NCBI RefSeq assembly: GCF_029773605.1
Contig: NZ_CP103807.1
Span: forward strand, 434,001 to 498,000
Direction of reading: 5' to 3'
DNA length: 64,000 bases
Origin: Actinobacillus genomosp. 2
GTDB taxonomy: Bacteria; Pseudomonadota; Gammaproteobacteria; Enterobacterales; Pasteurellaceae
The position numbers and the translations under genes are program-made. This document shows positions 1-64,000 of this stretch, in pieces (positions within the stretch are counted from its first letter, which is position 1; every line of letters begins with the position of its first letter). A model generated the notes under the pieces. That model ran no database searches. It was not told the DNA's origin and saw nothing but the letters and a program-made list of their open reading frames with translations.

Positions 1-80
1 ATTGCAATTATCTGTTTATTTTATTGGAAATAATCCGATCCGAATCAATAATCCCAACTATTCAGACAGACAGTTTGAGC

Positions 81-119
81 TATAATAAATCCTCTCCGTT
101 AGCTAATGGAGAGGATTTT
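81..119 (+). terminator. Strong hairpin upstream of arcB
   Basis: An 11-bp perfect stem (AAATCCTCTCC at 87-97, GGAGAGGATTT at 108-118) with a 10-base loop is followed by T-rich sequence. It may end transcription of a gene left of the window. A TATAAT hexamer at 81-86 sits directly before it, so it could instead lie in the arcB leader. I cannot separate the two readings. Confidence 0.55.
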
Positions 120-139
120 ATGTTTTTAAGGGGAGAAGA

Positions 140-1990
140 ATGAAGTTAATCAAGCAATGTAGTCAAAATTATGTGAATTGGGTGCTACGCTTGGGCAGAG
201 CAAAAGCCGCCTTGTTAGGTTTTTTTGTGTTGGCAATTTTTGCCATTATTGTTCAAGGCGCATTAACCTATTTATTTACCGGCGAAATTCAAACACGTGA
301 TATTTTACGTTCGATTTCTTTCGGGATGATTTCTGCCCCATTCGTGATTTATTTTTTCAATCTCATTGTCGTCAAACTGGAAAAATCACGTATTCAACTA
401 GAACAAAGTATTTATGATCTCGGTGTGTTACGTGAGCAAGATGCACGTTTAAATGCCACGCTTGAAAAAAATAACCGAGATAAAAGCGTGTTAATGGCAA
501 CAATTAGCCATGAATTACGTACACCGCTTAATGGTATTATCGGTTTAAGTCGAATTTTGTTAGAGGGAGAACTCACTCAGCAACAGCGAGAATATTTAAA
601 AACAATTAATATTAGTGCGGTTTCCTTAGGACATATCTTTAGCGATATTATCGATTTAGAGAAAATTGATAGTCGCCGTATTGAGTTATTCAATAAGGAA
701 GTTGAGTTTTCTCAGTTGATCAGTGACATCAGCAATTTTGCCAATTTAATGGCAGATCAACGTAAAATTAAATTCCATATCAGTTATTCGGATAATCTGC
801 CGAACTTTATTTTAGTCGATAACGCTCGTTTAAGTCAGGTGTTGTGGAATTTGGTCAGTAATGCGGTCAAATTCACCCCAGCAGGCGGTGACATTTATCT
901 TGATGTACAACGTGTAGATGAAGACCATTTTAGCTTTACGCTTAGAGATACCGGTATCGGTATTCCGAAAAACGAACAGCGTAAAGTCTTTGCGATGTTC
1001 TATCAAGCAGAAAATGCACAAGAGAAAAAAGCACAAGGTAGTGGTATCGGCTTAGCCATTTCAAAACGTATCGCTAAATTAATGGGCGGTGATCTCATCC
1101 TTGAAAGTGAGGAGGGCAAAGGTTCAGTCTTTACCTTAACCATTCAGGCGGATACGGTTGAGGCGAAAAAAACGGTTAAAATTAATGACCATGCGTTAAA
1201 GGTGTTATTGGTTGAAGATATTGAAGTCAATGTCGTGGTTGCTCGTGCAATGTTAGAAAAATTTGGCTGTGATGTTGATGTGGCAATGAGCGGCAAGGAA
1301 GCATTCCAATTGTTTGAACAGAATAGCTACGACCTTATTTTACTCGATATTCAATTACCGGATATGACCGGGTTTGATATAGCAAGACAATTACGAGAAC
1401 GCTATGAAAATGAAGAAGTGGATTATTTACCACTTTTAGTAGCATTAACCGCGAATATCATGCAAACCAAACAAGAATATCAGCAACAAGGTATGGATGA
1501 CGTATTGCGTAAACCGCTTTCGTTAGAAGCATTATCCGAATGTTTGAATCATTACTTTAACAGCGATTTTGTGGAAAAAACCGGTGAAATTAGACCGCTT
1601 GTTGAAACGGCAGACACGCTAAATTTACCTTATGATCGTAAGATATTATCTGAATTAATCGAAGTAATGGGAACAAAAGCGGTACTGGCTAATTTTGCAT
1701 TATTTGCTCAGCTTATGCCTGACTATTTGGACAATTTGCAGAATTATTTAACGGAATGGCTTGCGACAGATTCTGTAGAGATGCGAAAGAATACGGCGGA
1801 TGAAGCTCATAAGATCAAAGGTGCACTAGCTTCAGTCAGCTTAAAACGTTTGCAAGAAATTGCTCAATATGCCCAAACCGATAACGGAGAGGTTTGGGAG
1901 CAGAATATTGCACAGTGGGTATTCCAAATTGCACAGCAATGGCAAGCAGATCTAGCTTTAGCAGAGCATTGGGTAAAAGAAAATTATTAA
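140..1990 (+). CDS. arcB: Aerobic respiration control sensor kinase ArcB (PAS-less form)
   Basis: Tripartite hybrid histidine kinase of the ArcB/ArcA system, which senses quinone redox state and phosphorylates ArcA at the inner membrane. Visible in order: two membrane segments (about residues 23-47 and 57-78), a coiled linker, the H-box SHELRTPLNG with His124, N and G boxes (NAVKFTP, DTGIGIP, GSGIGLAI), a receiver domain with phospho-acceptor Asp403 in LLDIQLPD, and a C-terminal HPt domain with His557 in EAHKIKG. At 616 aa it lacks the PAS domain found in enterobacterial ArcB (about 778 aa). That shorter form is normal for Pasteurellaceae, so this is not a truncation. The start has a good ribosome site (AGGGGAG). 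It converges on ogt. Confidence 0.95.
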   Translation: MKLIKQCSQNYVNWVLRLGRAKAALLGFFVLAIFAIIVQGALTYLFTGEIQTRDILRSISFGMISAPFVIYFFNLIVVKLEKSRIQLEQSIYDLGVLREQDARLNATLEKNNRDKSVLMATISHELRTPLNGIIGLSRILLEGELTQQQREYLKTINISAVSLGHIFSDIIDLEKIDSRRIELFNKEVEFSQLISDISNFANLMADQRKIKFHISYSDNLPNFILVDNARLSQVLWNLVSNAVKFTPAGGDIYLDVQRVDEDHFSFTLRDTGIGIPKNEQRKVFAMFYQAENAQEKKAQGSGIGLAISKRIAKLMGGDLILESEEGKGSVFTLTIQADTVEAKKTVKINDHALKVLLVEDIEVNVVVARAMLEKFGCDVDVAMSGKEAFQLFEQNSYDLILLDIQLPDMTGFDIARQLRERYENEEVDYLPLLVALTANIMQTKQEYQQQGMDDVLRKPLSLEALSECLNHYFNSDFVEKTGEIRPLVETADTLNLPYDRKILSELIEVMGTKAVLANFALFAQLMPDYLDNLQNYLTEWLATDSVEMRKNTADEAHKIKGALASVSLKRLQEIAQYAQTDNGEVWEQNIAQWVFQIAQQWQADLALAEHWVKENY

Positions 1991-2004
1991 TGAAAGCGTA
2001 ATTT

Positions 2005-2042
2005 AAAAATGGGAAGATAAATTATTTATTTTCCCATTTTTT
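2005..2042. terminator. Bidirectional terminator between arcB and ogt
   Basis: AAAAATGGGAA (2005-2015) pairs with TTCCCATTTTT (2031-2041) across an A/T loop. It has A and T runs on both sides, so it can serve both convergent genes. It overlaps the last codons of ogt. Confidence 0.75.
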
Positions 2043-2585
2043 ATGTTTCGGATTCACAAATTCCACACCCTTATCTTTAAAATGAATACCTTCCAATGCT
2101 AATAAATAGCGTTTTGCCGGTAAGCCGCCACCGAAGCCGGTTAGCGTTTGATTTTTTCCCAATACACGGTGACAAGGCACAATAATTGAAATAGGATTAC
2201 GTCCTACTGCACCTCCCACGGCACGCATTGCATTCGGTTTACCAAGTTGCTGAGCGATTTCACCATAGCTTGTCGTTTTACCGTAAGGGATAGTTAATAA
2301 AATCTTCCATACGACTTTTTGAAATTCCGTACCTTGCGGTGCCAGAAAATCTAAATGCTGAAAATCCAATTTCTCACCGGCAAAATAGCGGTCTAAAATG
2401 TTACGTGTTTTACAGAAAATATCAAAAATTTGACCGCTTGTTTCAGTCGCAATTTGCCATTTTTGAGCATCAGTAGTGAGTTGTTCTTGTTCAAATTCAA
2501 TGCCGAGTAATCCATTATTATTGGCAATCAATAACAGCTTCCCGACAGGTGAGTAGTAATATTGATAGTGAATAGTAGACGACAT
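2022..2585 (-). CDS. ogt: Methylated-DNA--protein-cysteine methyltransferase
   Basis: Suicide DNA repair protein that transfers alkyl groups from O6-alkylguanine or O4-alkylthymine to its own cysteine. The active-site motif PCHRVLG is present, preceded by the DNA-binding helix region (IPYGKTTSYGEIAQQLG) and the conserved ARAVG-like segment (MRAVGGAVGRNP). At 187 aa it is slightly longer than typical stand-alone Ogt (about 170 aa). It has no Ada-type AraC domain, so it is the constitutive Ogt class and not Ada. It stands alone, converging on arcB. Confidence 0.93.
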   Translation of the reverse strand: MSSTIHYQYYYSPVGKLLLIANNNGLLGIEFEQEQLTTDAQKWQIATETSGQIFDIFCKTRNILDRYFAGEKLDFQHLDFLAPQGTEFQKVVWKILLTIPYGKTTSYGEIAQQLGKPNAMRAVGGAVGRNPISIIVPCHRVLGKNQTLTGFGGGLPAKRYLLALEGIHFKDKGVEFVNPKHKKWENK

Positions 2586-2603
2586 ATTAACCTTATTTCA
2601 AAT

Positions 2604-2630
2604 AAAAAAGCGTGTAAGAGTTTACACGCC
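2604..2630 (-). terminator. Terminator of fadL
   Basis: GCGTGTAA (2610-2617), loop GAGT, then TTACACGC (2622-2629). Reading leftward the hairpin is followed by a T run (AAAAAA at 2604-2609 on the plus strand). Confidence 0.8.
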
Positions 2631-2667
2631 TTTTAAACATTCGTAATTGCCTATTTTGAGTTAGACA

Positions 2668-4047
2668 TTAGAATTTGTAATTAAGATTTAGACCGTAGAG
2701 GTTACCACGAGCTTTAGTTTTAAGCACAGTGCCTTTTTCAGTAAAGCTATGTGCTGTACCACGTAAGAAAGCATAGCCTGCATCAACTGAAAGAGCTGGG
2801 GTTACACGATATGTTGCACCCACTGAATACCACATACGGTTTGTGTCAGGGATAGAAATTGATGGATGGTTAGTGCTGGCATTTTCATCATAAGCAATAC
2901 CTGCTCGTAATGTTAATGGTTCTGATACATCATAAGATACACCTAACGCATAACGATTTGCATCCGAGAAATCTTCTTGTTTATGTAAGTAATGCTCGCC
3001 TTTTGTACCGTAAGCATCTAATGTTTTTAAACGACTCCATTCAGTACGTTTCCAACTATATTGAACCGCTAAGCGATCGGTTAATTTATGGAAACCTGAT
3101 AACTCCCAATATGCAGGTAAGTTTAGAGTAAGTTTACCAGGTAACTCTTGACCTGAAGTAGGGAAATCTACAAGCGATGATCCCGTTAATGGAGAAATAC
3201 CATTACTATAATGCCCTTTGAATTTTACGTCTACAGGAGAATGATAAGCTAAACCCCAACGATGATTTTCGTTTAACTCATAAGTTAAACCAGCATTCCA
3301 ACCTAATGACCATTCATCACCTGAAACACGAGCTACTTCGGTTGAACGTTTATAAGATGATAAAGTATTTGCAACAAGTTTATATTGTCCTGCTGCCATC
3401 GCTGCTTGTTGGCTACCTGTTACTTTGGCAAGTTGTTCATAACGTTGTGAAGCAAGTTCAGCTTCTTTTGCTTTTTGTTCAACTAAGGCTGCGTTATCAC
3501 CTAAATGGCGTATAAACTCTGCTTTTGAATAAACAACATTTAGACCAGCACCAATACTAAAACCGTGACCTAATTTATATGCACCGCTGAAGTTAAAGTT
3601 ATGTGCTTGTAATTCGGTATTACCACCTAATGATCCGGCTGCAAAATCAGTTGGATATTTTGTTTTTAAACCATAATTGACGTTATAGCCTAAACCTAAT
3701 GAGAAATCATCATTTACTGGTAATACAAAATACATATTAGGAATAGGAGCGGTTGGTACGACATTACCTGCATAGGCTTGATTACCGTTTGGTGTTGTAC
3801 CACGTACACTTAAATCGGTATCGACAAGAACACCACCCGCTGAAATTTCAGGACGTTTGAATTTCGTCATTAACGCGGGGTTATTTGCAACTACCGAGGC
3901 ATTATCTGCAACGGCAGAGTTACCGGCATAAGCCATACCTAACCCTGAAGTTGAAACTTCAGCAAGTTGGAATAAAGATGCGGAAGCACTACCTGCTGAT
4001 AAAGTAATGAGAGAGGCAAGTAAAGTTTTGTTAAATTTGTTATTCAT
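2668..4047 (-). CDS. fadL: Outer membrane long-chain fatty acid transporter FadL / OmpP1 family
   Basis: Outer-membrane beta-barrel for uptake of long-chain fatty acids and other hydrophobic compounds; the Haemophilus homologue is OmpP1. The start at 4047 (MNNKFNKTLL) follows AGGACACC and gives a clean signal peptide ending in SASAS; an upstream in-frame start to 4110 is possible but has no signal logic. The N-terminal plug shows the family signature SGLGMAYAGNSAVADNASVVANNPALM, including the conserved NPA. Barrel strands run to a C-terminal aromatic (NYKF). At 459 aa the length is typical. A segment around residues 193-235 rich in Ala, Glu and Lys is probably a long surface loop. Two matched palindromes upstream suggest a dedicated repressor. 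Confidence 0.93.
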   Translation of the reverse strand: MNNKFNKTLLASLITLSAGSASASLFQLAEVSTSGLGMAYAGNSAVADNASVVANNPALMTKFKRPEISAGGVLVDTDLSVRGTTPNGNQAYAGNVVPTAPIPNMYFVLPVNDDFSLGLGYNVNYGLKTKYPTDFAAGSLGGNTELQAHNFNFSGAYKLGHGFSIGAGLNVVYSKAEFIRHLGDNAALVEQKAKEAELASQRYEQLAKVTGSQQAAMAAGQYKLVANTLSSYKRSTEVARVSGDEWSLGWNAGLTYELNENHRWGLAYHSPVDVKFKGHYSNGISPLTGSSLVDFPTSGQELPGKLTLNLPAYWELSGFHKLTDRLAVQYSWKRTEWSRLKTLDAYGTKGEHYLHKQEDFSDANRYALGVSYDVSEPLTLRAGIAYDENASTNHPSISIPDTNRMWYSVGATYRVTPALSVDAGYAFLRGTAHSFTEKGTVLKTKARGNLYGLNLNYKF

Positions 4048-4095
4048 TAGGTGTCCTTTTAAAAGAAAATAACCGTTAGGCAAGAACGATTTCAG

Positions 4096-4109
4096 TGAAC
4101 ATATGTTCA
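4096..4109. promoter_or_regulatory. Palindromic operator candidate upstream of fadL (proximal)
   Basis: Perfect 14-bp palindrome TGAACATATGTTCA, 48 bp upstream of the fadL start. It shares CAG-TGAACA-NN-TGTTCA-T with the copy at 4207-4220. The shape suits a dimeric (for example TetR-family) regulator. The protein that binds it is inferred, not seen. Confidence 0.55.
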
Positions 4110-4206
4110 TATTTTAGGGTTGCTAAAATGAAAAGCGGCGTGATTCTACGTAGGGAATCTAAAGCAAGCAAGCCTATTTACTTAAAAAAGAATGAGTTCC
4201 GACCAG

Positions 4207-4220
4207 TGAACAGCTGTTCA
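4207..4220. promoter_or_regulatory. Palindromic operator candidate upstream of fadL (distal)
   Basis: Perfect 14-bp palindrome TGAACAGCTGTTCA, the same outer 12 bases and flanks as the proximal copy, 111 bp away. Two matched perfect palindromes in one intergenic region are unlikely to be chance. Confidence 0.55.
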
Positions 4221-4452
4221 TTTTTATTCATAAATTTTATTGATTGAGCGAAGTTTAAAAAGTTTCGTTATATATGTATAAATTGTATTTCTCTCAAGTT
4301 TGACTCTCCTCTATATTTTAAGTGAATCAAAAATCATTTATAATTATAGGGATTTTAGGTTAAAAAAGATGCAAACTATTCCTCTGTGTTATCAAGCATA
4401 AATATTTGTATTTCTGATCATTTATAAAACCTTTCAGTGTGATAAGTGTAAG

Positions 4453-4477
4453 ATTCTTGACTAAAATAGTCGGGCAT
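4453..4477 (+). promoter_or_regulatory. Type 1 IscR binding site over the isc promoter
   Basis: Compared by eye with the published type 1 consensus (ATASYY-GACT-RWWWY-AGTC-RRSTAT), 23 of 25 positions fit: ATTCTT-GACT-AAAAT-AGTC-GGGCAT. The site overlaps a -35-like TTGACT (4457-4462); CAAAAT (4480-4485) is a possible -10 at 17 bp. [2Fe-2S]-IscR would repress the operon here. Confidence 0.85.
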
Positions 4478-4532
4478 ATCAAAATTCACACATAGATTGA
4501 TTACTTTTCTTTTTCCAAAAAGAGGGCAAACT

Positions 4533-4985
4533 ATGAAATTAACGTCAAGAGGGCGTTATGCGGTAACAGCAATCTTAGATATTGCGTTACATGGAAAATC
4601 TTTACCGGTAAGTCTTGCCGATATTTCTGAACGTCAAGCGATTTCTTTGTCGTATTTGGAACAATTATTTGCTCAATTACGTCGAGAAGGGATTGTACAC
4701 AGTGTACGTGGACCCGGTGGCGGTTACCAATTAGGTAAGCAGCCGGAAGACATTAGCGTAGGTATGATCATTGCGGCGGTGAATGAAAACCTTGATGTGA
4801 CGAAATGTAAAGGTAGCGGTAACTGTAGCAAGAATTCACAATGTTTAACCCATCATTTATGGGAACGTTTAGAAGATCAAATCGGCGTGTTTTTAAATAC
4901 GATTACCTTGGCGGAGCTTGTTGAAGAGCATTCGGATCACGATTGTGAAAAAGAGCATTGCCACGATCATTCGCATAAACACTAA
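4533..4985 (+). CDS. iscR: Fe-S cluster assembly transcriptional regulator IscR
   Basis: Rrf2-family repressor that senses [2Fe-2S] status and controls the isc operon. The N-terminal winged helix begins [11 protein letters not shown]; the start at 4533 follows AGAGGG and matches the family, whereas an in-frame start at 4497 would add 12 residues with no support. The three cluster cysteines lie in [13 protein letters not shown] (about residues 92-104), and the C-terminus is His/Cys-rich ([16 protein letters not shown]). It is 150 aa. It leads the operon with iscS 54 bp downstream, and its own site covers the promoter. Confidence 0.95.
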
Positions 4986-5039
4986 TTGTAAAAATTTAAT
5001 AAAAAACGACCGCTTATTTCAAGCGAGTTAGGAGTAAAA

Positions 5040-6266
5040 ATGTCAATTAAATTACCTATCTATTTAGATTATGCTGCAACCACTCCAATGGATGAGCGTG
5101 TTGCACAAAAAATGATGCAATATATGACTAAAGACGGCATCTTTGGTAACCCTGCATCACGTTCACATAAATTCGGTTGGGAAGCGGAAGAAGCGGTAGA
5201 TGTTGCACGTAACCATATTGCGGATTTAATCGGTGCAGATAGCCGTGAAATCGTATTTACTTCAGGTGCAACAGAGTCAGACAACCTTGCGATTAAAGGT
5301 GCTGCACACTTCTACCAAACTAAAGGTAAACACATCATTACCGTTAAAACTGAACATAAAGCAGTATTAGATACTTGCCGTCAGTTAGAGCGTGAAGGTT
5401 TTGAAGTAACTTACTTAGATCCTGAAGAAGATGGATTATTAGATTTAGCAAAATTAGAAGCGGCAATCCGTCCGGATACGATTTTAATTTCTGTGATGCA
5501 CGTAAACAATGAAATGGGTGTGATCCAAGATATTAAAGCAATCGGTGAAATTTGCCGTGCGAAGAAAATCATTTTCCACGTGGATGCAACTCAATCAGTT
5601 GGTAAAGTACCAGTAAATGTGCAAGAGTTAAAAGTAGACTTAATGTCTTTCTCAAGCCACAAATTATACGGACCGAAAGGTATCGGTGGTTTATACGTAT
5701 GTCGTAAACCTCGTGTACGTATTGAAGCAATTATTCACGGTGGTGGTCACGAGCGTGGTATGCGTTCAGGTACATTACCTGTACACCAAATCGTAGGTAT
5801 GGGCGAAGCATATCGTATCGCTAAAGAAGAAATGGCAACTGAAATGCCACGTTTACGTGCTTTACGTGACCGTTTATACAACGGCTTCAAAGATATCGAA
5901 GAAGTGTATGTAAACGGTTCAATGGAAGAAGGCAAACGTGTAGATTCAAACTTAAATATCAGCTTCAACTTTGTTGAAGGTGAGTCATTAATGATGGCAT
6001 TACGTGATATCGCAGTTTCATCAGGTTCTGCATGTACTTCAGCAAGTTTAGAACCTTCATACGTATTGCGTGCAATCGGTCGTGACGATGAATTAGCACA
6101 CAGCTCAATTCGTTTCACATTAGGTCGTTGGACAACAGAAGAAGAAATCGATCACACTATCGAAATTGTGAAAAAAGCGATTGTGAAACTTCGTGAACTT
6201 TCTCCACTTTGGGAAATGTTTAAAGAAGGTGTAGATTTATCAAAAATCGAGTGGAATCACCATTAA
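5040..6266 (+). CDS. iscS: Cysteine desulfurase IscS
   Basis: PLP-dependent enzyme that converts cysteine to alanine and passes persulfide sulfur to IscU and to tRNA thiolation. Seen: N-terminal [10 protein letters not shown], the PLP-lysine segment [12 protein letters not shown], and the mobile catalytic-cysteine loop [19 protein letters not shown]. At 408 aa it has the usual length of group I NifS/IscS proteins. The ribosome site AGGAG lies 5 bases before ATG. A structured repeat separates it from iscU. Confidence 0.97.
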
Positions 6267-6273
6267 TCATTAG

Positions 6274-6379
6274 CCTCCCCCTTTAGAAAAGGGGGATTGA
6301 GGGGGATTTGATAAGCGGTTAAATATTTGACTTTATTTACAAATCTCTCCCTAACCCCCTCTTTACTAAAGAGGGGGAA
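6274..6379. repeat. Imperfect inverted-repeat element between iscS and iscU
   Basis: Left arm 6274-6309 and right arm 6341-6379 are imperfect reverse complements. Each arm also folds on itself: CCCCCTTT/AAAAGGGGG on the left and CCCCTCTTT/AAAGAGGGG on the right. About 31 bp lie between the arms, including AAGCGGTT. It has no coding potential and looks like a MITE- or REP-like intergenic repeat that could attenuate or process the isc transcript. Confidence 0.6.
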
Positions 6380-6403
6380 TATTTAACAAAAGGAATAAAA
6401 AAT

Positions 6404-6787
6404 ATGGCATACAGCGAAAAAGTAATTGACCATTACGAGAACCCACGTAACGTAGGGACATTTGATAAAGAAGCAGCGGATATCGGTACTGGTATGGTTG
6501 GTGCGCCGGCTTGTGGTGATATTTTGCGTTTACAAATCAAAGTAAATGATCAAGGTATTATCGAAGATGCACGCTTTAAAGCATACGGTTGTGGTTCTGC
6601 AATCGCATCAAGTTCTTTAATTACCGAATGGGTTAAAGGTAAATCTTTAGAAGAAGCGGGTGCGATTAAAAACAGCGATATCGCAGAAGAATTAGAATTA
6701 CCACCGGTAAAAGTTCACTGTTCAATTCTTGCAGAAGATGCAATTAAAGCAGCGATCGCAGATTATAAAGAAAAACAAGCTAAATAA
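6404..6787 (+). CDS. iscU: Fe-S cluster scaffold IscU
   Basis: Scaffold on which IscS sulfur and iron form [2Fe-2S] and [4Fe-4S] clusters before HscA/HscB-driven transfer. The three ligand cysteines are present in ACGD, YGCGSA and VHCS. The LPPVK recognition motif for HscA lies just before the last (LELPPVKVHC). At 127 aa it matches the family length. The ribosome site is AGGA. It is the third gene of the operon. Confidence 0.97.
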   Translation: MAYSEKVIDHYENPRNVGTFDKEAADIGTGMVGAPACGDILRLQIKVNDQGIIEDARFKAYGCGSAIASSSLITEWVKGKSLEEAGAIKNSDIAEELELPPVKVHCSILAEDAIKAAIADYKEKQAK

Positions 6788-6803
6788 TATTTAGTTAGGA
6801 TAA

Positions 6804-6886
6804 CACGGAAAACACGAGAACAAGCGGTTGATACTTCGCAAAGTTTTGCAAAATCAACGTTTTCGGGTATTTCCGTGTTTTCCGTG
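6804..6886. repeat. USS-containing inverted repeat between iscU and iscA
   Basis: CACGGAAAACACG (6804-6816) is the exact reverse complement of CGTGTTTTCCGTG (6874-6886). Inside lies a USS (CAAGCGGTTGAT) with its TTTTGCAAAATCAAC partner. The whole forms an 83-nt nested hairpin in the transcript between two operon genes. Confidence 0.6.
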
Positions 6887-6927
6887 ATAAAGATCGCATT
6901 CATTTAACAGATTAAAAAGGATACTTT

Positions 6928-7251
6928 ATGGCAATTACATTAACGGAAACAGCAGCAAATCGAGTTCGTACATTCTTAGAAAACCGTGGTAAAGGTATCG
7001 GTTTACGTTTAGGGGTAAAAACATCCGGCTGTTCGGGACTGGCTTATGTGCTTGAGTTTGTTGATGTGTTAAATGAGGATGATCAAATCTTTGAGCAACA
7101 CGGAGTCAAAGTGATTGTGGATGAAAAAAGTCTTGCTTATTTAGACGGTACTGAATTAGATTTCGTCAAAGAGGGCTTAAATGAAGGCTTTAAATATAAC
7201 AATCCGAATGTAAAAGACTCTTGCGGTTGTGGCGAAAGTTTTAACGTATAG
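6928..7251 (+). CDS. iscA: A-type Fe-S carrier IscA
   Basis: A-type carrier that accepts clusters or iron and delivers Fe-S to apoproteins. The conserved cysteines are in TSGCSGLAY and in the C-terminal DSCGCGESF. At 107 aa it has the standard length. The ribosome site AAAGGA precedes ATG by 7 bases. hscB follows after 9 bp, so the two are probably translationally linked. Confidence 0.96.
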
Positions 7252-7260
7252 AGGCAAGCA

Positions 7261-7782
7261 ATGAATAATCCTTTTGCATTATTTGATTTACCTGTTCAAT
7301 TTCAATTAGATAATGCTTTACTTTCAGAGCGTTATCTTGCATTACAAAAACAACTTCATCCGGATAACTTTGCGAATACATCTTCAGCAGAACAGCTTGC
7401 TTCAGTACAGAAATCGGCAGATGTCAATACGGCATTGCAAATTTTAAAAGATCCGATTCTACGTGCGGTAGCAATTATTGAAATTCATACCGGAGAAGTA
7501 AAAAATCTCGAAGAAAAAAGTATGCGAGATATTGAGTTCTTAATGCAACAAATGGAATGGCATGAGAAACTTGAAACGATTGAACATCGTCGTGATGAAG
7601 ACGAATTAACCGCCTTCTTAAAGCAAATTAAAGCTGAACAAAAAGTGGTTTTACAGCAGCTGGAGCAAGCTCTGGAAGCACAGCAATGGCAACAAGCCGG
7701 CTCTTTAACTGATCGTTTGCGTTATTTTAAAAAATTGATTATTCAAATTGAGAAAGTTGAAGAAAAATTCTTTGAAATGTAA
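7261..7782 (+). CDS. hscB: Co-chaperone HscB (J-domain protein)
   Basis: J-type co-chaperone that brings IscU to HscA and stimulates its ATPase. The J domain (about residues 1-75) carries the essential HPD in LHPDNFANTS. The C-terminal part is the three-helix IscU-binding bundle. It is 173 aa, the usual size. It lies directly after iscA and is separated from its partner hscA by two genes without an obvious Fe-S role. Confidence 0.95.
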   Translation: MNNPFALFDLPVQFQLDNALLSERYLALQKQLHPDNFANTSSAEQLASVQKSADVNTALQILKDPILRAVAIIEIHTGEVKNLEEKSMRDIEFLMQQMEWHEKLETIEHRRDEDELTAFLKQIKAEQKVVLQQLEQALEAQQWQQAGSLTDRLRYFKKLIIQIEKVEEKFFEM

Positions 7783-7829
7783 TACTTAAGGCGTTTGATA
7801 AGCGGTCGGATTTTAAGAGAATTTTGCAA

Positions 7830-8282
7830 ATGTCTTTACCCTATATTTTGTTGGCATTAGTCGCAGGTTCTGCTCTGGCAAGCCAAGCGGCAATCAATAG
7901 CCGTTTAGCACAGGCAATGCTTGGTCAGCCTTTAGTTGCTGCAACTATCTCGTTTGCAACCGGTACAATTGCGTTACTACTATTTTGTTTTTGGAAAACG
8001 GATTTAAGCGGTGCGTTACAACAGCTTCCTTCACAACCGTTTTGGAAATTACTCGGTGGCATTTTAGGTGCGGGTTTCGTCTTTACCACGGTATTTTTAG
8101 CGCCTAAAATCGGCATTACCAATATGCTGTTTTTTATTATTGTCGGACAGTTGGTCACAGGAGCGATTATCGATCATTTTGGTTTGTTTGGTATGGCGGT
8201 TCGTCCTTTCCAATTAAATCAATTAATTGGGTTATTGACAGTTGCTTGTGGATTAGGAATTTATTTCTTAGCCCGAAAATAA
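7830..8282 (+). CDS. DMT/EamA-like small membrane transporter (YdcZ/DUF606 type)
   Basis: 150-aa membrane protein with about five hydrophobic helices. LVAGSALASQAAINSRL at the N-terminus and NMLFFIIVGQLVTGAIIDHFG near the end are typical of the DUF606/YdcZ branch of the drug/metabolite transporter superfamily; such short members act as dimers. The substrate is unknown. I chose ATG 7830; a USS junction (AAGCGGTC at 7800) sits immediately upstream. Its TAA stop overlaps the next USS. It lies inside the isc operon with no obvious Fe-S link. Confidence 0.8.
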   Translation: MSLPYILLALVAGSALASQAAINSRLAQAMLGQPLVAATISFATGTIALLLFCFWKTDLSGALQQLPSQPFWKLLGGILGAGFVFTTVFLAPKIGITNMLFFIIVGQLVTGAIIDHFGLFGMAVRPFQLNQLIGLLTVACGLGIYFLARK

Positions 8283-8309
8283 GCGGTTGAATTTAAAGGA
8301 AATTTTGCA

Positions 8310-8942
8310 ATGAAAGCATTAGAAGAATTATTAGATAAGCAATCAGCGTGGCTCATTTTAAGAGACTGGTTTACGCAAGCAAAAAATCATTATGAAATTT
8401 TAGCGAGTTATCCGGAAGATGCCGGTGCAGCATTGGTCGGAATGCAACTTTCAACTCGTTCGCCAATAGGGGCAATTGTGTATGAAACCGGTGGTATTTT
8501 TATTGATCACGGTTGGTTACGTATTTTAGGCTCAGGCAATGAAAAATTACCGAGAGGCTTATTTGATTGGAATTTTGGTAAAACTTTTAAACAATCAGGC
8601 GAACAACCGAGCCATTTATTAGTGGCGGATGATGCGATTGGTGGTTATTTTGCGATTAATGCCGGCGGCTTAGGTGATAAACTCGGGCAAGTTTACTATC
8701 ACAATCCGAAAACGAAAAAATGGGAATCGTTAAATTTAGGTTATTCGGAATTTCTTGGTTGGGCGTTAGCCGGTGATTTAGCCGATTTTTATCAAGATTT
8801 ACGCTGGGAAAACTGGCAAGCGGATATTGCGAATTTACAAGGTCATCAAGTATTAGAATTAGAAAGTAAAATCGCTGTACCAATCGAACGTCACTATCAA
8901 GGCGTATTCGCACCGGAAAATATGGGATACTCCGTGGCATAA
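8310..8942 (+). CDS. DUF2625 family protein
   Basis: 210-aa soluble protein of the DUF2625 family, recognised by its N-terminal ELLDKQSAWLILRDWFTQAKN and the central GGIFIDHGWLRILGSG and GGYFAINAGGLG segments. There is no signal peptide or membrane segment and no known reaction. Start ATG 8310 comes 29 bases after a USS whose first bases are the stop codon of the preceding gene. Its position between hscB and hscA makes it co-transcribed with Fe-S assembly, but a functional link is only inference. Confidence 0.8.
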   Translation: MKALEELLDKQSAWLILRDWFTQAKNHYEILASYPEDAGAALVGMQLSTRSPIGAIVYETGGIFIDHGWLRILGSGNEKLPRGLFDWNFGKTFKQSGEQPSHLLVADDAIGGYFAINAGGLGDKLGQVYYHNPKTKKWESLNLGYSEFLGWALAGDLADFYQDLRWENWQADIANLQGHQVLELESKIAVPIERHYQGVFAPENMGYSVA

Positions 8943-8954
8943 TTCGGAGTGATT

Positions 8955-9002
8955 GTAGGGACGCAATGCTTGCGTCCGTGGACACACGTAGTGTGTGCCT
9001 AC
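8955..9002. repeat. REP-like three-way-junction repeat before hscA
   Basis: An outer stem GTAGG (8955-8959) / CCTAC (8998-9002) encloses two hairpins: GGACGCAA/TTGCGTCC (8959-8966, 8970-8977) and ACACAC/GTGTGT (8982-8987, 8991-8996). This compact cruciform resembles REP/BIME-type palindromes. I saw no second copy in the window. Confidence 0.55.
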
Positions 9003-9027
9003 CAATAAAAAAGAGAGATAAACAATA

Positions 9028-10881
9028 ATGGCATTACTTCAAATTGCTGAGCCGGGACAGATGGCTGCACCGCATCAGCATCGTTTAGCAGTCGGTATTG
9101 ACCTTGGCACAACCAATTCATTGGTGGCAAGTGTACGTAGCGGGCAAACGCAAGTGTTGTTAGATGATCAGGAACGTGTATTAGTTCCATCTGTCGTTCA
9201 CTACGGCGAACAACAAAAAACAGTTGGGGTTGAAGCATTTGAACAGGCAAGTGTTGACCCTCAGAATACGGTAATTTCGGCAAAACGTTTAATTGGTCGC
9301 TCACTTGCAGATGTACAAGCACGTTATCCTAATTTACCTTACCAATTCATCGCTAGCGATAACGGCTTGCCGTTAATTCAAACTAAACAAGGTAACAAAA
9401 GTCCGGTAGAAGTGTCGGCGGATATTTTGAGTCACTTAAATCGTTTTGCTGAACAGCGTTTAGGTGGAGAATTGTCCGGTGTGGTGATTACGGTGCCGGC
9501 ATATTTTGATGACGCACAGCGCCAAAGTACCAAAGATGCGGCTCGTCTTGCCGGTTTAAATGTATTACGTTTATTAAATGAACCGACAGCAGCTGCGATT
9601 GCTTACGGGTTAGATAGCGGACAGGAAGGTGTTATCGCAGTCTATGATTTGGGCGGTGGTACTTTCGATATTTCGATTTTGCGTTTAAGTCGTGGCGTGT
9701 TTGAAGTGTTGGCAACCGGTGGCGATACCGCACTTGGTGGTGATGATTTCGATCATTTACTCGCTGATTGGATTGCAGAACAGGCAAATTACAAACCGCA
9801 AAATGCCAATGAACAACGTGAATTATTAACGCTAGCTACCCAAATTAAAGTCGCACTTTCACAAGCGGTCGAAACCGAAGTGAAATTTGCAAATTGGCAA
9901 GGCACGGTAAGCCGTGAACAATTTAATGAGTTAATTCAGCCGTTAGTTAAACGTTCATTAATGACCTGTCGCCGTGCGTTAAAAGATGCCGGTGTGGAAG
10001 GCGAAGAAATCCGTGAAGTGGTAATGGTTGGCGGATCAACCCGTGTACCATTTGTACGTGAACAAGTCGGTGAATTTTTCGAGAAGAATCCGTTAACTTC
10101 GATTGATCCAGATAAAGTGGTTGCATTGGGAGCGGCAATTCAGGCAGATATTTTGGTCGGTAATAAACCAGATAGCGAAATGTTGTTGCTAGATGTCGTA
10201 CCGCTTTCACTTGGTATCGAAACGATGGGCGGTTTAGTGGATAAGATTATTCCGCGTAATACAACGATTCCGGTTGCACGAGCACAAGAATTTACGACTG
10301 CGAAAGATGGTCAAACTGCAATGAGCGTACATGTGTTACAAGGTGAACGTGAGTTAGTCGAAGATTGTCGTTCACTCGGTCGCTTTACGCTAAGAGGCAT
10401 TCCACCGATGGTTGCCGGTGCAGCGACAATTCGTGTAACTTATCAAGTGGATGCAGACGGTTTACTTAGCGTAACCGCAATGGAAAAATCGACCAAAGTA
10501 CAGGCTTCAATTCAAATTAAACCGTCTTACGGCTTAACTGATGAAGAAGTGACGCAAATGATTAAATCTTCAATGGCAAACGCCAAAGAAGATATGGAAG
10601 CTCGTCAACTTGCTGAACAACGTGTTGAAGCGGATAGAACGATTGATACGGTTATTTCGGCATTACAACAAGACGGTGCGGAAGTATTAAGCGTTGAAGA
10701 GTTTAAATTAATTGAAGCTGAAATTGAAAAACTGATTCAATTAAAACAAGGGACGGATCGACAAGCGATTGCCCAAGGGGTAAAAGATTTAGATCTTGCA
10801 ACACAAACATTTGCTGCGAAGCGAATGAATTTATCAATCCAGAAAGCATTAGCGGGTAAAGCCGTTGATGAGATTATTTAA
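9028..10881 (+). CDS. hscA: Fe-S assembly chaperone HscA (Hsp70 family)
   Basis: Specialised DnaK-like ATPase that binds the LPPVK loop of IscU and drives cluster release. The nucleotide-binding domain shows [13 protein letters not shown] near residue 23, [12 protein letters not shown] and VGGSTRVP. The substrate-binding domain begins around residue 390 ([17 protein letters not shown]). At 617 aa it is the length of HscA and shorter than DnaK (about 635 aa). fdx and iscX follow closely. Confidence 0.96.
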
Positions 10882-10928
10882 TTAGTTTTATCTCTTTAAC
10901 AGAGGTGGAATCAAAAAGAGAGGATATT

Positions 10929-11270
10929 ATGCCAAAAGTTGTTTTTCTTCCGCATGAAGAGTTCTGTCCGGAAGGTATGGTGATTGACGCACAAACCGGT
11001 GACAATTTATTAGAGTTAGCCCATAATGCCGGTGTTGAAATTCACCACGCATGTGACGGTTCTTGTGCTTGTACAACTTGTCACGTTGTAATTCGTGAAG
11101 GGTTTGATTCATTAAATGACACAACCGATCAAGAAGAAGATATGCTAGATAAAGCATGGGGTCTTGAAATGGATAGCCGTTTAAGTTGCCAATGTGTAGT
11201 TGGCGAAGAAGACTTAGTGGTGGAGATTCCGAAATATAACTTAAATCACGCAAATGAGGCGGCACACTAA
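10929..11270 (+). CDS. fdx: [2Fe-2S] ferredoxin of the Isc system
   Basis: Adrenodoxin-type ferredoxin that supplies electrons during cluster assembly on IscU. The cluster ligands are in [11 protein letters not shown] (C-x5-C-x2-C pattern) and in SCQCVVG. Start ATG 10929 ([10 protein letters not shown]) follows AGAGAGGA; an in-frame start at 10905 adds eight unsupported residues. It is 113 aa. Its stop overlaps the iscX start by one base (TAATG). Confidence 0.95.
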
Positions 11271-11464
11271 TGAAATGGTCTGATACCCGTATGATTGCGG
11301 AAAATCTATATGATATGAATCCTGATTTGGATCCGACGACAGTTCGTTTTACCGACATGCATAAATGGATCTGTGAAATGGAAGATTTTGATGATGATCC
11401 GGAAGCGTCAAACGAACATATTTTAGAAGCGATTTTAACGATTTGGTTAGAAGAGTACGAATAG
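11270..11464 (+). CDS. iscX: IscX, Fe-S assembly regulator
   Basis: Small acidic protein (64 aa) that binds IscS and iron and tunes the rate of cluster formation. Typical features: N-terminal [15 protein letters not shown], the conserved [19 protein letters not shown], and an acidic C-terminus (WLEEYE). Its start overlaps the fdx stop (TAATG), indicating translational coupling. It is the last gene of the operon before a terminator. Confidence 0.95.
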
Positions 11465-11494
11465 TTAATTGCTTTGGTTATAAAACATAAAAGA

Positions 11495-11524
11495 GCGGTG
11501 TAAGATAATTACACCGCCTTTTTT
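11495..11524. terminator. Terminator of the isc operon
   Basis: GCGGTGTAA (11495-11503) and TTACACCGC (11509-11517) around a 5-base loop are followed by CTTTTTTT. It lies between the convergent iscX and the TonB receptor gene. Confidence 0.85.
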
Positions 11525-11539
11525 ACGTGTGCTGATCGA

Positions 11540-14257
11540 TTAGAATTTTACATTTACTGAAAAGGTAAAGTTACGTCCGATTTGTGGTACATAAGGTAAG
11601 AATGAGTTATGGATATAAATTTGCTCATTTAATACGTTATTTGCTCGTAAAGAGAAAGTGTAATCGACATTTTTAATAATGCGATTGTAATCAATCCCTA
11701 AATTCAACAAGTTGTAACCTTGTGTTTTATTTTCCGTTACTTTACGAGCGACCATCGGTAAATTATTATTCACGTAGTTTTTAATTTCGCAGTTATCATC
11801 ACTTCGAGTACAGCCTTTTGGAGTATGTAATCTCGGTTTAATTGCAATGGTTGAAGTTGAAACTCGTTTTTGAGTCAAGACACGAATATATTCTACATTT
11901 GCAGACCAGTTCTGATTGAAATAGCCTTGCCAACGGAAACCTAAACGGATTGGTGGAACACGAGGTGCGTTAGTTGCCGGGCGTTTAAGTTTATCTGTAC
12001 CGATTTTACCAGGATAAGTGATGACACAGTATTCCGGTTCATTTTCAATATTTTTTTGAGTGCAACCAGGATCTAAGCTAACTTCCGGCGGTGCGATTAA
12101 TTCCGATTGGTTGCTAAAGCTTACACATCGGCTTAAATCGCCACCGTTTAATAAACAAGGACTATCAATACTGCTTTCATCTAAGATCGGATCTTTATCA
12201 TAGAAATTTTTACCAATCACCGGCGATAATTTTCCAATACGTCCACGCACAATATCACCGAATAATGTGATGCTGTGATCAGGATGGAATTGGTAAGTCA
12301 CTTCTGCTTCTAAGCCATAAAATTTTGCGGTGGTCTGGTTATAACGGCGTAAGTAAAGATTTCCTTCCTTTTCTACATTCTCATTAAAAATATAGTTGTC
12401 GAAATCACTGTAATAGCCGCTAGTTTTATAAAAAACTTTATCTCCTGTGTGTCGGAAAGCTAATTCATAGTTATCTGATTTTTCTTTGGTTAAATCTTTA
12501 TTGCCATGCTCAAAAGAACTGGTGGCAAGATGTCTTCCTTGATAATACAACTCCATCGGCGACGGAATACGTTCATTATGTGAATAACTCAATGACAAAC
12601 GATTCTCTGGAGTAAAGTCCCAAGACATGGTTGCCGCATAAGAAAGCGCATTTTGTTTATATGGGGTTAAATCGGGATGAATCGGCGAATATACCTTAGG
12701 TCTTGACGGATCTTTTTGCAAACTGTTCAGTGCATGATTTAACAATTTTTGTTCATAGTGAACCGGTGTCCTTTGTTTTTCATATCGAATAGCGGTATCT
12801 AAGCTAAATTTCCCTAGATTAAATTGCTCCAAGCCGAATAAACTTAAACTCTTATTCGTATGCGGTACCAGTAAATAAGGGCGATAACTGTTCACATTAT
12901 TTTGTAATGCTTCGCTATAAGCTTCCGGCGACTCAAAATAACTTGGCAGTAATACTTCTCCTACACTTGCTTTTTGGGTTTGATACTGTAATCCAACAAG
13001 CCCTTTAAAATGCTTAGTCGGTGCGTGATAAAGTTCTAAGCGACTATTAAATCCTTTATTTTTGAAAATGGCATTTTCACTATTTTTATCGACAGTTGGG
13101 TTTCGTTCGCTACTTTTCGGATTGCTTTGAGTCTGCGGATTACCCGGATCTCGTTCATCGTGGTAATAATCGGCAAAAGTCAGACTCAATTTTGCTTTAT
13201 CTAACCATTTAAACGGTTGTAATAATTCGCCACGCATATCATATCGCTTGGTATTCATCAAAATATAAGGGCTGTCGTGCAGGTGATTAACTAATATCCC
13301 CGTTGGGTTGTCTTCACTTGGTTCATTATGATTATGTCTACAATGTGTATGCGGATTATCATAAATATCCTCATCTCCCATTAAATGTGGATAGATAGAC
13401 AGATAATAGCGTCCGGAGCCATACCATTGTGTGAAATGTTCTCTATCACTATTACAATGAATATGTCTGGGAATACTGTAGCGGTCTTTACGGTGGCTGT
13501 AAGATGCACCTAAATAGCCTTTATCGTGAATATAAGAAAGCCCGATTGTACCAACTTGTGATTTATTATCACTTCCTGGTAAATAATGTAATTGCTCTGA
13601 TTCCGCTTGGAATCTTGGCACACGGTAGTTATCAGCATTACGTTTTAAGGCTTCAAGACGTAGAGCAAAATGATTACCCAGCCCTAAAGTCATACCGGCA
13701 GTATTCACAACTTCTTTGCTAGCTGTGTTATAGCGAGTTAGTGCTTCTCCTTCCAAATTAGGTAAGATCGCACCCACAGGCATTTGAGTTGGGATTCGCC
13801 CGTCCACCACATTTACTACGCCGGCAGGCGAAGCGGTGCTATATAAAAGCGTATTTGCACCTCGTACAATTTCCACTTGGCTGGCGAGCAAGGTATCGGC
13901 AGCGACTACATGATCGGGAGAGAGTGAGGACATATCAATCACATCCGTACCGTTTTGCAGAATTTTAACGCGTACCCCGTCTTGTCCTCGAATAATCGGT
14001 TTACTTGCACCGCCACCAAACGGATTCGAGTGTACGCCGAGTTCTCCTGCTAAAGCATTACCTAAGGTTGCCGACCGATGTTTTAGTTGTGATTTATCAA
14101 CGACTTGATCACTGATATTATCGGCATTGTTGAGAGCTGAATCCCCCAGTTTACCTCGTGCATTAACTTTCACTTCTTCTAATTCAATACGTTCTTCTGC
14201 GTGAGCCGTTAGACTTAATAACGTAAAGAGAGCCACTGTAATGGCATTTTTTTTCAT
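11540..14257 (-). CDS. TonB-dependent outer membrane receptor, ZnuD-like (probable zinc receptor)
   Basis: 905-aa TonB-dependent receptor: signal peptide (MKKNAITVALFTLLSLTAHA), TonB-box-like EELEEVKVNA, plug domain with IIRGQDGVRVKILQNG and VEIVRGANTLLYS, then a 22-strand barrel ending in an aromatic (VNVKF). Residues about 260-345 hold His/Cys-rich stretches (HIHC and, about 40 residues on, HTHCRHNHNE, then NHLHD), which resemble the zinc-capturing loops of Neisseria ZnuD. Further Cys pairs occur in late loops. Zinc as substrate is inferred from these loops; heme is the main alternative. I found no clear Zur box upstream. It is transcribed alone. Confidence 0.82.
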   Translation of the reverse strand: MKKNAITVALFTLLSLTAHAEERIELEEVKVNARGKLGDSALNNADNISDQVVDKSQLKHRSATLGNALAGELGVHSNPFGGGASKPIIRGQDGVRVKILQNGTDVIDMSSLSPDHVVAADTLLASQVEIVRGANTLLYSTASPAGVVNVVDGRIPTQMPVGAILPNLEGEALTRYNTASKEVVNTAGMTLGLGNHFALRLEALKRNADNYRVPRFQAESEQLHYLPGSDNKSQVGTIGLSYIHDKGYLGASYSHRKDRYSIPRHIHCNSDREHFTQWYGSGRYYLSIYPHLMGDEDIYDNPHTHCRHNHNEPSEDNPTGILVNHLHDSPYILMNTKRYDMRGELLQPFKWLDKAKLSLTFADYYHDERDPGNPQTQSNPKSSERNPTVDKNSENAIFKNKGFNSRLELYHAPTKHFKGLVGLQYQTQKASVGEVLLPSYFESPEAYSEALQNNVNSYRPYLLVPHTNKSLSLFGLEQFNLGKFSLDTAIRYEKQRTPVHYEQKLLNHALNSLQKDPSRPKVYSPIHPDLTPYKQNALSYAATMSWDFTPENRLSLSYSHNERIPSPMELYYQGRHLATSSFEHGNKDLTKEKSDNYELAFRHTGDKVFYKTSGYYSDFDNYIFNENVEKEGNLYLRRYNQTTAKFYGLEAEVTYQFHPDHSITLFGDIVRGRIGKLSPVIGKNFYDKDPILDESSIDSPCLLNGGDLSRCVSFSNQSELIAPPEVSLDPGCTQKNIENEPEYCVITYPGKIGTDKLKRPATNAPRVPPIRLGFRWQGYFNQNWSANVEYIRVLTQKRVSTSTIAIKPRLHTPKGCTRSDDNCEIKNYVNNNLPMVARKVTENKTQGYNLLNLGIDYNRIIKNVDYTFSLRANNVLNEQIYIHNSFLPYVPQIGRNFTFSVNVKF

Positions 14258-14316
14258 GGTTGTCCCCTTTTATATGAATAATAAGAATAATTAAAAAGGG
14301 GAGTATTATAGAATGA

Positions 14317-14374
14317 ATAAACCATAAAAAAATAGTGGAAATAGCAAAAAAACCATTAAATTTTTATGGTTTAT
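14317..14374. repeat. 14-bp inverted repeat between cca and the TonB receptor
   Basis: ATAAACCATAAAAA (14317-14330) and TTTTTATGGTTTAT (14361-14374) are perfect reverse complements separated by 30 bp. The right arm is also part of the cca terminator, so the arms could form alternative structures. Confidence 0.5.
14345..14372 (-). terminator. Terminator of cca
   Basis: Reading leftward, AACCAT and ATGGTT (outer ends of 14351-14372) form a hairpin followed by a T run (A7 on the plus strand at 14345-14350). Confidence 0.6.
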
Positions 14375-14404
14375 ATGAGTGAGAGGAAAAATATAATGTT
14401 TGGG

Positions 14405-15637
14405 TTATTTTTTCTTTAGTGTCGCGATCGTATTTGTCCGACGTCTATTCAGTTCATCCCTAATCGCTTGTTTTTCAAAACCATCCGCAATCACTTGTTG
14501 CACATCGACTTGATTCGCAACTTCAAAATAACGTTTAGCGAGTTCTGCTTGAGGATATTCTCTATTTTCAAAACCTAATCTGCCACGTGCATCCGCTTCA
14601 CAAGCGAGTAAAAAATCAAAGAAACGTTGCGGTTTACGCCATACATCAAGTGCATTAAATACTTTTAATACTGTTTCCGGACGCAGCTCCGCCATTTTAT
14701 GGCAATGTGTATGATATTCTGTTACTAAAATAGCGAAATCTTTTACGTCTGTTGGCACTTTCAGGCGATTTGAAAGTTCTCGAGCCGGTTTGATACCTTT
14801 TACTTCGTGTCCGTAATGATGTGGAAGAATCTCTTTTTCGGTTAAACCTTTGCCTAAATCGTGGCAAAGGGCAGCCCATAGCAAAGCGGTCGGATTTTCC
14901 GCGTTTTTTGCAAGTCTTTTGGCTTGCTCAATTACCAGTAAGGTATGAATTCCACTATCAATTTCAGGGTGATGTTGCTCGGGTTGAGGTACGCCGAATA
15001 AGCGGTCTAATTCTGGAAATAATACGGCTAGCGCACCGATTTCTCGTAATACTTCAAAATAGATTTGCGGATTATCCGTTGCAAAGGCTTTCTGGGTTTC
15101 TAACCAAACACGCTCCGCAGTTAAGTGAGTCAATTCACCATAAGCGGTCATTTCTTGCATTAATTTTACCGTTTCAGGGGCGATCTTAAAGCCAAGCGAA
15201 TGGAAACGGGCGGCAAAGCGAGCCACTCTTAAAACCCGCAGCGGATCTTCGCTAAATGCCGGCGAAATATGACGAAGCAGGCGATTTGCTAAATCTTGTT
15301 TACCGCCGTAAGGGTCAAAAATTTGACCGCTTGCATCTTGGGCAATCGCATTAATAGTTAAATCTCGGCGGATTAAATCTTGTTCGAGTGTGACATCCGG
15401 CGAAAAGTCGCAGAGAAAACCGTTATAGCCGACCCCGTTTTTACGTTCTTGGCGGGCCAGCGCATATTCTTCTTTGGTTTTTGGATGTAAAAAAACGGGG
15501 AAGTCATTGCCGACTTGCTGATAACCTTGTGCTAATAATTGTTCAGGCGTTGCGCCGACCACGAGATAATCCCGATCTTTTACCGGTAAGTTCAATAATT
15601 GATCACGTACTGCACCGCCAACGAGATAAATTTGCAT
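14405..15637 (-). CDS. cca: CCA-adding tRNA nucleotidyltransferase (with HD domain)
   Basis: Adds or repairs the 3' CCA of tRNAs without a template. The nucleotidyltransferase head has GGAVRDQLL and the metal-binding [18 protein letters not shown] follows. A C-terminal HD phosphohydrolase domain is present (HDLGKG near residue 252), as in gamma-proteobacterial Cca. The start at 15637 ([12 protein letters not shown]) matches the family; the open frame to 15721 upstream lacks support. It is 410 aa. It is transcribed away from ppiB's terminator. Confidence 0.95.
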
Positions 15638-15686
15638 AGTTTTGTTACTTTTGTGAAAGAGGATTCTATTTTGCAGAATGATAAAA

Positions 15687-15725
15687 AAATTTGACCGCTT
15701 GTGTTGAGTGCAAGCGGTCAAATTT
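15687..15725. terminator. USS-pair terminator between ppiB and cca
   Basis: AAATTTGACCGCTTG (15687-15701) and CAAGCGGTCAAATTT (15711-15725) are a perfect 15-bp inverted pair of uptake sequences with a 9-base loop and A/T flanks. It ends ppiB transcription. Confidence 0.8.
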
Positions 15726-15741
15726 CTAACTTATTTTGCGA

Positions 15742-16251
15742 TTATGCAACGGTTACTGATTCAATTACGACATCTTCAACCGGTACATCTTGGTGGAAGC
15801 CTTTGTTGCCGGTTTTCACGCCTTTGATTTTATCAACCACGTCCATACCTTCAACCACTTCACCGAATACCGCATAGCCCCATTCTTGAACCACTTCACG
15901 ACCAAACATTTCTTTTGAACGGTAATCTAAGAAAGTATTGTCCGCTACGTTGATAAAGAACTGTGAACTTGCTGAATGAGGATCAGAAGTACGCGCCATG
16001 GCAAGTGTGCCACGTTTGTTGCTTAAACGGTTGTTCGCTTCGTTTTGAATCGGCGCTTTGGTTGCTTTTTCAATTAAACCTGAAGTCATACCGCCGCCTT
16101 GAATCATAAAACCATCGATAACACGGTGGAAAATCGTACCGTTATAAAAGCCTTCTTTGCAGTAATCTTCAAAGTTTTTTGCGGTTACTGGTGCTTTTTC
16201 AAAGTTAAGTTCGATTTTAATGTCACCGAAATTCGTATGTAATGTAATCAT
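15742..16251 (-). CDS. ppiB: Peptidyl-prolyl cis-trans isomerase B (cyclophilin)
   Basis: Cytoplasmic cyclophilin; there is no signal peptide, which separates it from periplasmic PpiA. Seen: [13 protein letters not shown] with the catalytic Arg, [17 protein letters not shown] and [16 protein letters not shown]. At 169 aa it is a single-domain enzyme of normal length. It is divergent from cysS, with 144 bp between the starts. Confidence 0.95.
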
Positions 16252-16395
16252 TTAGATTTCCTTATAAAAGAGAAAGGGGAGTTTGGTGCGTTATTATTAA
16301 AAAGTTTACGGGAAATTGCAAAAAAATCTCAAAATTAGACCGCTTATTCGCTATACTTCTCAACATTGCGATAACAAATCAGTACAGAGGATACT

Positions 16396-17775
16396 ATGCT
16401 CAAAATTTATAACACTTTAAAACGTGAAAAAGAAGAATTTAAACCGATTAACCCGAACCAAGTTGGTATGTATGTCTGCGGTGTTACGGTTTACGATCTC
16501 TGTCACTTTGGGCACGGACGTACTTTTGTATCATTTGACGTGATTGCACGTTATTTACGTTATTTAGGCTATAACTTGCGTTATGTGCGTAATATTACCG
16601 ATGTAGACGATAAAATCATCAAACGTGCGTTAGAAAATAACGAAACTTGCGATCAATTAGTCGATCGTATGATTGCCGAAATGCATAAAGATTTTGATGA
16701 TCTGAATATTCTTCGCCCGGATGTTGAGCCTCGTGCAACTAAACATATTCCGGAAATTGTGGCGATGGTGGAAAAACTGATCGCAAATGGCCACGCTTAT
16801 GTAGCGGCAGACGGCGATGTAATGTTTGATGTGGAAAGTTTCAAAAAATACGGTGCGTTATCTCGCCAAAATTTAGAACAATTACAAGCGGGCGCACGTG
16901 TTGAAATTAAATCGGTTAAGAAAAATCCGATGGACTTCGTATTATGGAAAATGTCGAAAGAAGGCGAACCGAGCTGGCAAAGCCCGTGGGGTAACGGTCG
17001 CCCGGGTTGGCATATCGAATGTTCGGCAATGAACAGCAAAGAATTAGGTGAACATTTTGATATTCACGGTGGCGGTTCGGACTTAATGTTCCCACACCAC
17101 GAAAACGAAATTGCGCAATCTTGCTGTGCCCATGGCGGCGATTATGTAAATTACTGGTTACATACCGGTATGCTAACGATTGATGATGAGAAAATGTCAA
17201 AATCGCTCGGCAATTTCTTCACGATTCGCACCATGTTAGAAAAATATGAATCGGAAACTTTACGTTATTTCTTCTTAACCGCGCACTATCGTAGCTTATT
17301 AAATTACAGTTTAGATAATTTAGATTTAGCTCGTTCGGCGTTAGAGCGTTTATATACTTCATTACGTGGTTGTGATTTATCGGTTGAGATTGCTGGCGGC
17401 GAACAATACGTCGAAGCGTTTAAAGCGGCAATGGACGATGATTTCAATACACCGGGCGCATTAGCGGTGTTATTTGAAATCGCACGTGAAGTGAATAAAC
17501 TCAAAACCGAAGATATGGCGAAAGCGAACGGTTTAGCGGTACGTTTAAAAGAATTAGCCGGCGTATTAGGTTTACTCTATCAAGCTCCGGAAGCGTTTTT
17601 ACAAGGCGATGCGGATAATGATGAAGTTGCGGAAATCGAAGCATTAATCAAACAACGCAACGAAGCGAAAGCGGCGAAAAACTGGGCGGTAGCCGATGAA
17701 GTGCGCGATAAGCTAAAAGCAATGAATATCGTGCTGGAAGACACTCCAAACGGCACCACGTGGCGTAAGGCGTAA
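16396..17775 (+). CDS. cysS: Cysteinyl-tRNA synthetase
   Basis: Class I synthetase charging tRNA-Cys. Zinc and ATP-site motifs are visible: [18 protein letters not shown] (HIGH-like HFGHG and first Zn Cys), [17 protein letters not shown], and the KMSKS loop ([11 protein letters not shown]). It is 459 aa, the usual size. The start follows AGAGGA. A USS-pair terminator follows. Confidence 0.97.
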
Positions 17776-17798
17776 GCATTAAGCGATAAAACAACAAG

Positions 17799-17840
17799 CG
17801 GTTGAATGTGTAAAAAATTTTGCAAATTCAACCGTTTTTT
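17799..17840 (+). terminator. USS-based terminator of cysS
   Basis: CGGTTGAAT (17799-17807, part of ACAAGCGGT) pairs with ATTCAACCG (17826-17834) and is followed by T6. Confidence 0.75.
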
Positions 17841-17887
17841 CTTTCTTAGTATGATTAGTTGGTTTTTTATTCTTTTTTGATATAAAA

Positions 17888-17944
17888 AAACTAGTTTAGT
17901 GAATTGACATAGCAATCTAGACGTCTAAAATAATAAACTAGTTT
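17888..17944 (+). promoter_or_regulatory. metN promoter region with MetJ boxes and twin AAACTAGTTT palindromes
   Basis: A perfect MetJ box AGACGTCT lies at 17919-17926, preceded in register by AGCAATCT (17911-17918, 5 of 8 matches); MetJ needs at least two adjacent boxes. TTGACA at 17904-17909 is a good -35. The palindrome AAACTAGTTT occurs twice, at 17888-17897 and 17935-17944, flanking promoter and boxes. MetJ repression by S-adenosylmethionine is expected. Confidence 0.75.
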
Positions 17945-17972
17945 TTTAATTTATAGTGTGGAATATATTGGT

Positions 17973-19007
17973 ATGATTCAGCTGAAAAATATCAGCAAGC
18001 AGTTTGAGGTAAAGGGTAAAAAAATTACCGCCTTAGACAATGTAAACCTTGAGGTGCCGAAGGGGACAATTTACGGCGTAATCGGGGCGAGTGGTGCGGG
18101 CAAAAGCACGCTTATTCGCTGTGTGAATTTACTTGAACGTCCGACAATCGGTAGTGTGATTGTGGACGGGCAGGATTTAACCGCAATGTCGGAAAAAGAG
18201 CTGATTTTAGCTCGCCGTAATATTGCGATGATTTTCCAACATTTTAATTTGTTGGCATCACATACGGTATATGAAAATATTGCATTACCATTAACCTTAA
18301 GTAATACACCGAAAGATCAGATCGAGAAGAAAGTAAATGAATTAATTGAATTGGTCGGCTTAACCGAACGTAAAGACGTTTATCCAAGCAATTTATCCGG
18401 CGGTCAGAAACAGCGAGTGGCGATTGCTCGTGCGTTGGCAAGTGATCCGCACGTTTTATTATGTGATGAAGCGACAAGTGCGTTAGATCCGGCGACAACC
18501 CAATCGATTTTACAGCTATTAAAAGACATTAATAAGCGGTTAGGTTTAACCATTTTATTGATTACTCATGAAATGGAAGTAGTAAAACGTATTTGTGATC
18601 GCGTAGCGGTGATTGATAAAGGTCAGCTAATTGAAAGCGGTTCGGTGAGTGAAATTTTCTCTAATCCAAAAACGGAATTGGCACAGAAATTTATTCAATC
18701 GACATTCCATTACGAATTACCGGCGGAATATACCGAACAGCTTTCTGAGCATCCAACGCCCAACGGGAAACCGATTATTAAATTTGAATTTACCGGTCGT
18801 TCGGTGGATGCACCGTTACTTTCTACCGCATCGAAAAAATTCGGCATTGATTTCAGTATTTTAATGTCGCAAATTGATTATGCTGGTGGGGTCAAATTCG
18901 GCTTTGTGATTGCGGAAGTTACTGGTAATAACGATTCGATTGCGGAAGCAAAATTCTATTTAATGGATAATAATGTAAAAGTGGAGGTGTTAGGTTATGT
19001 GGGATAA
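17973..19007 (+). CDS. metN: Methionine ABC transporter ATP-binding protein MetN
   Basis: ATPase of the MetNIQ importer for L- and D-methionine. Walker A GASGAGKS, signature LSGGQKQR, Walker [14 protein letters not shown] and the switch His in LITHEM are present. The C-terminal NIL regulatory domain (from about residue 265) binds methionine for trans-inhibition. I chose ATG 17973 ([11 protein letters not shown], 344 aa); GTG 17958 is possible. Its end overlaps metI by 11 bases. Confidence 0.95.
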
Positions 19008-19674
19008 TTTTATGCAAGAACTCACACCTCAAATGTGGGGCTTAGTCGGCACTTCAACGCTTGAAACGCTCTATATGGGGTTTGCCTCAACTTTATTAGC
19101 AGTAGTAGTCGGTTTACCAATTGGCTTTTTGGCTTTTTTGACCGGTAAAGGTGAGATTTTAGAGAATCCTCGTTTACATCAAATCTTAGATATTATTATT
19201 AATATCGGCCGTTCTGTTCCGTTTATTATTTTGTTAGTCGTGTTGTTACCTTTTACCCGTTTATTAGTTGGGACAACGCTCGGTACAACGGCAGCTATTG
19301 TGCCGTTAAGCGTTTCGGCAATTCCGTTTTTTGCGCGTTTAACTTCAAATGCGTTATTAGAAATCCCAGCAGGTTTAACCGAAGCGGCTAAATCAATGGG
19401 AGCAACTAATTGGCAAGTGGTCAGTAAATTCTATTTACCGGAATCATTGCCGATTTTAATTAACGGTATCACATTAACTTTAGTTGCCTTAATCGGTTAT
19501 TCTGCCATGGCAGGTGCGGTTGGTGGCGGTGGTTTGGGTAATCTTGCCATCAGTTATGGTGAACACCGTAATATGGTCTATGTAAAATGGATCTCAACAA
19601 TTATTATTGTAGCGATTGTAATGATCAGCCAAAAAATCGGTGATGACCTTGCAAAACGTTATGATCATCGTTAA
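18997..19674 (+). CDS. metI: Methionine ABC transporter permease MetI
   Basis: Inner-membrane permease with five predicted helices and the ABC-contact EAA loop ([24 protein letters not shown]). It is 225 aa, slightly longer at the N-terminus than the E. coli protein (217 aa); an internal start at 19012 would remove the extra residues. It overlaps metN, which indicates coupling. Confidence 0.95.
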
Positions 19675-19699
19675 ACACAACATTAAAAGGAGTTTTCCT

Positions 19700-20521
19700 A
19701 TGAATTTTAAAAAAGTATTAGGTATCGCGTTAGTGTCTGCATTGGCATTAACAGGTTGTAAAGAAGAGAAGAAAGCGGATGTTCCAGCAGCACAAACCAC
19801 TTCAAAAATTAAAGTAGGCGTAATGTCTGGTCCGGAACATACTGTGGCGGAAAAAGCGGCACAAGTAGCGAAACAAAAATACGGTTTAGAGGTTGAATTT
19901 GTATTATTTAATGATTATGCGTTACCAAATACGGCGGTAAGCAAAGGCGATTTAGACGCAAACGCTTTTCAACACAAACCGTATTTAGATAAAGACAGCC
20001 AATCAAAAGGCTTAACTAACCTTGAAATTGTTGGTAATACTTTCGTATTCCCACTTGCAGGCTATTCTAAAAAAATTAAAAACGTATCAGAGTTAGCAGA
20101 AGGTGCTGTGGTTGCTGTTCCTAACGACCCTTCAAACCTTGCGCGTGCCTTAATTCTTTTAGAGAAACAAGGTTTAATCAAATTAAAAGACAATACCAAC
20201 TTATTCTCAACTACATTAGATATTGTTGAAAATCCGAAAAAATTAAATATCAAAGAAGTGGATACTTCGGTGGCAGCAAAAGCATTAGATGATGTGGATT
20301 TAGCGGTAGTAAACAATACTTACGCGGGGCAAGTCGGTTTAAGTGCGAATGACGGTATTTTTGTAGAAGATAAAGATTCTCCATATGTAAATATCATTGT
20401 AGCACGTAAAGACAACAAAGACAGCGAAGCGGTGAAAAACTTTGTGAAATCGTTCCAAACTGAAGAAGTGTTCGGCGAAGCACAAAAACACTTTAAAGAC
20501 GGTGTCGTGAAAGGTTGGTAA
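19700..20521 (+). CDS. metQ: Methionine-binding lipoprotein MetQ (first copy)
   Basis: Substrate-binding lipoprotein of MetNI. The lipobox is ALTGC after MNFKKVLGIALVSALA, so the mature protein starts at Cys20 or so. NlpA-family body: KVGVMSGPEHTVAEKAA, DYALPNTAVSKGDLDANAFQHKPYLD. The start at 19700 follows AAAGGAG; the open frame from 19640 overlaps metI and lacks a signal. It is 273 aa. A second paralogue follows 112 bp downstream. Confidence 0.93.
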   Translation: MNFKKVLGIALVSALALTGCKEEKKADVPAAQTTSKIKVGVMSGPEHTVAEKAAQVAKQKYGLEVEFVLFNDYALPNTAVSKGDLDANAFQHKPYLDKDSQSKGLTNLEIVGNTFVFPLAGYSKKIKNVSELAEGAVVAVPNDPSNLARALILLEKQGLIKLKDNTNLFSTTLDIVENPKKLNIKEVDTSVAAKALDDVDLAVVNNTYAGQVGLSANDGIFVEDKDSPYVNIIVARKDNKDSEAVKNFVKSFQTEEVFGEAQKHFKDGVVKGW

Positions 20522-20550
20522 TCATTAACTGATTCCGAAAATTGTTAAAC

Positions 20551-20610
20551 AAGCGGTAAAATTTATCTAAAATTTTGCAAAAGTAGCAGAGAATTTTACC
20601 GCTTCTTTTT
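20551..20610 (+). terminator. USS-pair hairpin between the two metQ genes
   Basis: AAGCGGTAAAATT (20551-20563) and AATTTTACCGCTT (20592-20604) are reverse complements, followed by CTTTTT. It probably reduces or ends read-through into the second metQ. Confidence 0.65.
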
Positions 20611-20633
20611 ATCTAAATTGAGAGGTTTATCCT

Positions 20634-21452
20634 ATGAATATTAAGAAATTATTTGGTTTAGCCGTTGTTTCAGCTTTGGCATTAACCGGTTGTAAAGAAG
20701 AGAAAGCAGTAGATACTACAAAAGTAGAAGCAAGAACATTAACTGTCGGTGTGATGCAAGGGCCTGAAGCACAAGTAAACGAAGTAGCGGCTCGTATCGC
20801 AAAAGAAAAATATAACTTAGATGTGAAGTTGGTTGAATTTAGTGAATATACTCAACCGAATTACGCATTAAGCCACGGTGATTTAGATGTAAATGCCTTC
20901 CAGTCAGTACCGTTCTTTGAGCGTGAAATGAAAGAGAAAGGCTATAAATTTGTTGCACAAGCGAATACGTTTGTGTTCCCTATTGCAGGTTATTCAAAAA
21001 CGTTAAAAGCCATCGGTGACTTAAAAGAAGGTGCAAAAATTGCGATCTCAAATGAACTAAGTACAGTAGGTCGTTCATTACTGTTATTACAAGCCAACGG
21101 CGTGATTAAATTAAAAGATCCGACAAATCTTTATGCAACCGAAATCGACATTGTTGAAAATCCGAAAAAAGTGAAAATCACGCAAGTGGATACAGCATTA
21201 TTAACACGTGCATTAGATGATGTAGATCTTGCCATCATTAATAATAACTATGCAGGTCAAGCAGGTTTAACACCGGAAAAAGACGGTGTGATTGTGGAAG
21301 CGAAAGATTCTCCGTATGTGAATTTGATTGTTTCTCGTGAAGACAACAAAGACAATCCAGCAATTAAAGACTTTGTTAAAGCCTTCCAAACCGAAGAAGT
21401 GTATCAAGAAGCACTTAAACACTTCCCGGGCGGTATTGTAAAAGGTTGGTAA
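20634..21452 (+). CDS. Methionine-binding lipoprotein MetQ (second copy)
   Basis: Second NlpA/MetQ-family lipoprotein, 272 aa, lipobox ALTGC, 5' end nearly the same as the first copy (VSALALTGCKEEK). The mature part is diverged: KVGVM becomes TVGVMQGPEAQV and HKPYLDKD becomes SVPFFEREM, while the tails stay alike (DSPYVN, FQTEEV, GxVKGW). This indicates a tandem duplication with altered binding residues. It may bind D-methionine, a methionine derivative or another amino acid; that is inference. Confidence 0.88.
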   Translation: MNIKKLFGLAVVSALALTGCKEEKAVDTTKVEARTLTVGVMQGPEAQVNEVAARIAKEKYNLDVKLVEFSEYTQPNYALSHGDLDVNAFQSVPFFEREMKEKGYKFVAQANTFVFPIAGYSKTLKAIGDLKEGAKIAISNELSTVGRSLLLLQANGVIKLKDPTNLYATEIDIVENPKKVKITQVDTALLTRALDDVDLAIINNNYAGQAGLTPEKDGVIVEAKDSPYVNLIVSREDNKDNPAIKDFVKAFQTEEVYQEALKHFPGGIVKGW

Positions 21453-21460
21453 TAAACGAT

Positions 21461-21508
21461 AAGCGGTAAGATTTTGTGAATTTTTTGCAAAAAATTATCG
21501 CTTTTTTT
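21461..21508 (+). terminator. USS-type terminator of the met operon
   Basis: AAGCGGTAA (21461-21469) pairs with TTATCGCTT (21495-21503, one G-T pair) and runs into T7. It overlaps the end of the convergent LysR gene. Confidence 0.65.
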
Positions 21509-22391
21509 ATTCCCTTAACTCATCAATCACGCACTTCAGCGCTGGCGAAGTATTCCGATGAGGGTAATAAAGATGAAAGCCCGTAAAGGTATAACTAAAT
21601 TCGCTTAGCACTTGAATCAATTCGCCTTTTTCCAACTCTTTCTGAACCAAATCTTTACAGATATAGCCTAGTCCTAATCCTAATTTCGCAGCATCTCTAA
21701 TCGAATAATCATTAGAAAATGTCCATTGTCCTTGTGTTTTGACCTGAATATGCTCGTGATTGACGATGAAGTCCCAATGGTACATCGCTCCGCTGGCGTA
21801 GCGATAATTTAAGCATTGATGATGAGCTAAATCAGAAGGTGTTTTTGGAAATCCGTAAGTATGAAAATAATCAGGTGCTCCAATAACCGCCATTTCTTCA
21901 TCATTACTAATTCTGACAGCAATCATTCCTTCAGCAACTGAATCGCCAAAACGAACACCAGCATCAAACTGCTCGGAAATAATATCGGAAAATGCAGTAT
22001 CGCTGATTAACTCAAGTTGAATATCAGGATATCGTGTTTGAAATTGAGCGAGTTTAGGCAATAACACTTTATCAAGAGCATATTGTGAGGCTGTGATCCG
22101 TACCAAACCAGATGGTGTTTCACGGTAATGACTTAACATTGTTAGTTCTTGATCGAGTTTAGAAAATGTTTGTTCAGCAGTTTGAAAAAGCTGGTTACCG
22201 GCGTGAGTTAGTGATAATCGGCGGGTGGTTCGAGCAAAGAGTTGTACGCCTAAACGAGATTCCAACTGTTTAATCGTACGACTTAACGCAGATTGTGAAA
22301 TATCCAATTTAGTGGCAGCTTTAGTGAAATTTTGTTCCCGTGCGACACATAAAAAAGCATACAGATCATTATAATTTTCTCGTTGAAACAT
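21507..22391 (-). CDS. LysR-family transcriptional regulator
   Basis: 294-aa LTTR. The N-terminal winged helix-turn-helix is clear (FLCVAREQNFTKAATKLDISQSALSRTIKQLESRLGVQLF, residues about 13-51). An effector domain of the CrgA/PcaQ-like type follows (GLVRITASQYALDKVLLPKLAQFQ). It is divergent from the alpha/beta hydrolase gene with 157 bp between starts, the classical arrangement for a regulator of the neighbouring operon. The effector is unknown. Confidence 0.9.
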   Translation of the reverse strand: MFQRENYNDLYAFLCVAREQNFTKAATKLDISQSALSRTIKQLESRLGVQLFARTTRRLSLTHAGNQLFQTAEQTFSKLDQELTMLSHYRETPSGLVRITASQYALDKVLLPKLAQFQTRYPDIQLELISDTAFSDIISEQFDAGVRFGDSVAEGMIAVRISNDEEMAVIGAPDYFHTYGFPKTPSDLAHHQCLNYRYASGAMYHWDFIVNHEHIQVKTQGQWTFSNDYSIRDAAKLGLGLGYICKDLVQKELEKGELIQVLSEFSYTFTGFHLYYPHRNTSPALKCVIDELRE

Positions 22392-22548
22392 AATACAAAT
22401 CTTGTGGTAAAAATAGGAGAAATTTAACCGCTATTTTACCTGATTTAGAACTTGAATGAATAAATGTTATTGAATTTTTGGTCATTATCATTTGAATGGA
22501 AATTTTTATAATGCACACATCTTTTGAAATGATTAATGAGGAAAGCAA

Positions 22549-23694
22549 ATGAAAATTCGTACTAAGTTAACCGCACTTTCGAGTGTACTTTTATTTAGTT
22601 CTACGCTTATCGGAGGCAATGCTATGGCAAATTTACCGCAATCGGCAACGGTGGTTGAAGTTCCTGCTCAAACTATCCAACTTACTCAAGAATGGGATAA
22701 AACATTCCCAAAATCAGACAAAGTAGAACACCGCAAAGTAACCTTTAAAAATCGTTATGGTATTACTTTAGTGGGCGATTTATATGTGCCTAAAGGGGCG
22801 AAGGGCAAATTACCAGCGATTGCAGTAAGTGGCCCATTCGGTGCAGTAAAAGAACAGTCTTCAGGTCTGTATGCTCAAACGTTGGCGGAACGTAGTTTTG
22901 TAACCATCGCATTTGATGGTTCATATACAGGAGAAAGCTCAGGATTACCTCGTAATACTGCTTCACCAGAAATCAATACTGATGATTTTGTATCAGCTGT
23001 AGATTTTTTAGGTTCGCTTGATAACGTTGATCGTGAAAAAATTGGGGTGTTAGGTATTTGCGGTTGGGGCGGTTTTGCACTGAACTCAGCAGTTTCAGAC
23101 CCTCGTATTAAAGCGGTAGCTGTTAGCACGATGTATGATATGACTCGAGTTATGGCTGATGGTTATGAGATTAAAATGGATCCATCTCCGCAAGGGCAAT
23201 ATGAACGAGTGCCAGCAATGACGACAGAAGCTCGTTATAAAATGAAACAAGATTTAGCTAATGCACGTTGGGAAGCTGCTGCAAATGATTATGCATTAAA
23301 TGGCAACGCGGAAGATCATTTAACACCGCAAGATAAAATTACAGCAGAAACACCAAGATTTGTGCGTGAATATTCAAACTATTATAAAACACCACGAGGC
23401 TTCCATTCTCGCAGTGTCAATTCAACCATAGGTTGGAACACTGTGATGGCATCATCATTTATCAATATGCCTTTGTTACAACGTGCAAGCGAATTAAAAG
23501 CGCCGGCACTTGTGGTTCATGGTGAAATTGCTCATTCACGTTATTTTGGTGAAGATGCATTCAAATCTTTAGGTAGTAAAAATAAAGAATTATATATCGT
23601 ACCAAATGCCACTCACACCGATTTATATGACAATGTTGCAGGCAAAATTCCATACGATAAATTTGAACAGTTCTTTAAAGCTAACTTGAAATAA
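22549..23694 (+). CDS. Exported alpha/beta hydrolase (YcjY / dienelactone hydrolase-like)
   Basis: 381-aa alpha/beta-hydrolase-fold protein with an N-terminal signal peptide (about residues 1-27, ending AMA). The nucleophile elbow is GICGWGG, which puts a Cys where most relatives have Ser, as in dienelactone hydrolases; an acid/His pair is likely near [10 protein letters not shown]. There is a family resemblance to YcjY-like proteins ([18 protein letters not shown]). The reaction is unknown. It is divergent from the LysR gene, which probably controls it. A USS pair lies just downstream. Confidence 0.82.
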
Positions 23695-23698
23695 TAAC

Positions 23699-23755
23699 AA
23701 GCGGTCAAATTTCGCTAAATTTTGCAAAAAATGAGAGGAGTTTGACCGCTTATCT
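23699..23755 (+). terminator. USS-pair hairpin after the hydrolase gene
   Basis: AAGCGGTCAAA (23699-23709) and TTTGACCGCTT (23741-23751) are reverse complements, followed by ATCTTTTT. It is a possible partial terminator before the acetyltransferase gene. Confidence 0.6.
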
Positions 23756-23777
23756 TTTTGAAAACCGGAGAACAAAA

Positions 23778-24353
23778 ATGCAATATGCTGTTGATTTACC
23801 TATCGATAAGTTGATTCCTCAAGGAAGCCAAGTTTTTGAGGATATTCATCGAATTGTAGCAGAAAATGCCCCTAGAATTGCTGAATTATCAGGAAAGTTT
23901 CAAACACAATCTGAAATCCAACATCTATTAAGCGAGATTACCCAATCGCATATTGATGAAACTTTACACGTTAATTTGCCGTTATATAGTGATTTCGGTC
24001 GTCATCTTCGCATTGGTAAAAATGTATTTATTAATACCGCTTGTGTGTTTACCGATTTGGGTGGGATTACACTCGAAGATAATGTTTTGCTTGCCCCGAG
24101 AGTAAATATTATTACGGTTAACCACCCAACGGATCCGAAAACTCGTCGTGGTGTAATCGTTAAACCTGTGGTGATTAAGCAAAATGCTTGGATTGGTGCA
24201 GGCGCAACGGTTTTAGCAGGAGTTACGATCGGTGAGAATGCGATTATTGCAGCAGGTAGTGTGGTTACTAAAGATGTGCCGGCAAATACGCTTGTTGCGG
24301 GAGTACCAGCTAAAATCATCAAAATGATTGATGAGGTTAGCGATGAAAATTAA
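23778..24353 (+). CDS. Maltose/galactoside O-acetyltransferase-like (left-handed beta-helix)
   Basis: 191-aa hexapeptide-repeat acyltransferase of the Maa/LacA/NodL group, acetyl-CoA dependent. The C-terminal half holds the hexapeptide coils ([69 protein letters not shown]) with the catalytic His in ITVNHPTDP. Start ATG 23778 has a good ribosome site (CCGGAG). The acceptor is unknown; a sugar is likely. Its end overlaps the next gene. Confidence 0.85.
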
Positions 24354-24750
24354 GGCTTTACTTGGGCTGATTTTTAGTCTGCTTTTTAGCCCATTTTTAC
24401 AAGGAAAAACGATGCAAATTACGATAGGACAACAAACTTTCGAAGCAAAATTAGCCGATACCAAGGCTGCACAGCAACTTACAGAATTGTTACCTTTAAC
24501 ATTGGAAATGCAAGACCACCTACGCAATGAAAAATTTGCAGAATTACCTAAAAATTTGACTGCTTATGATCACGCAGTTGGCTTAATTCAAACCGGTGAT
24601 ATTTTGCTTTGGCAAGGGAAGACATTGGTGATTTTTTATGAGAGTTTTGATACCCCTTATCATTATACTAACATTGGTAAAATTCATAATGTGAAGGGAT
24701 TAAAAGAAGCGTTAGGGAAGGGGAGTATAAAGGTCTCTTTTGAGCATTAA
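24343..24750 (+). CDS. Cyclophilin-like fold protein (exported)
   Basis: 135-aa protein with an N-terminal hydrophobic signal ([21 protein letters not shown]). It resembles the small 'cyclophilin-like' domain family ([32 protein letters not shown], then a DILLW and FYESF core). These proteins have the cyclophilin fold without a proven isomerase activity. The start at 24343 lies inside the end of the acetyltransferase gene, so the two are co-translated. The function is unknown. Confidence 0.75.
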
Positions 24751-24828
24751 CCATAATACGTGAACTTTGTATATTTCAAATAGCTAAAGAAGAAAGCCTT
24801 TCAAACTTTCTTCTTTTTATTAATAACG

Positions 24829-25533
24829 TTATTTATGATAACCAGCGAGCAAGGCTTGCCAATTTTGCTCGTTAAATTGAATATTTAAACGTGTTTGTTC
24901 TTTTTTAAACGAACGTAGCAAACGGGCTAAATTTTCCGATTTCCAATCATTAGTTTGTGAAATGCCACATTTATCGAAATCAATTAAGAAAAATTGATCG
25001 CTGGTTGGCTCAAGCAAAATATTATGGATATTCAAATCCGAATGGTGTACTTGATGATCGTGTAATCGGCGAATTAATTTACCGATTTGTTGATATTGCA
25101 TGTCAGAAAGTGCGTGAGTTTGGAGATATTTACTCAAATCTTGCGTTCCTTCAATTTTTTCCAGCATAATATCCGCTCTATACCAACAGCCGGTTTTTTC
25201 TACTTTTAATGCAATCGGTCGAGGGACGGGTAAATGCCATTCGTGCAATTTTTCCAATAAAGAAAACTCTTGAAAAGCTCGAGTATTTTCTAGCCCGTTA
25301 AATAGATACTGATCTTTGACGATTTTACCGAACAGCCCACCTCGATAGTAATGACGAAGCACCACATTTACACCCAGTTCGGCTTGAGTGTTTAGAAACC
25401 AAGTAATGCCTCTGCCTTTGGATGAACCTAACAAGCGGTCTGAATCGGCAAAATATTTGCAATTAAGTAGCGTTTTTAAAGTGTCTATTTGTGAATGTGG
25501 CACAAGATGAGTATTAAAATGGTAAAAAGTCAT
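24829..25533 (-). CDS. kdkA: 3-deoxy-D-manno-octulosonic acid (Kdo) kinase
   Basis: Kdo 4-kinase that phosphorylates the single Kdo of the lipooligosaccharide inner core, a Pasteurellaceae trait. Kinase-like motifs: KGRGITWFLN, VVLRHYYRGGLFGK with the ATP Lys region, catalytic HHSDLNIHNILL and metal-binding LIDFDKCG. At 234 aa it has the normal length. It is a peripheral cytoplasmic enzyme. It is divergent from folE. Confidence 0.92.
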   Translation of the reverse strand: MTFYHFNTHLVPHSQIDTLKTLLNCKYFADSDRLLGSSKGRGITWFLNTQAELGVNVVLRHYYRGGLFGKIVKDQYLFNGLENTRAFQEFSLLEKLHEWHLPVPRPIALKVEKTGCWYRADIMLEKIEGTQDLSKYLQTHALSDMQYQQIGKLIRRLHDHQVHHSDLNIHNILLEPTSDQFFLIDFDKCGISQTNDWKSENLARLLRSFKKEQTRLNIQFNEQNWQALLAGYHK

Positions 25534-25633
25534 ATGATTTATTGGAATGAGTTATTATTGAGATAAATTTTAGTGCTATTTTTTTTGATGTCAATTTGTT
25601 AAAATTTCAGCCTTAATTTTTAGAGGATCCCCA

Positions 25634-26290
25634 ATGAGTATTATCTCCGCAGAAGCCCAAAAAGTGCGTGAAGCCTTAATTGCGAAAGGCATCGAAACCC
25701 CAACGATTCAATTAACTAAAGATAAAGATTCCCGTCGTGCAGAAATTCAGCAGCATATGCGTTCGGTGATGGAATTACTTGGTTTGGATTTACAAGACGA
25801 TAGTTTGGAAGAAACCCCGCACCGTTTGGCGAAGATGTATGTGGATGAAATTTTTAGTGGTTTAGATTATGCGACTTTCCCGAAAATTACCAATATTGAA
25901 AATCGTATGAAAGTCAGCGAAATGGTGTTAGTGGACGATATTACCCTAACTTCTACTTGTGAACATCATTTTGTTACGATTGACGGTAAAGTAGCGGTAG
26001 CGTATTACCCGAAAAAATGGGTGATCGGTTTATCTAAAATTAACCGTGTTGTACAATTTTTTGCACAACGTCCTCAAGTGCAAGAGCGTTTTACCGAACA
26101 AATTTTGACTGCGTTCCAAACCATTTTAGAAACCGAAGATGTGGCGGTTTTTGTTAAAGCAACGCATTTCTGTGTGAAATGCCGTGGCGTGAAGGATACC
26201 AATAGTTATACGGTGACTTCCGCATTCGGAGGTGCTTTCTTGGAAGATCGAGAAACGCGTAAAGAATTTTTAAATTTAATCAATAAATAA
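25634..26290 (+). CDS. folE: GTP cyclohydrolase I
   Basis: First enzyme of tetrahydrofolate synthesis, converting GTP to dihydroneopterin triphosphate. Zinc ligands and active site: [14 protein letters not shown] and [37 protein letters not shown] is the family signature. It is 218 aa. The start follows AGAGGA. truA lies 81 bp downstream, across a USS junction. Confidence 0.97.
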
Positions 26291-26371
26291 TTAGGTGGGC
26301 GAAAGCCCACTTTTGCTATATAAAGCAATAAAGAGCGTAACAAGCGGTCAGAAATAAGAGAAATTTTACAA

Positions 26372-27157
26372 ATGAAAATAGCGTTAGGCATTGAATATGA
26401 TGGTAGCAGTTATTTCGGTTGGCAGCGTCAAGACGAAGTGGAAAGCGTGCAACAAAAGCTGGAAGAGGCATTATCGGTTGTTGCTAATGAATCCATAGAG
26501 GTTTTTTGTGCTGGTCGAACTGATTCCGGCGTACATGGTACGGGGCAAGTGGTACATTTTGAAACGGAGGCAATGCGTCCGTTGCAAAGTTGGTGTTTCG
26601 GTACTAATGCGAATTTACCGGACGATATTGCGGTGAAATGGGCAGTAGAAGTCAGCGAAGATTTCCACGCTCGTTTTAGTGCGACAGCAAGACGTTATCG
26701 TTACATCATTTTTAATAATAAACTGCGTTCAGCAATTTTGCCGAAAGGTGTGTCACATTATCATCATGAATTAGATCATCAAAAAATGTACGAGGCAGGT
26801 CAGTTCTTATTGGGCGAGAATGATTTTAGTTCATTCCGCGCCGCAAAATGTCAGTCGCATACGCCTTGGCGTAATATTCATCACCTGAATGTGAGCCGAT
26901 TAGGTAATTATATTGTGGTGGATATTCAAGCCAATGCTTTTGTGCATCATATGGTTCGGAATATTGTTGGAAGTTTGATTGAAGTCGGGCAGGGCAGACA
27001 GCCGGTAGAATGGATTAAATGGCTATTGGAACAACGAGATCGGACTTTGGCTGCGCCAACCGCAAAAGCGGAAGGTTTATATTTAGTCGATGTACATTAC
27101 CCAGAGCGTTTTGGGATTCCTAAAACGGCATTAGGTCCACTTTTCTTAGAAGCATAG
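26372..27157 (+). CDS. truA: tRNA pseudouridine(38-40) synthase TruA
   Basis: Isomerises U38-U40 in the tRNA anticodon arm. The catalytic Asp is in [18 protein letters not shown]. Further conserved parts: [34 protein letters not shown]. At 261 aa the length is typical. It has no strong Shine-Dalgarno; the AUG follows AAGAGAAATTTTACAA, the tail of an extended uptake sequence starting at 26342. Confidence 0.95.
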
Positions 27158-27176
27158 CAAACAGTCCATAACAAAT

Positions 27177-27234
27177 AAGCGGTTATTTTTAATCAGGATT
27201 TTGCAAGATCTTGAGGAAAAACAACCGCTTTTTT
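27177..27234. terminator. USS-pair terminator between truA and fdhE
   Basis: AAGCGGTT (27177-27184) and AACCGCTT (27223-27230) with further A/T pairing inside, followed by a T run. It separates convergent genes. Confidence 0.65.
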
Positions 27235-27248
27235 ATGCTTTGTGAGCG

Positions 27249-28166
27249 TTATTCTACTTGGAATAGGAACGGATTTAAGCCGCTACGAGCTAACCCTTTT
27301 TGTTCCATTTCAGCGTCTAACACTAAGGTTGCTAAATCATCGGCAACGGGTTCTACATGCGGATCTTTTTCTTGATAAAGCACTTTTAGATAGCTCTCAC
27401 AATCGCCACAACTTTCTGCTTTGACTGCCGCTTCTACGCTATCAATACTCCAATAATCCAATTTACCGCTTTGATCACACACTGAACATTGTGAGCGAGT
27501 CATATTCCATTCACTTTCACATAATGCACAATGCAAATAACGAAGTCCTTGTGTATCACCAAAATGTACTACACTTGCAACCGGTGCAGAATCACATACC
27601 GGGCAGGTATGGCGTTCGCCGACTTCGGTTTGCGTGTTACGTGGTAATTGTTGTGCAAGTTGTGTCCAGTAAAGAGAGAGTGCTGCCCATAAGAAAACCG
27701 CTTTATCTGCTCCTACGGTTTCAAAACGTTCATTAAGTAAATCATCAGCAAAGGCTTCTAATTCAGAACTTGACGATTTTTCTAGCAGTTCGATTGTGGC
27801 TAGCATTGTATCGTTTGCATAAGGCTTAAATTTATCGATTAATGCAAGTAAGATTTCTCGCCATTCTTCCGTTCTTTGGAAAGTCTTAGCGTTTAAAGGT
27901 TTTTGACCATTTGTTGTTTGAACACAAGCGGTAAGTTTTTCTGCATAATTGGCGATAGGGCGATTTTCTAATAAGTCTAACTGAACTTCAGAAAGGTTTG
28001 CAGCAAATTCTAAATAATCGCCGAAAGAGTTATTTTCTGCTAAATCTCTTAATCGTTTTGCTCGGCGAAAATAGAGATTCTTTGGGTTGGCAAAGAGCAG
28101 AGGGGGATTTTGAAATGAACTTGCAGCTTGTTTAATTTCATTTTCAGGTAAAATTCTAATACTCAT
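27249..28166 (-). CDS. fdhE: Formate dehydrogenase accessory protein FdhE
   Basis: Cytoplasmic maturation factor for respiratory formate dehydrogenases. Its rubredoxin-like metal knuckles are all present: [24 protein letters not shown] and CGDCESY. At 305 aa it matches E. coli FdhE (309 aa). It lies just downstream of the structural genes but after a hairpin, so it may be partly uncoupled from them. Confidence 0.95.
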
Positions 28167-28231
28167 ATTATTTTCTCTCGTTAAATCTTGCTAAATTCCC
28201 TTAAAAAAGAAATTTAGCAAGCATTTAAAAA

Positions 28232-28258
28232 TAAAGTGCGGTAACTTACCGCACTTTA
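28232..28258 (-). terminator. Inverted-repeat terminator after the formate dehydrogenase operon (Haemophilus-type USS pair)
   Basis: TAAAGTGCGGTAA (28232-28244) and TTACCGCACTTTA (28246-28258) are perfect reverse complements around one central base. Each arm contains AAGTGCGGT, the Haemophilus influenzae-type uptake core, unlike the AAGCGGT type in the rest of the window. Confidence 0.75.
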
Positions 28259-28280
28259 GATGACTTAGGGATAGAATCAG

Positions 28281-28946
28281 TTATTTTTTGACCTGATTTT
28301 CAATTTCAGGAAGAACTTCTTCTTTAAACCATTTCGGGTGATGTTTTTTCGCCCAGCGAACTGTTACCCAACCTTCAACCATACCGGTAATTGAACCTTT
28401 CACCCAGAATGCCATATACATATGTACAAGAATACCGGTAAATAATGCAAAGGCACTTGCTGAGTGCAACAAGATTGCAATACGTAAGGTAGTAATTGAG
28501 AAGTTAGCAGAGAAGTATTTTCTCCACATAATAATACCCGTAATTAATAAGGTAAACATTGCTAAAATCAAGGTCCAGAATAACATTTTCTGACCGAGAT
28601 TATATTTGCCATTATAAGCAACAGCATGTTCGTTACCTTTTAATACTTCAACAATCCCTTTTGCCCAACGAATATCGTTTTTCTCCGGAATATTATGATG
28701 CCAATAGATAAATGCCATAATAATAAACGCAGTAAACATCACGATACCGGTAAACGGATGGATTGCTCGTGCAAGTTGCGGTGTACCTAAGATCTCGGTT
28801 AGCCATGCAAAATCCGGGAAGAAAAATGCTACACCGGTAAACATAGTTAAGAAGAATGAGATAACTAAGAACCAGTGGCTTACACGGGCAAGCGGTTTAT
28901 GACGAACGATTTTCGTATCATTCGTAATCTCTAATTTCTTACTCAT
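28281..28946 (-). CDS. fdoI: Formate dehydrogenase gamma subunit (cytochrome b556)
   Basis: Membrane cytochrome b that passes electrons from the beta subunit to quinone. About four membrane helices are visible, with heme-ligand histidines in [24 protein letters not shown] and [21 protein letters not shown] chose ATG 28946 ([14 protein letters not shown]), which has a strong ribosome site (AAGGAGAT); this gives 221 aa and an 8-bp overlap with the beta subunit gene. Confidence 0.93.
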
Positions 28947-29841
28947 GTTTATCTCCTTCCTCATGATGATCTTCGACATCTTCTTCAACGTTTGGACCAA
29001 TCGTTACATAGTGAGCAACTTCAGCGAGGGCTAGACCACCCATTGCGATCGCCGCAACCGGTTTTAATACGTCTTTCCAAAGCGTAACTGTCGGATCAAT
29101 GCTTGGGTCTTTCGGTAAGCCCGAATATAACTCCGGTTTATCGGCATGATGTAATACGTACATTACGTGCGTACCGCCCACACCTTCAGGGTTATAAACA
29201 CCGGCATTTTCATAGCCACGACTTTTGAGTTCCGCTACACGTTGTTCGCCATAATGAAGCATTTCTTCTTTAGAACCGAAACGAATCGCACCAGTCGGGC
29301 AGGTTTTTACACAAGCCGGCTCTTGGCCTACGTTTACACGGTCAACGCAAAGGGTACATTTATATACACGGTTATCTTTATCGTTCATACGTGGAATATT
29401 AAACGGACAACCAGCAATACAGTAACCGCAACCGATACATTTATCGGATTGGAAATCAACAATACCATTTGCATATTGAATGATTGCGCCCGGTGCCGGA
29501 CAGGCTTTCAAACAACCCGGTTCTGCACAGTGCATACAACCGTCTTTACGAATTAACCATTCTAAGCGATCATTTTCTTCCACTTCATTGAACTTCATTA
29601 CCGTCCATTGTTCGGCATTTAGATCAATCGGGTTATCGTAAACACCCACACATTCTTGCGGAGCAGTACGGAGGTCATTCCATTCGGAACAACCTACTTG
29701 ACACGCTTTACAACCGATACAAGTTGATACATCGATAAGTTTAGCGACTTCTACTACACCACCGGTACGAGCTTGAGGTGGCGGAGTAACAAATGAAGTG
29801 GCTGAGATTTTAATAATGTTTTGGTCTTGAACTGCTGACAT
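28939..29841 (-). CDS. fdoH: Formate dehydrogenase iron-sulfur (beta) subunit
   Basis: Four [4Fe-4S] clusters carry electrons from the catalytic to the gamma subunit. Cys groups: [41 protein letters not shown] and [22 protein letters not shown] single C-terminal membrane anchor lies around residues 255-280 ([22 protein letters not shown]). It is 300 aa. It overlaps the alpha-subunit gene by one base (TAATG) and the gamma-subunit gene by 8 bases. Confidence 0.95.
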
Positions 29842-32800
29842 TATGCCACCTCCGACACTTTCTCAATGTTCACAAGGAACGTTTTGTATTCTGGGGTTTG
29901 CGTATTCGCATCACCGACACGACCGGTTAAACTATTTGCTAAGTAACCTTTTTTACCCACAGTTGCAAAGCCACCGTGAATTGGAATACCTACAGTATGG
30001 ATAGTTTTTCCGTCTGCTTCGACAGAACGTACACGTTTAGTTACCACAACTTTAGCTTTAATAAAACCACGTTTAGAACTTACTTTAACGGTATCACCGT
30101 TTGCAATACCTTTTTCTTTTGCCAATGCTTCACCGATTTCCACAAATGGTTCAGGTTGTGCAATAACATTTAACATCGCTTGTTTGGTCCAGAAGTGGAA
30201 ATGTTCCGTTAGACGGTAAGTTGTACCAACATAAGGGAATTCGTCTGCTGTACCGAAACTTGATTTATCACTTTCCAAAATACGAGCCACCGGATTTTGT
30301 ACCACATTCGGATGAAGTGGGTTCGTACCGATTGGGCTTTCGATTGGTTCATAATGCTCAGGGAACGGACCATCGACTAATTTATCAATGGCAAATAAAC
30401 GACTTACCCCTTCCGGCTGCATAATGAATGGACTTACATTACTATTTGGCGGTGCAGTTCCGAAGTCTGCCACATCAATATAGTTCCAGTTTTTACCATT
30501 CCATTTCACAAGCTGGCGTTTCGGGTTCCACGGTTTACCAGATGGATCTGCACTCGCACGGTTATAAACGATACGACGGTTTGCCGGCCATGCAAATGCC
30601 CAACCTAACGTATTACCTAAACCTGACGGGTCAGAGTTATCACGGTTTGCCATTTGGTTACCTTTTGGTGTCCATTGACCGGTATAGATCCAGTTACCTG
30701 AAGAGGTTGTACCGTCATTGCGAAGTTGTGCGAATGAAGAAAGTAATTCGCCTTTTTTCACTAAAACTTGACCGCTTGTCGGATCAATGATGTCTTCTAA
30801 TGCATAACCATTAATTTCTTTAGCTAACTCGTCTGCTTTCGGTTCTGCCGGATTTGCATAGTTCCAAGCCATTGCCTCAATCGTATCAATCGATTTACCA
30901 CCTTCATGGTGATACATTTCTAACATCACTTCACGGATTTCTGAAAGAATATCAACATCCGGTTTTGCTTCTTTTGGTGGCTCAGCTGCTTTCCAGTGCC
31001 ATTGTAGCCAACGTCCGGAGTTTGCAATCGAACCGTCTTCTTCCGCAAAACATACGGTTGGCAAACGGAATACTTCCGTTTGAATATCTGCCGGATTGAC
31101 ATCATTCATTTCACCATGGTTCTGCCAGAAGTTAGAGGTATCTGTTTCTAACGGATCTAAAATGACTAAGAATTTTAGCTTGCTTAAGCCTTTACGAACT
31201 TTGTTAGAATCCGGATAAGATGCAATCGGGTTATAACCTTGGCAAATATAACCGTTAACTTTTCCCTCTACCATCATATTGATGTATTGCATTGGGTCGA
31301 GTTTTTTCGGTAACTGTTTTGGTAAATTATGGAAACCGTATTCATTTTCAGCAGTTGCTTTGTCACCATAGAATGATTTAAGCAAACTGACTAAGAATTT
31401 CGGTGTATTTTGCCAATAGTTTACCTGACCTTCAGCCGTTGTTTTTGGTGTAATACGTTTTAAAAACGCATCTAATGACGCATCATTTTCTGTCGGAAGC
31501 GGCATATACCCGGTTAACATTGATGGGAATAACCCCATATCTGTAGAACCTTGCACGTTTGAGTGTCCGCGTAATGCATTTACACCGCCGCCAGCCATAC
31601 CGATATTACCGAGTAGCAACTGAATCATCGCCATTGAACGGATATTTTGTGTACCGACAGAGTGTTGTGTCCAACCTAACGCATATAAGAAAGTGGTTGT
31701 ACGTTCAGGTGTTGAGGTTGATGCAATGGTTTCCGCAAATTCTAAGAAGGCTTTTTGCTTCGTACCGCAGATACGTTCTACCATTTCCGGCGTGTAACGT
31801 TCAACGTGTGCTTTTAATAAGTTAATGACACAACGAGGATCTTGGAATGTTAAATCACGTTTCGGCTGACCGTTTTCATCAAGTTGATAAGACCAAGTTG
31901 ATTTATCGTATTGACGGGTTTCTGCATCGTAGCCGGAGAATAAACCGTCTTCAAATTTGAAGCCTTCGTTTACTAAGAAACTTGCGTTGGTATAGTGTTT
32001 AACGTATTCGTGTTGAATTTTATCGTTCGCTAACAAGTAACGGATCACACCTAATAACATTGCGATATCGGTACCCGAACGAATCGGTGTATAGAAATCT
32101 GCAACAGATGCCGTACGGTTAAAGCGTGGATCAACCACCATTAACTTCGCACCGTTTTGTTTTTTCGCTTCGATTGCCCAGCGGAAACCGACAGGGTGTG
32201 CTTCAGCGGCATTACCGCCCATTACGACCACAACGTCCGCATTTTTGATATCAACCCAGTGATTTGTCATGGCACCGCGACCAAATGTTGGAGCAAGACT
32301 TGCTACCGTTGGTCCGTGTCAGGTACTCGCTTGGTTGTCTAAGTAGAGCATACCGAGAGAACGCCCCCACTTATGCGTGAGGTAACAGGTTTCATTACTT
32401 GCGGCAGAGGCACATAACATACCTGTGGTGAGCCAACGATTTACCGGTGTACCGGCTTCGTTGGTTGCTTGGAAGTTCGCATCACGGTCTTCTTTCAACA
32501 GTTTTGCAATTTTATGAATAGCATCATGCCATGAAATGCGTTCCCATTTATCAGAACCCGGAGCGCGATATTCTGGATATTGTAAACGGTTTGGACTGTT
32601 CACAAAATCTAAAACACCTGCACCTTTAGGGCATAACGCACCACGACTTACCGGATGATCCGGATCACCTTCAACGTGGAATAATTTACCACGTGAATTC
32701 ATTGCACCGTCACCCATGCTGTACATCAGCATACCGCAGCCTACGGCGCAATATGTGCAAGATTGGCGAGTTTCTTTTGCACGCAAAAGTTTATACTCAC

Positions 32801-32906
32801 GAGGGGCTGCTAATGCGGTTGCCGGTGCAAAACCTAACATTGCCGCAGAAGTACCTGCCATACCACTTGCACAGATCTTAAAGAACTTACGTCTAGAGAC
32901 CTGCAT
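29841..32906 (-). CDS. fdnG: Selenocysteine-containing formate dehydrogenase catalytic (alpha) subunit
   Basis: Molybdenum/tungsten bis-MGD enzyme oxidising formate in the periplasm. The Tat signal is clear (SRRKFFK, residues 4-10). An N-terminal [4Fe-4S] site follows ([18 protein letters not shown]). The in-frame TGA at 32319-32321 falls exactly at the [27 protein letters not shown] position where selenocysteine ligates Mo, so both open-frame parts form one gene of 1021 aa with Sec. Start ATG 32906 has AGGAG 6 bases upstream. It heads the fdnG-fdoH-fdoI operon, divergent from fdhD. FdnG/FdoG/FdxG naming is arbitrary here. Confidence 0.95.
32290..32307 (-). other. SECIS element of fdnG
   Basis: On the minus strand, 11 nt after the UGA, GG-U-AGCA-AGUCU-UGCU-CC can fold into a short hairpin with a bulged U below the loop. 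The spacing and bulged U match my memory of the E. coli fdhF/fdnG SECIS, so SelB should direct Sec insertion. Confidence 0.8.
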
Positions 32907-33341
32907 AATCACTCCTAATTAAACATTAATAAGATAATTAATGTGAATGTAAATAACTCAGAATCTTTAACTGTAACATACACCTAAAGAGACGGTTATT
33001 ATTGACCTTTATAGATAATAAGCTATACCCAATCGTAAGTAAAAACAGCTTTATTTGCACTTAATTTGATATAGCTTAAATATTCGGTATAACACACTTG
33101 GATTGAAAAATTCTAGTGTATATTTTGCAAGAATTTAACAACTTTTACGCTGGAATTGCAAGCAAAACAATCTTTTTTGTTAAAAAAATGTTAATCAAGT
33201 TGAGAGTGATTCTTATTAGATGCGTTTTAGCCAGTATATAAAGTAGAATCTAACTTTTGAGGTTTAAATCCCCTTAAAAAATTGTAGAATAGCTGTACCT
33301 AATTTTAGGATCAATAGACCCGAGTACGAATGAGAATATAA
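32907..33341. other. fdnG-fdhD divergent intergenic region
   Basis: 435 bp, A/T-rich and without a gene. It should contain both divergent promoters. I see an 8-bp inverted pair AAGCTATA (33020-33027) / TATAGCTT (33070-33077). I looked for FNR (TTGAT-N4-ATCAA) and NarL sites; only half-matches such as TTGAT near 33066 and ATCAA at 33195-33199 exist. Anaerobic control is expected from function but not demonstrated by a site. Confidence 0.5.
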
Positions 33342-34160
33342 ATGTTTAGTACTATAAAAAAAGAAGCAATAAAATACCAAACTAATATCACGTCATCTAG
33401 TTTATCTACAATTCAAGACGATTTAATCAATGAAGTGCCGGTTGCACTTGTCTATAACGGCATTTCTCACGCAGTAATGATGACAACCCCACAAGATTTG
33501 GAAGATTTTGCGTTAGGTTTTTCGTTAGCAGAAGGTATTTTAACCGATAAAAAAGAATTGTACGGATTGGATGTGATTGAACAATGTAATGGTATTGAAG
33601 TACAAATGGAAATTGCCACCCGCCAATTTGTTGCACTAAAAGAAAAACGTCGTTCAATGACTGGTAGAACTGGTTGCGGTATTTGTGGAGTAGAGCAGTT
33701 AGAGCAAGTCAGTCAAAGTTGTCAAATTTTACAAAAAAATGACCGCTTACAAGCCGTTAATCCACAGATATTTGATGATTGTTTAAAACAACTTGAGCAG
33801 GCACAACAACTTGCACAGCTGACAGGTGCAAGCCATGCGGCAGCATTTTTTTCTCCACAAGGCGAATTACTCGCCATTCGAGAAGATGTCGGCAGACACG
33901 TTGCACTAGATAAACTGATCGGTTGGTATGCAAAAGCAGGAGAACCGCTTGGTTTTGTATTTGTGACTAGCCGTGCCAGTTTTGAAATGGTACAGAAATG
34001 TTTGGCGGTCGGTATTGAAATGTTATGTGCAATTTCAGCAACAACAGCTTTAGCGGTTCAAATTGCTCAAGAAAATGATTTTACGTTGAGTGCATTTACT
34101 CGCAAAGGTAAAGCGACAATTTATTCCGGTAAAAAACGATTGTTGTTGGAGAATGAATAG
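33342..34160 (+). CDS. fdhD: Formate dehydrogenase sulfurtransferase FdhD
   Basis: Moves sulfur from IscS to the molybdenum cofactor of formate dehydrogenase, which is needed for activity. The catalytic CxxC is in GRTGCGICGVEQ (residues about 108-119). Other family segments: LVYNGISHAVMMTTPQDLEDFALGFSLAEGI and REDVGRHVALDKLIG. It is 272 aa. It is divergent from fdnG, completing with fdhE a full maturation set around the structural genes. Confidence 0.95.
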   Translation: MFSTIKKEAIKYQTNITSSSLSTIQDDLINEVPVALVYNGISHAVMMTTPQDLEDFALGFSLAEGILTDKKELYGLDVIEQCNGIEVQMEIATRQFVALKEKRRSMTGRTGCGICGVEQLEQVSQSCQILQKNDRLQAVNPQIFDDCLKQLEQAQQLAQLTGASHAAAFFSPQGELLAIREDVGRHVALDKLIGWYAKAGEPLGFVFVTSRASFEMVQKCLAVGIEMLCAISATTALAVQIAQENDFTLSAFTRKGKATIYSGKKRLLLENE

Positions 34161-34161
34161 T

Positions 34162-35094
34162 ATGGAGATTGCTCTATTATTAGCCGAGAAAATTACCCAG
34201 TTAACTATTATTGTATTACTCGGTTATTTATTGGTGAAGCTGAAATTGCTGACTTCGGAACAAAGCTACCCAATTTCGGTTATCGGGCTTTATATTATTA
34301 GTCCATCGGTGTTGATCTCCGCTTTTCAAATTGAATATTCGGATGCGATTCTGCATGGTTTATATCTTTCCTTTGGTTTAGCAATTCTGTTAAGTGGGTT
34401 ACTCATTTTAATTAGTAAAATTTTAAAACCGATTTTTAAATTAGATAACCTAGAATATGCTACTGCGATCTATTCTAATTCAGGGAATTTGATTATTCCA
34501 TTAGTTGCTTCGTTATTTGGCAATGAATGGGTCATTTATACGACCGGTTTTATGGTGGTGCAGAATTTCTTGTTTTGGTCGCATTTGCGAATGTTATTGT
34601 GCGGTAGAGGCAATGTGTCCTTGAAAAAGATATTTACCAATATCAATATTATTGCCATTTTTATCGGTATGTTATTGTTCCTATTGCAAATTAAGTTACC
34701 GAGTGTGATTGCGGGTACATTGGCATGGTTGGGTGATATGATTGGACCGATGGCGATGTTAGTCGCAGGAATGTTAATTGCGTCGATTCCGCTAAAAGAA
34801 ATTATGATGGATAAACGCATTTATTTGGTCGCTTTTTTACGTTTGATTTTTATTCCGCTAATTATATTAGTGATGATCAAAACAGTCGATTTTGGTAGCC
34901 TCGTAGCAGAACATGGAACAACCATTGTGATGATTAGTTTTTTAGCAACTATCAGTCCTTCGGCAGCAACCGTAACGCAAATGGCGGTAGTGTATAAACA
35001 AGATGCAAGAAAGGCGAGTGCGATTTATGGTGTGACAACTTTACTTTGTGTCTTCACTATGCCATTGATTATCGCACTATATCAGTGGCTTTAA
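34162..35094 (+). CDS. AEC-family (auxin efflux carrier-like) permease
   Basis: 310-aa membrane protein with about ten hydrophobic helices. The AEC family pattern is visible: GYLLVKLKLLTSEQ in helix 1, AIYSNSGNLIIPLVASLFGNEW, LVAGMLIASIPLKE and FLATISPSAATVTQMA near the end, which corresponds to the family's (S/T)PSA motif. Members move malate, malonate or other carboxylates. ATG 34162 begins one base after the fdhD stop, so it is probably in the same operon. Transport of formate or a related acid would fit but is inference. Confidence 0.85.
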   Translation: MEIALLLAEKITQLTIIVLLGYLLVKLKLLTSEQSYPISVIGLYIISPSVLISAFQIEYSDAILHGLYLSFGLAILLSGLLILISKILKPIFKLDNLEYATAIYSNSGNLIIPLVASLFGNEWVIYTTGFMVVQNFLFWSHLRMLLCGRGNVSLKKIFTNINIIAIFIGMLLFLLQIKLPSVIAGTLAWLGDMIGPMAMLVAGMLIASIPLKEIMMDKRIYLVAFLRLIFIPLIILVMIKTVDFGSLVAEHGTTIVMISFLATISPSAATVTQMAVVYKQDARKASAIYGVTTLLCVFTMPLIIALYQWL

Positions 35095-35098
35095 AGCT

Positions 35099-35160
35099 AA
35101 ACAAGCGGCCTGTTTTGTGAAAGATTTTGCAAAAAATTTCCTAAAACAGACCGCTTGTTT
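35099..35160. terminator. USS-pair bidirectional terminator
   Basis: AAACAAGCGG-CC-TGTTTT (35099-35116) faces AAAACAGA-CCGCTTGTTT (35143-35160). It lies between the convergent AEC permease and ydgA-like genes. Confidence 0.7.
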
Positions 35161-35176
35161 TATTGTTTCTGGAGAG

Positions 35177-36607
35177 TTAGTGACCTAAACCGCTGGCTCC
35201 AAGCATAATAGCAAAGAGTGCCATTTGTAATTCAGATTCTGAAACCTCTCTCCCATTGAGCATCACTTTGCCGTTTTCAATTGCTAATGCCATTTTAATC
35301 TTTTCAGCATCTACGCTAGCTAATCCTGAGCTTTGAGCATAATGAGCCAATTCTTGTACAAGTGCTTTCGCATTTTCTTCCGCTGTTCCGGCTTGATGCT
35401 CCGGATAAATTGTTAACCACTGTTTAGCCGCTTCCTCACTTGCAGCTAAGTTTAGATTAACGTTTAGATTTGACGGTTTAAAGATTTTAAGCGTATCTTG
35501 GATAGATTTCGCTTGCGACATCTGTAACATATCAAATTTATCTAAATCCAGATTGAGTGAAAGCGTATTTTTCCCTTTCGCATTTTCAAGCGAAAATTCG
35601 TTGATTTTTAATTTTGGCGATTGAGTCACTAATGCCATAACAATCGCTTGAATCTGTTGCTGAACTTCAGGTGATTCACTTTCTAATTTATCTGAAAGTG
35701 CCGTTAAATCGTTAAATGCTTTTGCATCAACATCCATTGAAATATCGGTTTGAATCTTGCCTAAATCGGCAGTTTTATTATTCCCAGTAAGATCGGATTT
35801 TACTGAAAAATTGCCGGAACTTAGAAGACGTCCGTTCTCAATTTTGCTATTGCCTTTAGAGGTAAACTCATTGAGACTGACCGTTTGATTATTCTCGGCA
35901 AAGAGAGCCAGCTTTTTAAATGAAACGTGGTAGTCGCCAATACCTTGTAAAGTTGGAAATTGCTTATCTTTGACATAATTCGCATCGTAATTTAAGTCAG
36001 TAATTTCAATTTTTTCGTGGTTTTGTTCGGGGCTAGCATCGGCATTTTTAAATCTAATTAAATCTGCAGTAAATTTCTGTTTGCCGAAACCGGTATAATC
36101 ACCTTCAAAATGAATTTTTGAGGTCTCGATAGTATCTGATTTTAATGGATTAAGCGTAGCATTACCGGCAACTTCTCCGTTGTAGTTCACATCAGTAATA
36201 GCAGTAAGTACATCGTTATTAGCAAAATAGGTCTGAATACTTTTATCAACCGCAGAAATATGCGTTTCTCCACTTAATAACATTGGCATAAAGTTACCTT
36301 TCATTAGGCGATTAAGCGGAATTGGACCGTGATAAACTTTATCATTACCTTTAAAGCTAAAGGTTTGAGTATCGAGTTTTATATTGACGTTATATTGAAC
36401 ATCTGAACTAAAAATACCTTTGGTGAGTTTTACATCACTAATATTGGCATCAATCCCGTAAGAATTAAGTGATTTTAGACTATTGTTAGCTTGTTCAAAT
36501 AGTGTTGGATAACGCTGTTCAATTTGGTTGCCCGTATACCACGCACCGCCGGTTGTCATTGCGGCCAAAGCAACAATAATAGAAGCTGCAACGGTTGATT
36601 TTTTCAT
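35177..36607 (-). CDS. DUF945 (YdgA-like) protein
   Basis: 476-aa protein of the DUF945/YdgA family: one N-terminal signal anchor (STVAASIIVALAAMTTGGAWYTG) followed by a long periplasmic, beta-rich region (GNQIEQRYPTLFEQANNSLKSL, FKGNDKVYHGPIPL). Such proteins resemble AsmA/YdbH-type envelope proteins in shape, but the function is not established. The family has GNxIExxxP near the anchor, which is seen here. It is monocistronic between two hairpins. Confidence 0.85.
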   Translation of the reverse strand: MKKSTVAASIIVALAAMTTGGAWYTGNQIEQRYPTLFEQANNSLKSLNSYGIDANISDVKLTKGIFSSDVQYNVNIKLDTQTFSFKGNDKVYHGPIPLNRLMKGNFMPMLLSGETHISAVDKSIQTYFANNDVLTAITDVNYNGEVAGNATLNPLKSDTIETSKIHFEGDYTGFGKQKFTADLIRFKNADASPEQNHEKIEITDLNYDANYVKDKQFPTLQGIGDYHVSFKKLALFAENNQTVSLNEFTSKGNSKIENGRLLSSGNFSVKSDLTGNNKTADLGKIQTDISMDVDAKAFNDLTALSDKLESESPEVQQQIQAIVMALVTQSPKLKINEFSLENAKGKNTLSLNLDLDKFDMLQMSQAKSIQDTLKIFKPSNLNVNLNLAASEEAAKQWLTIYPEHQAGTAEENAKALVQELAHYAQSSGLASVDAEKIKMALAIENGKVMLNGREVSESELQMALFAIMLGASGLGH

Positions 36608-36652
36608 TAGTTAATCCTTAAGTAGCGAAAGAAATAATATATAGATTCTAAT

Positions 36653-36684
36653 AAAAACCAGACCTTTGTAAAAGCTGGTTTTTT
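36653..36684 (-). terminator. Terminator of the fadI-fadJ operon
   Basis: AAAAACCAG (36653-36661) and CTGGTTTTT (36675-36683) form a hairpin. Reading leftward it is followed by TTTTTATTAG-like sequence. Confidence 0.65.
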
Positions 36685-36695
36685 AGTCAAGTATT

Positions 36696-38813
36696 TTAGT
36701 TTTCAGCTTGTTGGATTAACCATTCGCAAGGTTCAAATCGCTTACCGAATTGCTTACGATGAAGATGTAATTGACGTACAATTTCTTTTGCACCGATTTT
36801 CTCTATATAAGCATAGATACCGCCTCGGAATTCCGGAAATCCCGTACCGAGTACAGATGCGACATTTCCTTCATCCGTAGATAAAATGACGTTATCTTGC
36901 AAGCACCAGGCTGCCTCATTAATCATGCGCAAGACACAACGGCGTGCAATTTGTTCGGATTCCAAGTCGTTACGAGCTATGGTTTCCATTACGTGATAAA
37001 TGCTTTTATCCTCCTGTAAACGTTCGCCAAAACGGTTGTACATATAAAATCCTCGTTTATTCTTACAGCCCTTGCGTTCATTTCTGACTAATAGATCAAC
37101 ACTATTCGGTAAACTAAATCGTGAACCTAATTCACGCACTAATGCCGGATTAGATTTAACCAATACGTCCAGCCCCATTTCATCGATCATCGCCAACGGG
37201 CCTAACTTAAAGCCAAATTCTTGTAATGAACGATCGATAAATTCGATTGACTCACCGTCAATTAAACATTGAATCGCTTCAAGTAATAATGGTGTTAAGA
37301 TTCGATTAATGAAAAAGCCTTGTTTATCTGCCACCAAGAGCGGTACTTTTCCTTGCTGAATCGCAAAATGAATTGCCGTTGCAATCGTATGTTCGCTGGT
37401 TGTGGTATGCGGTATGATTTCCACTATTTTTTGTTTAGTCACCGGACTAAAGTAATGTAGGCCAATGACATTTTCCGGACGTAGCGCATGAGTAGCAATA
37501 TCTTTAATAGCTAAGGTCGAGGTATTTGTCGCAAAAATGATATGTTTACTATAATAATTTTCACTCTCTAATAACATTCGTTGCTTAAGTGCGAGATCTT
37601 CATATACCGCTTCAATAACAAAATCAGTTGATTTAGCCGCGACTAATCGCTCTCCACCTGTAATGAGATTCATTCTTTGGAGCATTTCGCCATGGTTTAA
37701 TTGATTGTTATCTACGGCTTTTTGCATTAATTCAAAGCTGGTACGTAATGCTTTACGAATTTCAGAGGGATGAATATCTTTAATGCGAACAGGAACTTTC
37801 GCATTATTTGCAGTTAAATAAGCAATGCCGGCACCCATATAACCTGAGCCTAAAATACTCACTTGAGTGATGTCGCGAACGTTACCACGAATACGATATT
37901 TATCTTTCATTGCTCGTTCGGTTTTCTTCAATTCAATTAATACTTTTGACGTTTCCGTATTAAACAATTCTACAAAGGCTTGCTGTTCAAGAATTAAACC
38001 TTGTTTAAAATGCGGTTCTTTAAGTAATTCGATTAGTTTAGCGACCGCAGGATAGTTACCGAATGTTTCAAGCCAAATTAAGTTTTCTGTTCGATCTAAA
38101 AACTTATGACGGAATAATTTGTTGCCCTCTAATTGTTTACGCCACTTTTTGAAGAGAGTAAGCGGTCGTTTATGATCGGTTTTTTGTATTTTACTGCTAT
38201 GCAATAATTGGTAAGCCGTAGCCAGTAATTTTGTGTTAGGTACTAGTTGATCCACTAATCCTAAAGATTTTGCTGCTGTCGCATCAATTTTCTTACCGGA
38301 TAACAATAAAGGTGTTGCGTTTTGTAACCCAATCAAACGAGGTAAGCGTTGCGTTCCTCCGGCAAAGGGTAAAAGACCCGAACGGACCTGAGGCATAGCA
38401 AATTGAGTATGTGGCTCATCGCTGGCAATTCGATAATCGCAGGCTAAAGCAAGTTCTAAACCGACACTAAAGCAATTACCATCAATCGCCGCAATAATCG
38501 GTAATTTAAGCGTATTGAGTTCTCGCATGATAGCTTGAGCATTTTGTGAAAATGCTAATAACTGTTCATCCGTTTTTTGTTTGAGAATACTGGGTTTTAA
38601 GCCTTGGATAAAATTATTCTGACGAGCGGAAATCAGAATTGCACCTTGAGCTTGTTGGTAAATAAGCGTACCGATTACATCACGTAATTGCTCTGCAAAG
38701 TTTTCGGTTAACCAGTTGGCATCATTATCAGCGGAATGGATACGAATGATGGCAATTCGATTATCATCCACTTCCACCTGAAACATTGGCGGTTGAATTA
38801 ATTGTTCTGTCAT
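36696..38813 (-). CDS. fadJ: Fatty acid oxidation complex alpha subunit FadJ-like; altered hydratase site
   Basis: 705-aa bifunctional enoyl-CoA hydratase/3-hydroxyacyl-CoA dehydrogenase of the FadJ type. In the N-terminal crotonase domain the first catalytic Glu is kept (GLELALACDYRIAS), but the second, in the PEV motif before GLLP..GGTQRLPR, is Gln (AMPQVRSGLLP; CAG codon read from 38388-38390). The glycine-rich oxyanion segment is also altered (NCFSVGLE for xCLGGGLE). The dehydrogenase domain looks intact: NAD site GSGYMGAGIAYL, catalytic His in GLHYFSPV and Glu in KIVEII. It follows fadI by 9 bp. The hydratase half may be weak or inactive. Confidence 0.88.
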   Translation of the reverse strand: MTEQLIQPPMFQVEVDDNRIAIIRIHSADNDANWLTENFAEQLRDVIGTLIYQQAQGAILISARQNNFIQGLKPSILKQKTDEQLLAFSQNAQAIMRELNTLKLPIIAAIDGNCFSVGLELALACDYRIASDEPHTQFAMPQVRSGLLPFAGGTQRLPRLIGLQNATPLLLSGKKIDATAAKSLGLVDQLVPNTKLLATAYQLLHSSKIQKTDHKRPLTLFKKWRKQLEGNKLFRHKFLDRTENLIWLETFGNYPAVAKLIELLKEPHFKQGLILEQQAFVELFNTETSKVLIELKKTERAMKDKYRIRGNVRDITQVSILGSGYMGAGIAYLTANNAKVPVRIKDIHPSEIRKALRTSFELMQKAVDNNQLNHGEMLQRMNLITGGERLVAAKSTDFVIEAVYEDLALKQRMLLESENYYSKHIIFATNTSTLAIKDIATHALRPENVIGLHYFSPVTKQKIVEIIPHTTTSEHTIATAIHFAIQQGKVPLLVADKQGFFINRILTPLLLEAIQCLIDGESIEFIDRSLQEFGFKLGPLAMIDEMGLDVLVKSNPALVRELGSRFSLPNSVDLLVRNERKGCKNKRGFYMYNRFGERLQEDKSIYHVMETIARNDLESEQIARRCVLRMINEAAWCLQDNVILSTDEGNVASVLGTGFPEFRGGIYAYIEKIGAKEIVRQLHLHRKQFGKRFEPCEWLIQQAEN

Positions 38814-38822
38814 AATCTATCC

Positions 38823-40127
38823 TTATTCGCTTTCTAATACCATTGCTGCCCCTAATCCACCTAAACCACTTGAGGCAACTAATGAAAGACCGCCGCCTTT
38901 ACGTTTAAGTGCATAAAGCGATTGAATGATCGTACGTAGACTAGTTACCGCACGAGGATTACCAAAAGCAATAGAACCGCCCAAATGATTGAATTTGTCC
39001 ATATCGATTTTACCCAAACAAGCGGTACGATTTAGCTGATTTTTAGCAAAGTCATTCGATTCAAATAATCGGAGATTCGCCAAGATTTGGCTAGCGGACG
39101 ACTCGTGAATATCAATATAATCCATATCTTGCAAACTTAATTCCGCTCGATCTAAAGCCTGTGAGCTGGCAATTGTCGCACCGGCAAACATATCTTGCCA
39201 AATATCATTACCAGTAATCGCATAGCTACGAATATAGCCTAAAGGCGTTAAGCCGAGAGCTTTGGCTTTGGATTCATTCATCAGTAATACAGCTGCCGCA
39301 CCGTCCATCGGTTGTGGCATATTGGCTTCAGTGACTGTGGCATATTCTTTATTCACAATCGGTGAGAATCGTTGATAATAGCTTTCTCTAGTTGCCGCAG
39401 ACACTAATGTATCCGAAACCACAAAATCTTTATAAGGGCGAGGAAATGACGGCATTACTTCTTCTTTTAATAGACCAATTTTCCACGCATCGGACGCTCT
39501 TTGATTGGAAAGACGAGCATATTCGTCTTGTTCCGCACGGCTAATATTATGATCTTGTGCCATCTGTTCCGACACTTCGGCTACTGACATTTGGGTAGTA
39601 AAATCTCTTAAATTCACACCGTGAGGTTTCAGATCTTTCCACGAAAAATGACGAAAACGGCGATATTTTTCCTCAAGCGATCCTGTGGCAAAAATAGATT
39701 TCAATTTATAGATAACCCGAGGGCTAATACTGAGTGGTGCATTTGAAATAGAATCCGCACCACCGGCAATGCCGGCATTAATTGAACCACTGACAATACT
39801 GCCGGCAACATTGGCAATCGCTTGTAAACCGGATAAACACGAACTACTGATACTATAAGACTGTAATTTAGGCATATTTAATGCCAATGCGATTTCTCTT
39901 GCCGGATTAGGAATATCGGGCTGTTGAATAACTTGTCCGAAAACCAGTTGTTCGATTTCATGGTGTTCAATTGCCGTACGGCTAAGTAATTCATTGGTTA
40001 CGATTGTGCCAAGACTGGTCGCATAAGCGTCTTTAAACCCAGTATCTTTTCGAGCAAAAGGGGTTCTCAGTCCGGATACAATCGCAACACGCTCACCTTT
40101 TGTGGTCAGTAAGTGCTGATTCGGCAT
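38823..40127 (-). CDS. fadI: Acetyl-CoA acyltransferase FadI-like thiolase; catalytic His and second Cys replaced
   Basis: 434-aa thiolase-family protein most like FadI, partner of fadJ. The nucleophile Cys is kept (SISSSCLSGLQAI, about residue 98). The two other hallmark residues are changed: the GHP His is Asn (GGSIAFGNP, AAT codon, 38958-38960), and the C-terminal Cys of the CxxGGLGAAM motif is Ser (SSGLGGLGAAMVLE, AGT codon, 38868-38870). Each differs from the expected codon by one base. The reading frame is intact, so it is either a recently inactivated thiolase or one with changed chemistry. The FadI call rests on overall similarity recalled from the family. Confidence 0.85.
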   Translation of the reverse strand: MPNQHLLTTKGERVAIVSGLRTPFARKDTGFKDAYATSLGTIVTNELLSRTAIEHHEIEQLVFGQVIQQPDIPNPAREIALALNMPKLQSYSISSSCLSGLQAIANVAGSIVSGSINAGIAGGADSISNAPLSISPRVIYKLKSIFATGSLEEKYRRFRHFSWKDLKPHGVNLRDFTTQMSVAEVSEQMAQDHNISRAEQDEYARLSNQRASDAWKIGLLKEEVMPSFPRPYKDFVVSDTLVSAATRESYYQRFSPIVNKEYATVTEANMPQPMDGAAAVLLMNESKAKALGLTPLGYIRSYAITGNDIWQDMFAGATIASSQALDRAELSLQDMDYIDIHESSASQILANLRLFESNDFAKNQLNRTACLGKIDMDKFNHLGGSIAFGNPRAVTSLRTIIQSLYALKRKGGGLSLVASSGLGGLGAAMVLESE

Positions 40128-40257
40128 TATTTATCCTTATCGGGAGGGGATTAGAATTGTAAAGCCAGTATTGTAACACCGTTAGTTTGAAAATAAATAA
40201 CGGATATGTAACGCTAAAGGGGGAATTAATAGGAGGGGAAGAGGGATGGATAAACAC

Positions 40258-40311
40258 AAGCGGTCAAATTAACATTTTTCTTTGCAACAAAATAGGAAAA
40301 TTTGACCGCTT
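40258..40311. repeat. Inverted USS pair between nth and fadI
   Basis: AAGCGGTCAAATT (40258-40270) and AATTTGACCGCTT (40299-40311). It could terminate nth, but the T run on that side is weak. Confidence 0.5.
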
Positions 40312-40324
40312 TCTGAGGATAGAA

Positions 40325-40957
40325 CTATTCGGTTTTATCTTTAAATTCACATAAATCTTCGATAATACAAGACCCACAACGAGGTTTTCGGGCTATACAG
40401 GTATAACGTCCGTGTAGAATTAGCCAATGGTGAACATCGACTTTAAATTCTGCCGGTACGACTTTGAGCAGTTTTTCTTCCACTTTGACCACATCTTTTC
40501 CTGGTGCAAATCCAGTACGGTTTGATACACGGAAAATATGCGTATCCACCGCAATGGTCGGATGCCCGAATGCTGTATTCAGCACAACGTTTGCTGTTTT
40601 TCGCCCGACACCGGCAAGTGCTTCCAAGGCTTCTCGATTTTCTGGCACTTCACCGTTGTGTTTTTCAATCAGATCTCGGCAAGTTTTAATAATATTTTCC
40701 GCTTTACTGTTAAATAACCCAATGGTTTTAATATACTCTTTTAAACCATCCACGCCTAAATCTAAAATAGCTTGCGGTGTATTGGCAACTGGAAATAATT
40801 TATCAGTTGCTTTATTTACCCCTTTATCTGTTGCTTGAGCAGAAAGAATTACCGCAATCAATAACTCAAAAGGATTGCTGTAATTCAATTCGGTAGTCGG
40901 ATGGGGATTTTCATTACGTAAACGGGTTAATATTTCAATTCGTTTTGCTTGATTCAT
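40325..40957 (-). CDS. nth: Endonuclease III
   Basis: DNA glycosylase/AP lyase for oxidised pyrimidines. Helix-hairpin-helix LAGVGRKTANVVL with catalytic Lys, the catalytic Asp in AVDTHIFRVSNR, and the C-terminal [4Fe-4S] cysteines CIARKPRCGSCIIEDLC. It is 210 aa, the standard length. It starts one base after the stop of the upstream permease gene, so it is in one operon with that gene and proB. Confidence 0.97.
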   Translation of the reverse strand: MNQAKRIEILTRLRNENPHPTTELNYSNPFELLIAVILSAQATDKGVNKATDKLFPVANTPQAILDLGVDGLKEYIKTIGLFNSKAENIIKTCRDLIEKHNGEVPENREALEALAGVGRKTANVVLNTAFGHPTIAVDTHIFRVSNRTGFAPGKDVVKVEEKLLKVVPAEFKVDVHHWLILHGRYTCIARKPRCGSCIIEDLCEFKDKTE

Positions 40958-41734
40958 TTAAATTCCTAGAAAAGATAAAAATCCTTGTTCATATAACATT
41001 TTGACAACCATTAAAAATGACATCGTCACGAGCATGGGGCGAACCAATTTCTTACCTTTAGTAACCACCATTCTTGCCCCTAATGTGCCACCGATAAATT
41101 GCCCAATCATCATAATAAAACCGATTTTCCATAAAACTGCACCACCTAATATAAAAAAGATAAGTGCGGCAAAGTTAGAAGTAAAGTTTAACACTTTGGC
41201 ATGGGCGACTGCTTTCGGTAAATTAAAGCCAAGTAATAAGATAAATGCTAGTGTAAAAAACGAACCGGTGGCTGGTCCGAACATTCCGTCATAAAAACCG
41301 ATGCTGGCAGCGGCACTAAAAGCAAATAGCGGAAAGCTGATGCGTTGTTTTCTATCTTCATCACCGACAGTCGGACTGAATAAAAAATAAATACCGATAA
41401 TTAACACTAAAAATGGTAATAACATTTTGAGTGAATTGACATCAATCATCTGCACGAAGATTGTACCGCAAGCCGCACCGATAAAGGTCAATAGAATCAA
41501 TAGGGAAATTTGTCTGAGATTAACGGCTTTTTGACGTACAAAATAGAGTGATGCAGAAAATGAACCGCCACAGGCTTGTAATTTATTCGTGCCAAGTGCC
41601 ATCGTAGGTGGTATACCGGCTGAAAGTAAAGCAGGAATAGTCAGTAAACCGCCACCACCGGCAATCGCATCAATAAAACCAGAAATGGTTGCAATGCCGA
41701 ATAACATAGCTAAAACATCAAACGAAAGTTCCAT
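40958..41734 (-). CDS. TauE/SafE family membrane permease (YfcA-like)
   Basis: 258-aa inner-membrane protein with about eight hydrophobic helices. TauE/SafE features: an N-terminal ISGFIDAIAGGGGLLTIPALLSAGIPPTMALGTNKL and an internally repeated GFYDGMFGPATGSFFTLAFILLLG. The family exports sulfonates or sulfite-like anions; the substrate here is unknown. It sits between proB (15 bp upstream) and nth (adjacent). Confidence 0.88.
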   Translation of the reverse strand: MELSFDVLAMLFGIATISGFIDAIAGGGGLLTIPALLSAGIPPTMALGTNKLQACGGSFSASLYFVRQKAVNLRQISLLILLTFIGAACGTIFVQMIDVNSLKMLLPFLVLIIGIYFLFSPTVGDEDRKQRISFPLFAFSAAASIGFYDGMFGPATGSFFTLAFILLLGFNLPKAVAHAKVLNFTSNFAALIFFILGGAVLWKIGFIMMIGQFIGGTLGARMVVTKGKKLVRPMLVTMSFLMVVKMLYEQGFLSFLGI

Positions 41735-41749
41735 AAAAATCCTTTTATT

Positions 41750-42841
41750 TTAATAAATAACCATTTCATCGATATGTACCGCAACTGAACCAAATTCATA
41801 ACCAAGCAAGGATTCAATCTCTGCTGATTTTTTTCCTTTAATCCGCACAAGTGCATCGCTATTATAACGAGCGAGTCCTAATGCGAGTGCTTTACCTTCC
41901 TGATTGAATATTTTAACGACTTCGCCACGGCTAAATACGCCATTAATTTCAGAAACACCGACAGGTAGTAATGATTTATGTTGTAACAATGCGGCTTCCG
42001 CGCCTTTATCTACCACAAGTGAACCAACTTGCGGTGCGGCGAATAACCATTGTTTACGTCCCTCCAAGCGGTCGGATTGTACTAAAAATTTACTACCAAT
42101 CGATTCGCCGTTGGCGAGATCCACTAATACATTTTCACGAGAACCGGAAGCGATGATTGTTTCAACGCCCGAACGTGTCGCAATATCGGCTGCGGTAATT
42201 TTTGTACTCATACCGCCGGTACCAAGACCGGTTACACTACCACCTGCCATTTGGCGAATTTCAGGGGTAATTTTTTCGACCACGGAAAGTAATTTAGCAT
42301 GTGGATTTGAGCGGGGATCTGCATCAAATAAGCCCTCTTGATCCGTGAGTAAATAAAGCTGGTCCGCATGAGCTAAAATGGCAACAAGTGCAGAAAGATT
42401 GTCATTATCGCCAACTTTAAATTCTTCGGTGGCTACTGTGTCATTTTCGTTGATTACAGGAATGATTTTTTGTTCCAATAACGCATTAAGCGTATCTCTT
42501 GCATTTAAAAAACGCTCACGATCATCAATATCGGCACGAGTCAATAAAATTTGCCCGATATGAATCCCATAAATATCAAATAAATTTTCCCAAGTACGGA
42601 TTAATTGGCTTTGTCCTACAGCAGCAAGCATTTGTTTATATGCAAGTGTTTTAGGTAATTCGGGATGACCTAAATAATCTCTGCCTGCAGCGGCTGCTCC
42701 GGATGTCACGACAATTACCCGATGATGTTGATGCAGTTGGGCAATTTGTTTGACTAATTCCAGCATATAAGGGCGACTTAAACTTTTTCCGCCGTGAGTC
42801 AGTGTGCTAGTTCCAAATTTAATTACAATTGTCTTTTGCAT
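41750..42841 (-). CDS. proB: Glutamate 5-kinase
   Basis: First step of proline synthesis, phosphorylating glutamate. The amino-acid kinase domain has [16 protein letters not shown] and [12 protein letters not shown]; a C-terminal PUA domain (about residues 275-363) is present. Start ATG 42841 ([12 protein letters not shown]) gives 363 aa, close to E. coli ProB (367 aa); the longer frame to 42898 is not supported. proA is not adjacent. It is divergent from folA. Confidence 0.95.
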
Positions 42842-42925
42842 AGTCTTATCCCGATAAAAATTTAGCACAAAAGTATCACTTTTATCTGTTAAAATCACGC
42901 CTATTTTATTAAAAGGGAAGAAAAA

Positions 42926-43414
42926 ATGAAGATAAGTTTAATTGTTGCCAGAACCTTAAATCACGTTATCGGCAAAGATAACCAAATGCCGTGGAGTTTA
43001 CCGGTAGATTTAGCTTGGTTTCGCCAAAATACGTTAGGTAAGCCGGTCATTATGGGACGTAAAACCTATGAATCTATCGGGCGACTTTTACCGAAACGTC
43101 CAAATATTATTTTGAGCCGTTCCGGATTTTGCGTAGAGGGGGCCTATATGGCGGAAAACTTTACACAGGCGGTCGAGTTAGCCAAAACTTTTGCAAATAC
43201 AGATGAAATTATGGTAATCGGCGGCGGAGAATTATTTAAGCAGACTATACCTGAAGCAAGCAAACTTTACTTAACAGAGATTCAAGCGGAAATAGAGGGT
43301 GATACTACCTTTGAATTTGATGAATCAAATTGGCGATTATCGGCAGAAAAATGGTCGGAAATTGATGAGCAAAACGCATATCGTTGCCATTTTATGATCT
43401 TAGAAAGGGTATGA
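42926..43414 (+). CDS. folA: Dihydrofolate reductase
   Basis: NADPH-dependent reduction of dihydrofolate; target of trimethoprim. Conserved: [26 protein letters not shown] with the Trp/active-site segment, [12 protein letters not shown] and [13 protein letters not shown]. It is 162 aa. The ribosome site is AAGGGAAG. It is divergent from proB with 84 bp between starts. Confidence 0.96.
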
Positions 43415-43538
43415 TTGTTTATTTTACAAGCTATTAATCGATCTTTACAAAACGCAAACCTTTGCATTTTTAGACCTTAAACACAAAGTAAAAAAGAAAG
43501 CGTACAATAAGTTCAATCATTTTAATAAAGGAGTAAAT

Positions 43539-43772
43539 ATGGATTACGTTGAACTTTTAGGCTATGCAGCAATGGGATTTGTCGGTTTATCTTTTGTATT
43601 AAAAGATGTCGTTAAGCTTCGTTTAATTAATGCGATTGGCTGTGTGTTATTCGTTATTTACGGCTTTTTTATCGGCTCAATTCCTGTTATCGCAATGAAT
43701 TTTTTTGTTGCGATGCTTAATTTCTACTTTGTGGTAAAAAATTGGAATAAACCACTAGAAGTTAATTCGTAA
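43539..43772 (+). CDS. Small membrane protein, YgjV/SemiSWEET-like
   Basis: 77-aa protein with three hydrophobic helices (about residues 5-20, 28-47, 50-68), the size and shape of half-transporter proteins such as SemiSWEET and of the short Imp-YgjV family (GYAAMGFVGLSFVLKDVVKLRLINAIGCVLFVIYGFFIGSIPVIAMNFF). The ribosome site AAAGGAG is strong, supporting a real gene. A role in small-solute transport is inference. Confidence 0.75.
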   Translation: MDYVELLGYAAMGFVGLSFVLKDVVKLRLINAIGCVLFVIYGFFIGSIPVIAMNFFVAMLNFYFVVKNWNKPLEVNS

Positions 43773-43783
43773 GATTTTATGTG

Positions 43784-43814
43784 AAACAGACCGCTTGTAA
43801 GCGGTCTGTTTTTG
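43784..43814. terminator. USS-pair bidirectional terminator
   Basis: AAACAGACCGCTT (43784-43796) and AAGCGGTCTGTTT (43799-43811) with a 2-base centre. It separates the small membrane protein gene from the convergent radA. Confidence 0.8.
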
Positions 43815-43816
43815 TA

Positions 43817-45195
43817 TTAAAGGTTACCAAGAATATCAAGCGCATCACTTAATTTTTTCACGGTAAAAACTTCCATACCTTTAATCGGCTTTTTAGGCGC
43901 ATTTCCGTGAGGAATAATTGCACGTTTAAATCCATGTTTTGCTGCTTCGCTGATTCGTTCTTGACCGCTAGGAACTGGACGGATTTCTCCGGCTAATCCG
44001 ACTTCGCCGAAAACGACAAGATCCTGTGGTAATGAACGATTCCTAAAACTGGATATTAATGCCAATATTAATGCTAAATCTGCACTGGTTTCTGTGACTT
44101 TGACCCCTCCGACTACATTCACAAACACATCTTGATCCGACATTTGTAAACCGCCGTGTCGATGTAAGACGGCAAGTAATAAGGACAAACGGTTATGATC
44201 TAATCCGACCGCAACACGACGGGGATTCGCTAACATAGAATGATCAACTAACGCTTGAATCTCGACTAATAGAGGACGAGTACCTTCCCAAAGTACCATC
44301 ACGGAACTACCAGGTGTTTGTTCTTCACTACGGCTAAGGAAAATTGCTGAAGGGTTTTTTACTTCTCTTAATCCTTGCTCAGTCATTGCAAATACACCTA
44401 ATTCATTGACTGCACCGAAACGGTTTTTTTGACTGCGTAAAGTACGAAAACGAGAATCCGATTCGCCTTCTAATAAAATAGATGCGTCAATACAGTGTTC
44501 CAAAACCTTAGGACCAGCAAGCGTACCGTCTTTTGTGACGTGTCCAACCATGATAATGGCCACTTGGCGAGTTTTTGCATAGCGAGTTAAAAACGAAGCA
44601 CATTCTCGTACTTGAGATACACTACCAGGGAAGATTGGATATCGGCAAGGTGCATTACCTGAATAGAGTCAATCACCATAATTTTCGGCTTTTCTTGATC
44701 GGCAATATTACAGATATGTTCAACGGAGGTTTCTGATAGCATCTTTAGATTTTCAGTTGGTAGTTCTAAGCGATTGGCACGCATCGCAACTTGCTGTAAT
44801 GATTCCTCACCGGTCACATAAAGTGTCGGCAAATCTTTAGATAAACCGCACATAACTTGCAAAAGTAGGGTAGATTTACCAGCACCAGGGTGACCACCGA
44901 TTAAAATTGCTGATCCGGGAACGACACCACCACCGAGGACACGATCCAACTCATTAAAGCCACTACTGAAACGAGGCACTTCTTGTAAACTGATTTCAGA
45001 TAAGGTTTGCACTTTGCCTGAGGTTTCTCCGGCATATCCGCTAAAACGATCGCTCTTACTCGTTTCTTTACTGGATATTAGGCGAACTTCACTAATGGTA
45101 TTCCAAGACTTACATTCTTTGCATTGCCCCATCCAGCGAGAATATTCTGCGCCGCAATCATTACATACATAAGCTGTTTTTGGTGCTTTTGCCAT
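43817..45195 (-). pseudogene. radA: DNA repair protein RadA/Sms, disrupted by a one-base frameshift
   Basis: RadA is a RecA-like branch-migration ATPase used in recombination and natural transformation. The N-terminal part (from ATG 45195, MAKAPKTAYVC) has the zinc finger CNDCG..CKEC and Walker A GGHPGAGKS. At IQSSL the frame shifts and ends 13 codons later. The C-terminal part resumes in another frame (IIMVGHVTKDG, KNRFG motif, Lon-like domain). Adding one C to the CCC run at plus-strand 44628-44630 restores IQSSPGSVSQVREC and a 459-aa protein of normal length. It may be a real mutation or a sequencing error. Confidence 0.9.
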
Positions 45196-45272
45196 TTTGA
45201 CCTCTAAATTGATGAAAACGACATAATCATAGCAAAATATACTGACTAAATGAACAGTTATAAAGATATTGT

Positions 45273-45294
45273 TTTTGCGATGCGGATCGCAAAA
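45273..45294. promoter_or_regulatory. CRP-S (Sxy-dependent competence) site upstream of apfA
   Basis: A 22-bp near-palindrome: TTTTGCGAT, GCGG, ATCGCAAAA. It has the GCGA/TCGC core that distinguishes CRP-S from normal CRP (TGTGA) sites in Pasteurellaceae competence genes. It lies 93 bp upstream of the apfA start and 78 bp from the radA start on the other strand. Confidence 0.85.
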
Positions 45295-45386
45295 GTTATT
45301 TTGTTCGCTAGTGATAGCCAATGAAATATTGCAGACTGTTTAGGCGTAATCATACGCAGAAATATTGAGATAATAAGGAACATTGT

Positions 45387-45827
45387 ATGCAAAAAATCAG
45401 ATTAATTAGACCGCTTGCTAAGGCTTTTACATTAATTGAATTAATGATCGTTATCGCAATTATTGCCATTCTTGCCACTATTGCGATTCCTTCCTATAAC
45501 AGCTATACCCAAAAAGCTGCACTTTCGGAATTACTTTCCGCTTCATCTTCTTATAAAACCGATGTTGAAATTTGTGTGTATAACACCGGAGATATTAATG
45601 CCTGTAACAGCGGACAAAATGGGATTAAAAAAGATAGTGATCTTAAAAATTCAAAATATCTGAAATCGGTATCGGTAACAAATGGAGAAATAAAAGTAGT
45701 TGGGCAAGGGAGCTTAGAGAATTACAGCTATACGCTAAAACCGAATAAAAATGGACAAACTATCACGTGGGAAACTCAATGTAGTGGCGATGATACAAGT
45801 TTATTTCCGGCAAACTTCTGTTCATAA
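45387..45827 (+). CDS. apfA: Type IV pilin subunit
   Basis: Type IVa major pilin. The prepilin leader MQKIRLIRPLAKA is cut before FTLIELMIVIAIIAILATIAIPSY, with Glu5 of the mature N-terminus. A C-terminal disulfide pair is likely (TQCSGDDTSLFPANFC). At 146 aa it is a normal short pilin. It is used for DNA uptake and adherence. The CRP-S site upstream and apfBCD downstream place it in the competence operon. Confidence 0.95.
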   Translation: MQKIRLIRPLAKAFTLIELMIVIAIIAILATIAIPSYNSYTQKAALSELLSASSSYKTDVEICVYNTGDINACNSGQNGIKKDSDLKNSKYLKSVSVTNGEIKVVGQGSLENYSYTLKPNKNGQTITWETQCSGDDTSLFPANFCS

Positions 45828-45852
45828 CGTTAATGGATAAGGAGGAAACCAA

Positions 45853-47244
45853 ATGCCATATTCAGTTTGTGATGTTAACAGCCAACAGGTGTTTGAAATT
45901 TCTGATGAACTTTGGCAAAAGAATTTTGATGAACGTCATATTTTATTACGTTATCTCGCTGTGCCGGTTCAGGAGAATCAACAAATGTTATGGCTAGCAA
46001 TAGATGATATGAATAATTTGAGTGCTTGTGAAATTTTTGCATTTATTGCACATAAACAAATTGAGCCGGTATTGGTTTCCTCCGATGAATTGAAATATCT
46101 TTTAAGTCAACTAATGCCGGAACAACGATCAGTGTATGAAGAAACCGAGCTACCTTATCAATCTTTAGAATCATCGGAACATTTCAACGTGAATGATCCG
46201 ATTATCCGGAGTTTAGATAATCTTTTTAAATATAGTTTAAAACATAATGTATCTGATATTCATATTGAACCGCAAAAAGAAAAGATCATCATTAGATTAC
46301 GTATTGATGGTGTTCTTTATCATTATAAATCGCTCTCAAGACAACTTTCTGAGCGAGTTATTTCCAGAATTAAGTTATTGGCGAAATTAGATATTAGTGA
46401 ATCTCGCCTACCACAAGACGGGCAATTTAGCTTTAAAACAGCATTATCTGAAACACTCGATTTTCGGGTATCAAGTTTACCGACACATTGGGGAGAGAAG
46501 ATTGTTTTACGTTTACAAAAAAATAAACCGACGCATTTTGATTTTCTTACGTTAGGTTTTTTAGCGGAGCAGAAAGCAAAGTTATTGAAAGCATTACAGC
46601 AACCACAAGGATTAATTTTAGTTACTGGACCTACTGGTAGCGGTAAAAGTATTACTTTATATAGTGCATTAAATTATTTAAATGACAGTTCCAGACATAT
46701 TATGACTGCAGAAGATCCAGTAGAAATTGAAATCGAAGGGATCATTCAAACTCAAGTCAATTCGGCGATAGGTTTGGATTTTAGTCGTTTATTAAGAACA
46801 TTTTTACGTCAAGATCCGGATGTGATTATGTTGGGTGAAATTAGGGATAGAGAAAGTGCGGAAATTGCACTACGTGCGGCACAAACTGGTCATTTAGTGC
46901 TTTCCACGTTACATACGAATGATGCACCTTCCGCAATAGAACGTTTATTACAGTTAGGCATAAAAGAATATGAGATACGTAATTCATTGCTATTAGTGAT
47001 TGCTCAGCGTTTAGTCCGAAAATTATGTTGTGAATGTGCCGGCAATGGTTGTAAGACGTGTTATCAAGGCTATAAAGGGCGTGAAGGCGTTTATCAAATC
47101 TTAGCCAAAAATGGTGAGATATTTGATAAAAACACAGCTTATTTAGACTTTAAAACGTTACATCAAAGTGCGGAGCAAAAAGTCCAGGCGGGTATTACCT
47201 CGTTAGTTGAAATAAAAAGAGTATTGGGCGATGCAGAAGCATAA
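45853..47244 (+). CDS. apfB: Type IV pilus assembly ATPase
   Basis: PilB/GspE-type secretion ATPase powering pilus extension. Walker A GPTGSGKS, Asp box and Walker B (DPDVIMLGEIRDRESAEIAL), His box TGHLVLSTLHTND. The zinc tetracysteine is compact (CCECAGNGCKTC). At 463 aa it lacks part of the N-terminal domain of PilB (about 560 aa), as is usual in Pasteurellaceae. Its end overlaps apfC by 14 bases. Confidence 0.95.
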   Translation: MPYSVCDVNSQQVFEISDELWQKNFDERHILLRYLAVPVQENQQMLWLAIDDMNNLSACEIFAFIAHKQIEPVLVSSDELKYLLSQLMPEQRSVYEETELPYQSLESSEHFNVNDPIIRSLDNLFKYSLKHNVSDIHIEPQKEKIIIRLRIDGVLYHYKSLSRQLSERVISRIKLLAKLDISESRLPQDGQFSFKTALSETLDFRVSSLPTHWGEKIVLRLQKNKPTHFDFLTLGFLAEQKAKLLKALQQPQGLILVTGPTGSGKSITLYSALNYLNDSSRHIMTAEDPVEIEIEGIIQTQVNSAIGLDFSRLLRTFLRQDPDVIMLGEIRDRESAEIALRAAQTGHLVLSTLHTNDAPSAIERLLQLGIKEYEIRNSLLLVIAQRLVRKLCCECAGNGCKTCYQGYKGREGVYQILAKNGEIFDKNTAYLDFKTLHQSAEQKVQAGITSLVEIKRVLGDAEA

Positions 47245-48433
47245 AGTGTATGAATTTCGCTGGAAAGCAATAAACAGATTTCAGCAATCACAAATAGGAT
47301 GTTTTCTTGCAGAAACTCTGGAGGAGGTTGAAAATAAACTTCTTAAAAAAGGTTATACGAATATTCGTATTCAACGTAATTTTGTCTTTTCGACGAAGCC
47401 TTCCTCAGAAAATATTACACAAGTCATCAATCAACTAGCACTATTACTAAATGCCGCAATTCCTCTGAAACAAGCCCTTTGTATGGTTCAGGAAAATAGT
47501 GGCAATATTCGACTTTATTTATGGCTTCGTGAGTTAATTGGATTAATTGAGTCGGGATATTCCTTATCAAAGGGGTTAGATAAACTTAAACTTTATTTAG
47601 TAAAAAATGAAATACAACTTATTAATATTGGCGAAAAAAGCGGACAATTAGGCGTGATATTGGCCAATATTGCACAAAGTCGTTCTCAAACAGAAAAGTT
47701 ACATAAAAAAGTAAAAAAGATAATGTTTTATCCATTAATGACATTAAGTATTTCCCTAATATTGTCTATCGGAATGTTGTTATTTATTGTCCCTCAATTT
47801 ATTGAAGTATATAGCGATAAAGAAAAAGTTCTTCCTTTGCTTACATCCATTCTATTTTCACTATCTGTTTTTTTGCAAACTTATGGGTTATTGATAGCAT
47901 TTGCCTTTGTAGTGTTAGGTACTATGTTTATTTGGTTTGCTAAAAACAGTACATTTTTAACTGCTTTTAAATGGCGAATGTTTAGTTTATTGCCGGTATT
48001 TAATAAGGTTATTACAAATTCGAGAATTGTTTTTTTTAGTCAAAATTTGGCGTTAATGTTAAAAAATCATATGCGGTTGGAAATTGCATTAAATGCGTTC
48101 CTTTCTGCTCAAACACAAGATATCCAGTTAAAAAAAGAGATAAATATGATGTTAACTTTTTTACGACAAGGCTATAAATTGTCTGACTGTTTAAATCCAA
48201 CAGTATTTCAGAGCCAAGTGATTCAAATGATCGCAGTAGCTGAACGAAGTGGTAGTTTGATTCAGATGCTTGAGCATATAGGAGAAATATATCAACAGAA
48301 ATTGGATTATCAAATTGATCTACTTTCTCAAATGATTGAGCCTATCTTAATGATGATGATTGGTTTAGTGATAGGCACGATTTTAATTGGTCTATATTTA
48401 CCTATTTTTGATATGGGGGGCTTGGCAGGGTAA
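47231..48433 (+). CDS. apfC: Type IV pilus inner membrane platform protein
   Basis: PilC/GspF platform protein, 400 aa. It has two cytoplasmic GspF domains (about residues 60-180 and 260-380) and three membrane segments (MFYPLMTLSISLILSIGMLLFIVPQF, TYGLLIAFAFVVLGTMFIW, MIGLVIGTILIGLYLPIF). The motif INIGEKSGQLG and its repeat VAERSGSL mark the two domains. It overlaps apfB and is followed by apfD two bases after its stop. Confidence 0.94.
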   Translation: MQKHKVYEFRWKAINRFQQSQIGCFLAETLEEVENKLLKKGYTNIRIQRNFVFSTKPSSENITQVINQLALLLNAAIPLKQALCMVQENSGNIRLYLWLRELIGLIESGYSLSKGLDKLKLYLVKNEIQLINIGEKSGQLGVILANIAQSRSQTEKLHKKVKKIMFYPLMTLSISLILSIGMLLFIVPQFIEVYSDKEKVLPLLTSILFSLSVFLQTYGLLIAFAFVVLGTMFIWFAKNSTFLTAFKWRMFSLLPVFNKVITNSRIVFFSQNLALMLKNHMRLEIALNAFLSAQTQDIQLKKEINMMLTFLRQGYKLSDCLNPTVFQSQVIQMIAVAERSGSLIQMLEHIGEIYQQKLDYQIDLLSQMIEPILMMMIGLVIGTILIGLYLPIFDMGGLAG

Positions 48434-48435
48434 AT

Positions 48436-49104
48436 ATGGACGGGTTCAGACAATATTTTATGCTTATCTTTGCCTTGAGTTTTGCTTGGTGGTGTAAACA
48501 AGCTATACCAAAGTTTGCTGATAAAATTAATCGTCAGGTGTATGACGAATATTATTCATTATTAGACATTCGTTATTGTTATCACGATTTTCGTCACTCT
48601 TCGAGATTACAACCTAAAATAACCGCATGGGGAAACCTGTTTTATGGCATATTTCCTTTAATTGCTTGGAGGATGTCTGATCCGATACTTGCATTGTTGT
48701 TTATGATATTAGCTTTTTTGTCAGTGCTGGACTATTGCTATTACTTAACGGATATTCAATATGTTGCAAGTATCTTTATATTGTCTCTCTTGTTCTCATT
48801 AGATGAACCGCATCAAATAAGTTTATTATTTTGTTGTGTCTTTTTTAGTGTGATTGGCTTTTTTACTCAAAAACTTTTAAAAAAGGAGATACTAGGCGGC
48901 GGTGACAGTTTATTATTTATTGCTTTATCGCCCTTGTTTACAGTAGATGAACTATTTGGCTTATTACTGTTTTCTTCTCTTTTCGGCATAGGATTTATGC
49001 TTATATATCGCTTATATACGCAAAAAATTCTGCGAAAGTTAGCGTTTATTCCGTTTATTAGCATTTCGACATTTTTTATGATTATTGATAAAATAAACAC
49101 TTAA
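48436..49104 (+). CDS. apfD: Prepilin peptidase (short form)
   Basis: Aspartyl prepilin peptidase, 222 aa, with about six membrane helices. The second active-site motif is clear (EILGGGDSLLF); the first Asp probably lies in SVLDYCYYLTD. The N-terminal cytoplasmic methyltransferase/zinc part of PilD is reduced and has no CxxC pairs, as in other Pasteurellaceae. coaE follows 21 bp later, so the operon continues. Confidence 0.9.
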   Translation: MDGFRQYFMLIFALSFAWWCKQAIPKFADKINRQVYDEYYSLLDIRYCYHDFRHSSRLQPKITAWGNLFYGIFPLIAWRMSDPILALLFMILAFLSVLDYCYYLTDIQYVASIFILSLLFSLDEPHQISLLFCCVFFSVIGFFTQKLLKKEILGGGDSLLFIALSPLFTVDELFGLLLFSSLFGIGFMLIYRLYTQKILRKLAFIPFISISTFFMIIDKINT

Positions 49105-49125
49105 TTTGATGTGTAAGGAAAATAT

Positions 49126-49740
49126 ATGGCATTGGTAGTAGGGCTAACCGGTGGAATTGGAAGCGGTAAAACAACGATTGCTAATCTATTTTTAGAATAT
49201 AACGTACCTATTATTGATGCGGATATTATCGCTCGCCAAGTGGTTGAGAAAGGCTCGCCACTTTTGGCTAAAATTGTCGAGCATTTTGGGCATAATATTT
49301 TAACAACAGATGATGAATTGGATCGTGCGAAGTTACGCCAAATTGTTTTTGCGAATGAACAAGAAAAAGTATGGTTAAATAACTTGCTACATCCAGCAAT
49401 TCGTCAAGAAATGTTACGTCAAATTCAAGCCTGTTCAGCCCCTTATTTGTTGTTTGTTGTACCGTTATTAATTGAAAATCAGTTAACGACATTATGTGAT
49501 CGTATTTTAGTGATTGATGTTGATCCGTCAATTCAGTTAGAGCGAGCAACTAAACGAGATCAAAGTAAAATAGACACGATTAAAAATATAATGGCTTCGC
49601 AAGTAAGTCGTGCAGAGCGGCTTCGTTACGCTGATGATGTGATTGAAAATAATTTACCGCTGGAGCAAGGGCTTGAGAAAATAAAAGCACAAGTGTTGGC
49701 ATTACATCAATATTATTTAAATTTAGCAAAAAGTTATTAA
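49126..49740 (+). CDS. coaE: Dephospho-CoA kinase
   Basis: Last step of coenzyme A synthesis. The P-loop [12 protein letters not shown] (residues 6-17), [13 protein letters not shown], and [10 protein letters not shown] are family hallmarks. It is 204 aa. The ribosome site is AAGGAAA. It lies after the pilus genes and before yacG, a gene order common in gamma-proteobacteria (pilD-coaE-yacG). Confidence 0.96.
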
Positions 49741-49750
49741 AGGAAAGCCA

Positions 49751-49942
49751 ATGTCAGAAACTATAGTAAATTGTCCTACTTGTAATAAAGAGGTTATTTG
49801 GAAGCCTGAAAGTAAATATCGCCCGTTTTGTAGTGAGCGTTGCCAATTGATTGATTTAGGCGAGTGGGCGAATGAAGAAAAGCGTATCGCAGCGGTAGAA
49901 AATGATGTAATGACGTCTGATTTAGAGGGACATTATTTGTAA
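49751..49942 (+). CDS. yacG: DNA gyrase inhibitor YacG
   Basis: 63-aa zinc protein that binds GyrB and blocks DNA binding. The four ligands are in CPTCNKEV and [17 protein letters not shown]. The size is normal. It starts 10 bp after coaE and is the last gene of the apf-coaE-yacG unit before a USS terminator. Confidence 0.94.
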
Positions 49943-49971
49943 AATGCTTAGTGACAAATCTATCTAAAAAT

Positions 49972-50006
49972 TAAACCGCTTGTAGCTTGAGGCTACAAGC
50001 GGTTTA
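49972..50006. terminator. USS-pair bidirectional terminator
   Basis: TAAACCGCTTGTAGC (49972-49986), loop TTGAG, GCTACAAGCGGTTTA (49992-50006): a perfect 15-bp stem between convergent yacG and pbpG. Confidence 0.85.
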
Positions 50007-50009
50007 TAT

Positions 50010-50840
50010 TTAAATATCTTCTTCCTCGTCATAACCGTCGTAGTTCAGATCTTCGTCGGCTAAAGATGCACAACCATATTGTTCTAATTTATTTTTAGTA
50101 AAGTTTGAACGAATAGCAGAACTGCGGTTATTTAAACTGATGACACCGATAGTTGCATGATTACATTGGTGTTTATTTACAAAAACTAAGTTATAACCTG
50201 ACTCACGAATATAGCCGGTTTTATTAATTGCCGCATCAAACATTTCTTCTCGTACCAAGGCACTCGTATTTTGCATAAATACATTACGTTTACCTGCACG
50301 AATATAGGCAGCTTTGGTATTTGATAGTTCTTGGATTTTTGCGTTATTGAGCGAATATTTTGCTAGTTTAACTAAATCCATCGCACTGGAGATATTTGCA
50401 CTTGATAAACCGGAACTATCGTGAAAACGTGTAGAACGCATACCTAATTGTTGAGCTTTTTGGTTCATCTTTTGGATAAATTGCGTACGACTCATCCCTG
50501 CAGAACGAGAAAGAGCGTGAGCAGCATAGTTATCCGAATGAACTAACATTGCTTTTAATAATTCGTCACAAGCAATTGGTGTGTGTTTAGGTAATTTAGT
50601 ACCTGTACCTTTAATATAATCAAAATCTTGATCAGAAATTGATGCACTACAGTTTTTATTTTTATTATTTTCTAAGAAAACATTTGCAGTCATTAATTTA
50701 GTGACTGAGGCAATAGGTTGCACATTATTTGCTGAACGACTTTCTAAAATTCGGTCATGAGTAAAATCATAGACTACATAAGATTGAGCAATAGCCAAAG
50801 AGGGAGAAAATAAAAATAAAGGGAGTAGTTTTTTTAGCAT
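50010..50840 (-). CDS. pbpG: D-alanyl-D-alanine endopeptidase (PBP7)
   Basis: Periplasmic low-molecular-mass penicillin-binding protein that cleaves peptide cross-links in peptidoglycan. Signal peptide MLKKLLPLFLFSPSLAIA; catalytic SxxK (SVTK), SxN (SDN) and KTG (NKTGYI). It is 276 aa. It ends in an acidic tail (DEDLNYDGYDEEEDI), which is unusual. Confidence 0.92.
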   Translation of the reverse strand: MLKKLLPLFLFSPSLAIAQSYVVYDFTHDRILESRSANNVQPIASVTKLMTANVFLENNKNKNCSASISDQDFDYIKGTGTKLPKHTPIACDELLKAMLVHSDNYAAHALSRSAGMSRTQFIQKMNQKAQQLGMRSTRFHDSSGLSSANISSAMDLVKLAKYSLNNAKIQELSNTKAAYIRAGKRNVFMQNTSALVREEMFDAAINKTGYIRESGYNLVFVNKHQCNHATIGVISLNNRSSAIRSNFTKNKLEQYGCASLADEDLNYDGYDEEEDI

Positions 50841-50920
50841 ATTAATTTAAGTCACTTCAGTTAAAAAAGACCTGTTATTCTAACAGGCTTTTTTTATCCT
50901 TACTATCAATTAAACAATTC

Positions 50921-51958
50921 TTATGAATACCAAATGTTCTTTACAAAAGGAATAATAGTTTTAAGAGCTTCGTCAATAGAGATGAGTCCCAAATTCATTT
51001 GTTGTGTTTTTTTCTTAGCTTCAGGTGGCATAAAGGCTAAGTGTTTACCATCTTCATTGATTGGACGCCAACGGCGAGGTAATGCAGATAAACGGCTCGG
51101 ATAAAAACCGATAGTAGCGACATTCAACGCTCCAGCAATATGTAAAGGTCCGGTTGAACCGGCAATAAATAGATCGGCACAAGCAATCGAACAGGCAAAA
51201 TCTTGTAAACCATCATTTTTATCATACACAACCGCTTGAGTCGCAGTAATTTGTTTCGCTAATTGGTGAGCTTTTTCGCTTTCGCCTTTACCAGCAGTCA
51301 GTACAATTTCACAATTGGTTTCTTTGGCGATGCAATTCAGCATTTTTGCATATTGTTCAATAGATAAACTGGTTGCCGAACCGCCGGTAGATGCATGCAC
51401 AAATAACCATTTACAAGCGGTTGAAATTTGCAGATTTTTTGCTAATTTTATTTTTTGTTGTGCAATTTGCTCTTCACTGAATTTTAAGTAAGGTGGCTGA
51501 GGTTCAACTGCTGCAATATGGTGTTTTTGTAGAAAAGCACGAGCCAAATCGAGATTATATTCGCTTTCCGCTTTTGCCGATTGCGAACGGCGTTGCGTTA
51601 AACGTTGGTTATATAGAAATTGAAAAACTTTAGTTGCCGGAGCAAGGCGGTGTTTAATGCCGCTTTTCCAAGCCAATTTCGCATTATACCAATCGGAAAC
51701 AAAACTGATTACTGCATCAAATTCTGAATTTTTAACCGATTGTAAAACACGCTGAAATTCAGCTTTATCTTTTTTATTCGGGGTGTCGATAATCACGTGA
51801 TCAATTGAAGGACATAGTTCAGCGAGCGGTGCGGTATAGCTCGGCACTAATGCGGTAATTTCTACATTCGGCATAGCTTGTTTTAGCATCGCAAATGCCG
51901 GAAAACAAACCATAAAATCACCGATTTTGTCATTGCGAATAACGAGAATCTTTTTCAT
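50921..51958 (-). CDS. Glycosyltransferase family 9 (heptosyltransferase-like)
   Basis: GT9 enzyme like WaaC/WaaF/OpsX that adds heptose in lipooligosaccharide synthesis. Seen: N-terminal KKILVIRNDKIGDFMVCFPAF (acceptor-side loop) and the nucleotide-sugar site AGSTGPLHIAGALNVATIGFYP. Start ATG 51958 gives 345 aa; a TTG at 51967 is less likely. I cannot tell which heptose it adds. It is divergent from argG. Confidence 0.88.
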   Translation of the reverse strand: MKKILVIRNDKIGDFMVCFPAFAMLKQAMPNVEITALVPSYTAPLAELCPSIDHVIIDTPNKKDKAEFQRVLQSVKNSEFDAVISFVSDWYNAKLAWKSGIKHRLAPATKVFQFLYNQRLTQRRSQSAKAESEYNLDLARAFLQKHHIAAVEPQPPYLKFSEEQIAQQKIKLAKNLQISTACKWLFVHASTGGSATSLSIEQYAKMLNCIAKETNCEIVLTAGKGESEKAHQLAKQITATQAVVYDKNDGLQDFACSIACADLFIAGSTGPLHIAGALNVATIGFYPSRLSALPRRWRPINEDGKHLAFMPPEAKKKTQQMNLGLISIDEALKTIIPFVKNIWYS

Positions 51959-52182
51959 GTTTACCAACCTTTAAAACAAATTAGGCACTATTTTAGCATT
52001 TTCTAAGCAGAATTTTTGGTAAAAAATTATGGAAATTTAACCGCTTGTTTATCTCTTGTTATAGCATTGTTTAACGCTAAAAAATTTCTGCCGAAATTTT
52101 AGATGTAATTTTTATAGAATTGGACTAGAATAGATGGAATGGCACAAATGCAACCGTTTGCGTCAGTTTTACTTATATTTAA

Positions 52183-53532
<1,350 letters not shown>

Positions 53533-53569
53533 TCTTGATCTAATGCTTCAGAAAATTTAGAATCAATCA

Positions 53570-53603
53570 AAAGCCCCAATAGTTTACGCTTTGGGGCTTT
53601 CAT
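53570..53603 (+). terminator. Terminator of argG
   Basis: AAAGCCCCAA (53570-53579) and TTGGGGCTTT (53591-53600), then a T-rich tail. Confidence 0.85.
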
Positions 53604-53655
53604 TTTTTTCATCAATTTTTAAATTAAGCGGTCAAAAATTAAGAATTTTTTGCAA

Positions 53656-54117
53656 ATGAAATTAGTTGAAATATTTACGGACGGTTCGTGCTTGGGTAAC
53701 CCTGGTAAAGGTGGAATCGGCATTGTATTGCGTTACAACGGACATGAAAAGCAGGTCAGCAAAGGCTACTTTCAGACTACCAATAACCGGATGGAATTGC
53801 GTGCGGTGATTGAAGCGTTGGCAATGTTAAAAGAGCCTTGCCAAGTGCAGTTGAATTCAGATAGCCAATATATGAAAGACGGCATCACTAAATGGATTTT
53901 CAACTGGAAGAAAAATAACTGGAAAACGGCAAATGGTAAGCCGGTTAAAAATAAAGATTTGTGGATAATGCTAGATCAAGAGATTCAGCGTCACACAATT
54001 GAGTGGGCTTGGGTAAAAGGCCATTCGGGTCATCGTGAAAATGAAATTTGCGATGAGTTGGCTAAAGCCGGTGCAAATAACCCTACATTAGATGATGTAG
54101 GGTATAATGCGGATTAG
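53656..54117 (+). CDS. rnhA: Ribonuclease HI
   Basis: Degrades the RNA of RNA-DNA hybrids. The catalytic carboxylates are present: [29 protein letters not shown] and the C-terminal NEICDELAK. It is 153 aa (E. coli 155). Start ATG 53656 comes at the end of an extended USS (AAGCGGTC at 53626) with only a weak Shine-Dalgarno. Confidence 0.96.
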
Positions 54118-54216
54118 CCAAAGAGGCAATCGGTCAAATTTTTCAAAATTTTTGCAAATTTGAACCGCTTGTAAATTTTTTAGCATATATTATGCGTTTT
54201 TTATGAAGTTTGCTCT

Positions 54217-54232
54217 ACGCAAACGTTTTCTT
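54217..54232 (+). promoter_or_regulatory. PurR operator upstream of cvpA-purF
   Basis: ACGCAAACGTTTTCTT fits the PurR consensus (ACGCAAACGTTTNCNT) at all defined positions. It lies 40 bp before the cvpA start, near a TAGAAT -10-like element (54239-54244). Confidence 0.88.
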
Positions 54233-54271
54233 TTTTTGTAGAATATAGGTTCTTAGCCTTTAGAGGTTTTT

Positions 54272-54775
54272 ATGGTTGACATTATTATCATCGGATTAAT
54301 TGCATTTTCTATCTTGGTCAGTCTTTGGCGAGGTTTTATAAGTGAAGTGCTTTCACTTGCCGGTTGGGTCGTAGCATTCTTTGTTGCTAGCGGTTTTTAT
54401 CCTTATCTTAGTGGTTACTTAACACAGGTTAATTCGGTATATCTACAAAATTCGGAATATTTACGTAATGGGGTTGCCGCTGCTGTTCTTTTCATTATTA
54501 CGTTGATTATTTGTGGTGTAATTACGACACTTTTAAGCAAACTTGTTGATACAACAGGATTATCTGCAACGGATAGAGTATTGGGTGGTGCATTTGGTGC
54601 ATTGCGTGGTATTTTGATTGTTGCGGCAGTTTTATTCTTCTTAGATACTTTCTCATCTGCAAGCCAAACGGAATTATGGAAAGAGTCTCAACTCATTCCA
54701 CACTTTGACTTTATTGTGAAATGGTTCTTTGAACAACTACAAGCTAATTCCAGCTTTTTAAATTCGACTAAATAG
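54272..54775 (+). CDS. cvpA: Colicin V production protein homologue CvpA
   Basis: 167-aa inner-membrane protein with four predicted helices (about residues 3-20, 27-45, 64-86, 103-122). Family motifs: [21 protein letters not shown] and [17 protein letters not shown]. Required for colicin V export and envelope stress tolerance in enterobacteria; the biochemical role is unclear. It is co-transcribed with purF 13 bp downstream under a PurR box. Confidence 0.94.
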
Positions 54776-54788
54776 AGAGGTTTTTGAT

Positions 54789-56306
54789 ATGTGCGGCATT
54801 GTCGGCATTATTGGGGGATCGCCGGTTAATCAGGCGATTTATGATGGTTTAACATTACTTCAACATCGCGGGCAAGATGCCGCAGGTATCGTCACAATTG
54901 ATGATGAAAACCGTTTCCGCTTACGCAAAGCTAATGGCTTAGTAAGTGATGTGTTTCATCAAGAACATATGCTCAGATTACAAGGTAATGCGGGTATCGG
55001 CCATGTTCGTTACCCGACTGCCGGCTCATCAAGCGTTTCAGAAGCACAACCTTTCTATGTAAACTCACCTTTCGGTTTAACTTTAGTTCACAATGGTAAC
55101 TTAACCAATAATGCTGAATTAAAAGAACGCTTATTCAAAGAAGCTCGCCGTCACGTTAATACCAATTCGGATTCAGAATCATTATTGAATATTTTTGCTC
55201 ACTATTTAGATCAATATCCGACAGCGCATTTAACCCCTGAAAATATCTTTGAAACGGTACGTAAAACCAACGAAGTGATTCGTGGTGCTTATGCGTGTAT
55301 TGCAATGATTATCGGTCACGGTATGGTAGCGTTCCGTGATCCGTTCGGTATTCGTCCGTTAGTATTAGGTAAACGTGTTGTAGAAGGTAAAACAGAATAT
55401 ATGTTTGCTTCCGAAAGCGTTGCCTTAGATATTGTTGGTTTTGAATTTGTACGTGACGTAAACCCAGGTGAAGCGGTTTATATTACTTTTGAAGGTGAAT
55501 TACATTCAGCAATTTGTGCGGATAATCCGAAATTAAACCCATGTATTTTCGAATATGTTTATTTTGCTCGACCGGATTCCGTAATTGATGGCGTATCTGT
55601 TTATGGTGCTCGCGTACATATGGGTGAGTTATTAGGCGAAAAAATTAAACGTGAATGGGGTAGAATGGTTGATGAAATTGATGTGGTTATTCCAATCCCT
55701 GAAACCTCAAATGATATTGCCGTACGTATTGCAAATGTCTTATATAAACCTTATCGTCAAGGCTTTGTGAAAAACCGTTATGTGGCACGCACCTTCATTA
55801 TGCCAGGACAAGCACAACGTAAAAGCTCAGTACGCCGTAAATTAAATGCGATTGCAAGCGAGTTTAAGGGCAAAAATGTTTTATTAGTTGATGACTCTAT
55901 TGTACGTGGTACGACATCTGAGCAGATTGTTGAAATGGCACGTGCTGCCGGTGCAAAAAAAGTTTACTTTGCGTCTGCTGCACCGGAAATTCGTTACCCG
56001 AACGTATATGGTATTGATATGCCAACTTGTGAAGAACTTGTGGCGTATGATCGCTCTGTTGAGGAAGTGGCGGAAATGATTGGCGTAGATAAGTTGATTT
56101 TCCAAGATCTTGAAGCACTTTATAAAGCGGTGCAAACAGAGAATCCGGCAATTCATAATTTTGATGCTTCTGTATTTACCGGCGAATATATTACTGGTGA
56201 TGTTGATAAATCTTATCTTGATGCCATTGCCTGCGCACGTAACGACAAAGCGAAAGCCAAAGCGGCAAAACAGGCAACCAATTTAGAAATTCATAACGAA
56301 AACTAA
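54789..56306 (+). CDS. purF: Amidophosphoribosyltransferase
   Basis: First committed step of purine synthesis: PRPP plus glutamine gives phosphoribosylamine. N-terminal nucleophile Cys2 after Met (MCGIVGIIG) without propeptide, as in the E. coli type. PRPP-binding loop [14 protein letters not shown]. It is 505 aa. It is the second gene of the PurR-controlled cvpA-purF pair, with a terminator after it. Confidence 0.97.
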
Positions 56307-56324
56307 ATTCAAGCATAAAAATAC

Positions 56325-56358
56325 AGCCCTTGAGTCTGAGAAGATTCAAGGGCTTTTT
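56325..56358 (+). terminator. Terminator of purF
   Basis: AGCCCTTGA (56325-56333) pairs with TCAAGGGCT (56346-56354) and is followed by T5. Confidence 0.85.
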
Positions 56359-56371
56359 GTTGTATGATCGT

Positions 56372-56827
56372 TTACTTATATATTTGTGGTATTGAGGATT
56401 CAATCCGTTGTTTAATCTGAGCATAGATTGGCTTGAAGTCTTCGCAACGAGATTTGTCAACATTAGCTTTTTGGTGATTGTATTTCTCATGCATTTGTTC
56501 GAAATAGTGGCGTGAGCCTTTGTCTTTTTCAATGAGTTGTGTATTTTGTTCGCCAATCAGGTCTTTTAATAAGTTTTGTTGAAAATAGAACATCGTCATA
56601 TTTTCTGACACAGACCAATTATCGTAAATTTTCTGGTAATCAGATTTAGCTAATCCGGGAAATATACATTGTTCAATGTTATTTAACTGACGAATTAAGA
56701 TTTTTACATCTGTTTCGGAAATTTTATATTTAGCTTGTTCTGGAGCAGCGGTCAAATTTTCAGTAGTATTTGCAAAAGCAGTATGACACAAAGTTGTACA
56801 GAGCAATGTAAATAAAATTTTTTGCAT
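56372..56827 (-). CDS. Exported protein of unknown function
   Basis: 151-aa protein with a cleavable signal peptide (MQKILFTLLCTTLCHTAFA). The mature part is mostly helical and charged with two Cys (NIEQCIFPGL and SRCEDFKPIY), which could form a disulfide in the periplasm. Start ATG 56827 is chosen because the signal begins there; the open frame runs to 56884. I do not recognise the family. It is between two terminators, so it is monocistronic. Confidence 0.7.
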   Translation of the reverse strand: MQKILFTLLCTTLCHTAFANTTENLTAAPEQAKYKISETDVKILIRQLNNIEQCIFPGLAKSDYQKIYDNWSVSENMTMFYFQQNLLKDLIGEQNTQLIEKDKGSRHYFEQMHEKYNHQKANVDKSRCEDFKPIYAQIKQRIESSIPQIYK

Positions 56828-56882
56828 AATGTTATTCCTATCTTTAATTGGAATAGCATAGCATAAATCTTTTATTTCGCAC

Positions 56883-56915
56883 AAAAAATAAACCCTCCGA
56901 AGAGGGCTTATTTTA
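56883..56915 (-). terminator. Terminator of gdhA
   Basis: CCCTC (56893-56897), tetraloop CGAA, GAGGG (56902-56906), flanked by AATAA/TTATT. Reading leftward it is followed by T6. Confidence 0.8.
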
Positions 56916-56925
56916 GTGGAAATCG

Positions 56926-58584
<1,659 letters not shown>

Positions 58585-58932
58585 TTATTCAGCTAAAGTT
58601 GTTTCAATCGGTTTATCCAATTTAATATCGCTGACTAAACCTTTAGAATTAAAATAAACGAATAGAGTATGTTGAATAGGATCATTATAACCTTCACGCT
58701 TGATGTAAACATAACTCCAACGATCTTGATTAAAGCTGTCTTTTAACATCGGCGTACCCAGCAAATATTGCACCTGAGCTTTATTCATACCAACTTTAAC
58801 TTGGTCAATTTTTTCTTGCTCTAGGTAGTTACCTTGTGGAACATCAATACGATATACAACTTTTTTTACTGTAGAACAAGATGTTACGCCTACAGCAAGT
58901 AATATGATAGCTAAAAGAGATTTCATTTTCAT
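58585..58932 (-). CDS. bamE: Outer membrane assembly lipoprotein BamE (SmpA)
   Basis: Small lipoprotein of the BAM complex for outer-membrane protein insertion. Lipobox VTSC after an 18-residue signal (Cys19 or so). SmpA/OmlA fold: GNYLEQEKIDQVKVGMNKAQVQYLLGTPML, DRWSYVYIKREG. It is 115 aa, close to E. coli BamE (113). The start could be Met1 or Met3. Confidence 0.94.
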   Translation of the reverse strand: MKMKSLLAIILLAVGVTSCSTVKKVVYRIDVPQGNYLEQEKIDQVKVGMNKAQVQYLLGTPMLKDSFNQDRWSYVYIKREGYNDPIQHTLFVYFNSKGLVSDIKLDKPIETTLAE

Positions 58933-59002
58933 AATGTTTATTGACCTTTAAAGTATTCAAAATGATTGGATAGATAATACCCAAACTGATAAAATTTTTC
59001 CA

Positions 59003-60004
59003 TTATTTATTGCGTTCTAATTGGTCACGCAAATTTGCCGGTAATCCTTTGATTGTCAAAGTATCGTTTAGTTCATCCCAAATTAAACGTTCGCCGAGTA
59101 ATTCCGCATTAAAGCTGATTGTTACCCCTTTACCTGAGCCTGAATATTTGGTTAAGGTTTTCAACGCATTATGAACAGGTGGAATATTTTCTTCGAGTCC
59201 GTATTCTTGTTCTTGAGTAAATTGTGCGAAATTAACCTCATTAAGTGTTGGTAGTGCTTCAGATAATTCACTTAATGTAATTTCTTCTCCGCTATTCATT
59301 TGCCCTTTACAGTATTCAAATACCTGTTTTTTGATTTCACGAGTTTGTGGGGAAGATAATTCACCTTGATCACAGTAGTCACTTACTGCTTGTAAAAGTG
59401 TTTGATTCTGTAGTTGAGGGTTTAGCCCCTCTTCAGCACTCAGAAAATCCATAAAGAAATCCGCAATTTTGCGTCCGACTCGCCCTTTAATAAAGGTTAA
59501 ATAGCGATTTGATTGTGCATTGATTTTTAATTCGGTTAGATTGATACGGCAAGCGATATCATACTGAGTAATATCCAAATATTCAGTACGTTTAATATCT
59601 AATTGATCGTCGACTAACATTGAGGTACGGCTATCAATCAATGCGATAAATAAATAATCCGTGGCTAAAAAGTTATAACTGCAAAGGATAAAGGTTCCGC
59701 CCGATGCAAAAGGATATTTCGCTAATTCGCTAGAGAGCATTTTCGCACAACTGTGACTAAACGGTAAAAAATCAGTTTCCTGCTCTAATAGGCGATTAAG
59801 TTGCTGAGCAAAAATAGATTCATTTCTAAATATACCATAAGCCTTCGCTTTACTTTGATAAGCCTGATGAAGTTGTAACATCATTTGCTCCACTTCGGGG
59901 CTAATGGCAAGCAGGTTGTCGCGAAGTACCGTATTTAACTCCGGTATTTCGCCTTCTGTTTGATGAATCTGATGAAGGACAATTTCAGTAACATTAATGC
60001 TCAT
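59003..60004 (-). CDS. yejK: Nucleoid-associated protein YejK
   Basis: 333-aa member of the NdpA/YejK nucleoid-associated family. N-terminal [30 protein letters not shown] and [36 protein letters not shown] are typical. The function is poorly defined: it binds nucleoids and is linked to topoisomerase activity in homologues. It is divergent from ridA. Confidence 0.92.
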
Positions 60005-60096
60005 ACTATTTCTCTTGAGATTAGGGGTAGAAATAAAAGGTGGGAGATATTATCATTAAACACACTATTTTTCATTATCAAAAGAAGGAATACATT

Positions 60097-60486
60097 ATGA
60101 CTAAAGTTATTCATACAGAAAAAGCACCAGCAGCAATTGGCCCATACGTACAAGCGGTTGATTTAGGCAATCTTATTTTAACATCAGGACAAATTCCGGT
60201 TAATCCGCAAACAGGCGAGATTCCAACAGATATTACTCAACAAGCTCGCCAATCATTAGAAAATGTAAAAGCAATTATTGAACAAGCCGGTTTAAGCGTA
60301 GCGGATATTGTTAAAACAAGCGTTTTTGTGAAAGACCTAAATGATTTCGCAGCCGTTAATGCTGAATATGAAGCATTTTTCCGAGAAAATAATCATCCGG
60401 CATTTCCGGCACGTTCTTGTGTTGAAGTTGCTCGTTTGCCAAAAGATGTTGGCTTAGAAATTGAAGCGATTGCGGTACGCAAATAA
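60097..60486 (+). CDS. ridA: Reactive intermediate/imine deaminase RidA
   Basis: Hydrolyses reactive 2-aminoacrylate and other enamines/imines made by PLP enzymes. Conserved Arg in FPARSCVEVARLPKDVGLEIEAIAV; GQIPVNPQTGEIP. Start ATG 60097 (MTKVIHTEKAP) follows AAGAAGGAA, giving 129 aa. Its TAA stop is the beginning of a USS that forms the junction to pgeF. Confidence 0.95.
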   Translation: MTKVIHTEKAPAAIGPYVQAVDLGNLILTSGQIPVNPQTGEIPTDITQQARQSLENVKAIIEQAGLSVADIVKTSVFVKDLNDFAAVNAEYEAFFRENNHPAFPARSCVEVARLPKDVGLEIEAIAVRK

Positions 60487-60514
60487 GCGGTCATTTTTTA
60501 GAGAAAAATTTGCA

Positions 60515-61252
60515 ATGAAAAACATTACGCCAAATTGGAATGCACCGGAGCATATTCGTGCCTTTACTACTGTCAGAACAGGCGGTGTTAGCCAAGCACC
60601 TTTTGATAGCTTTAATTTAGGTGAGCATGTCGGTGATAATCCTTCGGATGTGCGACAAAATCGCTGGTTATTGGTAGAGCAGTTCGGCTTACCTCATCTT
60701 CCGTTATTTTTAACGCAAACACACAGTACTCGAGTGATTCGTTTACCATATGACGGAGATAATTTAGACGCGGATGCGGTCTATACCAATCAACCGAATC
60801 AAGTTTGTTTAGTGATGACGGCAGATTGTTTACCGGTACTTTTCTATAGTAAATACGGAAAAGAAGTGGCAGCCGCCCATGCTGGATGGCGAGGTTTATG
60901 TGATGGTGTATTAGAAAATACGGTGGCTGAATTTGCTTGTTCGCCGTCAGATATTTGTGCATGGTTAGGACCAGCGATTGGTCCGAATGCTTTTCAAGTC
61001 GGCAAAGAAGTGATTGATCAGTTCTGTGCCTTTGATCCACAAGCAGAACAGGCATTTGTTACGGACCCGACAACAAGCGGTAAATTTTTAGGAAATCTTT
61101 ACCAAATTGCTCGGCAGCGGTTGAATAAACTTGGTATTACCGAAATTTCCGGTGGAGAGCATTGTACTTTTACCGAGCAAGCACGATTTTTCTCTTATCG
61201 AAGAGATAAGCAGACCGGGCGTATGGCAAGTCTGATTTGGCGTGCAGAATAA
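60515..61252 (+). CDS. pgeF: Peptidoglycan editing factor PgeF / YfiH (multicopper polyphenol-oxidase fold)
   Basis: YfiH-family enzyme that removes misincorporated amino acids from UDP-MurNAc precursors; older annotations call it laccase or polyphenol oxidase. Conserved Cys/His: TADCLPVLFY, AAAHAGWRGL, AWLGPAIGPNAFQVG and SYRRDKQTGRMASLIW. It is 245 aa. Start ATG 60515 ends an extended USS (AAGCGGTC at 60485). Confidence 0.92.
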   Translation: MKNITPNWNAPEHIRAFTTVRTGGVSQAPFDSFNLGEHVGDNPSDVRQNRWLLVEQFGLPHLPLFLTQTHSTRVIRLPYDGDNLDADAVYTNQPNQVCLVMTADCLPVLFYSKYGKEVAAAHAGWRGLCDGVLENTVAEFACSPSDICAWLGPAIGPNAFQVGKEVIDQFCAFDPQAEQAFVTDPTTSGKFLGNLYQIARQRLNKLGITEISGGEHCTFTEQARFFSYRRDKQTGRMASLIWRAE

Positions 61253-61285
61253 AGTATAGTTTATCATGTAGTATGTTTTTTATCC

Positions 61286-61318
61286 GGGTGTTCGCCTAAC
61301 GCTAGACGAACACCCAAA
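61286..61318 (+). terminator. Terminator of ridA-pgeF
   Basis: GGGTGTTCG (61286-61294) pairs with CGAACACCC (61307-61315). A-rich then T-rich sequence follows, so the U tract is weak. It overlaps the -35 of the tRNA promoter. Confidence 0.7.
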
Positions 61319-61331
61319 ATTTTCCTATAAT
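61303..61331 (+). promoter_or_regulatory. Promoter of the tRNA gene
   Basis: Perfect -10 TATAAT (61326-61331) and TAGACG (61303-61308) as -35 with a 17-bp spacer. Transcription would start about 12 bases before the tRNA. Confidence 0.75.
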
Positions 61332-61349
61332 TCAGCCTCATTTCTTAAT

Positions 61350-61426
61350 CCCCCCTTAGCTCAGTCGGTTAGAGCAGGCGACTCATAATCGCTTGGTCAC
61401 TGGTTCAAGTCCGGTAGGGGGGACCA
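61350..61426 (+). tRNA. tRNA with CAT anticodon, probably tRNA-Ile2 (lysidine-modified)
   Basis: 77-nt cloverleaf including encoded CCA: acceptor CCCCCCT/AGGGGGG, D arm GCTC/GAGC, anticodon arm GGCGA-CTCATAA-TCGCT, T arm ACTGG-TTCAAGT-CCGGT. The anticodon CAT is at 61384-61386. Software will call it tRNA-Met, but D, anticodon and variable regions match the E. coli ileX tRNA (GGCGACTCATAATCGCTTGG), and C4-G69 and C5-G68 are present, features TilS uses. It would read AUA. The mobile island integrates at its 3' end. Confidence 0.9.
61416..61426. other. Probable attL core within the tRNA 3' end
   Basis: Inferred attachment region: the integrase gene starts 197 bp after the tRNA, the usual arrangement for P4-type islands. 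The exact core and the matching attR copy lie outside this window, so the limits are approximate. Confidence 0.4.
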
Positions 61427-61440
61427 ACTTCACTTTTCTA

Positions 61441-61544
61441 CTCTTTCGTATTCTTCCGTACTCTTACGCTCAAGCCTTGATATTACTAGCTTTATCTTAC
61501 TTTTTCATTCTTTTTTCTTACGTATTCTTTCGTGTTTATACGTT
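61441..61544. repeat. Two clusters of 10-bp repeats between tRNA and int (possible integrase arm sites)
   Basis: Cluster 1: CTCTTTCGTA, TTCTTCCGTA, CTCTTACGCT (61441-61470). Cluster 2: TTCTTACGTA, TTCTTTCGTG, TTTATACGTT (61515-61544). Each is three contiguous 10-mers of the form YTCTTNCGTA. Spacing by one helical turn suggests arm-type binding by integrase or a recombination directionality factor. Confidence 0.55.
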
Positions 61545-61557
61545 TACAGCCGTGAAT

Positions 61558-61613
61558 TTTAGTTATACATTTAGTTATATGTTCCGTATAACTAAAAAAA
61601 TCGTATAACTAAA
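61558..61613. repeat. Paired TTTAGTTATAC repeats before int
   Basis: TTTAGTTATAC (61558-61568), TTTAGTTATAT (61570-61580), then GTATAACTAAA twice (61586-61596 and 61603-61613). Two head-to-tail copies face two inverted copies, ending 10 bp before the int ATG. This suits an operator for int or a binding site for excision factors. Confidence 0.55.
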
Positions 61614-61622
61614 AGGGCTGAA

Positions 61623-62840
61623 ATGGCGAGATTAACTAAACCACTTACTAATACCGAAATAGAGCGGGCCAAAGCTAAAGAGAAGGAATATACCCTTTCT
61701 GATGGTGGCGGACTTTATCTACTTATTAAACCTAATGGGGCTAAATTGTGGCGGTTTAATTACTATAAGCCAATTACTAAGAAAAGAGCCTTAATAAGTT
61801 TTGGACGCTATCCTGATATATCTCTACAACAAGCGAGAAAGCAACGTGATGAGTGCCTATCACTATTAGCAGTCAATGCTGATCCGCTAGAACACCGCCA
61901 ACAGTTAGAGAGGGAAGAACAAGCAAAGCGAGAAAATACCTTATTGAAAATTGTTGAGCTATGGCACAGCAAACGCCTTGATGATGTAAAGCACGGGGAG
62001 ATTCAAGCGGAAACCTTACGAAAAAATAGGGCAATCTTAGATAAGCATATTTTGCCAACGTTAGGGCATTTAGCGATAACTGATATTAGCCCGAGGATTG
62101 TTATCAATGCGTTGGAACCGGCGAAAGAGCGAGGTTTAGGCGATACACTCAAGCGATCGGTTCGATTATTGAATGAAGTATTAAATTTTGCGGTAAATGC
62201 AGATTTAATCGAGTTTAACAAATGCTTAAAAGTGAGTGAGCATTTCAGCACACCTAAAGCCGTAAATAATCCGACCATTCCGCCGAAAGAATTGCCGGCA
62301 TTTCTCGAAGCCTTGAGGGATAGCAATTTATCCTTACAAACGAAGTTATTAATTAAGTGGCAGTTACTCACGATAACACGCCCTAGGGAAGCAAGCGAAG
62401 CACTATGGAGCGAAATAGACTGGGAAGCTAAAACGTGGACATTACCCGCTGAAAAAATGAAGATGAAGCGCCCGCACGTAATTCCCTTAAGTAACCAATC
62501 ATTGCGCATACTTGAAAAGATGAAAAAGATTACGGGTAACAGTCCTTTCATATTTCAAAGCGAGATAAAGCCCAAGCAACCAATGAATAGCCAAACAGCA
62601 AATAGGGCAATCAAATTACTAGGCTATGAGGGGCGTTTAACCGCTCACGGTTTAAGGTCGATAGCTTCTACTTACCTGAATGAACAATTAGTCAATTATG
62701 ACGTGGTAGAGGCTTGTTTAGCCCACGTTATCAAAGACCAAACCCGAAAAGCCTATAACCGTTCTGATTATCTCGATCAGCGTGTAGATGTAATGCAGCA
62801 ATGGGCGGATTATGTCGAAAGCTGCTCTACTGGTATTTAG
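61623..62840 (+). CDS. int: Tyrosine recombinase/integrase, P4-type
   Basis: 405-aa integrase of a tRNA-targeting island. N-terminal arm-binding DUF4102-like domain (LTNTEIERAKAKEKEYTLSDGGGLYLLIKPNGAKLWRF), SAM-like core-binding region (about residues 100-200), C-terminal catalytic domain with Arg in TITRPREASEALW, HGLRSIAST (His, Arg), second His in CLAHV and the Tyr in KAYNRSDYLDQR. All active residues are present. The start follows AAAGGG. It is directed away from the tRNA. Confidence 0.93.
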   Translation: MARLTKPLTNTEIERAKAKEKEYTLSDGGGLYLLIKPNGAKLWRFNYYKPITKKRALISFGRYPDISLQQARKQRDECLSLLAVNADPLEHRQQLEREEQAKRENTLLKIVELWHSKRLDDVKHGEIQAETLRKNRAILDKHILPTLGHLAITDISPRIVINALEPAKERGLGDTLKRSVRLLNEVLNFAVNADLIEFNKCLKVSEHFSTPKAVNNPTIPPKELPAFLEALRDSNLSLQTKLLIKWQLLTITRPREASEALWSEIDWEAKTWTLPAEKMKMKRPHVIPLSNQSLRILEKMKKITGNSPFIFQSEIKPKQPMNSQTANRAIKLLGYEGRLTAHGLRSIASTYLNEQLVNYDVVEACLAHVIKDQTRKAYNRSDYLDQRVDVMQQWADYVESCSTGI

Positions 62841-62893
62841 TAAATTTTTGGCGGAATTTGACCGCTTTTCTTAAGATTAAAACGAGGTGAAAA

Positions 62894-63727
62894 ATGAAAA
62901 AAACAGAATTATTTGAATATATACCTAAAGAAAGCGTAGTAAATTTCAAATGGTTTAATTTAGAGAAATATGCGTGTTTAAATGCAATGAATAGAACTCA
63001 ATGGGATCGTATTGTATGGGTAAGAAAACTTACTCAAATGGAAATAGACGAACATCAGCTAATTTCAAGTGATGGTACTACTAGGACAGAAGATCAATTT
63101 ATTAGCTCAGTCGGAGGATTTATTCTGTCAAATGTTGAAATGCTATCTATAGAACAAAAATTTCATAACAAAGAAACATCAATAGATGAAATAATAACAA
63201 ATTTTGATTTTAGCTTATTTTCTGCTTGCTATGATGAAATCTTACTAGACAAAGATAATACAAGAGCTAATTTTCTAAAAAAATTGGCAAATCTAATAAA
63301 AACTTCTAATGATTATAAACACCTTAGTTTTTATGATGAATTAGATGTTCCTCACAATATCCCTTTTGCTGACTTAGATAATGTTATAGTTATTGATACA
63401 ATGTTTTCAGATGAAGCCATATTAAGTGCAGTCAAAGAAAAATTAAAACATATTAGACAAAAAGAAAGCCATCACAAAGAAACAGTTTCAAAGCGATATT
63501 CGGATAGTCAAATTAGTAGTTTAATTGAAAATAAGGTTATACCTTATATAGACTTAATGCAATGGCAAAATGTAACAGGAGAAAAATTAACGGATAGAGA
63601 AATATCGGATTTGTTATTTCCTATAGACAAGCAAGATAAGGATAAGCCAAAAGGTATTGATACATTAAGACAAACAACTAAGAAAAAAGCATACGAGCTA
63701 TTAAAAGGCTCAATCAAATTCATCTAA
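62894..63727 (+). CDS. Island protein of unknown function (277 aa; possibly DUF6387-like)
   Basis: A/T-rich gene with a good ribosome site (CGAGGTG), 53 bp after int. The protein is soluble, acidic and without signal or membrane segments. The N-terminal FKWFNLEKYACLNAMNRTQWDRIVWVRKL recalls DUF6387-type proteins often found next to integrases, but this is from memory and weak. The C-terminal third is basic with likely helices (KDKPKGIDTLRQTTKKKAYELLKGS). No catalytic motif is visible. It may be a cargo gene or a defence or regulatory factor; I cannot assign a role. Confidence 0.7.
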   Translation: MKKTELFEYIPKESVVNFKWFNLEKYACLNAMNRTQWDRIVWVRKLTQMEIDEHQLISSDGTTRTEDQFISSVGGFILSNVEMLSIEQKFHNKETSIDEIITNFDFSLFSACYDEILLDKDNTRANFLKKLANLIKTSNDYKHLSFYDELDVPHNIPFADLDNVIVIDTMFSDEAILSAVKEKLKHIRQKESHHKETVSKRYSDSQISSLIENKVIPYIDLMQWQNVTGEKLTDREISDLLFPIDKQDKDKPKGIDTLRQTTKKKAYELLKGSIKFI

Positions 63728-63729
63728 TA

Positions 63730-63837
63730 AAATATTAGCGTGATTTTCTACTAATAGGATTTTACGCTTTTTTTCTACTAATAAAAAAACATTTCTAATT
63801 TTTATCAATAAAAAATCACATTGTATTTTTACTAATA
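63730..63837. repeat. Four 27-bp tandem repeats ending in ACTAATA
   Basis: Four contiguous 27-bp units (63730-63756, 63757-63783, 63784-63810, 63811-63837) each end in T-rich plus (A/T)(C)TAATA or TCAATA. A fifth TCTAATA at exactly the same phase ends at 63729, inside the stop region of the previous gene. The unit ends repeat precisely while the interiors vary. This looks like an iteron or operator array. Confidence 0.65.
63737..63774 (+). terminator. Terminator after the 277-aa gene
   Basis: AGCGTGA (63737-63743) pairs with TTACGCT (63762-63768, one G-T pair), with an inner CTA/TAG, followed by T7. It overlaps the first two 27-bp repeats. Confidence 0.55.
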
Positions 63838-63924
63838 AAAAACATCTCTTTTTTCCTCTCTCGATCAGTTTATTAAACCTATAGAAAATGTATGTAGTTT
63901 TATTAAAAACAAGAGGAAAATAAA

Positions 63925-64000
63925 ATGGAAACTAACCCTATCACTACCCTACCACCACAAAAACAGCTTTTAGATGCTCAAGATGTTAAGGCACTAACAG
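63925..64000 (+). CDS. Start of an island gene cut by the window end
   Basis: ATG at 63925 follows AAGAGGAAAA. The 25 visible codons read METNPITTLPPQKQLLDAQD then VKALT. 'QLLDAQDVKALT' resembles the beginning of the helix-turn-helix in AlpA-like or excisionase-type regulators of P4-type islands (LLxxxDVxxLxG), but too little is visible for a firm call. Confidence 0.5.
   Translation, partial: METNPITTLPPQKQLLDAQDVKALT

Follow-up and report, generated by a model that had tools for sequence, protein, structure and literature searches.

The FadI-FadJ pair of Pasteurellaceae carries strongly conserved active-site changes and probably serves a different job

The fadI and fadJ homologues of Actinobacillus genomosp. 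2 represent an altered form of the FadI-FadJ pair that is strongly conserved and is probably not decaying but serving a different job. This form was found in all 49 fadIJ-bearing Pasteurellaceae genomes, 48 of which are readable at the C-terminal FadI sites. The pair was analysed in a window, i.e. the whole stretch of 64,000 nucleotides of contig NZ_CP103807.1 (positions 434,001 to 498,000), where both genes have an uninterrupted reading frame on the minus strand, just as the first-pass annotation of this DNA had stated. The window copy (G000) was counted once, and residues were read against FadI and FadJ of E. coli K-12. The two genes and their active-site codons are as follows.

38823..40127, minus strand: altered fadI, a FadI-type thiolase homologue of 434 aa; active site altered, with C97, H341, N390 and S420
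36696..38813, minus strand: altered fadJ, a FadJ-type alpha chain of 705 aa; hydratase altered (Q142), 3-hydroxyacyl-CoA dehydrogenase domain intact
39837..39839, minus strand: FadI Cys97 codon TGT, nucleophile; Cys in 49 of 49
39105..39107, minus strand: FadI His341 codon CAC, HE[S/T]S motif; His in 48 of 48 readable
38958..38960, minus strand: FadI Asn390 codon AAT, GNP versus GHP; Asn in 41 and Ser in 7 of 48
38868..38870, minus strand: FadI Ser420 codon AGT, replacing the CxG Cys; Ser in 38, Gly in 7 and Cys in 3 of 48
38454..38456, minus strand: FadJ Glu120 codon, first hydratase Glu, GLELAL motif; Glu in 49 of 49
38388..38390, minus strand: FadJ Gln142 codon CAG, replacing the second hydratase Glu, PQV versus PEV; Gln in 49 of 49

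Both proteins can be assigned to their families by homology over nearly the full length. The window FadI matches E. coli FadI (8bnu/8bnr) with an E value of 3e-118 and 46% identity, and its AlphaFold model has the thiolase fold with a TM score of 0.87 to 8bnr_A. Structure searches also returned the thiolase fold, FadI/TFE-beta being the nearest among the 50 matches listed; FabH is not among these 50, which is uninformative either way. The window FadJ matches E. coli FadJ (8bnr/6ysv) with an E value of 3e-156 and 40% identity, and shows the ECH plus 3HCDH domain architecture of this family. The NCBIfam equivalog cut-offs are reached neither by FadI (NF006516, 484.6 vs 560 bits; TIGR02446, 453.2 vs 711.55) nor by FadJ (NF008363, 709 vs 869; TIGR02440, 669.2 vs 968.45).

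A canonical FadI is characterized by the nucleophile Cys, the His of HEAF, the His of GHP and the Cys of the CxG site, and the window copy has the first two and lacks the last two. Cys97 is kept within SSSC (SRAC in E. coli) and His341 within HESS (HEAF in E. coli), GHPF has become GNPR with N390 and then Arg392, and the CxG site reads SSG instead of ACA. The comparison with E. coli K-12 bears out the GNP motif and the C-terminal Ser420 reported in the first-pass annotation. The GHP His occurs in none of 48 Pasteurellaceae FadI sequences, and the CxG Cys is absent in 45 of 48, being present in G007, G138 and G139; Glu342 is found in all 48, and the Gly residues that follow the CxG site are also conserved. 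Ten FadI positions are conserved in both the variant and the canonical group, each group with a different residue, among them F346S, F394R and A424L, of which F394R places an Arg in a catalytic loop of all 48 variants. The C-terminal counts and alignments of FadI comprise 48 sequences, because the fadI frame of G001 is broken, and the FadJ alignment comprises 49.

In the window FadJ, only the first of the two catalytic hydratase Glu residues is retained, and the Gln in place of the second had been correctly noticed before. The hydratase has also lost its AGAD motif and, within GGG, the middle Gly; these two losses and the changes from HEAF to HESS and from GHPF to GNPR had been missed in the first-pass annotation. 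The motifs TNTS, GLHYFSP and FFINR, which we take to hold the catalytic Ser, His and Asn of the dehydrogenase, are intact, and the earlier statement that the dehydrogenase motifs and the FadI nucleophile were retained is in line with this finding and with C97. Within the family, the dehydrogenase Ser is replaced in the seven GSP genomes and the Asn, too, in three of those seven. Among the variants, the ECH domain has a mean pairwise identity of 53.4% and the dehydrogenase domains have 68.5 and 69.4%, while the canonical values are 60.6% vs 62.9 and 68.4%. Variant FadJ has a dismantled hydratase site in a relaxed domain, beside tightly conserved dehydrogenase domains. It is also true that a single base change would turn each of the three codons into one for the expected residue; however, this short distance is misleading, because the changes are common to the whole fadIJ-bearing family.

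Among 140 Pasteurellaceae genomes searched, 49 from 24 genera contain both fadI and fadJ, always together. At these sites, canonical residues are found in E. coli and in 18 of 18 genomes that represent 12 other families of the order; the 18 were picked from at least 183 matching non-family genomes to span families and are mostly higher-scoring ones. One of them, G175, misses the dehydrogenase Asn motif in FadJ, with canonical hydratase and thiolase sites. In the search of the order, the best non-family score was 414.6 bits vs at least 484.8 for the 49 Pasteurellaceae, the score of G001 being taken across its stop. Variant FadI and FadJ each form a single clade with a long stem (support 0.999 and 1.0), within which a main clade of 31 genomes, G114 included, and a deep clade of 18 are seen. 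The proposed alignment with Pasteurellaceae homologues, run on the 49, revealed no conserved catalytic residues elsewhere, and the proposed dN/dS analysis gave ratios of 0.010-0.089 among 19 intact FadI pairs. The ratio is unusable at saturated dS for G000-G002 and G000-G068 (FadJ) and for the canonical pair G163-G297 (FadI); for the broken frame of G001, the ratios over 257 codons are 0.122 and 0.054. Sequencing error or misalignment as source of the residues was rejected, because independent genomes show identical residues.

The region upstream of fadI contains a putative promoter element.

40170..40178, minus strand: extended -10-like element TGTTACAAT, upstream of fadI

The pattern TGnTAnAAT is found in 17 of 17 aligned regions, which were chosen from the main clade out of 48 retrieved; scans of the same region for FNR and CRP sites yielded no more than a few weak matches, scattered in position. 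These observations bear on the first alternative of the first-pass annotation, namely that a beta-oxidation operon no longer in use is decaying selectively in this lineage. At 1.88 Mb (labelled 81.9% complete), the window genome is small; it has no acyl-CoA dehydrogenase domain, and fadI is broken in its nearest relative, G001, all of which would fit decay. However, the same residues in every fadIJ-bearing genome among the 140 searched, the low dN/dS of intact pairs (0.01-0.09), the single clade in the tree and the shared promoter-like element speak against it, so that we reject decay as very improbable. The second alternative, which is the opposite of the first, was that the complex is kept for other chemistry; this part of the interpretation gains support from the conservation, the retained Cys, His and dehydrogenase residues, and the lack of a pathway partner in all 49 genomes.

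This partner is the acyl-CoA dehydrogenase. Its domain PF00441 is absent from all 49 fadIJ genomes, including the window genome, with a positive E. coli control; therefore, ordinary beta-oxidation cannot start. We relied on PF00441 because the query for FadE, found in none of the 140 Pasteurellaceae genomes, had no positive control. FadD is present in 140 of 140 genomes, hence acyl-CoA can be made. A search was also made for a canonical copy elsewhere that could relieve the altered pair. The window genome has a single FadI match at E<=0.01, and each positive genome has one FadJ match at E<=1e-20, with no FadB-type second copy seen in the 49. Further thiolases, 30-38% identical, occur in 13 of the 49, and 36 are without one at E<=1e-20, a threshold that more distant thiolases could escape. 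The altered FadI might still be a thiolase, slower or tuned, with acyl-Cys chemistry and thiolysis proceeding in spite of the lost GHP His and CxG Cys. The complex would then cleave 3-hydroxyacyl- or 3-ketoacyl-CoA supplied by a host or by turnover (3-hydroxy fatty acids), and these substrates would join the cycle past the two steps that are missing, those of acyl-CoA dehydrogenase and hydratase. This direction requires neither of these two enzymes, the ubiquitous FadD is compatible with it, and the Cys, His and Gly residues past the CxG site are conserved. Moreover, PMC7337054 gives 5% of native activity for PcaF H356A/C386A and 30% for H356A alone; therefore, slow thiolysis could survive in the altered FadI. 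Nevertheless, the ten group-specific positions, including F394R, resemble a new specificity and not erosion, and a slow thiolase fails to explain why the GHP His is found in 0 of 48 sequences. We regard this explanation as unlikely, but serious enough to be kept in mind.

The conservation of the catalytic loops bears on another alternative. The mean pairwise identity of the four FadI loops is 76.3, 76.7, 81.9 and 85.7% among the variants, at 64.7% overall, and 92.1, 89.6, 95.7 and 89.8% in canonical FadI, at 70.8% overall. All four are thus less conserved in the variants than in canonical FadI, yet above the rest of the variant protein. The former difference, together with the lost GHP His (48 of 48) and CxG Cys (45 of 48), the dehydrogenase domains as best conserved part of FadJ, and the co-occurrence of both proteins in all 49 genomes, could mean that FadI is a pseudoenzyme scaffold and the 3-hydroxyacyl-CoA dehydrogenase FadJ the sole working part. 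However, a mere scaffold would not need loops at 76-86% vs 65% overall, nor Cys97 in 49 of 49 or His341 and Glu342 in 48 of 48, and in seven genomes the dehydrogenase Ser is replaced while the FadI Cys and His remain, which makes the scaffold rather improbable.

We tentatively favour a switch of function that occurred once, early in the Pasteurellaceae fadIJ lineage, a scenario to which we give slightly less than an even chance. The anaerobic-type trifunctional FadI-FadJ complex would have changed its function a single time and since then stayed under strong purifying selection, and it might now act as an acyl-Cys transferase or KAS III-like enzyme joined to an NAD-dependent 3-hydroxyacyl dehydrogenase. 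FadI may still accept an acyl group onto Cys97, but would no longer perform condensation through deprotonation of acetyl-CoA; its set of Cys, His, Asn/Ser and Ser/Gly might work like that of KAS III (FabH) and not like a thiolase. The acyl group could then be passed to an acceptor or joined to a malonyl thioester by decarboxylation, and FadJ with NAD(H) would reduce the 3-keto product to a 3-hydroxyacyl thioester or make it from the latter. With a dead hydratase, the 3-hydroxyacyl compound would be the end product or the substrate. The lower conservation of the FadI loops than in the canonical group, the replaced dehydrogenase Ser in the seven GSP genomes (in three of them also the Asn) and the residual activity of PcaF H356A/C386A count against this proposal, as do the points on KAS III given below.

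The KAS III likeness stems from an hhalign comparison of sequence profiles, in which C97, H341 and N390 of the altered FadI fall on C112, H244 and N274 of FabH with no offset, in a weak alignment (probability 5.5%, E 0.002). According to PMC5724707 and PMC11801535, FabH employs a Cys-His-Asn triad, and both proteins belong to the same superfamily (PMC3406046). The altered FadI differs from KAS III in its weak sequence score and in the position of its gene beside fadJ, outside the fab operon; furthermore, seven of the 48 sequences have Ser instead of Asn, thus Cys-His-Asn is not universal among the variants. The weak FabH alignment, these seven Ser residues and the CxG Cys in three of 48 sequences count against the KAS III-like reading. 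FabH itself was found in 25 of 25 relatives searched, window genome included, therefore a second KAS III for the initiation of fatty acids is not needed. The most specific version, a natural conversion of a thiolase to a KAS III-type decarboxylating condensing enzyme within an intact FadI-FadJ, is quite doubtful. It would mean that a complex of fat degradation now works in biosynthesis, by condensation and reduction to a 3-hydroxyacyl product specific for Pasteurellaceae, perhaps methylated in the three genera in which a methyltransferase gene lies directly downstream of fadJ.

Compared with known systems, the window pair shares gene order, domain architecture, fold, nucleophile Cys, HE His and dehydrogenase residues with the anaerobic trifunctional enzyme FadI-FadJ of E. 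coli (8bnr/8bnu/6ysv). It differs by the missing GHP His, CxG Cys and AGAD motif, by HESS, the Arg after GNP and the hydratase Gln, and by having no acyl-CoA dehydrogenase partner. Among laboratory thiolase mutants, Z. ramigera H348N (2wl5) and PcaF H356A/C386A had the same His removed, PcaF also the same Cys, and Z. ramigera N316H (2wku) was a further engineered mutant compared. These mutants keep the remaining canonical site, whereas the altered FadI differs at ten other positions, too. The thiolase-like proteins, with TLP1 of Mycobacterium smegmatis, are likewise a conserved subfamily of the thiolase fold in which the catalytic fingerprints are altered (PMC3406046). TLP1 is without the nucleophile Cys and carries an additional domain at its C-terminus, while the altered FadI retains the Cys and its FadJ partner. 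A description of a variant FadIJ subfamily in Pasteurellaceae was not found among the open-access papers examined, and one table of PMC1805755 gives 0 for fadIJ in four columns taken as Pasteurellaceae by the order of the table.

The label 'fatty acid oxidation complex' thus rests on homology, in carriers sampled here that have no acyl-CoA dehydrogenase domain and whose FadIJ lacks residues implied by the label. If the switch is true, metabolic models of Pasteurellaceae commensals and pathogens of animals and humans would be wrong at the FadIJ step, and a conserved complex would have a product still to be found. Laboratory mutants of the second hydratase Glu exist. The altered FadIJ is a natural counterpart to these and to the thiolase mutants at His348, maintained by selection over 24 genera, and would allow asking how a thiolase becomes something else.

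The gene next to fadJ was also considered as a partner.

35177..36607, minus strand: DUF945 gene (PF06097), directly downstream of fadJ on the same strand

It adjoins fadJ in 28 of 31 main-clade genomes, i.e. in 20 of 23 contexts opened and in 8 by coordinates, the exceptions being G083, G114 and G115. A role as dedicated third subunit is weakened by the presence of a DUF945 gene in 134 of 140 Pasteurellaceae genomes, with or without fadIJ.

The altered form of FadI and FadJ extends beyond the window: every fadIJ-bearing Pasteurellaceae genome searched carries this subfamily, and no description of it was found in the open-access literature searched for these enzymes in Pasteurellaceae and Actinobacillus. 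The labels FadI and FadJ are likely wrong for it. The window harbors the following two genes:

38823-40127, minus strand, fadI, open frame of 434 aa
36696-38813, minus strand, fadJ, open frame of 705 aa

The proteins show the Pfam domains Thiolase_N/C (FadI) and ECH_1, 3HCDH_N and 3HCDH (FadJ). Their top NCBIfam models are FadI and FadJ, clearly under the equivalog cut-offs (484.6 bits vs 560 and 709 bits vs 869, respectively), and among solved structures FadI and FadJ of E. coli are the closest. Modeled with AlphaFold2 from 48 aligned sequences, the window FadI gave a confident structure (mean pLDDT 85.7, pTM 0.86) that matches E. coli FadI 8bnr_A with a TM of 0.87. All residue changes reported in the first-pass annotation were confirmed against E. 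coli K-12 FadI/FadJ (L080). FadJ retains E120, and Q142 replaces the second hydratase Glu; individual residue roles in hydratase and dehydrogenase follow the crotonase and HAD literature. FadI retains the nucleophile C97 and also H341, the latter within HESS where E. coli has HEAF, while N390 replaces the GHP His and S420 the CxG Cys, with thiolase fingerprints and roles as given in an excerpt of PMC3406046. Changes additional to that annotation are Arg directly after GNP (E. coli F394), Ser for the HEAF residue F346 and Leu for A424, each in 48/48 FadI variants; the FadJ variants have also lost the AGAD motif and the central Gly in GGG.

Both genes are present in 49 of 140 Pasteurellaceae genomes. 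All 49 have FadI Cys97, counting the N-terminal piece of one broken frame, and all 49 FadJ have the first hydratase Glu together with Gln at the second. Among the 48 readable C-terminal halves of FadI the HE His is invariant (48/48), the GHP site is Asn (41) or Ser (7) and the CxG site Ser (38), Gly (7) or Cys (3). In genomes G007, G138 and G139 the Cys at the CxG site occurs alongside Asn at the GHP site and was either kept or regained. Canonical FadIJ was seen in none of the 140 genomes, in which other thiolase matches are at most 38% identical. At every altered site the canonical residue is found in E. coli and in each of 18 genomes examined from 12 further families of the order. Of 295 genomes searched across the order, 193 gave a match, 10 of them in Pasteurellaceae. 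A gap separates the scores: outside the family the maximum is 414.6 bits (48% identity), and the weakest-scoring of the 49 fadIJ genomes within it has 484.8 (52%). In an evenly drawn class sample of 303 genomes, E 1e-105 was passed only by the window's own genome and, at 44% identity, by one other member of the order (motifs not read). Hence, within the sample, the altered form is seen only in Pasteurellaceae. One canonical pair outside the family (L117, genome G175) has TSR at the dehydrogenase Asn motif of FadJ, where VNR is expected.

The earlier interpretation, selective decay or retention for other chemistry, was half right: the genes are probably kept for other chemistry, and decay is not borne out given single clades, low dN/dS, shared columns and a kept upstream element. 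In the trees, the FadI variants (48) group in a single clade with support 0.999 on a long stem of 0.67 substitutions per site, and so do the 49 FadJ variants (support 1.0, stem 1.03). Pairwise dN/dS (Nei-Gojobori) was 0.010-0.089 for FadI (19 intact pairs) and 0.019-0.083 for FadJ (19 unsaturated pairs). The two canonical pairs compared had values of 0.148 in FadI and 0.162 in FadJ for the first, and 0.071 in FadJ, with FadI saturated, for the second. In FadI, 72 columns are conserved alike in variant and canonical proteins and 10 are conserved in both with a different residue. The motif TGnTAnAAT, which by its resemblance may be an extended -10 promoter, lies about 40 bases upstream of the fadI start codon in 17/17 aligned upstream regions (48 retrieved). 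In the window genome's nearest relative (G001; L007/L102), two single-base gaps, located around codons 240-280 by the numbering of the window gene, break fadI, whose frame stops near codon 258; fadJ of this relative is open and under constraint. The break reflects real loss or an assembly error.

The acyl-CoA dehydrogenase domain PF00441 is absent from the window genome and all 49 fadIJ genomes (E. coli control positive); it occurs in 7/140 Pasteurellaceae genomes, all without fadIJ. An E. coli FadE query, run without positive control, matched 0/140, and the window genome has no further thiolase match at E<=0.01. Hence, as far as the searched families show, a full beta-oxidation cycle is not encoded in these genomes. 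Given FadD in 140/140 genomes vs the dehydrogenase domain in 7/140, acyl-CoA is probably made for a purpose other than beta-oxidation.

FabH occurs in 25/25 genomes searched. A weak profile alignment of 48 FadI variants with 25 FabH (E 0.002, probability 5.5%) pairs C97/C112, H341/H244 and N390/N274 without offset and sets SSGLGG on the FGGGFT-like glycines of FabH; the canonical FadI profile gave no sensible alignment in the same test. According to excerpts, Cys112-His244-Asn274 is the FabH active site (PMC11801535), in which Cys becomes acylated and the malonyl partner is bound by His and Asn (PMC5724707). This alignment and the triad roles favor the variant FadI as a putative KAS III-like or acyltransferase-type acyl-Cys enzyme, which would feed, or be fed by, the FadJ dehydrogenase. 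Mean pairwise identity in variant FadJ is 53.4% for the hydratase domain, 68.5% and 69.4% for the dehydrogenase domains and 67.5% for the C-terminal part, vs 60.6, 62.9, 68.4 and 55.7% in canonical FadJ, indicating a relaxed hydratase and a tight dehydrogenase part. E. coli FadB E139Q reportedly lost hydratase and retained isomerase activity.

In variant FadI the four catalytic loops reach 76-86% mean pairwise identity vs 64.7% overall. However, all four are lower than in canonical FadI (76.3, 76.7, 81.9, 85.7% vs 92.1, 89.6, 95.7, 89.8%; overall 70.8% in the latter), which counts against an acyl-Cys enzyme. The seven GSP genomes (G034-G037 and G132-G134; L065, L071, L067, L068, L078, L077, L079) also weigh against it: their FadJ dehydrogenase Ser is Leu or Asn, and three have also lost the dehydrogenase Asn (Thr). 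This sub-branch has changed further than other variants. The main rival, provided that the mutant behavior holds, is slow thiolysis of ready-made 3-hydroxyacyl-CoA: in Z. ramigera H348N, whose structure 2wl5 is among the structure-search matches, condensation is said to be hit far harder than thiolysis. Moreover, a thiolase without the GHP His as well as the CxG Cys would not necessarily be dead, because PcaF H356A/C386A retained 5% activity and H356A 30% (excerpt of PMC7337054). Next among the rivals comes a complex in which only FadJ would be enzymatically active, with FadI as its scaffold.

The fadIJ tree splits into a main clade of 31 genomes, including the window's, and a deeper clade of 18. 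Main-clade genomes carry a DUF945 gene adjacent to and 3' of fadJ, on the same strand, in 20/23 contexts opened (28/31 overall, the remaining 8 judged by coordinates), with varied upstream genes. Since DUF945 occurs in 134/140 family genomes, this link is one of place. At L105 (G047) a tandem DUF945 pair lies immediately 3' of fadJ. In 11/18 deeper-clade genomes a class I methyltransferase gene is directly 3' of fadJ (L065, L066, L067, L068, L069, L071, L072, L073, L077, L078, L079). At E<=1e-20 it is found in exactly these 11 of 140 family genomes, always adjoining fadJ, which makes a good case for a joint function with fadIJ in three genera. The match spans a TAA in two of them (G050, G053), and the best model is the generic Methyltransf_11, all NCBIfam matches being far under cut-off. 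The window further contains:

29841-32912, minus strand, formate dehydrogenase alpha subunit, frame broken by one in-frame TGA (32319-32321)

This TGA fits a selenocysteine codon, and the frames beside it presumably encode the beta and gamma subunits and an fdhD-like gene.
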